Origin: Methanomassiliicoccales archaeon PtaU1.Bin124
GTDB lineage: Archaea > Thermoplasmatota > Thermoplasmata > Methanomassiliicoccales > UBA472
Length of the DNA: 40,087 nt
Reading direction: 5' to 3'
NCBI GenBank assembly: GCA_002067865.1
Contig: MVRC01000003.1
Span: 1-40,087 of the forward strand
Program-made: the position numbers and the translations under genes
The notes under the pieces: generated by a model
What the model saw: only the letters and a program-made list of their open reading frames with translations
What the model was told of the DNA's origin: nothing
Databases searched by the model: none
Shown: piece after piece, positions 1-40,087 of the stretch
How positions within the stretch are numbered: the first letter of the stretch is position 1
Layout of the letters: each line of letters opens with the position of its first letter

Positions 1-44
1 GTGGCCTTGCCGCCATCCACCAATACCTCGATAGTTTCTGCCAT
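1..44 (-). CDS. rpl11: Ribosomal protein L11 (uL11), N-terminal fragment
   Basis: Only the first 14 codons and part of the 15th lie in the window; the gene continues beyond base 1. The visible peptide reads MAETIEVLVDGGKA, the characteristic start of archaeal L11, which binds the GTPase-associated centre of 23S rRNA in the large ribosomal subunit. A purine-rich ribosome binding site (AAGGAGAAG) lies just upstream and overlaps the end of spt5, whose stop codon is only 4 bases away. The order secE-spt5-rpl11 is a classical archaeal arrangement and strongly supports the call despite the short fragment. Confidence 0.9.
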   Translation of the reverse strand, partial: MAETIEVLVDGGKA

Positions 45-48
45 ATTC

Positions 49-903
49 TCACTTCTCCTTCTCGAGCACCCTCACATGGTCCCCGCGAACGGTGACCGGG
101 ATGGGAACCGTGGCCTCAAAGAGCTCCACGGTGATCTCTTCTTTGCTCTCATCGATCTTCTGGACCCTTGCCTTCTCACCCTTGAACGGACCGGCGACGA
201 GTTCTACCACATCGCCTTCCATTATTCCGGAAACGAGCGGCTTCGGGGTCAGGAAGTGCTCGATCTCGCTGAATTTGGTCTCTCCTTCGACCAGGCCCTT
301 CGACTTGCGCACGCCGCGCACGGTCTCGTGTACCAGGTCGGTGTTCATTCCTTCGACGATGACATAGCCGTCAAGCTTCTCTGGGGACAGCATGGCGAAA
401 ACACCGGTCTTGCCGTCCTTGACCTTGCTGGCCACGCCATCGGCCACATTGCGTTCGTGACCGATGGACGTCTTGAGGATCATGATGGACTGCTTCGCCA
501 CCGCGGAGAACTCGAGCTTCCCGTTGGACCCGTCGGCCAGTTCCAGGTCGATCTTGACGATGTCGTCGAACCTGGCACCGCGCGGGGCCTCTGCCGTAAG
601 CTTGAGCTCCTTGGGGCGGCTGCCCTCCAAGTTGAACTTGGCGATCGGCTCGCCCAATGCGGACGAGTCATACATGACATTGCTAGAATCCCCCAGCTTA
701 ACCTCCCACTCCGGGGCACCTGGCTCATAAGTGATTATGATGCGGACCACGACACTGTGCTTAGCGGAATCGCTGCTCTTCACCTGGATGTTCCAGGTGG
801 CCTTGCTGCCCGCAGTGACGTTTTGCTGGGAGCCCTGTCCGACCAGGCTTATCGCTCCGCCGCCGACAGCGGGGGCCGCCTGTTGCTCCACGTTCTCGTT
901 CAT
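49..903 (-). CDS. spt5: Transcription elongation factor Spt5 with an extra N-terminal Ig-like domain
   Basis: Spt5 (NusG homologue) binds the RNA polymerase clamp together with Spt4 and promotes processive elongation. The NGN domain spans about residues 139-224, starting near IMILKTSIGHE, and the KOW domain about 225-282, with VAGPFKGEKARV. Archaeal Spt5 is normally about 145-150 residues; this protein has 284. The additional first ~138 residues begin with a Gln/Gly-rich leader and then look like a beta-sandwich of the NEW3/Ig type, with alternating hydrophobic strands and a motif resembling LTAEAPRGARFDD. I infer this fold from pattern only. The start ATG has a GAGGT site 7 bases upstream. 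It lies between secE (35 bases away) and rpl11 and is probably co-transcribed with both. Confidence 0.93.
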   Translation of the reverse strand: MNENVEQQAAPAVGGGAISLVGQGSQQNVTAGSKATWNIQVKSSDSAKHSVVVRIIITYEPGAPEWEVKLGDSSNVMYDSSALGEPIAKFNLEGSRPKELKLTAEAPRGARFDDIVKIDLELADGSNGKLEFSAVAKQSIMILKTSIGHERNVADGVASKVKDGKTGVFAMLSPEKLDGYVIVEGMNTDLVHETVRGVRKSKGLVEGETKFSEIEHFLTPKPLVSGIMEGDVVELVAGPFKGEKARVQKIDESKEEITVELFEATVPIPVTVRGDHVRVLEKEK

Positions 904-938
904 GATTTGACCTCGTGATTCTTAAGTGTCGATTGCGC

Positions 939-1154
939 TCACGGGGAGACTGACTTCCAGATCCAGTAGATCGCGAAGCCGAGCAGTCCGATGAGTATGA
1001 TCCCAAATCCTGCCAGGGAGACGATCTTGTTGTATTCCTCCTCGGAGGGCTTGCGGGCCATCTTCAGGACTCGACCGTACTTGCCCTTACCGAGGTTCTT
1101 GACCCTCTCCTCGATACCGTCTTGGACTTCCCAGGATTTCTCGATGATGTCCAT
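939..1154 (-). CDS. secE: Preprotein translocase subunit SecE (Sec61 gamma)
   Basis: This 71-residue protein is the small single-span subunit that clamps the SecY channel in the cytoplasmic membrane. The N-terminal half is an amphipathic, charged helix (with KMARKPSEEEYNKI), and the C-terminal half is one transmembrane segment at about residues 47-67 (GFGIILIGLLGFAIYWIW). Length and layout match archaeal SecE. It is followed by spt5 and rpl11, the usual archaeal neighbours. It appears to have its own promoter, separate from ftsZ1, in the 75-base gap upstream. Confidence 0.93.
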   Translation of the reverse strand: MDIIEKSWEVQDGIEERVKNLGKGKYGRVLKMARKPSEEEYNKIVSLAGFGIILIGLLGFAIYWIWKSVSP

Positions 1155-1182
1155 CGTTCAACACTCTTGAATGCGGCCCTAA

Positions 1183-1203
1183 TAGATACTATTTAATTAA
1201 ATT
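1183..1203 (-). promoter_or_regulatory. Putative TATA promoter of secE-spt5-rpl11
   Basis: Read on the minus strand, this AT-rich block contains ATTTAATTAAATA, centred about 38 bases before the secE ATG. A start site 25 bases downstream would leave a leader of roughly 10-15 bases. It implies that the translation/secretion operon is transcribed independently of ftsZ1. Based on sequence pattern only. Confidence 0.5.
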
Positions 1204-1229
1204 TTCTTTCGTAAGGAGGTTAGAAGGGC

Positions 1230-2333
1230 TTACTTTATGAAGTCGACCCCCATGGTCTTCTTCGTCTGCTCCTCCTTATGTCCAAGGATGTACTTGGACT
1301 TCACTCCAGTGACCACGACCATGACCCTGACCTTGTTCTCCAGGGCGGGATCGATGCTTGCACCCCATATGATCCTGGCGTTGGGGTTGATCTTCGACTG
1401 GATGATCTCCACGGTCTTCTCGGCCTCGCTGACGGTCATGTCCTCGCCGCCGGTGACGTTGACCAATGCGCCAGAGGCGCCAGTTATGTCGACGTCGATG
1501 AGCGGGGAGTTGATCGCTTCGCTGACGGCGTTCTCCACCTTGTCATCGTCCTCTCCTTCGCCAAGGCCGATCATCGCCACGCCGGCCCCCTTCATGATCG
1601 TCTTCAGGTCGTTGAAGTCCAGGTTGACCAGCCCGGGCTTGGTGATCAGCTCGGTGATGCCCTTTATGCCCCTCATGAGGACCTCATCGGCCACCTTGAA
1701 GGCGGCGTTCAGGGAATAACGCGGGCAGATCTCCAGCAGCTTCTCGTTCGGCACCACGATGACGGTGTCCGCCACGCCGCGCAGCCTCTCCAGGCCCCAC
1801 TCCGCGTTCTCGGTACGGATGGCCCCCTCGGCCTTGAACGGGGAGGTGACGACCGCGATGGTCAACGCCCCCATCTCCTTGGCCAGTTGTGCCACGTAGG
1901 GTGCCGAACCAGTGCCCGTCCCTCCGCCAAGTCCTGCTGTAACGAACACGATGTCCGCGCCCGTCAAAAGCTTGCGGATGTCCTCCTCTGCCTCCCTGGC
2001 CGATTCCTCGCCCACTTGGGGCAGTGCGCCGGCCCCCAGTCCCCTGGTGCTCCTCCTGCCCAGCAGGACCTTGCGGTTCGCCTTCACAGTGAGAAGATGT
2101 TGTGCGTCAGTATTGAACGCGTAAAGCTCCGCGTCCTTGATGTTCGCCTCATAGAGGCGGTTGATGGTGTTGCTGCCACCGCCGCCGCATCCGACGATCT
2201 TAACATTGGTCTTCAGGCTAAGCAGCAGCCTCTCCAGCTCTTCATCGTCGGCCGATCCGCCGCGGAATTGGGTCGGCTCAGGGGCGCTCGTCGGTCCGGC
2301 TCGGGATATGGCATCTGTGAGGAATGACTTCAT
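1230..2333 (-). CDS. ftsZ: Cell division protein FtsZ (paralogue 1)
   Basis: FtsZ is the tubulin-like GTPase that assembles the division ring. From the ATG at 2333 it has 367 residues. The nucleotide-binding loop GCGGGGSN is at about 48-55, the tubulin signature GGGTGTG at 136-142 and the catalytic T7 loop NLDFND at 237-242, so GTP hydrolysis should be intact. The N-terminus [11 protein letters not shown] and the C-terminus DFIK are shared with the second FtsZ at 3636-4769. The ATG at 2333 is preferred over a GTG at 2342 because GAGGTG lies 6 bases before it. It sits upstream of secE, the usual euryarchaeal ftsZ1 position, but secE seems to have its own promoter. Confidence 0.95.
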
Positions 2334-2393
2334 GACCAACACCTCGGTGCCGTCTTCATAAAGACGGTCCCGTGTTATGGTTGGGTAACCGCT

Positions 2394-2412
2394 GAGAAAT
2401 ATATATCAATTT
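2394..2412 (-). promoter_or_regulatory. Putative TATA promoter of ftsZ1
   Basis: On the minus strand the sequence TGATATATATTTCTC forms a strong TATA-like box about 70 bases upstream of the preferred ftsZ1 start, leaving a predicted leader of about 40 bases that includes the GAGGTG ribosome binding site. Confidence 0.55.
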
Positions 2413-2538
2413 TCGGTATGATTCCGATATTACCAAATTTTTCATGCTCATCCTCAAGCTCGTTGTGAGGGCCTGGCCCATGCGGAAAAATGGGCTTATA
2501 ACAATTTGTTTTATTAAATAATAATATGTAATACATAG

Positions 2539-2581
2539 TTTACATTTTGTAAATATAATTTGATATTATGTTAATTATATT
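2539..2581. repeat. Paired inverted repeats upstream of the XRE regulator
   Basis: TTTACA (2539-2544) is mirrored by TGTAAA (2548-2553) with a 3-base spacer. A second, overlapping repeat has arms AATATAAT (2552-2559) and ATTATATT (2574-2581). They lie in a very AT-rich island (about 2500-2620) in an otherwise GC-rich window, just upstream of the predicted promoter of the regulator at 2627. They could be operator sites, though AT-rich sequence produces such repeats easily. Confidence 0.4.
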
Positions 2582-2592
2582 TGACATATAGT

Positions 2593-2606
2593 AAAGCTTA
2601 TTTTAC
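2593..2606 (+). promoter_or_regulatory. Putative TATA promoter of the XRE regulator
   Basis: AAAGCTTATTTTAC is centred about 26 bases before the GTG at 2627, exactly the spacing expected for a leaderless archaeal transcript. No Shine-Dalgarno sequence is visible before that GTG, which agrees with leaderless translation. Confidence 0.45.
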
Positions 2607-2626
2607 ATAAACCCTCTTTATTGCAT

Positions 2627-2818
2627 GTGAAGAACAAGGTGCGCATGTATCGCGCCATGACCAATCTGACCCAAGAGGAGCTCGCCAAGAAGCTGGGGGT
2701 CAGTCGGCAGAGGATGGTGGCGATAGAATCCGAAAGTTCCGACCCATCATTGGAGCTGGCATTACGAATGGCGCGATTCTTCAAGGTACGCGTCGAAGAC
2801 CTCTTCTCCCTCGACTGA
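2627..2818 (+). CDS. Small XRE-family helix-turn-helix transcriptional regulator
   Basis: This 63-residue protein is almost entirely one Cro/C1-type HTH domain. The core TQEELAKKLGVSRQRMVAIE contains the two helices of the DNA-binding motif, followed by a SSDPSLELALRMARFF helix and VEDLFSLD, as in the common stand-alone family of archaeal and bacterial regulators. I chose the GTG at 2627 because it lies 26 bases from a TATA-like box; a TTG at 2621 would add two residues. It stands alone between divergent ftsZ1 and the convergent methyltransferase, whose stop codon is only 2 bases away. AT-rich palindromes upstream might be its own operator. Its target genes are unknown. Confidence 0.85.
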   Translation: MKNKVRMYRAMTNLTQEELAKKLGVSRQRMVAIESESSDPSLELALRMARFFKVRVEDLFSLD

Positions 2819-2820
2819 TG

Positions 2821-3639
2821 TCAATCCCTGCTCAGCCTGCCGAGATATACCTCGGTACGATAATGCAATCGGACCGTTCCGTTCTCGACATGCTCGTAGA
2901 ACAGTTTTTCCAAACCGCTCATGGCGCGAACATAGGACGGCTCGTGCGAATCCGGTGCATATGAGGCGGACATGAACCGGCCCTTGAGCCCTTCCCGGTC
3001 AAGGTCCTGGTGATTGGGCAGGAAAGTATGCAGGAACTCGCCGCCATAGAACCTGGCGATCTCTTCTTCCGTCGGTCCGAGGTCCTTCGTCTTCTTGGCG
3101 GCCGGGCAGCACTCCTCCACCAATCCATTGTACCCTGCCTCGAACTCCCCCCCGACCGGGTCTCGGCTGTTCCAGACCAAGCAAAGATGACCTTCGGGTT
3201 TCAGGATGCGTAGGAATTCCACCCGCGTCGGGGGCAGGTCGAACCAATGGAACGCCTGGGCGATGGTCACGAGCTCGGTCGAGCCTGATGGCAGGGTGGT
3301 AGCCTCAGCCCTTGCAGCAACACTGTGAAAGCGCCAATTGGTGCCTAGGTCCTCCTCTGCCTTCCTGCGCATGGCTTCGTTCGGTTCGACCGCATAGACA
3401 GAGGCCCCCTCGTCGAGGAGCTGTGCCGTGAGGATGCCGGTTCCCGAGCCGATGTCCGCGACGACCATCCCTGGCCGAAGGCCGGCCCTTTCTCTCAGAA
3501 GCAAGATCAGCGAAGCTGGGTAATGTGGACGGAAAAGGGCGTACTCTCGGGCCTTTGACGTGAACCGTTCAGTGGGACGAAAGTTGGCCACATCCCGCTC
3601 CGGTTCTTTCATGGCCCGAGTTGTTTGGGTTTGGCTCAC
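2821..3639 (-). CDS. Class I SAM-dependent methyltransferase
   Basis: The protein has 272 residues and a Rossmann-fold methyltransferase core. Motif [11 protein letters not shown] lies at about residues 59-68, the acidic end of strand 2 at [10 protein letters not shown], and a post-I region at [10 protein letters not shown], a pattern typical of UbiE/Methyltransf_11 proteins. The substrate cannot be read from sequence. The GTG start at 3639 overlaps the ftsZ2 stop (GTGA), so translation is probably coupled to ftsZ2; an ATG at 3612 is an alternative start. The coupling makes a link with division conceivable, but this is guilt by association only. There is no signal peptide, so it should be cytoplasmic. 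Confidence 0.85.
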
Positions 3640-4769
3640 TTTATGAAGTCTAGGTCGGCACCCTTCAGCTTGGCCGCCTGCTCCGACTTGCCGAGTATCT
3701 GGGAGGAACGAACTCCGGCCATGACCACCATGACCCTGATCTTATGCTCCAGGGACGGGTCCACACCAGCACCCCAGATGATCCTTGCATTGGGGCTGAT
3801 GCGCTTGTGGACCTCCTCGGCCACCTTCTGGGCATCGGAGATGGTCATGTCGGGCCCGCCGGTCACGTTGACCAGTGCGCCGGTCGCGGTCGAGATGTCG
3901 ACCTCCAGCAGCGGGGAGCTGAGCGCCTCCTCGATGGCCTCCAGGGCGCGGTCCGCCGCATCTCCGTCGCTCTCGCCCATTCCGATCATCGCTACGCCGG
4001 CACCCTTCATAATAGTCTTCAGGTCGTTGAAGTCCAGGTTGACCAGCCCGGGCTTGGTGATAAGCTCGGTGATCCCTTTGATGGCCCTAGTGAGCACATC
4101 GTCCGCCACCTTGAACGCGGCGGTGAGGGAAAGCTTCGGGTAGAGCTGCAACAGTTTGTCGTTCGGCACGACGATGACCGTGTCGGCGGAGTTGCGCAGC
4201 CTCTCCAATCCCCACTCCGCGTTCTCGAAGCGCAACTTGCCTTCGCCCTTGAACGGGGTGGTGACGACGGCAATGGTCAGTGCGCCAAGCTCCTTGGCGG
4301 TCTCAGCGACCACGGCGGCGGCACCGGTTCCAGTTCCACCGCCCATACCGGCCGTGACGAAAACGATGTTGGCGTCCATCAATGCCTTTTTCAGTTCGAC
4401 ATCCGCTTCCTTGGCCGCGGCCTCCCCCATCTGCGGGATGGCCCCGGCACCGAGTCCCCTGGTGCTCCTCCTGCCCAGAAGGATCTTGTGCTGTGCCCTG
4501 ACGGCCAGCAGGTGCTGCGCATCAGTGTTGGCAGCATAGGTCTCGGCCCCGGCGATGTTCTCGTCCGTAATGCGGTTGATGGTGTTGCTGCCGCCCCCGC
4601 CGACGCCAACGATCTTGATGTTGGTGCGCAGCTTCTGCAGGAGCTCCAGCAGCTCCGAGTCCGTGTTGTCCATCATGGGTGGCGGAGAAGCGGCCATCAT
4701 GCGCGGCTCCGACCTTACCGGTGTCTCGTTCTCACGTGCTAAAGCTTCCTCGACCAACGATTTCATCAT
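3636..4769 (-). CDS. ftsZ: Cell division protein FtsZ (paralogue 2)
   Basis: This 377-residue FtsZ is closely related to the one at 1230-2333. It has GVGGGGSN at about 55-62, GGGTGTG at 143-149 and the T7 catalytic loop NLDFND at 244-249. Its N-terminus [12 protein letters not shown] matches the conserved short helix of archaeal FtsZ, followed by a variable Pro/Met-rich linker of about 25 residues, and it also ends in DFIK. Archaea commonly carry two FtsZ proteins that act together at mid-cell. The start has two adjacent ATGs (4769 and 4766) with GGAAGGG upstream. A TATA-like box near 4828-4838 on the minus strand is a plausible promoter. The gene is translationally coupled to a methyltransferase. 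Confidence 0.95.
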
Positions 4770-4917
4770 CCCATATCCCTTCCTGACGAATAATGTGCGA
4801 TAACTATGCCCGTATTTCCATGGGCCAATAAAAACCTTTCAATCGAATATGATTCTGGCAAATCGTCCATGACAACCATTAAAACGGATATGGCCTCTAT
4901 TGAAATTAGGAAGGATC

Positions 4918-5190
4918 ATGAGGTCTCGGGCCGAGGTGCGATTCCGGGGAAAGGTCCAAGGGGTCCATTTCAGGGACTTCACCAGACGATTCGCACGTAG
5001 GATGAACGTCGCTGGTTGGGTAAGGAACATCCCTGACGGTTCAGTCGAGGCGGTCTTCGAAGGCGATGGTGAAGCCATCAACGAGGTCATACGCATGCTG
5101 AACGAGGAACATCCCTATGCCAGAGTAGACCACATGGATGTGATATGGTCCCCCTCCTTGGATGAGTTCCAGCGGTTCGAGATCAGATGA
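4918..5190 (+). CDS. acyP: Acylphosphatase
   Basis: The 90-residue protein hydrolyses carboxyl-phosphate bonds such as acetyl phosphate. The phosphate-binding loop GKVQGVHFRDF carries the catalytic arginine, and GWVRNIPDGSVEAVFEG carries the catalytic asparagine; both are intact. Length equals the family norm. The ATG at 4918 is chosen because AGGAAGG lies just upstream; a TTG at 4900 would add six residues. The stop codon directly abuts the stop of the convergent TatD-like gene, with no spacer. Confidence 0.93.
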   Translation: MRSRAEVRFRGKVQGVHFRDFTRRFARRMNVAGWVRNIPDGSVEAVFEGDGEAINEVIRMLNEEHPYARVDHMDVIWSPSLDEFQRFEIR

Positions 5191-6036
5191 TCATTCGATC
5201 TTGACGCCATAGGTCTTCTCGGGAAGGTCCTTGTTGACCCTCCACATCGCCTCCTCGTGGTCCTCGCCGGAAGAGGCCAGTCCTTTCACCCTTTTCGGGA
5301 CGGTGGTGATCGGTAGAACACCGTCCGGTCTTTCTGGGTCGTCCATATAATCGGTCTCCAGGAAGAACCGGTCTCCCTTCTCCAGCGCCTCCTTCAGCTG
5401 GCTTCTGGATGCCAGCACGGAGGGCACAAGTCCATGGTTCTCCTCCTCTTTGACCAGCGGGGTGCAGTAATGTTTGACCACCTTGGACCGGTCCAATCCA
5501 GCAATGTCCGCCAACCGCGCCAGGTCCCTCATGACCTCGGGGGTGGCGCTCTCCGCGTGGATGACGATCGCGCATCCGATCTCCCTGCACAGTCTCATAC
5601 CATGGACGAGGATGTCGTTGGACGCGTCCATGATCTCTGGCTCCACTGGGAAATGGGGCCTGCCCACCTCGCCGATGGCAATGGCCTTTCCCTCGGCCAC
5701 GAATCTGCCAGCGGCATCCATTCCCTCAAGCATCATGTCCTTGGCCTTCGCCAGTCCATGCTCCTTGGCCAGTTCCAAAAGGAGAACCGGGTATGGCCCG
5801 ACCGTGCAGAATATGGTGGCATCGGTCTCGGCATTGCATCGCTCCGTCATCCGGGTCGTTATCTCGTAAGACCTGGCAAAGTCAGCCCCTTCATGGATGG
5901 GAAGCTCCTCGTACGGCATATGGCTAAGGATCGCATGGGTCCCGCCGGAGCGATGAAAAATCTTGATGGCCTCGACACCTTTCCCCCGAGGCTGAAGATG
6001 GAGGTGGTTGTCGAGGATGAATGGAACGGGTTTCAA
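5191..6036 (-). CDS. TatD-like metal-dependent hydrolase
   Basis: The 281-residue protein has the TIM-barrel metallohydrolase hallmarks of the TatD/amidohydrolase superfamily. It shows the HxH metal ligands in DNHLHL near residue 11, a glutamate in GEVGRPHF, histidines in VIHAES and VVKHYC, and a terminal aspartate in FLETDYMDD. Bacterial TatD is a 3'-5' exonuclease, but this archaeal subgroup is divergent and the substrate is not known. Its TTG start overlaps the stop of tbp (TTGA), so it is probably translated from the tbp transcript. No nearer ATG or GTG would keep the HxH motif. Confidence 0.85.
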   Translation of the reverse strand: MKPVPFILDNHLHLQPRGKGVEAIKIFHRSGGTHAILSHMPYEELPIHEGADFARSYEITTRMTERCNAETDATIFCTVGPYPVLLLELAKEHGLAKAKDMMLEGMDAAGRFVAEGKAIAIGEVGRPHFPVEPEIMDASNDILVHGMRLCREIGCAIVIHAESATPEVMRDLARLADIAGLDRSKVVKHYCTPLVKEEENHGLVPSVLASRSQLKEALEKGDRFFLETDYMDDPERPDGVLPITTVPKRVKGLASSGEDHEEAMWRVNKDLPEKTYGVKIE

Positions 6037-6581
6037 CGCAGCAGCCCAGCGGCCTTCAGCTCTTCCGTGATCTTGTTGACAGCCGCCTCGACGTCCTGCG
6101 GCTTGCGGGCGCCGGTGCAGACCAGCTTGCCAGATCCAAAGAGCAGCACGACGACCTTCGGCTCATCGATGCGGTACACCAGACCAGGGAACTGCTCCGG
6201 CTCGTACTCCACACGCTCCAGGCCAAGGCTGATGGCGATGGCGTTCAGGTTGATCTCCTGGCCCAGGTCAGAGGAGGCAACGATGTTCTGCACCTCGATC
6301 TTGGGTTCCATCTTGATCTTGATGCCAGCCTTCTCGATCTGCTTGGCGACCTTGTTGATTGCGACCTTCACATGCTCAAGGCTCTTGGCGCCCGTACAGA
6401 CTACCTTACCACTGCGGAAGAGCAGGGTCGCGGTCTTGGGGTCTTTCAGCCTATAGATGAGACCAGGGAACTGCTCCGGCTCATATTCCGCTCCGTCCAA
6501 TGCGAGAGCGATCGATTGAAGGTCAAGTTCCTCCCCGAGGGAGGTGGATGCCACAACGTTCTCGATCTTTATTTTGGCCAC
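6033..6581 (-). CDS. tbp: TATA-box-binding protein (TBP)
   Basis: TBP is the general transcription factor that bends promoter DNA and, with TFB, recruits RNA polymerase. The protein shows the direct two-fold repeat of the saddle. Half one has IENVVASTSLGEELDL and YEPEQFPGLIYR, and half two has VQNIVASSDLGQEINL and YEPEQFPGLVYR. Each half ends with FxSGKxVCTGA. Length is 182 residues from the GTG at 6581, which has GGTGA 5 bases before it; a GTG at 6590 would add three residues. The gene has its own TATA box and is followed without gap by the TatD-like gene. Confidence 0.97.
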   Translation of the reverse strand: MAKIKIENVVASTSLGEELDLQSIALALDGAEYEPEQFPGLIYRLKDPKTATLLFRSGKVVCTGAKSLEHVKVAINKVAKQIEKAGIKIKMEPKIEVQNIVASSDLGQEINLNAIAISLGLERVEYEPEQFPGLVYRIDEPKVVVLLFGSGKLVCTGARKPQDVEAAVNKITEELKAAGLLR

Positions 6582-6612
6582 GAGGGTCACCTTTTTGGCG
6601 GTGTATTTAAAT

Positions 6613-6625
6613 AGCGTATATAAAG
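6613..6625 (-). promoter_or_regulatory. TATA promoter of tbp
   Basis: CTTTATATACGC on the minus strand is a near-ideal archaeal TATA box, centred about 28 bases from the GTG at 6590 and 38 from the GTG at 6581. The leader should be very short or absent. Confidence 0.6.
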
Positions 6626-6660
6626 GGTTTGCTAAATGGCTATTTGTTCAGAAGAGACAA

Positions 6661-6757
6661 CCCGCTGCCTAAGGCGGTAAAGTCGCTCGTCTAAACCCTG
6701 GGAATGACCACAAAGTATTGCCATGCCAGTCATTCCTCAATGTGGTAAATGTCTGAC
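6661..6757. other. Intergenic region with alternative hairpins and a regulator half-site
   Basis: The region between tbp and the RHH gene (6600-6907) holds no open gene. It contains GGAATGAC (6701-6708) mirrored by GTCATTCC (6729-6736), and ACCACA (6707-6712) mirrored by TGTGGT (6741-6746). The two stems overlap by two bases and exclude each other. CCGC/GCGG near 6662-6676 forms another small stem. TGTCTGAC at 6750-6757 repeats a half-site found in the palindrome at 6856-6886. It could be a small RNA or a regulatory region; nothing decides between them. Confidence 0.35.
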
Positions 6758-6818
6758 GGTGGACCGATGGATAAATTTTTTCCACCCTCATTAGCCTCTG
6801 GAGCAACCTATTTCACCC

Positions 6819-6840
6819 TGTAAATGTTTATATATTTACA
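6819..6840 (+). promoter_or_regulatory. TATA box within a palindrome, promoter of the RHH-ftsZ3 operon
   Basis: TGTAAAT (6819-6825) and ATTTACA (6834-6840) are exact inverted arms flanking GTTTATAT, so the TATA box (about 6827-6836) is embedded in a palindrome. Transcription would start near 6858, at the first arm of a second palindrome, leaving a leader of about 50 bases before the ATG at 6908. Confidence 0.6.
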
Positions 6841-6855
6841 AACTAATCTTGCATT

Positions 6856-6886
6856 TGTCTGACAAAAACATCAAAAATGTCAGACA
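6856..6886. promoter_or_regulatory. Perfect 9-bp inverted repeat, likely operator
   Basis: TGTCTGACA (6856-6864) and TGTCAGACA (6878-6886) are exact reverse complements separated by 13 bases. The position overlaps the predicted transcription start and early leader of the RHH-ftsZ3 operon, a typical place for a repressor. The next gene encodes a ribbon-helix-helix protein, a class that commonly autoregulates. A further TGTCTGAC half-site lies at 6750. Confidence 0.6.
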
Positions 6887-6907
6887 CATATAATCCAGAG
6901 TTGTGCC

Positions 6908-7219
6908 ATGAGCGATACCGAGAGAATAACCATTCGCATACCAGCGGAGAAATTACAGGCCTTGCAGGCATTGGTGGACAATGGAAAGTTCCCCACGATC
7001 TCCGATGCCATCCGCGCCGCCATCGACACATTCATCGAGACCCATTTCACGCCAGAATATATTGAGCGGGTCACGGTGGAGCTGCCGAAGGGGAAACTGG
7101 TGGAATTGGAGGCGCTGGTGAAGGATGGGGATTCGGTGTCTATCGACGACGCGATCCGCAACGCAGTCCGTGATTACGTGCGCATGCGGCTGGAGCGGGC
7201 CGTCAACGAGATGAAGTGA
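6908..7219 (+). CDS. Tandem ribbon-helix-helix DNA-binding protein
   Basis: The 103-residue protein contains two CopG-like RHH units in one chain. Unit one is about residues 4-44, with strand ERITIRIP and helices up to SDAIRAAIDTFI. Unit two is about 53-95, with strand ERVTVELP and helices up to DDAIRNAVRDYV. RHH proteins normally act as dimers of single units, so one chain could supply a complete intramolecular DNA-binding fold. Its stop overlaps a GTG in the ftsZ3 reading frame and ftsZ3 follows immediately, so both are in one operon. Haloarchaeal CdrS, an RHH regulator of ftsZ2, offers a precedent for a regulator of division genes. Orthology to CdrS is an inference. No strong ribosome binding site is seen. 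Confidence 0.88.
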   Translation: MSDTERITIRIPAEKLQALQALVDNGKFPTISDAIRAAIDTFIETHFTPEYIERVTVELPKGKLVELEALVKDGDSVSIDDAIRNAVRDYVRMRLERAVNEMK

Positions 7220-7248
7220 ATCTCGCTCAGCCCGCCGGAGGGATAGGG

Positions 7249-8277
7249 ATGGGGTCCGGCTACGGTAGCGGGGTATCTGAAGATGACATACGCGAGATAC
7301 GGATACTCGTAGTTGGGTGTGGCGGGGGAGGATGCAACAGCATCAACCGCCTCAACGAGATCGGTCTGGACGGGGCCGAGACATTGGCCATCAATACGGA
7401 TTCTATCAGCCTGAAGAACACCAAGTCATTGCATCGGCTTTTGATCGGTGCGGAGACGACCAAGGGGTTTGGCGCCGGTGGGCGGCCAGAGGTCGGGGAG
7501 TCCTGTGCTATGAACGCCACCGGAATGCTCGATCAGGTGTTCCGGGAGGTCGACCTCTGCTTCATCATCGCCGGGATGGGGGGAGGCACAGGCACCGGAG
7601 CAGCACCAGTGGTGGCCGAGACGGCAAAGCGGAACGGGTCTCTGGTCATTTCCATCGCGACGTTGCCGTTCAAGTTCGAAGGGGGGCTGCGTCGCAACAG
7701 CGCCATGAAAGGGCTGAGAAGGCTGCGGGAGCATTCCGACACGCTCCTACTGCTAGACAACAACCGCCTGGTGGAAATGGTGGGCAACATCCCTTTCAAT
7801 CAGGCCCTAGGGGTCATGGACCAGCTCATATCCGAACTGATCAGGGGACTGGTCGATGCGCTCAACAAGCCATCGCTCATCAACATCGACTTCAACGATC
7901 TCAGGACGATCATCAAGCACGGAGGGGTCTCGACGATCATCTACGGCGAGAACGCAGATCCGGAAGGGGTGGTGCGGGATGCGATCCAGAATCCACTGCT
8001 GGACGTGGACATCGCTGGAGGCACGGGAGCGCTAGTGCACGTTTCCGGCGGTTATAACCTTACCTTGAAACGAGCATATCGGGTCCTTCAGGGCATCACA
8101 GAAAATCTGGACGGCGATGCCAACATCAAGTACGGGGTCAGGGTGTCAGAGGACCGGGAGGACGTCATCCGGCTCATCGCGGTCATCACCGGTATCGGCG
8201 ACATACCAAAACAGCCGTTCCAGGACATCGAGCCGTCGGACGATTTGGCCGAGATCATAAGGAAGTATGGGCGCTAA
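7249..8277 (+). CDS. Divergent FtsZ (third paralogue)
   Basis: This FtsZ family protein has 342 residues from the ATG at 7249, chosen because GGAGGG lies 6 bases upstream; a GTG at 7216 overlapping the RHH stop would add 11 residues. It keeps the nucleotide loop GCGGGGCN, GGGTGTG (about 111-117) and T7 loop NIDFND (about 212-217), so GTPase activity is expected. It lacks the MKS(F/L) N-terminal helix and the DFIK C-terminal tail of the other two FtsZ proteins. Its core is also divergent, with KHGGVSTII where the others have KGAGVAMIG. This suggests a separate role or a different set of partners. It is co-transcribed with the RHH protein. It ends 4 bases into the convergent TrmJ-like gene. Confidence 0.93.
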   Translation: MGSGYGSGVSEDDIREIRILVVGCGGGGCNSINRLNEIGLDGAETLAINTDSISLKNTKSLHRLLIGAETTKGFGAGGRPEVGESCAMNATGMLDQVFREVDLCFIIAGMGGGTGTGAAPVVAETAKRNGSLVISIATLPFKFEGGLRRNSAMKGLRRLREHSDTLLLLDNNRLVEMVGNIPFNQALGVMDQLISELIRGLVDALNKPSLINIDFNDLRTIIKHGGVSTIIYGENADPEGVVRDAIQNPLLDVDIAGGTGALVHVSGGYNLTLKRAYRVLQGITENLDGDANIKYGVRVSEDREDVIRLIAVITGIGDIPKQPFQDIEPSDDLAEIIRKYGR

Positions 8278-9011
8278 TCGCCCTCTTCATCCTTGCTCTC
8301 TTTCCCATTCTCCAGCTTGGTGATGCGCTTCGCCGCATCGCCGAAGACCCCCATTATGGTGTAGTACTCCCACCTGGTCGGAACGGCCCTTCCCATCATG
8401 CGGCGGAACATGACATTGGTCTTCTCCTGACGGAACTCAGGATACTTTATGGCCTTCATCAGGTCTGAGAAATATTTGAACATGAGCTCCTTCTCATCCA
8501 GGGAGCACGGCTGAGGATTGCTGGGCTTGCCCTGCAACGCGAAGATCTCATATAGGACGACGGTCAGAGCATGGGACAGGTTTAGGACCGGATAGTCATC
8601 GTGGGCGGGGATGTTGATAAGCACATCGCAGCGCAGCAATTGTTCCTGGGTCAGGCCGATGTCCTCCCTCCCGAAGACCAGCGCCACCTTCTCCTCCATC
8701 CCCTGGCTCTTCTCCGCGAACTCCCTGGGCGTGATGGGGATGCGGACGAAGTGACCGTCCCCGTAGGTGATGATGGCCGAGGTTCCGACCACTAGGAAGC
8801 AGTCCTTGATCGCCTCCTCGAACGAGCTGACAACGTTCGCGTTCCTGAGGATATCGCCGGCGTGCTTGGCCCGCTTGTATGCCTCATCCGTCAGCTCGCA
8901 GGGGGAGACCATGCATAGTTCCTTAAAACCGAAATTGGCCATGGACCTGGCCACCGCTCCCACATTGCCGTCATTCTGCGGCTCGACCAGAACAACTCGG
9001 AAGCTGACCAT
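8274..9011 (-). CDS. trmJ: TrmJ-like SPOUT RNA 2'-O-methyltransferase
   Basis: The protein belongs to the SpoU/TrmH group of knotted (SPOUT) methyltransferases, which methylate ribose 2'-OH groups; archaeal TrmJ acts on position 32 of tRNA. Motif 1 is VEPQNDGNVGAVARSMANFG near the N-terminus, motif 2 is LVFGREDIGLT, and motif 3 is PVLNLSHALTVVLYEI. The start is placed at the ATG at 9011 because the alternative TTG at 9044 would run through the TATA box. Length is 245 residues including a charged C-terminal tail. The C-terminus overlaps the 3' end of ftsZ3 by 4 bases. Position 32 specificity is taken from the family. Confidence 0.88.
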   Translation of the reverse strand: MVSFRVVLVEPQNDGNVGAVARSMANFGFKELCMVSPCELTDEAYKRAKHAGDILRNANVVSSFEEAIKDCFLVVGTSAIITYGDGHFVRIPITPREFAEKSQGMEEKVALVFGREDIGLTQEQLLRCDVLINIPAHDDYPVLNLSHALTVVLYEIFALQGKPSNPQPCSLDEKELMFKYFSDLMKAIKYPEFRQEKTNVMFRRMMGRAVPTRWEYYTIMGVFGDAAKRITKLENGKESKDEEGD

Positions 9012-9027
9012 TCCAGTGCCTCGACAG

Positions 9028-9041
9028 GCTTTAATAAACTC
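9028..9041. promoter_or_regulatory. Shared bidirectional TATA element of trmJ and truA
   Basis: TTTAATAAA (9030-9038) reads TTTATTAAA on the other strand. Its centre is 28 bases from the truA ATG (9062) and 23 bases from the trmJ ATG (9011). A start about 26 bases away on either side would begin at or within a few bases of both start codons. One AT box may therefore drive two divergent, leaderless transcripts of tRNA modification genes. Confidence 0.55.
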
Positions 9042-9061
9042 CAATACTTAACTTTTGACGC

Positions 9062-9868
9062 ATGCCCTGGACCGCAGCCGTCAAGATCGCATATCCGGGA
9101 GAGGATTTCATGGGCTCCCAGAGGCAGCCTGGCGAGAGGACCGTGGAAGGGGAGGTCCTGCGCAGCCTAATGAAGGTCCAGGCGATAGCATCGGCCGATC
9201 AGTCCCGATTCCGCGTGGCCAGCCGAACGGACAGAGGGGTCAGCGCATTAGGGAACGTGGTATGCTTCGATACCGACTTCCGCCAGGACCGCCTGCTTCA
9301 TGCGCTGAACGCGGTGTCGGAAGGGGTCTATTATCACTCGCTGGCATCCGTCCCTCATGATTTCTCTCCCCGTCGGGCGAAGGGGAGATGGTACAGGTAC
9401 TTCCTGCCATCGGATGGGGTCGATGTCACCGCCCTGGAAGAGTGCGCCAGGTTGTTCGAGGGACGTCATGACTTCCGCCGCTTCTGCAAACCGGAGGGAA
9501 AGGCGACCATCAAGACACTGGAATCGGTTTCGATCACGCCGTTGGGGGAGTTCCTCGTCATCGACCTCAGGGCCAGGGAGTTCCTGCGCAACATGGTGAG
9601 GCGCTGCGTGGCCGCCATGGATGCCGTGGGCAGACATGAGGCGACGTTGGCCCAGGTGAACAGTGCGCTCCAAGGGGAGGACAGGTCCTTTGGCCTGGCC
9701 CCGGCGGATAACCTGGTGCTGATGGATGTTCATTATGACGTTGATATTGTTCCGGAGCTGACGGAGCCGCTGAGGTCCAGAGCGGAGGAGGAGCGCCGCT
9801 CGGAGCTGCTCCGCCTTTTCTTCCATGAATCGTTGTTGGACCTGGTCGGGGCGGAGAGAAGAGCATAA
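9062..9868 (+). CDS. truA: tRNA pseudouridine synthase A
   Basis: TruA converts uridines at positions 38-40 in the anticodon stem-loop to pseudouridine. The catalytic aspartate lies in ASRTDRGVSAL (about residues 53-63), followed by FSPRRAKGRWYRYFL and the C-terminal motif REFLRNMVRR, all typical of the family. Length is 268 residues, as expected. It diverges from the TrmJ-like gene 50 bases away, another tRNA modification enzyme, and probably has a leaderless transcript. Confidence 0.95.
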   Translation: MPWTAAVKIAYPGEDFMGSQRQPGERTVEGEVLRSLMKVQAIASADQSRFRVASRTDRGVSALGNVVCFDTDFRQDRLLHALNAVSEGVYYHSLASVPHDFSPRRAKGRWYRYFLPSDGVDVTALEECARLFEGRHDFRRFCKPEGKATIKTLESVSITPLGEFLVIDLRAREFLRNMVRRCVAAMDAVGRHEATLAQVNSALQGEDRSFGLAPADNLVLMDVHYDVDIVPELTEPLRSRAEEERRSELLRLFFHESLLDLVGAERRA

Positions 9869-9898
9869 TCCTATAAGCCTGAAAGGAATCAGTCAAGC

Positions 9899-10426
9899 AT
9901 GCGCATTGCACTGACAGGCACTCCCGGCACTGGCAAGAGCTCGGTAGGTGCATTGCTGGCAAGGAAAGGGCTAGAAGTAATCGAAGTTAGCGACATCGCC
10001 AGGTCCGAAGGTCTCCTAGGAGAGCTGGACGAGGAACGGGGCAGCTTCGACGTGGACGTCGATCACCTCCGCGATGCCGTCGACAGGGGTAACTATCCAG
10101 ACGATACGATCTTCATCGGCCACCTGGCTCATTTCCTGAACGTCGACCGAGTGATCGTTCTGCGCTGCCGGCCCTCGATCCTGATGCAGAGGCTGAGGGA
10201 GCGGGGCTGGAGGGAGGAGAAGGTCAGGGAGAACGCAGAGGCGGAGGCCCTGGACGTCATCTTGATGGATTGCCTTGAGGACCAGTTGGACGTCTTCGAG
10301 GTGGATGCCTCATCGATGCCGCTGGAGGACGTGGCTAAGGCCGTCGTCGACATCATACGTGGCAAAACCGACAAGTATCGACCTGGCAATACGGACTGGA
10401 GCGAGGAGGTCTTGAGCTGGTACTAG
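9899..10426 (+). CDS. AK6/Fap7-like adenylate kinase
   Basis: This 175-residue P-loop kinase begins with GTPGTGKSS (Walker A, about residues 7-15) and has GHLAHFLNVDRVIVLRC and LRERGWREEKVRENAEAEALDVIL, the signature of the archaeal/eukaryotic AK6 (Fap7, CINAP) group. Family members have adenylate kinase/ATPase activity and in eukaryotes assist 40S maturation with Rps14; archaeal homologues bind the corresponding S11 protein. It starts 30 bases after truA and overlaps the probable beginning of the next gene, suggesting an operon truA-AK6-CDP-alcohol transferase. Confidence 0.88.
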   Translation: MRIALTGTPGTGKSSVGALLARKGLEVIEVSDIARSEGLLGELDEERGSFDVDVDHLRDAVDRGNYPDDTIFIGHLAHFLNVDRVIVLRCRPSILMQRLRERGWREEKVRENAEAEALDVILMDCLEDQLDVFEVDASSMPLEDVAKAVVDIIRGKTDKYRPGNTDWSEEVLSWY

Positions 10427-10458
10427 ACGCCAAGAGGGACAAGGCGGAAAGGTTCCTC

Positions 10459-11067
10459 ATGCCCGCCGCCAGAGCGATGCAGAACATCGACCCGAACGTC
10501 ATCTCGGCCGGGGCTTTGGTCCTGGCTTTCCTGTCCGGAGTGACCGTCTATTACGGTTACTGGCACTGGCAACTGCTTCTTCCGGCGACGGCCCTTCTGG
10601 TCCTGCTCAGCGGCTATCTGGACGCCGTCGACGGGAAGGTGGCCAGGCTGGCAGGGAAGGCTTGCAAGCGGGGCGACTTCATCGACCATGTCTTCGACCG
10701 CTATGCTGACATACTCATGATCGGCGCGGTCGCCATCAGCGGCTGGTGCAACATCTACCTCGGAATGTTGGCATTGATCGGGGTGCTGATGACGTCCTAT
10801 ATGGGCACGCAGGCTCAGGCACTTGGCATCGGCCGCATGTATGCTGGCCTTCTAGGAAGGGCCGACCGCATCGTGCTCATGTTCGTCGTGCCGCTCATCC
10901 AGTTCCTTTCGATCTGGTTGTTCGATGTGTGGTCTTTGGACCTGGTCATCGTCAAGCTGACCTGGTTCGAGGTCATGATGCTGTGGTTCGCATTGATCGG
11001 AAACCTGACCGCGGTGCAGAGGGCGTTGTACACCTGGAAGGCATTGGGCCAGGAATGCAAGCAGTGA
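10459..11067 (+). CDS. CDP-alcohol phosphatidyltransferase (archaetidyl lipid synthase)
   Basis: The protein joins a CDP-archaeol or similar donor to an alcohol or inositol phosphate during membrane lipid synthesis. The family motif D-G-x2-A-R-x8-G-x3-D-x3-D is complete in DGKVARLAGKACKRGDFIDHVFD (about residues 57-79). Several transmembrane helices flank it (GALVLAFLSGVTVYY, LLLPATALLVLL, VLMFVVPLIQFL, EVMMLWFALIG). The product may be archaetidylinositol phosphate or archaetidylglycerol phosphate; sequence alone does not decide. The ATG at 10459 is the first usual start. However, the in-frame sequence upstream (LVLDAKRDKAERFL) looks like the normal family N-terminus, and GGAGGT at 10405-10410 precedes a CTG at 10417, so the real protein may begin there. 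Confidence 0.88.
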   Translation: MPAARAMQNIDPNVISAGALVLAFLSGVTVYYGYWHWQLLLPATALLVLLSGYLDAVDGKVARLAGKACKRGDFIDHVFDRYADILMIGAVAISGWCNIYLGMLALIGVLMTSYMGTQAQALGIGRMYAGLLGRADRIVLMFVVPLIQFLSIWLFDVWSLDLVIVKLTWFEVMMLWFALIGNLTAVQRALYTWKALGQECKQ

Positions 11068-12126
11068 TCATCGTTTGACTGGTTCCTTCTGTGCGTTGGA
11101 GGGCGACCCTCTCCGCCCCATCGTCTTGATCCTGTAATAGGACAACGGATGCCTTATCTTACCGCTCTGGCACAGTTCGTCCATATCAACGCAGATGCCA
11201 TTTGTACGCATCGTTGCACATTCCGGGCAGGTGTACGTCTTGCCAGATCCGTCGCCGGTGATGTGTTTCACCTGATACTCGGTCTTCGATCGGTCGAAAT
11301 CCGGCGAAGTATGGAAGGTAGCGATGATCTGTTCCACCGGCATCCCTAATGTGAAGAGGAAGGTGGTGATGGCGAACCTGCCTGCATGGGGCATGTTCTC
11401 CCCCTTCTCTGCCATCGAGGCCAGCTTCTTCATGCAAGGAGGAAACTTGGTGATGCTGATCTCGCCAAAGTCGTTGGAGCGGTACTTCTCCCTCATCTGC
11501 GCCACCTTCTGGGCCAGTTCATCGACGTCGGCCTTGCACATGGCCAAGATATCGTCCGTCACGGGCAACGGCAGCTCCCCCTCGATCCGCTCGGCCAGTG
11601 CCTGCTCCAGAACCCGGGCGAACTTGTCCTTCTTCAAGAGGATGTAGCCGGACCTGACCTCTTGGTTGACGAGCTTCCATTCCTTTCCTCTCAGCCCCGA
11701 TGTGTACTTCAGAAAATCGGCGAAGTGCATGCTGAGCCTCTCGTCATCGCGATGCGCGGACACGCCCAGGTCCTCGGCCACCTCGACCAGGATCGAGATA
11801 TCCTCCGTCTGAAGGCGATCGTTCATCGCCTTGGCCTCAGCTATCGCATATCGCCGTATGAGAAAATCATCGGCGATGCAGGAGACGAGAATGCGGGCCA
11901 CGGGATAGGCCAAGATCTCCAGCATCGCCTCCCTTTCATCAGAACCGACAGGATTGCTGATGACCTTTACATCTTCCAAGGCATCCAGCACCCGCTGCCT
12001 GCCCCTCCTCCTCGATTCCTCATAGAAATAAGAGGACAGCAGCTCCTCGAGCGAGACATTGTACTTTCTGACGAATTCGGAGGCGGACCGCATGAATGGA
12101 TAGCGGGCCAATTGGTTGATCTCCAT
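11068..12126 (-). CDS. priL: DNA primase large subunit PriL
   Basis: PriL partners the catalytic PriS to make RNA primers for DNA replication and carries a [4Fe-4S] cluster in its C-terminal domain. The cysteines of that domain are visible in FPPCMKKL, YTCPECATM, TNGICVD and ELCQSG, and the domain also has HAGRFAITTFL and EYQVKHITG. The N-terminal MEINQLARYPF supports the ATG at 12126 (352 residues) over a TTG at 12174 overlapping the upstream gene. It follows the COG1031-like radical SAM gene closely and is probably co-transcribed with it. The catalytic small subunit is not in the window. Confidence 0.92.
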   Translation of the reverse strand: MEINQLARYPFMRSASEFVRKYNVSLEELLSSYFYEESRRRGRQRVLDALEDVKVISNPVGSDEREAMLEILAYPVARILVSCIADDFLIRRYAIAEAKAMNDRLQTEDISILVEVAEDLGVSAHRDDERLSMHFADFLKYTSGLRGKEWKLVNQEVRSGYILLKKDKFARVLEQALAERIEGELPLPVTDDILAMCKADVDELAQKVAQMREKYRSNDFGEISITKFPPCMKKLASMAEKGENMPHAGRFAITTFLFTLGMPVEQIIATFHTSPDFDRSKTEYQVKHITGDGSGKTYTCPECATMRTNGICVDMDELCQSGKIRHPLSYYRIKTMGRRGSPSNAQKEPVKR

Positions 12127-12170
12127 GTGACCAGTCCAACCCAATAGAACGATATCAATCCTGCGACATC

Positions 12171-13775
12171 TCAATCGAAGGAGAGATATTCTAGCAGGCT
12201 CCGTCCCAGCCCCTCGTCGTCCAGGGATCGGACGAACGCCTCCTGGCCATTAAAAGGTCGGGCGCGGAATATCCGCATTGCCCTCTTCCTTCCGACGTTC
12301 GGGAGTGCCTCTATGGCAGATATGTGACAACGATTGATGCGAAGCGGATACTCCACCGCGGTGATGCTGCGCTGTCCCCAGCCGGTCACCTTGCCATTCA
12401 CGAAGAGACCGGTGTCCAGCGGATGGACGAATCCGACCAGGAGCGGGTAGGTTCCGATCTGCCGGCCAAATGTGATCTTGCCCTCCCTCATCTCGGTGAA
12501 TATCCCGGTCAGAACGGTGCCTTGGGGCACCATCCGCCTCAGCATCTCGTGGTCGATCTCTTGACGTACGGTCTCTTTGAACTTCAGGAACTGTCCATGG
12601 CTGACGGTCGGACGGAACTCGCGCCTGATCCCGATGACCTGGCGGATGTTGATGCGGCGCAACAGCAGGCCTTCCTCCAGTATCCTTCTCAGCAAGGCCA
12701 GGTTCATGTCCAGGGTCTCCCTGCGCTCTCCATCCAGTCCGACTATGAAGTTCAACCCCGGAAGCAGGTCGGGCATGCCGTTGGGCCCACATCCCTTTCC
12801 GACCTCATTGATAAGCTTCACCGCCTGGAACGCCTCCTCGCCGCTGGCATTGAGATTGTTCCGTGCTGCCACCTCGGGGTCGGCCGACTCGAGGCCGAGC
12901 GCCAGTACGTTCCCGGCGGTGCAATGCCGCGCCATGCTCTGCAATATCTGCCTGGCCTCATCCGGGTATTCAGCGATGATCGCCGGATTCGCATTATCCA
13001 GATGTAGAACATCTGGCCTCAATGCCGCCAGTTTCGACAATAACGATTCGATCGCCTCTGGATTGGGCCGCGGCCTGTCGCTTCCATCCAGGTTTGACAT
13101 ATAGGATATGATGCAGGTCTGAGCCCCCAGCCGGAAATTGCTCACACCCAGCTCTCTAAGCCGTGTCGCCTCCGCCACTATCCCTTCGACGCTGCGGAAG
13201 CACGGCTCTCCCTTCAGCGGTTCCACGCAGAACGAACAACCCCCGCTCCTCCAGCGTATGCAGCCTCGGTATGTCTCGATCTCGGCGATGAGCGGCTGGG
13301 GAAAATCCGGGTGATGAACGACGCAATCTGCACCCAAGAACAGCCAGCGGTCCCATTCCTCGGCTGTCCTCCATCTCGGCTTTGTAGCCCCGCCTCGAAT
13401 GGAATCATACGTTGCAGCTGCGGCGTCCTTGGGGGCCAGGATATCGAATGCGGTCAGGTCCGCCTTCTCCAGGGCCGCCGGCCCCCCCAATATTCGCAAT
13501 CCCGGCAATCTGTCGGCGATGCCTTGGACCTCCTTCAGAGAGGCGGGCATTGCACGGATATAACGACCTGGAACGGCCGAACCCGCCATCACTACGCTTA
13601 TATCGGCCCTCGGGAACGGCCTTGCCCTCCTGACGTCGTCGATGGTCAGATATTCGACCTCGGCCCCGGCATCGATAGCTGCTCCATAGGCCGCCCTGAC
13701 CCCAGGATGGATGAAAGGAGGTACACCAAGCGACCCTGGTTCATCGATATAACAGTCGATCAGTAGGACCTTCAT
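12171..13775 (-). CDS. Radical SAM protein with C-terminal helix-hairpin-helix (COG1031-like)
   Basis: The protein has 534 residues from the ATG at 13775. An N-terminal Rossmann/B12-binding-like region (MKVLLIDCYIDEPG up to about residue 140) is followed by a radical SAM core. The cluster motif is C-x7-C-x2-C (RGCIRWRSGGCSFC), a spaced variant of the usual C-x3-C-x2-C. The C-terminus has a helix-hairpin-helix motif near ISAIEALPNVGRKRAMRIF, which usually binds nucleic acid. This architecture matches an uncharacterised archaeal group. The reaction is unknown, but nucleic acid modification would fit the HhH motif. Its stop codon lies 45 bases before priL. Confidence 0.87.
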   Translation of the reverse strand: MKVLLIDCYIDEPGSLGVPPFIHPGVRAAYGAAIDAGAEVEYLTIDDVRRARPFPRADISVVMAGSAVPGRYIRAMPASLKEVQGIADRLPGLRILGGPAALEKADLTAFDILAPKDAAAATYDSIRGGATKPRWRTAEEWDRWLFLGADCVVHHPDFPQPLIAEIETYRGCIRWRSGGCSFCVEPLKGEPCFRSVEGIVAEATRLRELGVSNFRLGAQTCIISYMSNLDGSDRPRPNPEAIESLLSKLAALRPDVLHLDNANPAIIAEYPDEARQILQSMARHCTAGNVLALGLESADPEVAARNNLNASGEEAFQAVKLINEVGKGCGPNGMPDLLPGLNFIVGLDGERRETLDMNLALLRRILEEGLLLRRINIRQVIGIRREFRPTVSHGQFLKFKETVRQEIDHEMLRRMVPQGTVLTGIFTEMREGKITFGRQIGTYPLLVGFVHPLDTGLFVNGKVTGWGQRSITAVEYPLRINRCHISAIEALPNVGRKRAMRIFRARPFNGQEAFVRSLDDEGLGRSLLEYLSFD

Positions 13776-13876
13776 GGGCAATTACCGCTCAGAAGAGATG
13801 GTCGTAAAGGATACATTACCTTGTCAAAATTGGATTTATGGGTAAGGTGTTTTCCGGGCCGGGCTGAGCCCGATGT

Positions 13877-14143
13877 TCAGATCAGCCCGACTTCCTTAGC
13901 TTCGACGCCAGCGATGCCGGGGATCGCCGCGTAGGCGTTCTCCAACTTCTCGATGAAGCCCTCGGAATCCTGCATGATGGTGGTGACCTCGAGCATCTTC
14001 AGGCCGAACGCAAGGGGCTTGACCTCCGCGCGCACGACCTTGATTCCCGCCGGGACCACGTTCTGGATGTCCTTGGCGACCTTGTCGAAATTGAACTCGG
14101 GGTCCTCTGAGGTGAGGACATGAACTGCGGCTACCTGACCCAT
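13877..14143 (-). CDS. ef1b: Translation elongation factor 1-beta (aEF1B)
   Basis: EF1-beta is the nucleotide exchange factor for aEF1-alpha. The 88-residue protein contains the family pattern with EVKPLAFGLKMLEVTTIMQDSEG and ends with GVEAKEVGLI, at the normal archaeal length. AAGGTG lies 6 bases before the ATG and overlaps the stop of the preceding zinc-ribbon gene, so the two are cotranslated from one short operon, a common archaeal pairing. Confidence 0.95.
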   Translation of the reverse strand: MGQVAAVHVLTSEDPEFNFDKVAKDIQNVVPAGIKVVRAEVKPLAFGLKMLEVTTIMQDSEGFIEKLENAYAAIPGIAGVEAKEVGLI

Positions 14144-14152
14144 TAGAACACC

Positions 14153-14320
14153 TTACGGTCCGGTGAACCCACACTTCTTGCACACGTACTTGACACTCTG
14201 GTCGCGGCAGTTGTAGCAGCGCCCGACCTCGTACTGCCCACAGTTGGGGCACTTGAAGAAGGTGATGCCGTTGCCGGTCAGCCTGATGCCGCATGAGCTG
14301 CAAATCTTCTCGTTCTGCAT
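14153..14320 (-). CDS. Small zinc-ribbon RNA-binding protein
   Basis: This 55-residue protein begins MQNEKICSSCG and contains four CxxC-type knuckles: CSSC, CPNC, CYNC and CKKC, ending KKCGFTGP. The spacing matches the archaeal Zn-ribbon protein family usually found directly upstream of EF1-beta (COG2888/DUF1610-like). It probably binds two zinc ions. The gene has a TATA box 45 bases upstream and ends 9 bases before the aEF1-beta start. Confidence 0.88.
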   Translation of the reverse strand: MQNEKICSSCGIRLTGNGITFFKCPNCGQYEVGRCYNCRDQSVKYVCKKCGFTGP

Positions 14321-14360
14321 GTTGATCGCTTCCTGCGAGAATAGCGAGATTAGGCTCCCT

Positions 14361-14370
14361 ATATAAAAAT
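14361..14370 (-). promoter_or_regulatory. TATA promoter of the zinc-ribbon/EF1-beta operon
   Basis: ATTTTTATAT on the minus strand is a good TATA box; initiation about 26 bases downstream would give a leader of roughly 20 bases before the ATG at 14320. Confidence 0.6.
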
Positions 14371-14582
14371 TTCAGCCTTCGATGGTATGCTCTAATGGTT
14401 CGCAGGTCCGGCGCGGGTCACAACGGTCGGGTCGAGAGGAAAACAATCGCGCCTTCCGGGACATTGATTTCCCTGTGGTGTAAATATACCTTGCTCATGG
14501 TAACGATTTCTATCTGGCTCCCTTTGCATTAACTACTTCTATTATAGGCCCCCCTTGTTCGCCCGCCGTGTTCATAAGGAAA
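14371..14582. other. Intergenic region without recognised gene
   Basis: Between the zinc-ribbon promoter and the tRNA promoter I find no coding potential on either strand. The stretch is mixed in composition and contains no recognised RNA motif. A small RNA cannot be excluded. Confidence 0.4.
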
Positions 14583-14592
14583 ACTTAAATAA
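14583..14592 (+). promoter_or_regulatory. Putative TATA promoter of tRNA-Lys
   Basis: ACTTAAATAA is centred about 57 bases upstream of the mature tRNA 5' end, which would leave a 5' leader of about 30 bases for RNase P to remove. Confidence 0.5.
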
Positions 14593-14644
14593 CAATACCC
14601 GATTCTCCAGCCTCCACAACGCCGGCACAGAATCCAATCCAACA

Positions 14645-14747
14645 GGGCCTGTAGCTCAGCTAGGTAGGACGTCTGGCAACAGATCTCCCTAGAAAGAGCA
14701 TCTGGCTTTTAACCAGGTGGTCAGGGGTTCGAATCCCCTCAGGCCCG
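14645..14747 (+). tRNA. tRNA-Lys (anticodon UUU) with a D-loop intron
   Basis: The gene spans 103 bases. The acceptor stem GGGCCTG pairs with CAGGCCC, followed by discriminator G at 14747; no CCA is encoded. The anticodon stem TCTGG/CCAGG encloses the loop CTTTTAA with anticodon TTT. The T arm AGGGG-TTCGAAT-CCCCT is perfect. Removing 29 bases (predicted intron 14666-14694) leaves a standard 74-base tRNA with D stem GCTC/GAGC and D-loop AGCTAGGTA. Without this removal the D-loop would be 38 bases long. The discriminator, anticodon and T arm all fit tRNA-Lys. Confidence 0.92.
14666..14694 (+). other. Predicted tRNA intron in the D-loop, between positions 20 and 21
   Basis: A bulge-helix-bulge fold can be drawn. 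The central 4-bp helix pairs CTAG (14660-14663) with CTAG (14689-14692). The 5' bulge is GTA (14664-14666) and the 3' bulge AAA (14693-14695). The intron hairpin has GGA/TCC, one C-C mismatch and GTCTG/CAGAT around a GCAA tetraloop. Cutting after the second base of each bulge releases exactly 29 bases and restores a normal D-loop. The outer helix is interrupted by two unpaired bases before the D stem, as in relaxed BHB motifs. Not the common 37/38 position. Confidence 0.75.
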
Positions 14748-14807
14748 CTTGGGTAGGTGAAAAGGAATATGGGAGTCGCACAGGAGAACATATTCGAACA
14801 CCGATGC

Positions 14808-14818
14808 CTATTTATAAT
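14808..14818 (+). promoter_or_regulatory. TATA promoter of the RNA polymerase operon
   Basis: CTATTTATAAT is a good TATA box; initiation near 14840 would leave a leader of about 29 bases containing the GGAGAGGTGA ribosome binding site before the TTG start of rpoH. Confidence 0.65.
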
Positions 14819-14868
14819 GATAGAATATTGGATAAAATCAGGTCGCGGGTCAGCGGAGAGGTGATTTT

Positions 14869-15129
14869 TTGGTCGAGACACCCCAGATTAACGTATTAGA
14901 GCACAATCTCGTGCCCGAACATCGTTTGTTGTCGAAGGAGGAGGCAGAGCAGGTCCTTGCCAAGCTTAGGATTACTAAGGACCAGCTGCCGAAGATCAGG
15001 AAGGGGGACGCGTGCATTCGCGTGCTCGAGAAGATCTATGGCAACATCGAGGAAGGGAGCATCATTCAGATCACTAGGAAGAGCAAGACCGCCGAGGTCG
15101 CGGTCGCTTATCGATTGGTCAGAGGGTGA
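14869..15129 (+). CDS. rpoH: DNA-directed RNA polymerase subunit H (Rpb5 homologue)
   Basis: RpoH forms part of the jaw of archaeal RNA polymerase. The 86-residue protein contains [35 protein letters not shown] and [10 protein letters not shown], the hallmark of the C-terminal Rpb5 domain. It starts with TTG, supported by GGAGAGGTGA a few bases upstream. The stop overlaps the rpoB start (GTGA), so the operon is translationally coupled. Confidence 0.95.
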
Positions 15130-18100
15130 GATTTTTGAGGGATCTAGTCGAACTTTATTTCAAGGACAGGAGCATCGTCAACCACCACATATCCAGCTTC
15201 AATGATTTCCTATCCACCCTGGACAACCCCAACAGCCGCATGCAGAAGATCGTGGACAATCTCCGCGTCTCCGCTGAGGACATGGACAGGGGCATAATCC
15301 GCCTGGACAAGGACAAGACCGACGGCAGGATCGTGGAGATCCGGGTCGGCAGGCGGAGGGACGAGAAGACCGGAGGTATCGACCAAGGCGCCAAGCCCTC
15401 CGTTCACGTCAAGCTGCCAGAGACCCGCGAAGCGAACGGTTACGTACACGAACTGACCCCGATGGAGGCCAGGTTGCGCAATCTGAACTACCTCGCCCCG
15501 GTCTATCTGGAGTTCACTGTCATCGAAGATGGCATCGAAAAGGAGCCGGAGGCCGTGCACATAGGCGACCTGCCCATCATGGTCAAGTCCAAGAAGTGTA
15601 ACCTCTACAAGGAGAACCAGGAGGAGGAGAGGGAGCTCTCCGACGAGGAGTATAACCGTGTCCTGCAGAAGCGGGGAGAGGACCCCATGGACCCGGGCGG
15701 CTACTTCATCATCGGCGGCACCGAGCGCGTGCTCATCACCCTGGAGGACCTGGCCCCGAACCGTGTCATGGTCGAGTTCAACGAGCGCTACGGCACCAAG
15801 CTGGAAGTCGCCAAGGTCTTCTCACAGAAGGAAGGCCACCGCGCCCTCACCTTGGTCGAGAAGAAGAGGGACGGCGTCCTCATGGTCACCGTTCCGGCAG
15901 CTTCCGGCCAGATTCCGTTGGTCGCATTGATGAAGGCCCTGGGAATGGAGAACGACCAGGAGATCTTCGAGGCCATCGCCTCCGATCAGCGCATGAACAA
16001 CATCGTCTATGCCAACATCGAGGAGATCCAGGACAAGAAGGTCTATCCTCCAAACGGCATATTCACCACCAACGACGCCATCGCCTACCTGGAGCGCAAG
16101 TTCGCCACCGGCCAGGCGAAGGAATACCGTGTCAAGAAGGTCGAGTCGATCATCGACCGCTCTCTCCTGCCGCACCTCGGGGACACCTCTGAGGACCGCA
16201 TGAAGAAGGCGATCTTCCTCGGACGTATCGCCCGCTCCGTTCTGGAACTATCCATGGGGATGCGCAACGAGGACGACAAGGACCACTACGCCAACAAGCG
16301 CTTGAAGCTCGCTGGCGACCTCATGGAGGACCTGTTCCGCGTGGCCTTCACCAACCTGATGAAGGACCTGAAGTACCAGCTGGAGAGGTCCTATGCCAGG
16401 AAGAAGGACTTGCGCATCGGCAGCGCCATCAGGCCTGACCTGATGACCCACCGCCTGCTGCACGCTCTGGCCACCGGAAACTGGGTCGGCGGAAGGGCGG
16501 GCGTCAGCCAACTGCTGGACCGCACCTCGAACATGTCCACCCTGTCGCACCTGCGCCGCGTCACCTCCTCCCTCACGAGGAGCCAGCCTCACTTCGAGGC
16601 TCGTGACCTGCACCCCACCCAGTGGGGCCGCTTGTGCCCGAACGAGACCCCAGAAGGTCAGAACTGCGGTCTGGTCAAGAACGCCGCATTGATCATCGAC
16701 GTCTCCGAGGGATTCCGCGAGGAGGACGTCACCTATCTGTTGAAGGACCTCGGCGTAAAGGAGGTCAAGGGCCAGCAGAAGTCTGGCACCCGTGTCTACG
16801 TGAACGGGGACCTGAAGGGCGTGCACGAGAAGGCGAAAGACCTGGTCATCGAGATGCGCCAGCGCCGCCGCTCTGGACTGCTGTCCCACGAGATCAACAT
16901 CCGCTATGACGAGGACATGGACGAGGTCATCATCAACTGCGACGAGGGCCGCCTGCGCCGCCCCCTGCTCGTCACCAATGATGGCAAGGTCGTCATGACC
17001 CGCAAGCACCTCGAGGAGATGCGCGAAGGCAAGGTCCACTGGAACGACCTCATCCGCGAGGGTGTGCTGGAATGGATCGACGCCGAGGAAGAGGAGGATG
17101 CATATATTGCGGTGGAGCCCTACGAGGTTCCGGACCGCTGTGACAAGTGCGAGCGCGCACTGTCCCCGCTAGACGTCGACTGGATGAACCCCGGGTCCAA
17201 TGACAAGAACGTCCAGTTGCGCTGCAAGCACTGCAACCAGATGATCACCACCAAGACCCTGATCACCAAGGAGCACACCCACATGGAAGTGGACCCGATG
17301 TGCATCCTCGGTGTCTGTTCTGGACTGGTCCCATACCCGGAGCACAATTCGTCTCCGCGTGTCACCATGGGAGCAGGTATGGCCAAGCAGTCCCTCGGTC
17401 TGGCATCGAGCAATTACCGCATGAGGCCCGATACCCGGGGTCACATCCTGCACTACCCGCAGAAGCCGATGGTGCAGACCAAGACCATGGACTTCGTGGC
17501 CTTCAACAAGCGGCCTGCCGGGCAGAACTTCTGCGTGGCGGTCCTTTCCTTCCATGGCTTCAACATGGAAGATGCCCTGATCCTCAACAAGGCCAGCATC
17601 GAGCGCGGCCTGGGCCGGTCCACCTTCATGAGGACCTACCGTGCTGAGGAGAGGCGCTACCCCGGTGGCCAGGAGGACCACTTCGAGATCCCGCAGCCCG
17701 ATGTCCGCGGTGCCCGCCAGGACCAGGCCTATGTCAACCTGGACCAGGACGACGGTCTTATCTCCCCGGAGATAGCGGTCACGGGCGGCGACGTCCTGAT
17801 CGGCAAGACCTCCCCGCCCAGGTTCCTGGAGGAGGACGTCGGCGACTTCCTGTCCGTACAGAAGCGCCGTGAGACCTCCGTGACCTGCCGCGCCGGCGAG
17901 ACCGGTTGGGTCGACAGCGTAATGCTGACCGAGTCCGAGAACGGTTCCCGCCTCGTCAAGGTCCGCGTGCGTGACGAGCGCATTCCCGAGCTGGGCGATA
18001 AGTTCGCTTCCAGGCACGGACAGAAGGGCGTGGTCGGTCTGATCTGCCCGTCCGAGGACATGCCGTTCACATCTGAAGGCATCGTGCCAGACCTGGTCGT

Positions 18101-18730
18101 CAACCCCCACGGTATCCCGTCCCGTATGACCGTCGCGCATATCTTGGAGATGATCGGCGGCAAGGTCGGCTGCATGGAGGCGCGCCACATCGACGGCACG
18201 CCGTTCAGCGGCGAGAGGGAGGAGGCCATCCGTGAGGAGCTAATCAGCGCCGGGTTCATGCACTCTGGCCGTGAGGTCATGTACGATGGCCAGACCGGCA
18301 AGAAGATCGAGGCCGACATATTCACTGGCTGCATCTATTACCAGAAGTTGCACCACATGGTGTCCGGCAAGATGCACGTCCGTTCCCGCGGCCCCGTGCA
18401 GATACTCACCCGCCAGCCGACCGAGGGTCGTTCCAGGCAGGGTGGTCTGAGGTTCGGTGAGATGGAACGTGACTGTTTGATCGGTCACGGCGCCGCGATG
18501 GTCATCAAGGACCGTCTGCTGGACGAGTCCGATGGTACCTTCCAGTACGTCTGCGGCAACCCGAACTGCGGCCACATAGCCATATTGGACCGCCGCGGCT
18601 CTCTGCGCTGCCCCGTCTGCGGTAACAACACGAACGTGCACCTGGTGCAGACCTCCTATGCGTTCAAGCTGCTCCTGGATGAGCTGCTGTCGCTGGGTGT
18701 GGCCATGAGGTTGCAACTGGAGGACTTGAG

Positions 18731-18734
<4 letters not shown>
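15126..18734 (+). CDS. rpoB: DNA-directed RNA polymerase subunit B, unsplit
   Basis: This 1202-residue chain is the second-largest subunit and forms one side of the active-site cleft. In many methanogens the subunit is split into B'' and B'; here it is one continuous protein, as in Thermoplasmata and Crenarchaeota. Key features include the [22 protein letters not shown] region near residues 436-454 and the Zn-binding cysteines CDKC...CKHC near 673-700. Further on come the [15 protein letters not shown]-type loop ([15 protein letters not shown]) near 955-970, GIPSRMT and a C-terminal zinc ribbon with CGNPNCG and CPVCG. It starts with GTG overlapping rpoH; a TTG at 15135 is an alternative. Confidence 0.97.
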
Positions 18735-23251
<4,517 letters not shown>

Positions 23252-23256
23252 TAGCC

Positions 23257-23682
23257 ATGGTCGACATAACTTTCACCGAGGACACGCTGCGCTACATCCG
23301 CCTGTTCGAGGACATGACCAGGACGCGGGTGAAGGACTGCATGGAAACTGAGGACAAACTGGTGTTCGTCGTCGATCCGGGCCAGGCCAACAGGGCCGTG
23401 GGCAAGGGCGGCGAGAATGTGATCAACCTCAAGAACCGGACTGGAAAGAACATCCAGGTGATCGAATATTCCGATGACCCAGAGATGTTCATCAAGAACG
23501 TGTTCTACAACTACAACGTGCAGAGCGTTGTCCTGGAGAACAGGGGCAACATCGTCCACGCCACCGTGACGGTCGACCCGAAGGTGAAGGGAAGGGCCAT
23601 TGGTAAGAACGGCCGGAACCTGAAGATCGCCAGGGACATCGTCAACCGGCATCACAACGTGCAGAGCATCAGTGTCGCGTAA
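23257..23682 (+). CDS. nusA: NusA-like transcription termination/antitermination protein
   Basis: The archaeal NusA homologue consists of two KH RNA-binding domains and lacks the bacterial N-terminal and acidic domains. KH1 has NRAVGKGGENVINLKN and KH2 has GRAIGKNGRNLKIAR, both with the GxxG loop. Length (141 residues from the ATG at 23257) fits the family; a GTG at 23248 overlapping the L30e stop would add three residues. In many archaea ribosomal proteins S12 and S7 follow this gene, but here the operon ends. Confidence 0.93.
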   Translation: MVDITFTEDTLRYIRLFEDMTRTRVKDCMETEDKLVFVVDPGQANRAVGKGGENVINLKNRTGKNIQVIEYSDDPEMFIKNVFYNYNVQSVVLENRGNIVHATVTVDPKVKGRAIGKNGRNLKIARDIVNRHHNVQSISVA

Positions 23683-23703
23683 AACCACTTAAACCGTTTT
23701 CCC
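23681..23703 (+). terminator. Putative terminator of the RNA polymerase operon
   Basis: Directly at the nusA stop codon lies AAAACCACTTA followed by T-rich sequence (GTTTTCCCTATTTTCTT). Archaeal RNA polymerase stops at oligo-T tracts. The same 11-base word occurs at the end of the aglB operon at 32983. Confidence 0.5.
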
Positions 23704-24788
23704 TATTTTCTTCTCACCTTGATCTGGTTCAGCGGACGCCTTTCCACTTCGAGTCGGTCGGCGGTGGGGTACTCCTCGACCATGTAACAGTTCCACGGCA
23801 GCTCCTTGGCTATCTCCTCCAGCACCCATGGGGCCACCTCCAAGCGCCTGGCATCCGTATCGATGTGGAGCAGGTTCGCCGGGACGTCATATTGTTCACC
23901 GAGCATGCGGCCCGCGCCAAGCGGGTCGTTCGTCTCGATGACCCCCTTGATCAATGTCCCCTCGTCGGTCAGAACGTCCATGTCCCTGGCGATGGATCTT
24001 CCCCTGCGCATGATGCGGTTGCGCAGCTGCACCCTATCCTTGAACTTCGAGGAGCAGAAGTGGATGGGCACATTGAAGGCATCGTCCAGCGTAAGCATGA
24101 CCGCCATCTCGGCGCTTCCCTTGACGGCGCTGGACAGATCGTCCCTGATCTCGAAGCCCTTCTGTTTCAGCTTTTCTGCGTTCGTCTCGGAGAACTCCAG
24201 CTCGTTCAAGTTCACGAAGTCGAAGATGTTCGCCTGGGCGTAGCGGATCAATGCCGCCGTCTCCTTCTCCATGCCAGGTATGGCAGGCACCTCGAACCCG
24301 ACAGGGATGTCCAGGTCCCTTACCGCCTCCGCTATCTTAAGGTCGTCCAGTCTTGTCCAGTTCTTCACCATCGGATGGATGCGAAGCTCATCCAGACCTG
24401 CCTTCTCCAGCTCGCGGAACAATGATGGGTCGACGGTCGAAGTATAGAGGTGGATGTGATGGGTCCCGCCGAATCTGGACTTCAGCAGACGGATGTAACG
24501 AACGGTTCGGTCCGGCACGCAGAGGGGGTCACCTCCAGTGATGCCAGTTCCGGTGGCCTTGATCAGTCTGGCCTCCTCCAGAACGTCCGCCTCATCCTGT
24601 ACCAGCAGCTCATTGGCATAGACCGAGTCCGATCCCTTCTTTCTGGCCGACAAGGGACAGTAGAAGCATCCCTGGTCGCACCTACCGGTGATGAAAAGCA
24701 CCATCTTGGCCCCGCGCCTGCAATGGCGGCAGGCCAGAGGTAGTCTGGAGGTGTACAATGAATCGGCCCCGAACGGTCGGAAGTGCAT
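23703..24788 (-). CDS. Radical SAM protein (COG2108-like)
   Basis: The 361-residue protein has the standard radical SAM cluster motif C-x3-C-x2-C in GRCDQGCFYCPLS near residues 36-48, preceded by an extra CRHC pair that may bind metal. GTGITGGDPLC is the SAM-binding GGDP motif and HIHLYTSTVDP follows. The overall arrangement resembles pyruvate formate-lyase-activating-enzyme-like proteins widespread in methanogens and Thermoplasmata, whose reactions are not known. A TATA-like TTAATAA lies 26 bases from the ATG, so the transcript may be leaderless. It runs divergent from pyrF and converges with nusA. Confidence 0.88.
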   Translation of the reverse strand: MHFRPFGADSLYTSRLPLACRHCRRGAKMVLFITGRCDQGCFYCPLSARKKGSDSVYANELLVQDEADVLEEARLIKATGTGITGGDPLCVPDRTVRYIRLLKSRFGGTHHIHLYTSTVDPSLFRELEKAGLDELRIHPMVKNWTRLDDLKIAEAVRDLDIPVGFEVPAIPGMEKETAALIRYAQANIFDFVNLNELEFSETNAEKLKQKGFEIRDDLSSAVKGSAEMAVMLTLDDAFNVPIHFCSSKFKDRVQLRNRIMRRGRSIARDMDVLTDEGTLIKGVIETNDPLGAGRMLGEQYDVPANLLHIDTDARRLEVAPWVLEEIAKELPWNCYMVEEYPTADRLEVERRPLNQIKVRRK

Positions 24789-24807
24789 GTCCTACCTACC
24801 GCCGTTC

Positions 24808-24819
24808 GCCTTAATAACC
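24808..24819 (-). promoter_or_regulatory. TATA promoter of the COG2108-like gene
   Basis: GGTTATTAAGGC on the minus strand is centred 26 bases before the ATG at 24788, consistent with a leaderless transcript. Read on the plus strand (CCTTAATAACC) it could also serve pyrF. Confidence 0.5.
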
Positions 24820-24873
24820 AATCGGAGGAACGAAAGGCATACCTAGAGGGGGGCGCATCATCCCTTGATCACG

Positions 24874-25527
24874 ATGAAGATGAACACCAGGCTCATTCTG
24901 GCACTAGACGAGACCGACGGCGAGAAAGCGATGAGGATCGCCGCTGAGGTGGGCGACCTGGTGGACGCCATCAAGATCAATTGGCCTCTGGTGCTCTCGA
25001 CCGCTCCGCAAACGATCACCAGGCTGGCCGAGCATGCTTCGGTCATATGTGACTTCAAGGTGGCGGACATCCCGAACACCAACAAGCTGATCGTCGAGCA
25101 GGCGGTGCGGCTCGGGGCGGCCGGCGTCATCGTTCAGGGTTTCACTGGAACCGATTCGGTAGAGGCGGCGGTCCAGGCGGCCCAGGGCAGGGACATCTAC
25201 GTGGTCACGGAGATGAGCCATCCGGGCGGGGTCGAGTTCACCCAGCCTAACGCGGAAAGGCTGGCGCAGATAGCAGTGAAGGCCGGGGCAAGCGGCATAA
25301 TCGCTCCTGCCACCAGGCCGGAGAGGATCAAGGCGTTGAGGCAGATCATCGGGAAGCTGCGCATATTATCACCCGGGGTGGGGGCCCAGGGGGGAAAGGC
25401 CAGCGACGCGATCGTCAGCGGGGCCGATTATGTGATCGTGGGCAGGTCCATCTACGGTTCGCCCCACCCCAGGGCCGAGGCGGAAAGGGTGGTGGACGAG
25501 ATAAGGTCCGTCCTGTCTCACAAGTAG
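24874..25527 (+). CDS. pyrF: Orotidine 5'-phosphate decarboxylase
   Basis: PyrF performs the last step of de novo UMP synthesis. The catalytic DxKxxD motif is intact in CDFKVADIPNT (about residues 55-65). IKINWPL provides the preceding lysine, and SPGVGAQGG and YVIVGRSIYG form the phosphate-binding end of the barrel. From the ATG at 24874 it has 217 residues; starts at 24865 (TTG) or 24880 (ATG) are also possible. It is monocistronic as far as can be seen. Confidence 0.94.
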   Translation: MKMNTRLILALDETDGEKAMRIAAEVGDLVDAIKINWPLVLSTAPQTITRLAEHASVICDFKVADIPNTNKLIVEQAVRLGAAGVIVQGFTGTDSVEAAVQAAQGRDIYVVTEMSHPGGVEFTQPNAERLAQIAVKAGASGIIAPATRPERIKALRQIIGKLRILSPGVGAQGGKASDAIVSGADYVIVGRSIYGSPHPRAEAERVVDEIRSVLSHK

Positions 25528-25589
25528 GTCAAATCCCTTCCTCGTCTATCCTATCCAGACACCCCATTTGCATCCTTTCTTTTCCGATA

Positions 25590-25600
25590 ATGTATTTATA
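25590..25600 (+). promoter_or_regulatory. TATA promoter of the aglB operon
   Basis: ATGTATTTATA is a good TATA box. Initiation near 25622 leaves a leader of about 30 bases with GGGAG 7 bases before the ATG at 25653. Confidence 0.6.
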
Positions 25601-25652
25601 GCCTGTTCAGTATCAGAGGACAAGGTTTTCATTTAGAACAGGGAGAATCTAG

Positions 25653-28600
25653 ATGGCATCAAAAGTGAGCGGGTCCGACACCCCGACCGGAAAGAAGGAT
25701 GCTGGTACTTCCTTGGCCAAGAGGATGAAATCGTCCTGGCTGGGTAAGAATTGGCAGACAGCCTTCGTTCTGGTCATGATCATATTGCTGGCCTTCTTCG
25801 TACGGGCGTATTTCGCATACGGCCTGTCCGTAGACAACGGCTTCCTGGTTTCGGGAGGCAGCGACTCTTACTATCACCTTCAGGTGATCAACCATGTGAC
25901 CAGCACCGGACAGCACCTTGTTTCAGACCCGATGCTTAACTATCCCTGGGGCATCAGGAACGCAAGGCCTCCCCTGTATGACTGGTCCGTGGCGGTCAGC
26001 GGTATGACCCTAGATGGGCTGGGCTTCACCATCGAAGATGGAATAGGCTACTCCCTGGTCTACTCGACGGCCTTCTGGGGCGCTCTGACCATCATCCCCG
26101 TGTTCCTCATCGGCAATGCCGTGTTCGGCCGTCGCGCCGGGCTGTTGGCAGGATTCCTCATCGCCCTCATGCCTGGGCACATCGAGAAGACCGTCCTGTC
26201 CAACGCTGACCATGATGCCATGGTCCTGTTCTTCGTGGCGTTCTCGTTCTACTTCTTCCTGCGTTCGTTGCAGACCATAAAAGGTTCCAAGTGGGTCGGT
26301 AGTTGGTCCAAGCCCAGGGAGATCAAGACCGGGCTGGCGAAGTACTTCAAGGAGAACCAGATCTCACAGCTCTATGCCGCTTTAGCAGGGGTCTGCGTAG
26401 GCGCCGTGGCCATGATATGGACCGGTTACGTCTACATCCTCATCATCATCCTGGTCTATTACATCGTCCAGCTTCTGATAGACCGGTTCCGCAATGCCGA
26501 TTCCTTCGGCATCGTGGGCAGCATGTTCACCATGTGGGCCGTGGCCTTCCTGGTCATGTTGCCGGTGTACTACCAGATGAACTATATTTCGACCTGGTAC
26601 GACATGCCGGTCATACTGTTCCTGATCGGAATAGTGGGCGGCCTGTTGTTCTGCGTGACCAGGGACTATCCCTGGGTCATCATCCTTCCGACCATCGCCG
26701 CAATTACCATCGTGGCGCTGGTGGCGGTGTTCTTCCTGGCACCGTCGATATTCAACGCGGTCATGTCTGGCCAAGGTTACCTGGTGAAGAGCAACCTGTA
26801 CTCCACCATCTCTGAGGCGCAGGCCCCGGCGTTCTCCACGCTGGTCATGTCGTTCGGTGCATTATCGTTCTGGCTGGCCATAATCGGTATCGGTTATGCG
26901 GCGATCAAGATCCCCAAGACCATCAGCCCGTACTTCACCTTCGTGGTGGTATGGGGCGCCGTCTCTGTCTACATGGCATCCGCCGCGGCCCGTTTCCTGT
27001 TCAACGCCGCTCCGGCCATCGCCGTGCTGGCGGGATGGATACTGGCTTTGATCATCGGCTGGGTGAAGTACGAGGACTGGTTCAAGGCCCTCCTGCCGAC
27101 GTTCAAGACGCCCAAGGTGTTCTTCCGCAGGCTGCTGTCTTTCAAGGTCGTCATCGTGACGGTCCTGCTGGCACTGCTGCTCCTGCTGCCCAATGTCTGG
27201 ACCTCGCTGGATGCAGCCATCCCCTACGAGGAGAAGACCACCTACGACAAGCAGATCTACGAGGCCATGCCCAGCTTCCTGCGTCCTTCGGACTATGATC
27301 TGAAGAACGGCACATACTGGTACTTGGGCGGCTTCTCATACAGCCTGGAGGACTCCAGCAAATATTGGCCAGCGGCCTGGGCCTGGTTCGCCAATAGGGA
27401 TGCCAACGAATCCAATACGGACAAACCGGCGTTCCTGTCCTGGTGGGACTATGGTTTCGAGGCAGCGGAGGAAGGAAAGCACCCGACGGTGGCCGATAAC
27501 TTCCAGAACGGCTACAAGATGTCTGGTTCCTTCATATGCGCTCAGAACGAGTCCTGGGGCATATCAATCATCATGCTCCAGATCCTGAGCAAGGTCAACT
27601 ACGACGAGAGCAAGGGCCTCGGCGACTACAGCGCCGTCTGGCAGGCCCTGGACAGCAACAACATCAGCTCGGCAGCGGTGAAGGAGATCATCCGGAACCC
27701 TGGCCAGTACACCTCGTTCGTCCTGGCCCACCCGGAGATATTCGGCACTTACGCCACTGACCTGGACGCCGAGAACACCGCCTACGCCATGATCGGTTAC
27801 GAGATGAGCAAGGCCGGAGAGGAGTCCATCGTGAACGCCTACCATGAGGTGAGGCAGCTGACCGGTTACGACATCGGCTACTTCGCCATCGACGGCAGAT
27901 TGTTCCCGTTCTCCGCGTACACGTCCAACATCTTCTACGCGCCGGTGAAGCTGTCCGACCATAGGGTCAACCCCTCCACGAGCGACCCGACCGACTTCTA
28001 TGTCATCTACGCGGTCGACGGTTCCGGCAATCAGTATGAGCTGGACCAGATCCCCAGCGGTACGAGCATCTCCTACTACACCATCGACTACAAGGACATG
28101 TTCTACAACTGCCTCCTCTACAAGGCCTTCATGGGATTCAGCCCTGCTGACCTGGGCCTGACCGAGGACGGCATCCCGGGAATATCCGGCAGCCTGGCCA
28201 ATTACGACCCGATGCCTGCCTGGAACATGACCCACTTCCGTGAGGTGTACCGCACCGCCTACTACAACCCGTACGGCAGCAGCGATCTCTCCAACCACTC
28301 CAATGCCTGGACCGCCATCAGCTATGAGCAGGCCCTCTATTACGAGGAACAGATCAAGGCAGGAAAGATGAACGGCACAGTGGACTACAGCGCTTCCTCG
28401 ATGGTGAGCGGCGTCGTGTTCATCCAGTACTATGATGGCGCGCTCATCGAAGGCTACGCCACCAATGAACAGGGACAGGCCATGGCGGGGATATGGGTCA
28501 CTGTGAAGGATGAGTATGGCACGCCCCACGGCGTGACCAAGACCGATTCGACCGGCCACTACTCCATCCTCGCTCCGTTCGGTGAGGTGAACGTCACCTT

Positions 28601-31600
28601 CTCGTATGGTAACCTGACCCTGCTGACGCAGACCGGCACCCTGATCGACTACGTGCACTACAACATAACATATGCTCAGGCAATGCGCCTGGACACTGCC
28701 GCCACGACCTCCAAGACCGTATCGGCCAGTGCCGAGGCGGACCCGAACTGGATCATCAATGGAACGGTCGTCCTGAAGGACGGCAGCATCTATGGCAAGG
28801 TCTTCATCGACGCTGATGGGGACGGAACCTTTGATGTCGGCACGGATACCTTGCTGGAGAACGCCACGGTCAAGTACACGGATGCCACCACCGGCATCAC
28901 CAGGACCGTGACCGCCTATGCTGGCACGTACTATATCACCAACGTGACCCCGACCTCCACTGCCAAGCTGATCACCACCTACAACGGCCACACCGTCTCC
29001 ACCAAGAACGTCACGGTGGAGAAGGGCAAGAACAAGACCGTGGCGATCACGGTCAAGCCGGCCACCATCACCGAGACGCTGACATACCCAAGCGGGATCG
29101 CGGCGCCCGGCCTCAAGGTCGACCTGCTCGACAAGACCAACGGCCAGATAATAACCAAGACCACCGATTCCAACGGCAAGGTATCGTTCACGAACCTGTT
29201 GCCAGGCAACTATACTCTAAGCATGAACGATACCGCCCTGACGCTGGGCGACAAACAGTATGCGCTCACCGCCGGCAAGACCGTCACCGAGACCAACATC
29301 GTCTATGACGCCATGGTGGTCCATGGAACGGTTAGGGTGTGGGGAGGTCCAGTACCTTATGCCCGCATCGGTTTCAGCAACGTTTACGGCATCACATGGG
29401 TCGTGGCTGACGGCGCTGGCAAGTACAGCGCCAACATCGGGCTGCTGAACTACACAGTCTACACCATCGCCGTGATGAGCGGAGTGGAGTATGTGTCCCT
29501 GAACTCCGTCACCGGAGGAGGCAGTGTGGCCCTGGACATCGATGTGACCGCAGGTGTCGTGATGGACGGCTATGTCAAATACAACAATGCCACCGTTTCA
29601 GGCGCCAGCGTTCTTATCAAGGCCGCGGACGGCACAAGCCTGTCCGGAGTATCGAACTCCGCAGGCAAGTTCCGCTTCGTGGTCCCGGCTGGAACATACA
29701 ACGTCTATGCCATCAAGTCCAATCACGTGTTCTGGGGCCAGATGACCGCCGGAACGGGTAACATCACCCTGACCGACGGGCTGACCATCGATGTGAACGT
29801 GTGGAGCGATCAGGACTTCGACGGCGCAGTGGATGTCACGTCGGAGTACATGAAGAGCGTGACCGTCATCTTGACGACGGACGGCGGCAAGACCGTGACC
29901 ACCCTGACCAACAGCGGTGGCAACGTGACGCTGGCCGTGCCGAAGTACACCAACTGCACCATGCAGTTCATCGCCAAGGGCTATGACCCGGTAACGCTGA
30001 CCTTCACGAACATCACCGCTAACCAGACCAAGGTCGTCCAGATGATCGGTTCCGTCCGGAACATCACCGGGAACGTGGCCCAGCTGGGAGGATCTTCACT
30101 CTCTGGCATCGTCATCAACTTCGTGGCGAACAGCAAGGGAGCGGTGAACGCGACCGTCACGTCCGATGTGAACGGTAACTACTTCGTGCAGCTGCGCCCG
30201 GGCAGGTACATCATCAACATCGCCCAGAACATCACGCTGAACGATAACAGCAGCCAGTACCAGACCGTCGCGACCAACTATGTGAACGTCACCGCTGGCC
30301 AGGACCCGGCGGTCCACAACATCAACATCGTGATCCGCTACCATGTCAACGGAACGATCGGCCCTGTGGCCGGTAACCTGCGCATCGGCTACCCTGGTCC
30401 AGAGTCATACGTCAAGTCGGGGGCGGTCAGCTATAGCACCTATCTGCAGGCTGGCAACTACTGCCTCTACTGCACCGACTCGAGCGGATACGCGGTGCTC
30501 ACCTGGTTGAACATCACGGCCGCCACCACCTACAACGTCAACATGGCCCCGGCCAACCGCATCGATATCGATGCTCGGTACACCGGCGTGGCGATCCTGC
30601 AGGTCCTGAACATCCAGGTCTACAATTCGACCACCCTGGCCATCGTCAACCTGACCAGCAACGTGGCAGGCACCGTCAGCATCTATCTGCCCGCCGGCGC
30701 CTACAACGCCACTGTGTCGTTCAAGACGTTGGACACGATCGCTGGCTATTCCAGCAAGAAGTATGTGGTCTACAGCGGCCTGATCGGGTTCAAGTCCGAC
30801 CTGCTGAAGAAGAACGTGCAATTGCCGATGACCCTGTCGTTGAACAACGCCACCGTGGCCGGCCTGCCCGCAGGCAACTATCACTTCGTGGCCCTGACCA
30901 GCACTGCCATCAACGCCGATCTGGCCGTCTCTGGCAGCATTGCACTGGCGCCAGGCAACTACAGCGTCTATGCCATCGACGGCGGCAACAACGTGTTCTT
31001 CGGCCTCATGACCGTCCTGCCGAATGTGATCAATGCGCCCAGCGTCGTACTGTCCCCGGGCAACTTGGTCAGCGGCACCGTGACCCTGAACGGGGTCGGC
31101 ACGGCAGCCACCGTGACCATCGTGAAGGGCGCTGCGACGTACAATGTGACAGCGTCGGCCGGCGGGGCCTATTCCGTCTATCTGCCCAGCGGTGTTTACA
31201 ACCTGACCGCTTCAACCAATGTTCCTGACCTCGGTGTCAACGTTACATACTCTGCCACTAAGATGGTGGTCGTCAGCAGCGCAGCGACCGTGGACCTCGC
31301 CCTGACCCGTGACACCACCTATGGAGCAAAGCTCGAATGGGACGGGGTGGAGCAGACCGTGGAACAGGGCCAGACCGCAGCATACACCGTTAGGGTGCGC
31401 AACACCGGTTCGGTCAAGGACAACTACACGCTGTCCTGCACTGCCACCGGATGGAACATCACCTTCTCGACCAGCACCATCGCGAACCTCACCTATGGTG
31501 CGAACGGCTACTATGACGTGACCGTCTATCTCACGCCTGGAAGCACCATCATGGTGGACCACACCAAGTTGACCCTGAAGGTCACCTCCACCGGTGGGGC

Positions 31601-32162
31601 TAGCGACAAGATATTCATCGATGCCGAGATCGTGGCCAAGGAGTCGGTCAACATAACGTACGGGTCGGCCGTGTCGCAGACGAACACCAGCCATGTCTAC
31701 AACGTGATCGTCTCCAACACCGGCACAGTGAGCGACGTCTACAACATCACCGTCGACAACCTGGCGGAACTGAACGAGGCAGGATGGAACGTCACCATCC
31801 GCGCCGGCACCTCTGGCTCGTACTCCGAGTCCTTGGTGAACCAGACCGTCCGGGCGGGAAAGAACCTGACCGTGCAGATCTCGATGGTCGCCACCAGGTC
31901 CAACCCGAGCACCTCCGTAACGGTGAGGATGACCGCGGTGTCCACCACGAACGCCTCGTGCACATCGTCGGTATCGTTCGCTCCGCCGTTCGCGACTCTG
32001 GATGTGCCTGACAACGGGCTGTCCGCCAGCGGTTCGGGGATATCCCTGAAGTTGCCGGACATACCGGTCGAGACCTATCTGGCCCTAGGACTTGTGGGTA
32101 TCCTGGCCGTGCTTACTATCTTCTTCATGTTCAAGAAGGGGGTGTTAGGACGAAGAAAGTGA
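25653..32162 (+). CDS. aglB: AglB/STT3 oligosaccharyltransferase with giant extracellular repeat tail
   Basis: AglB transfers the lipid-linked glycan to asparagine in N-x-S/T sequons outside the membrane. The N-terminal part has about a dozen transmembrane helices. The acidic residue of the first DxD-like motif is near D71 (GGSDSYYH), the second motif DHD at 186-188 (SNADHDA), and the signature WWDYG at 597-601. AglB/STT3 proteins are usually about 600-1000 residues; this one has 2169. From about residue 930 to 2130 it carries a series of beta-sandwich repeats of the carboxypeptidase-regulatory/SdrD type (for example DSTGHYSILAPFGEVNVTF and DSNGKVSFTNLLPGNYTL). Two calcium-loop-like stretches (DADGDGTFD, DQDFDGAVD) and CARDB/NEW3-like modules with many sequons follow. 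A final transmembrane helix (LALGLVGILAVLTIFFMF) and FKKG..GRRK tail end it. Confidence 0.95.
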   Translation: MASKVSGSDTPTGKKDAGTSLAKRMKSSWLGKNWQTAFVLVMIILLAFFVRAYFAYGLSVDNGFLVSGGSDSYYHLQVINHVTSTGQHLVSDPMLNYPWGIRNARPPLYDWSVAVSGMTLDGLGFTIEDGIGYSLVYSTAFWGALTIIPVFLIGNAVFGRRAGLLAGFLIALMPGHIEKTVLSNADHDAMVLFFVAFSFYFFLRSLQTIKGSKWVGSWSKPREIKTGLAKYFKENQISQLYAALAGVCVGAVAMIWTGYVYILIIILVYYIVQLLIDRFRNADSFGIVGSMFTMWAVAFLVMLPVYYQMNYISTWYDMPVILFLIGIVGGLLFCVTRDYPWVIILPTIAAITIVALVAVFFLAPSIFNAVMSGQGYLVKSNLYSTISEAQAPAFSTLVMSFGALSFWLAIIGIGYAAIKIPKTISPYFTFVVVWGAVSVYMASAAARFLFNAAPAIAVLAGWILALIIGWVKYEDWFKALLPTFKTPKVFFRRLLSFKVVIVTVLLALLLLLPNVWTSLDAAIPYEEKTTYDKQIYEAMPSFLRPSDYDLKNGTYWYLGGFSYSLEDSSKYWPAAWAWFANRDANESNTDKPAFLSWWDYGFEAAEEGKHPTVADNFQNGYKMSGSFICAQNESWGISIIMLQILSKVNYDESKGLGDYSAVWQALDSNNISSAAVKEIIRNPGQYTSFVLAHPEIFGTYATDLDAENTAYAMIGYEMSKAGEESIVNAYHEVRQLTGYDIGYFAIDGRLFPFSAYTSNIFYAPVKLSDHRVNPSTSDPTDFYVIYAVDGSGNQYELDQIPSGTSISYYTIDYKDMFYNCLLYKAFMGFSPADLGLTEDGIPGISGSLANYDPMPAWNMTHFREVYRTAYYNPYGSSDLSNHSNAWTAISYEQALYYEEQIKAGKMNGTVDYSASSMVSGVVFIQYYDGALIEGYATNEQGQAMAGIWVTVKDEYGTPHGVTKTDSTGHYSILAPFGEVNVTFSYGNLTLLTQTGTLIDYVHYNITYAQAMRLDTAATTSKTVSASAEADPNWIINGTVVLKDGSIYGKVFIDADGDGTFDVGTDTLLENATVKYTDATTGITRTVTAYAGTYYITNVTPTSTAKLITTYNGHTVSTKNVTVEKGKNKTVAITVKPATITETLTYPSGIAAPGLKVDLLDKTNGQIITKTTDSNGKVSFTNLLPGNYTLSMNDTALTLGDKQYALTAGKTVTETNIVYDAMVVHGTVRVWGGPVPYARIGFSNVYGITWVVADGAGKYSANIGLLNYTVYTIAVMSGVEYVSLNSVTGGGSVALDIDVTAGVVMDGYVKYNNATVSGASVLIKAADGTSLSGVSNSAGKFRFVVPAGTYNVYAIKSNHVFWGQMTAGTGNITLTDGLTIDVNVWSDQDFDGAVDVTSEYMKSVTVILTTDGGKTVTTLTNSGGNVTLAVPKYTNCTMQFIAKGYDPVTLTFTNITANQTKVVQMIGSVRNITGNVAQLGGSSLSGIVINFVANSKGAVNATVTSDVNGNYFVQLRPGRYIINIAQNITLNDNSSQYQTVATNYVNVTAGQDPAVHNINIVIRYHVNGTIGPVAGNLRIGYPGPESYVKSGAVSYSTYLQAGNYCLYCTDSSGYAVLTWLNITAATTYNVNMAPANRIDIDARYTGVAILQVLNIQVYNSTTLAIVNLTSNVAGTVSIYLPAGAYNATVSFKTLDTIAGYSSKKYVVYSGLIGFKSDLLKKNVQLPMTLSLNNATVAGLPAGNYHFVALTSTAINADLAVSGSIALAPGNYSVYAIDGGNNVFFGLMTVLPNVINAPSVVLSPGNLVSGTVTLNGVGTAATVTIVKGAATYNVTASAGGAYSVYLPSGVYNLTASTNVPDLGVNVTYSATKMVVVSSAATVDLALTRDTTYGAKLEWDGVEQTVEQGQTAAYTVRVRNTGSVKDNYTLSCTATGWNITFSTSTIANLTYGANGYYDVTVYLTPGSTIMVDHTKLTLKVTSTGGASDKIFIDAEIVAKESVNITYGSAVSQTNTSHVYNVIVSNTGTVSDVYNITVDNLAELNEAGWNVTIRAGTSGSYSESLVNQTVRAGKNLTVQISMVATRSNPSTSVTVRMTAVSTTNASCTSSVSFAPPFATLDVPDNGLSASGSGISLKLPDIPVETYLALGLVGILAVLTIFFMFKKGVLGRRK

Positions 32163-32983
32163 TATCCCTGGTATTGGTCCTGGCAATGGTGGCAGTGGCC
32201 TTCGGGGCCATGCTCCAGCCGGTCAGCGCGGACGATTCCAGCTCGGTCTCTATCGAGGTGACCGGGCCGACCAAGCTCGGCATCGGCGTGAAGCAGATGT
32301 ACAAGTTCATCGTCAGCGGTGGACCGGCCGTGGACGGACCCAACGGCAACTACAGCTGGACCGCCTCGCTCAGCGGCAAGTACGCCGGCACGGCGAAGCT
32401 GTCCGCCTCCAGCGGAGGACCGTCGACCAATGGTACGTTCTTCATGAACGTGACGGCGCCATCGACCGCAGGCACGTTCTATGTGACCATCATCGGCAAG
32501 TCGGCCAACGCCACGACCAACAACACCCAGACGTACAAGCTGACCATAGATGCGGTCAACCCCATCGTGCTCAAGGCGACCATCGACAACGCCGCCAATG
32601 TGACGGTCAAGGCCGTCCCGGTCTCGTTCTACTTCGGCGAATCGACCTCCGGTGATCTGATCTACAACACCACCGTGGATGTGGCGGCACTGTCCAAGGC
32701 GACGGTATCGTACAACTGGACCACCTATTCCCTGTCCAATGGGAAGCATTTCATCACGGTGGCCATCGACCCGAACTCGACCTTCGTGACGCTGCTCGAC
32801 ACAGGTGCCAAGACCCAGACCCTGACCATCTATTACGGTGCATCAGGCTATGAGGGCCTCAACGCCTGGCTATGGGCGTTCGTGGTGGTCCTGGGCGTGC
32901 TGTTCTTCCTTATCTACCGTCAGCCCACCAAGTACAAGAAGAAGGGCGTGAAGGGAGCAGGGAAGACGCAGAAGAAGAAGTGA
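32159..32983 (+). CDS. Predicted signal-anchored surface protein partner of AglB
   Basis: The 274-residue protein begins with a hydrophobic signal segment (ISLVLVLAMVAVAFGAML, cleavage likely after PVSA near residue 24). It continues with an Ig-like beta-rich ectodomain of about 210 residues rich in N-x-S/T sequons (NYSW, NGTF, NVTA, NTT). One transmembrane helix near residues 235-255 (WLWAFVVVLGVLFFLIY) and a lysine-rich cytoplasmic tail (KKKGVKGAGKTQKKK) follow. The GTG start overlaps the aglB stop (GTGA), so translation is coupled and the two products likely act together at the cell surface. I do not recognise a named family. Confidence 0.8.
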   Translation: MISLVLVLAMVAVAFGAMLQPVSADDSSSVSIEVTGPTKLGIGVKQMYKFIVSGGPAVDGPNGNYSWTASLSGKYAGTAKLSASSGGPSTNGTFFMNVTAPSTAGTFYVTIIGKSANATTNNTQTYKLTIDAVNPIVLKATIDNAANVTVKAVPVSFYFGESTSGDLIYNTTVDVAALSKATVSYNWTTYSLSNGKHFITVAIDPNSTFVTLLDTGAKTQTLTIYYGASGYEGLNAWLWAFVVVLGVLFFLIYRQPTKYKKKGVKGAGKTQKKK

Positions 32984-33010
32984 AAACCACTTACCGAATT
33001 TTCATTTTTT
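32983..33010 (+). terminator. Putative terminator of the aglB operon
   Basis: AAAACCACTTA begins within the stop codon and is followed by TTTTCATTTTTT, a good oligo-T terminator. The 11-base word is identical to that after nusA (23681). Converging translin transcription ends just beyond. Confidence 0.55.
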
Positions 33011-33015
33011 ATCGA

Positions 33016-33645
33016 TCAGCCACGCTTCTCCAGATTGTGGTTCAGCTCTGAGATCTTGCCTTCCAGCCTGGCAGAGCTGACGGCCACCGACACGTCCCCT
33101 CTGGTCTTCTCCAGTACTGAGCGGGCGATGTCCTGCTTCCGCCTGATCGAGACGATGGCGTCGGGATAGTCGAACCTCATGATGACCAGGAACATCTCCT
33201 CCATCATGTCGAGATGCCCTTCCGCCGCGGCCACGTTCCCCTGCCGCAACGATTCCAACGCGAAGCGGCGCAGCTCCCCGATGGCATCGGCAAAGCCCAT
33301 GAGATATGCCTGACCGGGGACGTTCAGCTCTGCCGGCTCGGGCAGATCGTCCCCGCGCTGGATGGCCAGCACGATCGCCGCCTCGGCCAGTTCCTGCAAG
33401 GCATCCTGCACGATGCCCGAGGCCCAGATCTCCTGATGGTCTGCAAGCAGACCTTGAAGCCTCTCCGCTTCGTCCAATGCCTCGGCCATCTCCTTGTCGG
33501 TGCTGGCCTTCTTATGAGCGTTATGAACGACCGTGCCAGATAGACGGATGATGGCGCGGGAGGACTTGATCGCGATCTCCCTGACGGTATCCTTCTCGTC
33601 CAGAGCGGCCTGGATGTCGCTGGCTATGGCCTCAATGTTCCTCAT
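33016..33645 (-). CDS. Translin family protein
   Basis: This 209-residue, nearly all-helical protein matches the translin/TRAX family, which binds single-stranded nucleic acids and, in eukaryotes, forms the C3PO ribonuclease with TRAX. Conserved blocks are REIAIKSSRAIIRLSG, GQAYLMGFADAIGELRR, FDYPDAIVSIRRKQDIARSV and LEKTRGDVSVAV. The archaeal member probably assembles as an octameric shell; whether it retains RNase activity is unclear. Its start is one base beyond the purD stop, so it is in an operon with purD. Confidence 0.9.
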   Translation of the reverse strand: MRNIEAIASDIQAALDEKDTVREIAIKSSRAIIRLSGTVVHNAHKKASTDKEMAEALDEAERLQGLLADHQEIWASGIVQDALQELAEAAIVLAIQRGDDLPEPAELNVPGQAYLMGFADAIGELRRFALESLRQGNVAAAEGHLDMMEEMFLVIMRFDYPDAIVSIRRKQDIARSVLEKTRGDVSVAVSSARLEGKISELNHNLEKRG

Positions 33646-33646
33646 C

Positions 33647-34978
33647 TCAATCGCCCCTGACCTGTTTCATATGGTCCACCCGCCGCTGCACCAGTTCCTT
33701 CCTACCGATATCATGGCGTACAAACAGCGCCTCTCCCTTCACGTGCTTCAATGCGGCCTCGCACATGGTTTCTGCCGCATCGATGCTATCCCCCAACCCC
33801 ACCACGCCGACCGACCTGGAGGTTCCAGTGAATATCTTCCCTTCCTCCTCGTTCACGGCTGCGTAATAGCATGCCGCGCCCATCTCTGCGATGGCCTTCT
33901 CATCTACGGTTATGGGAAGACCGGCCTTCGATACCGTTCCATACCCTTCCGGCACGACATATTTGCAGACGGTGGCCTTCCTTTTGAAGCTGACCTTTGA
34001 CCGGGACACATTTCCGATGGCCACGCCCCAGGCGGCCTCGGTGAAGTTACCGTCGAACAGAGTGAGGACGTTCATGGCCTCCGGGTCTCCGAACCTGGCA
34101 TTGAACTCGATGACCTTGGGCCCATCCTTCGTGAGCATGAACTGGCCATAGATGATGCCCTGGTATGGATGACCGTCGGTGCGGAGCCCACCGACAACCC
34201 CCTTCAAGATCCTAGTGGCCTCCTCCTTGTCTCCTGACCTGACGAAGGGAAGCAGATGGTTCGCATCAGTATAGGAACCCATGCCACCGGTGTTCGGCCC
34301 CACATCCCCCTCATAAGCCCGCTTGTGGTCTTGCACCAGCGGCATCGTCACGATGTCCTTGCCATCGCAGAACACCTGCAAAGTGAACTCCTCACCCTCC
34401 GCCCTCTCCTCCAGCACGACACCGGCCCCCCCGATCTTGTGCTGGAATATCTCATCGATGTAAGCTTTGACATCGGCCTTGGTGATCAGGTGCTCTCCCT
34501 CCACCTTGACCCCTTTTCCACCGGTGAGCCCGACCGGTTTTACGGCCACCTGATAATCGATGTCATCGATGTGGTCCTTAGCCTCCTTGGCATCGTTGAA
34601 AGAAGCAAAACGAAGGTTGCCAGCTATCCGGTGCCGGTCCATCAGCTCCCTGGCGAAGCTCTTGGATGTTTCCAATCGCGCGGCCGCCTTGGACGGCCCG
34701 ACACATCCAATGCCCTTTCCCCGGAGCGCATCCGCCAGACCGACCTCCAGTGGGGATTCAGGCCCTATGACGGCCAGTTCGACGCCGGCCTTGACCGCGA
34801 AAGCGACCACCTTGTCCACATCGGTCTCGCTGACCTGAGCGAACTCGACCGCTGCCCTGGCTATGCCTGGGTTGCGGTTCTTCATGGCCGCGTATACCTT
34901 AGCCTCGGCGCGTTGCAGGGCGGCCACTATCGCATGCTCCCTGCCGCCGCCTCCCACGACTAGGACCTTTTCCTTCAT
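33647..34978 (-). CDS. purD: Phosphoribosylamine-glycine ligase (GARS)
   Basis: PurD joins glycine to phosphoribosylamine using ATP in purine synthesis. The ATP-grasp enzyme has 443 residues with VVGGGGREHA at the N-terminus and IGPESPLEVGLAD, KPVGLTGGKGVKV (ATP-binding loop) and VGPNTGGMGSY further on. FNARFGDPEAM near the C-terminal end of the grasp domain is also present. All family hallmarks are intact. A TATA-like TTTTAATATC lies about 25 bases before the ATG, so the purD-translin transcript may be leaderless. Confidence 0.96.
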   Translation of the reverse strand: MKEKVLVVGGGGREHAIVAALQRAEAKVYAAMKNRNPGIARAAVEFAQVSETDVDKVVAFAVKAGVELAVIGPESPLEVGLADALRGKGIGCVGPSKAAARLETSKSFARELMDRHRIAGNLRFASFNDAKEAKDHIDDIDYQVAVKPVGLTGGKGVKVEGEHLITKADVKAYIDEIFQHKIGGAGVVLEERAEGEEFTLQVFCDGKDIVTMPLVQDHKRAYEGDVGPNTGGMGSYTDANHLLPFVRSGDKEEATRILKGVVGGLRTDGHPYQGIIYGQFMLTKDGPKVIEFNARFGDPEAMNVLTLFDGNFTEAAWGVAIGNVSRSKVSFKRKATVCKYVVPEGYGTVSKAGLPITVDEKAIAEMGAACYYAAVNEEEGKIFTGTSRSVGVVGLGDSIDAAETMCEAALKHVKGEALFVRHDIGRKELVQRRVDHMKQVRGD

Positions 34979-35020
34979 CAGAACGAAAAAGCCTATCCGA
35001 TATTAAAACGGCATCGGACC

Positions 35021-35671
35021 TTATTTGACCCCTAACGATGCCAACAGCTCCTTCATGCCATCGCCATTCCGCACGCTGGTGAGGTGCAGCTTCTTGCCAG
35101 GCCTGAGCTTGCCATAGTCCCGCTTGATGCGCTCCACGTCCACGCCCATGTACTGGGCCAGGTCGATCTTGTTGAGGACGGCGATGTCTGCGTCGTTGAA
35201 TATCATCGGATGCTTGCGGACCATATCATCACCTTCCGTGACAGAGATGACGACCATACGGTGGTCCGTGCCCAGGGGGAAGTCCGCCGGACAGACAAGA
35301 TTTCCCACGTTCTCTATGAACAGATATCCCACACCGTCCAGGTCCATGTGGTCGAAGGCATGGTCAATCATATGAGAATCAAGATGGCATTCCTTGCCAG
35401 TGTTGATGTTGTATGCATCGATCCCCGCTTCGCGGAAACGATCGAAATCATCCTGACCAGTTACGTCACCAGCGATGACGGCGACCTTGATGCCCCGTTT
35501 CATGATCTCCTTAGCCAGGACTATGATCATGGCCGTCTTTCCGGAACCGATCGAACCCATGACGTCGACGGACCTGATCCCCATCGATCTTAGCTTCTCA
35601 GAATTGTGCTCGGCCAAATGCTTGTTCTCGGCCAGCACGTCCACTTCCATCGAGATGTTGGTCTGGTGCAC
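35021..35671 (-). CDS. hypB: Hydrogenase nickel incorporation GTPase HypB
   Basis: HypB is the SIMIBI-class GTPase that delivers nickel, with HypA, to [NiFe]-hydrogenases. It has 216 residues with the P-loop GSIGSGKT near 39-46, NTGKECHLD with metal-binding Cys and His, ENVGNLVCP with another metal-site cysteine, and the guanine-recognition motif NKID. The GTG at 35671 is 26-29 bases from an AT-rich box, suggesting a leaderless transcript; the ATG at 35650 is an alternative. No other hyp gene lies in the window, so hypA and the hydrogenases must be elsewhere. Confidence 0.95.
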   Translation of the reverse strand: MHQTNISMEVDVLAENKHLAEHNSEKLRSMGIRSVDVMGSIGSGKTAMIIVLAKEIMKRGIKVAVIAGDVTGQDDFDRFREAGIDAYNINTGKECHLDSHMIDHAFDHMDLDGVGYLFIENVGNLVCPADFPLGTDHRMVVISVTEGDDMVRKHPMIFNDADIAVLNKIDLAQYMGVDVERIKRDYGKLRPGKKLHLTSVRNGDGMKELLASLGVK

Positions 35672-35693
35672 GGCCTGTTAAAAGTAATGACGG

Positions 35694-35705
35694 ATTAATT
35701 ATTTT
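35694..35705 (-). promoter_or_regulatory. Putative TATA promoter of hypB
   Basis: AAAATAATTAAT on the minus strand is centred about 28 bases from the GTG at 35671, fitting a leaderless start. Confidence 0.45.
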
Positions 35706-35744
35706 GCTTAGGGCCCGTCAAAATTCCGGTTGTTTTTTCTTTCC

Positions 35745-35766
35745 AACGAACAAGGTGACGTTCGTT
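35745..35766. repeat. Inverted repeat between hypB and the beta-helix gene
   Basis: AACGAAC (35745-35751) is mirrored exactly by GTTCGTT (35760-35766) with an 8-base spacer. Both flanking genes point away from it, so it is not a terminator; its position about 45 bases upstream of the TATA box of the beta-helix gene suggests an operator or activator site. Confidence 0.4.
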
Positions 35767-35808
35767 AGAGAACGGCAAGAATCGGTGAAAGAGGGTAAAA
35801 AAGGTGCA

Positions 35809-35820
35809 ATATATTTAAAT
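35809..35820 (+). promoter_or_regulatory. TATA promoter of the beta-helix protein gene
   Basis: ATATATTTAAAT is a strong TATA box. Initiation near 35841 leaves a 30-base leader with GGTGA before the ATG at 35871. Confidence 0.6.
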
Positions 35821-35870
35821 GTCTGAAAAAAATATTCACCCCATATTATTTTACGAGATGGGGTGACGTA

Positions 35871-38800
35871 ATGGAAATTAGTGAGCGGGGAGAGAAATCG
35901 TACCTAATGCATGTAATATCGAAGAACAGGAAGTTGATCATGGGATCGCTGCTCCTGTGCTGCGCGTTTTTCTTGTTATTCAGCGCATCGAGCGCCAGCG
36001 CAGCAGGACCGACCTATGTCAACGGCGACATCACCGTCGACACGACCTGGAACGAGGCAGGTTCCCCATACATCGTCACGAATAATATCACTGTGGCGGA
36101 TGGTGTGACCCTGACCATCGGGGCCAATGTCACAGTGAAAGTGAACTATGACACCACTATAACGGTGAACGGTGCTCTCATCGCGAATGGCCAGCCCGAT
36201 CTAATGGTGGAATTCACCAAGAACGATACCGTGGCCCTCTGGAAGGGGATCGTGGCAAACTCCGCATCCAACCTCAACTTCAACTATGTGTACTTCAACA
36301 ACGCCACGTCAATAACGGCGAAGAACAATGTTCTCCTTGACAACTCACGCTTCATTCACATCTCCAATGGCGCCCTTATCTACACCGTTGTGAACCAGAG
36401 CGCCAGCCTGACCGTCACGAATTGTTACTTCCGTGATGCTGGATATTATGATCATGTGATATTGGCGCAGCTCACATTCACCTCAGAACTTGCCCAGACC
36501 GCATCATACGTGGTCCCGATCACGATAAATGGTAACACCTTTGCAGGGGGCCAAGCTAACCATACCGTCAATATCATATATTCTCTGAATGCCGTGGGCT
36601 CTTCAAAATTGGCACTGACCTCAGAATTGAGCCTTCAGGACAACACCATCACTCACTCCAAGAACGGCTTGCTGGTGAACAGGTACGTCTATGCATACGA
36701 CAACGCCACCGCATCGATGGTGGGGAGCGCAGAGTTGAAGAACAACGTGATGAGCGACGTGTTCTCCGGGCTCGAGGTGTTGAACTACATCTATGCTCTT
36801 GGCAAATATGCTCCAGTGGCCAGCTTCACCGGTGACCTCAACATTCTAAACAATGAGTTCGGTACGCTGATGGACGTGGATTGCTGGTTCTACACCGGCG
36901 TCTATGTCCAGGGGTCCGGATTCGCTAATTGCACCCAGAACGTCTACGCGACCGGCAACATCTTCAATACCAAGTCGGCTGGTTCCTGGCTGGTCTCGTT
37001 CCATGTGTACAAGTCCGTAAATGCATACGACAACGGCACTGGCAATATCATCGGTCTCACCGCAATAGAGCAGAACAACTTCGATGCGGTGACAACCGGT
37101 CTCGATTATCAGGAAGGCGTCGACCTGAATGGTAAATATTCCACCCACGGCACCATTTCTGGAGATGTCAGCTTCGTTGGCAACTCCGTAGACCTGGTCA
37201 GGGACACCCTGGTGAAGATCAGGGCAGGGTACGTATACGGCGCCTCTGTGACCGAAGGATTTGGAGAGGCCCTCATCAGCTCGGCCTTCACCCTCGAATC
37301 CAACGAGATAAACCAATGTTCGATAGAACTGGTCAACTTCCAGGCATACGTGGATGCGAGGGATAACTCGACGTTCAACATGAACGTCCCATTGTCCATC
37401 GCTGACATGAAGGCCAATGAGACGAACAAATTCCTGACCTTTGGCATCACGGTATCCTCTACCAAGGACGCCGAGGTCATCTATAACGGGCCTGTCACAT
37501 TGGAAGGAACGATGATGGATGACAACAGCGCTCAGTTCTTCGGCGCGACAGTGAAGGTCTATTCATATGACCGGTCCGTCACGACAGTGACCGCCCCGGT
37601 CATGATCTCTGCAAACCAGATCGAGCATGGCTATAACTTCGCAGGTCTGGATTATGAGATCTGGGCATATGACGATTCTATCCTCGGCTTCAACGGCCCG
37701 ATATCCTTTGTGGACAACACCGTGTTCGTAATGGCCGCGAACGGTATCGTAATGGACGGCATCTACACCTGGGCCGGAGACAACGCAGCACTGACCGCGA
37801 CGCTCGACATCACCATCACTGGGAACGATCTCCTGGTGAAGTCTGGTTATGTGGTCAACATGTGGAGGCAGTTCGAGGCCGATGGCGATGCCATCTCTAC
37901 GGTCAACGCCCTCCTGAACATCCAGGACAATGTCTTCAAGGACGAGGACGCGTCATATGTGATCTACATCGCAGACTATTGCGGCGGATACTATGCTCAG
38001 AAGAGCGCCGAGCTGACCGTTATCGGCAACGTCCAGATCATCGGCAACGAGATCACTTATGCCGATGGTAACGGCATCTACTACTTCTTTGAGCCTTATC
38101 CAGACATAGCAGATGTCGGCGCCGTCGTGGCCATGGACCTGTCCCAGGTGAACTGGTTCATCGAGAACAACATCATCACCACGAACGGGGGCGGCCAGAC
38201 CGCGATCGCATGGATAAGCAACCTGGTCAATATGGACCAGCAATTCCATGGGAACCTGGTCTTCACCGCTGGTGATGTGAGGATCACAGGAAATGAGATA
38301 GAGATGACCGGGGACGGTGTCACGGGCATCTACCTGCGTCCTGACATCAGATCGTGGGCCAGGGATGGCGCGACATCGACCATCACATTCGGCAGCTACT
38401 TGGTGCAGGACAACATCGTGAAGGTCACCGGCGATAACGGAAAGGGCATCGACATCAAGATCTACTACCTGGTCGCCCTGGCAGACCACTCCAATGTCAC
38501 CATTAAGACAGGAACGATATCTGCAACCGGCAATGCGGTCATCATGACCGGCGACGGCAATGTAGGTATCAATCTGAACCCGGCGCTCGGCAACACTTAT
38601 GACATCGCCGCTGGCGATCATGACTACCCGGTCATTGCATATGTTGAGGTCGCGGGCGGGGTCAACATCGCCTCCAACATCATCGGCATCGATGGTGAAG
38701 GGGCTACTGGAATCTACATGAACCAGACGGCCGTCTATGCCCAGTCCGGGAACTTCCTGGCAAATGCCACCATTAAGGTCGACTTCAACATCTTGGCCAA

Positions 38801-40087
38801 CGTGATAACGACCAAGAACGTGGCCGGCTCTTACACCCATGCGATATATGTCGCTGGATTCAGAGTGATGGCGATGTATTCATCGTCCTATTCGCTCGTA
38901 CAAAGCCATCTGATCATCGAGGGAAATGAGGTCGAGCAGACGGGAATGGCCACCTGCGGCATCCACGTGACCCTGGTCGAGAATTATGTGATCGACCACA
39001 GCAGCTTCATCGGCAACGCCTGGATCGACACTGCCGTGCTGATACAGAGCAATGTGGTGAGCGGCGGGGATTATGGCATATTCGTCGGTGGCAGCAACTA
39101 TGCCCTCAAGGTACTGGACAACCTGGTCACTAAGACCTACGACGCGGGCATCGAGATCAGCTCCTGCGCGAACGCAGAGGTCACTGACAACATCGCTTCG
39201 GACAACTACTATGATGGATTCCTGGTGACATCCTCTACCGACATTCTCCTGCGCGACAACATCGCACAGAATAATGGGAACGATGGTCTCTCGATCTCTA
39301 GCAGCAACGGCATCGTCATCTACAACGGTTCGTACGATGACAACGGCAACATGGGATTGGTCACGGAGAGCTCCTATGCCACCTGGTACATCGACGGTGT
39401 GGCCACACTGACAAGCAACGATGCCAGACTGGATGGCCACATCATAGTGATGGACGGGGGTAAGCTGACCATCGACCTCTGCATCTTCGACATCTATGCA
39501 GGTGCGGATGGTAAGACCTTGGTCAGGGTCAACGAAGGCGGCCAAATGGAGGCCTCTAACACCGAGTTCGACTGCAACTCTGGGAATGGCCAGTTCATCA
39601 TCGAAGGCACGCTCTTCATGATGGGATGCTCGTCGCTGGATTGGTATGAGACATACCTGGCGCCCACCTCCTCCGCGGACATCAGCGCGTCCAGCTTCAT
39701 GTACGCCGATCGCTATGGTATCCACATCAACGGTGCTTCGCCCATCATCGCCAGCTGCACGTTCTACTACAATCAGTTGGCAGGGGTGTTCATCGAAGGG
39801 GCCGATGCCGCTCCGAGCATCGAGAAGAGCATCTTCTTGGCCAACCCGCGCGGCATCTATGCCGTCGGAGCCAACCTCGGCGAAATCGTGGGCAACATCT
39901 TCGCGGTCAATTTCGTGGCCGGTATCTATGGAGAGAAGGTGACCGGGGCGATCTCCGCCAACACCTTCGTGCTGAACAAGGTGGAGATAAACCTGGTAGA
40001 CTCCGTGGTGACCGTCTCTGACAACGAGATCGGCTGGTCCCACCTGATCGATGTCGCTGGACAGTATTCGCCGGTCGCCTCGGTCAT
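35871..40087 (+). CDS. Giant secreted right-handed beta-helix repeat protein, partial
   Basis: The frame is open from the ATG at 35871 to the window end, at least 1405 residues, and continues beyond. Residues 1-44 look like a signal peptide with a basic segment (SKNRKLIM), a hydrophobic core (GSLLLCCAFFLLF) and ASSASA before the cleavage site. The rest is made of short beta-strand rungs, often N-x-I-x-x-N or G-N-x-(I/V) units (ITGNEIEMTGDGVTGIYL, VQDNIVKVTGDNGKGI, IVGNIFAVN), typical of parallel beta-helix (NosD/PbH1) proteins. Many N-x-S/T sequons suggest N-glycosylation by AglB. Function unknown; surface adhesion or polysaccharide binding is possible. The end of the protein and any membrane anchor are outside the window. 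Confidence 0.88.
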   Translation, partial: MEISERGEKSYLMHVISKNRKLIMGSLLLCCAFFLLFSASSASAAGPTYVNGDITVDTTWNEAGSPYIVTNNITVADGVTLTIGANVTVKVNYDTTITVNGALIANGQPDLMVEFTKNDTVALWKGIVANSASNLNFNYVYFNNATSITAKNNVLLDNSRFIHISNGALIYTVVNQSASLTVTNCYFRDAGYYDHVILAQLTFTSELAQTASYVVPITINGNTFAGGQANHTVNIIYSLNAVGSSKLALTSELSLQDNTITHSKNGLLVNRYVYAYDNATASMVGSAELKNNVMSDVFSGLEVLNYIYALGKYAPVASFTGDLNILNNEFGTLMDVDCWFYTGVYVQGSGFANCTQNVYATGNIFNTKSAGSWLVSFHVYKSVNAYDNGTGNIIGLTAIEQNNFDAVTTGLDYQEGVDLNGKYSTHGTISGDVSFVGNSVDLVRDTLVKIRAGYVYGASVTEGFGEALISSAFTLESNEINQCSIELVNFQAYVDARDNSTFNMNVPLSIADMKANETNKFLTFGITVSSTKDAEVIYNGPVTLEGTMMDDNSAQFFGATVKVYSYDRSVTTVTAPVMISANQIEHGYNFAGLDYEIWAYDDSILGFNGPISFVDNTVFVMAANGIVMDGIYTWAGDNAALTATLDITITGNDLLVKSGYVVNMWRQFEADGDAISTVNALLNIQDNVFKDEDASYVIYIADYCGGYYAQKSAELTVIGNVQIIGNEITYADGNGIYYFFEPYPDIADVGAVVAMDLSQVNWFIENNIITTNGGGQTAIAWISNLVNMDQQFHGNLVFTAGDVRITGNEIEMTGDGVTGIYLRPDIRSWARDGATSTITFGSYLVQDNIVKVTGDNGKGIDIKIYYLVALADHSNVTIKTGTISATGNAVIMTGDGNVGINLNPALGNTYDIAAGDHDYPVIAYVEVAGGVNIASNIIGIDGEGATGIYMNQTAVYAQSGNFLANATIKVDFNILANVITTKNVAGSYTHAIYVAGFRVMAMYSSSYSLVQSHLIIEGNEVEQTGMATCGIHVTLVENYVIDHSSFIGNAWIDTAVLIQSNVVSGGDYGIFVGGSNYALKVLDNLVTKTYDAGIEISSCANAEVTDNIASDNYYDGFLVTSSTDILLRDNIAQNNGNDGLSISSSNGIVIYNGSYDDNGNMGLVTESSYATWYIDGVATLTSNDARLDGHIIVMDGGKLTIDLCIFDIYAGADGKTLVRVNEGGQMEASNTEFDCNSGNGQFIIEGTLFMMGCSSLDWYETYLAPTSSADISASSFMYADRYGIHINGASPIIASCTFYYNQLAGVFIEGADAAPSIEKSIFLANPRGIYAVGANLGEIVGNIFAVNFVAGIYGEKVTGAISANTFVLNKVEINLVDSVVTVSDNEIGWSHLIDVAGQYSPVASV

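Follow-up and report, generated by a model that had tools for sequence, protein, structure and literature searches.

A non-canonical D-loop intron in the tRNA-Lys(UUU) gene of a Methanomassiliicoccales archaeon and its relatives in Thermoplasmatota

Results

An interrupted tRNA-Lys(UUU) gene

The window, the whole stretch of 40,087 nucleotides analysed here, is contig C3 of the genome of Methanomassiliicoccales archaeon PtaU1.Bin124 (2.2 Mb, 18 contigs, 99.8% complete, 4.2% contamination). Positions 14645-14747 of its forward strand hold a tRNA-Lys(UUU) gene, matched over its full length by the Rfam tRNA model (62.3 bits, E = 2.5 × 10−11), with 35 nt in the D-loop left outside the model. No tRNA was called at 14645-14747 by ARAGORN in default mode; its intron mode reported tRNA-Lys(ttt) with a 29-nt intron, and the gene was called as a normal tRNA-Lys(ttt) once these 29 nt had been removed in silico. 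A first-pass annotation had described an otherwise perfect tRNA-Lys(UUU) with a 29-base insertion between D-loop positions 20 and 21, to be checked with an intron-aware predictor, and the Rfam model, ARAGORN intron mode and intronless orthologues all agree with that description, everything outside the insert being intact. ARAGORN itself drew the intron in the anticodon loop, leaving a badly paired D-stem; this placement was rejected in favour of 20/21, because the empty site in orthologues and the splicing motif put the junction there.

Exon 1 (14645-14665, forward strand, as for all features below) comprises the 5′ acceptor strand (14645-14651), the D-stem strand GCUC (14654-14657) and the residues from A14 to U20. 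It is followed by the 29-nt intron (14666-14694) and by exon 2 (14695-14747), with A21, the D-stem strand GAGC (14696-14699), the anticodon UUU (14708-14710), the T-arm, the 3′ acceptor strand (14740-14746) and the discriminator G14747. The acceptor stem reads GGGCCUG/CAGGCCC and the T-loop UUCGAAU. Within the precursor, the exon strand CUAG (14660-14663) can form a 4-bp central helix with the intron strand CUAG (14689-14692), flanked by the bulge GUA at the 5′ splice site (14664-14666) and by AAA at the 3′ splice site (14693-14695). Between them the intron forms a hairpin, GGA-c-GUCUG-GCAA-CAGAU-c-UCC (14667-14688), closed by a GCAA tetraloop. The predicted cuts lie at U14665/A14666 and A14694/A14695: with each triplet cut after its second base, 14666-14694 (29 nt) is removed and 74 nt are left. 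The spliced D-loop reads AGCUAGGU-A-GAGC, which is the D-loop of the intronless orthologues. The earlier proposal that cutting both bulges at the same position restores a 74-base tRNA is thus in accord with ARAGORN, which calls the spliced product tRNA-Lys(ttt).

The fold differs in one respect from the bulge-helix-bulge (BHB) first suggested. The CUAG/CUAG helix, the GUA and AAA triplets and the GCAA hairpin are all present, but A14-G15 face the 3′ AAA, so that the 3′ site is a 2×3 internal loop and not a strict bulge, and the motif is a bulge-helix-loop (BHL). Unlike in the strict hBHBh′ motif, the outer helix is accordingly not directly adjacent at the 3′ site, which weighs against splicing; the 3-nt bulge, 4-bp central helix and 2×3 internal loop correspond to a relaxed BHB, or BHL, motif. 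The folding z-score of the precursor is −4.1. For the isolated precursor the minimum-free-energy structure differs from the splice-competent fold, which also weighs against splicing, while the centroid structure shows it. Its position away from 37/38 and the normal tRNA left after its removal are as expected of a non-canonical, EndA-type archaeal tRNA intron. Self-splicing group I introns of tRNA genes carry a ribozyme core of about 200 nt; this intron has 29 nt, and the tRNA is the sole Rfam match in the window.

A conserved neighbour begins downstream, at 14893-14922; from the 10-residue motif at its start we take it to be rpoH, and it is followed by rpoB and rpoA, identified by domain matches. 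RNA polymerase subunit A is encoded by two overlapping open reading frames (18731-21517 and 21514-22980), the archaeal A′ and A″, with Rpb1 domain 5 divided between them. Further on, the frame at 25653-32162 encodes 2,169 amino acids with an STT3 oligosaccharyl transferase domain and six carboxypeptidase-regulatory-like stretches.

Distribution of the D-loop intron

A BLAST search of the gene against 40 relatives, read base by base, gave an identical junction for five of the order's six families. In the remaining family, f2, the tRNA-Lys(UUU) is uninterrupted, with a D-loop exactly like that of the spliced window tRNA; this family is probably Methanomethylophilaceae, and its genome G030 is presumably Candidatus Methanoplasma termitum. 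The comparison with the same tRNA in related genomes, which the first-pass annotation had advised, therefore gave an identical junction wherever an intron was present and, in intronless relatives, the absence of exactly the intron.

Searching the named GTDB collection with an exact pattern recovered 83 loci, and the titles of the 80 listed among them were Methanomassiliicoccales, Thermoplasmata, Thermoplasmatota, Euryarchaeota or similarly named archaea. Conservation of the GG and CCCUAG letters in this set is by construction, because the search pattern fixes them; the BLAST set, which is not biased in this way, shows the same letters. A covariance model of the D-arm separated intron-bearing matches of about 60 nt (at least 49 bits) from intronless matches of 33 nt (at most 39 bits). 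With this model, 112 of 201 genomes of the class, from 20 families, were positive, and no D-loop intron was found in six families of the class (f2, f9, f15, f18, f24 and f28). Family f15 includes a genome that we take to be Aciduliprofundum boonei, and a genome of f18 is presumably Thermoplasma volcanium. The intron is thus missing from those members of the phylum that have been studied most, and this may explain how it escaped notice.

Outside the class, the D-loop intron was present in at least nine families (f32, f34, f35, f37, f43, f45, f47, f50 and f52). In three loci of families f32 and f45, which belong to other classes (L211, L212 and L220), D-loop introns reach about 60 nt, with splice-site letters nearly unchanged. 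The rpoH start motif was found downstream of the interrupted gene in 81 fetched loci, a count made with a fixed motif that may miss others and that includes a few genomes twice, fetched by two routes. Judged by these sequence comparisons, the tRNA-Lys D-loop intron appears to be orthologous and widespread in the phylum, rather than an oddity of a single genome.

Covariation and conservation of the splice sites

Seventy-seven distinct introns of 27-41 nt share the junction. In all of them (77/77) the 5′ triplet is GTA, GTT or GTC and the 3′ triplet AAA or AGA. The first two pairs of the inner stem are invariant G-C, and pairs 4-6 swap among many standard pairs. In an alignment of 26 sequences, 92.5% of the cells were paired versus 33-45% in slid controls, and 42 both-side changes were counted versus 15.0 in shuffles and 9-18 in slid controls. 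Within the close set the exon does not change, and the central helix is accordingly invariant. Farther relatives show compensatory changes, the exon strand AUAG being matched by CUAU in the intron (L229) and CCGG by CCGG (L224 and L225); these changes provide what we regard as the strongest evidence for a selected exon-intron pairing. Strong support for the predicted intron fold comes from this comparison of 77 introns with covarying stems, rather than from the z-score. A chance insertion, an assembly error or a pseudogene as the source of the insert was rejected in view of the conservation and covariation.

The same data bear on how the intron came to be so widespread. Its presence is patchy, other archaea are known to have introns at 20/21 (PMC4090602), and the resolution of the EndA tree is too poor to order gains and losses, all of which would suit repeated gain at one site without inheritance from a common ancestor. 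We consider this unlikely, since the 77 introns share not only the junction but also GUN/ARA splice-site letters and a GG-CC stem base, and in 81 loci the orthologous gene that carries them lies upstream of rpoH. Shared ancestry would be the simplest reading, because gene, site and signals are all identical.

An intron that is spliced could also owe its persistence to a second function, as a guide RNA, a regulator or a shield against integrating elements. Persistence across some 30 families, with an invariant junction and two invariant G-C stem pairs, might be taken in that sense, but beyond the splicing signals and the stem neither sequence nor length is conserved in the 77-intron set, and several families show no trace of the intron; we regard such a function as improbable.

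Additional introns in tRNA-Lys and tRNA-Cys

In almost all close relatives tRNA-Lys(UUU) has a second intron, at position 59/60 of the T-loop, a site that is empty in the window gene (14733-14734). This intron has a strict BHB, in which UUCG pairs with CGAA (or CGGA) to form the central helix, the bulges are AAN and NNT, and the T-stem serves as the outer helix. It has probably been lost in the window species, as both of its genus mates carry it. Rule-based splicing in silico of 98 loci produced a recognisable tRNA-Lys(UUU) from 55 genes with D-loop and T-loop introns, 21 with D-loop, anticodon-loop and T-loop introns, five with the D-loop intron only and five with none. Among the interrupted genes, 81 of 93 were called tRNA-Lys(UUU) by ARAGORN after splicing; the other 12, mostly with a miscut anticodon intron or at a contig end, were unconfirmed and are excluded from the support.

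The tRNA-Cys(GCA) gene of the window genome (C7:21697-21790, L032) has its own 23-nt D-loop intron, also in a strict BHB: the central helix is of the AGCG/CGCU type, one bulge is GYA and the other has three nucleotides (AAA or AUA, for example), and the D-stem abuts the motif directly. All four central pairs are formed in 21 of 27 distinct tRNA-Cys sequences, and L198, with AGUG/CACU, displays a compensatory change. Most relatives keep this intron; it is absent in family f2.

Anticodon-loop introns were seen in three further tRNA genes of the window genome: C15:162263-162361 (L043), which we read as tRNA-Ser(GGA) and ARAGORN as Ala; tRNA-Tyr(GUA) at C11:168872-168982 (L039); and a probable elongator tRNA-Met at C15:120509-120617 (L029), whose motif could not be drawn cleanly.

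Expected requirement for the interrupted gene

The first-pass annotation had named a second, intronless tRNA-Lys(UUU), coupled with a lack of spliced RNA, as a finding that would speak against it. No such second gene was found among the 43 tRNA matches in the genome, in which the other lysine gene is an uninterrupted Lys(CUU) (L003). A tRNA with a C34 anticodon is not expected to read AAA, and the interrupted tRNA-Lys(UUU), serving this rare codon, should therefore have to function. Three long reading frames of the window (15126-18734, 18731-21517 and 25653-32162) contain 8 AAA versus 211 AAG lysine codons.

Such a low demand for tRNA-Lys(UUU) would fit an insert that is retained, either as a long D-loop hairpin in the mature tRNA or in a pseudogene with AAA read by another tRNA. 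The only other tRNA-Lys is nonetheless the C34 species, and everything outside the insert is intact. Moreover, the junction stays the same even though the loop varies and the stems covary, intronless orthologues are exactly the spliced product, and many relatives carry two or three inserts, those in the T-loop being of a kind that should block a normal elbow. Retention of the insert is, in our judgement, very improbable indeed, and splicing is the reading followed below.

No obvious Trp(CCA), Thr(CGU), Arg(UCU), Leu(GAG) or Leu(UAG) gene was present among the 43 tRNA matches, and more heavily interrupted tRNA genes may be hidden in this genome.

Putative splicing enzymes

The genome encodes both the splicing endonuclease EndA and the ligase RtcB (E = 2.7 × 10−184). 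EndA is a single chain of 350 amino acids (C10:29424-30473; L044:727-1779), in which the N- and C-domain models PF02778 and PF01974 each match twice. Its AF2 model has a pLDDT of 87. Both in sequence and in AF2 fold, the closest solved structure is the Methanopyrus kandleri subunit fusion 5x89 (E = 5 × 10−41, TM 0.85), the next-best fold match being Archaeoglobus fulgidus. Domain content and predicted fold point to a fused homodimeric α′2-type enzyme, with a pseudo-catalytic and a catalytic unit in one chain.

The hallmarks of broad-specificity EndA, a CSL/ASL loop with a conserved Lys near the active site, were not seen, which weighs against splicing. There is no insertion at the CSL position of the A. 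fulgidus chimera 3p1y, none of loop size in the catalytic unit relative to M. jannaschii 1a79, and, in the EndA of relatives, nothing inserted between FYG and LQLSLIE. The intronless families f18 and f15 have shorter EndAs (open frames of 304 and 299 amino acids, respectively); f2, also intronless, keeps the long form, so that EndA length alone is no predictor of introns. In the N-terminal, pseudo-catalytic unit of the long Thermoplasmatota EndAs, a VFPRGGTP-like loop (residues ~104-112 in the window genome) contains a PRG that never varies and that is absent from the A. fulgidus alignment; this loop is a candidate specificity element.

The imperfect outer helix had originally been taken to mean that processing may need an endonuclease of relaxed specificity. 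The imperfection stands, with A14-G15 facing AAA; a specially relaxed enzyme may not be required, because BHL motifs are reportedly cleaved by homodimeric EndAs and the EndA of this genome is without CSL/ASL. The cited papers disagree on how homodimeric EndA handles this motif: homodimeric and heterotetrameric forms are described as cleaving BHL-like motifs (PMC8707768), and the A. fulgidus α′2 enzyme as excising 37/38 BHL introns from full-length pre-tRNA (PMC6379350), while relaxed BHB cleavage is credited to the (αβ)2 and ε2 forms (PMC6379350) and Korarchaeum was named in 2014 as the sole α2 archaeon with non-canonical introns (PMC4033280).

The tRNA-Lys genes of Methanomassiliicoccus luminyensis

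Borrel et al. found no tRNA-Lys in M. luminyensis and suggested that it lay in the ~17 kb of missing sequence of their assembly of 26 contigs and 2,620,233 bp (PMC4153887). Our M. luminyensis B10 genome (G328) has exactly 26 contigs totalling 2,620,233 bp and is therefore the same assembly. In it, Lys(UUU) lies on C20 and is interrupted by introns in both the D-loop and the T-loop (L233, L265); Lys(CUU), on C26, has its intron in the T-loop (L273). On this assembly the Rfam tRNA model missed Lys(UUU) and scored Lys(CUU) below threshold. ARAGORN named 38 of the other 40 tRNA matches, none of them Lys, although it can mislabel intron-bearing genes; the remaining two are a tRNA-Cys with a D-loop intron and an unnamed fragment. 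A D-loop intron in the Lys(CUU) of this family was considered and rejected, since the weak model matches proved to be tRNA-Cys and Lys(CUU) is interrupted in the T-loop instead. M. luminyensis B10 thus has both tRNA-Lys genes; earlier detection failed because non-canonical introns interrupt both. This corrects a published gap and warns that standard tRNA finders can overlook essential genes in a large environmental archaeal group.

Discussion

Taken together, our results make us highly confident that the 29-nt insertion is a genuine protein-spliced archaeal tRNA intron, cut by EndA, joined by RtcB and inherited within Thermoplasmatota. From known pathways we infer that, in the folded pre-tRNA, the CUAG of the exon forms a helix with the intron CUAG that immediately precedes the 3′ site, that the fused homodimer-type EndA of this genome cleaves after the second nucleotide of the GUA bulge and of the AAA loop, and that RtcB ligates U20 to A21, giving a normal 74-nt tRNA-Lys(UUU). 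The intron would be an old feature of the Thermoplasmatota tRNA-Lys(UUU) gene upstream of rpoH, presumably lost from the D-loop in several families, with its T-loop partner probably lost in the window species. The non-canonical 20/21 intron that the first-pass annotation had placed in Thermoplasmatota is borne out, with two refinements: it is apparently one orthologous intron shared across the phylum, joined in relatives by introns in the T-loop and the anticodon loop, and it possibly needs no special enzyme.

According to reviews, those Euryarchaeota whose EndA is homodimeric or homotetrameric have single canonical introns, and non-canonical introns go with broad-specificity EndA bearing a CSL/ASL loop (PMC4090602, PMC4033280, PMC6379350). 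We give an even chance to a broader proposal, that the non-canonical tRNA introns of Thermoplasmatota (at Lys 20/21, at Lys 59/60 and in the Cys D-loop, with as many as three in one gene) are an ancient set, and that a fused homodimeric EndA without CSL/ASL processes them, acquisition of the loop being no precondition. If this is true, the rule of loop-intron co-evolution needs either an exception or a new specificity element, for example the conserved FPRGGTP loop of the N-terminal unit. With an apparently inherited D- and T-loop intron set alongside a loop-less fused EndA, the enzyme-intron rule becomes testable in cultured M. luminyensis, and the clade offers a natural test of whether homodimeric EndA handles the BHL motif.

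A search of mostly open-access literature found no description of such introns in Thermoplasmatota, though an earlier listing, for instance in a tRNA database, is possible; the phylum-wide set is apparently undescribed so far, while the kind of intron is known. Its distribution is unexpectedly deep and its probable enzyme partner atypical. Position, motif, length and three introns per gene are all known from Crenarchaeota (PMC4090602, PMC8450103), and 20/21 and 59/60 are listed non-canonical sites in Thermoproteales and other Crenarchaeota (PMC4090602). The introns described here resemble those in their sites, shortness, BHB or relaxed motifs and number of up to three per gene, but they occur in Thermoplasmatota, in one orthologous gene across many families, and alongside a fused homodimer-type EndA, whereas the crenarchaeal enzyme is a CSL-bearing (αβ)2.

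Canonical 37/38 archaeal introns share the motif logic and the enzymes; the present intron differs in its D-loop position and in a 3′ site lying in a 2×3 internal loop. Korarchaeum cryptofilum likewise combines a homodimer-type (α2) EndA with non-canonical introns (PMC4033280), but its enzyme is said to carry a specific loop that is missing here. Methanopyrus kandleri and Methanothermobacter are euryarchaeal precedents for multiple or relaxed introns (PMC4033280), and the M. kandleri EndA, the nearest solved structure, is likewise without CSL/ASL; it is nevertheless built from separate α and β subunits where the enzyme here is a single chain, and those introns belong to single species, whereas the set described here is phylum-wide.
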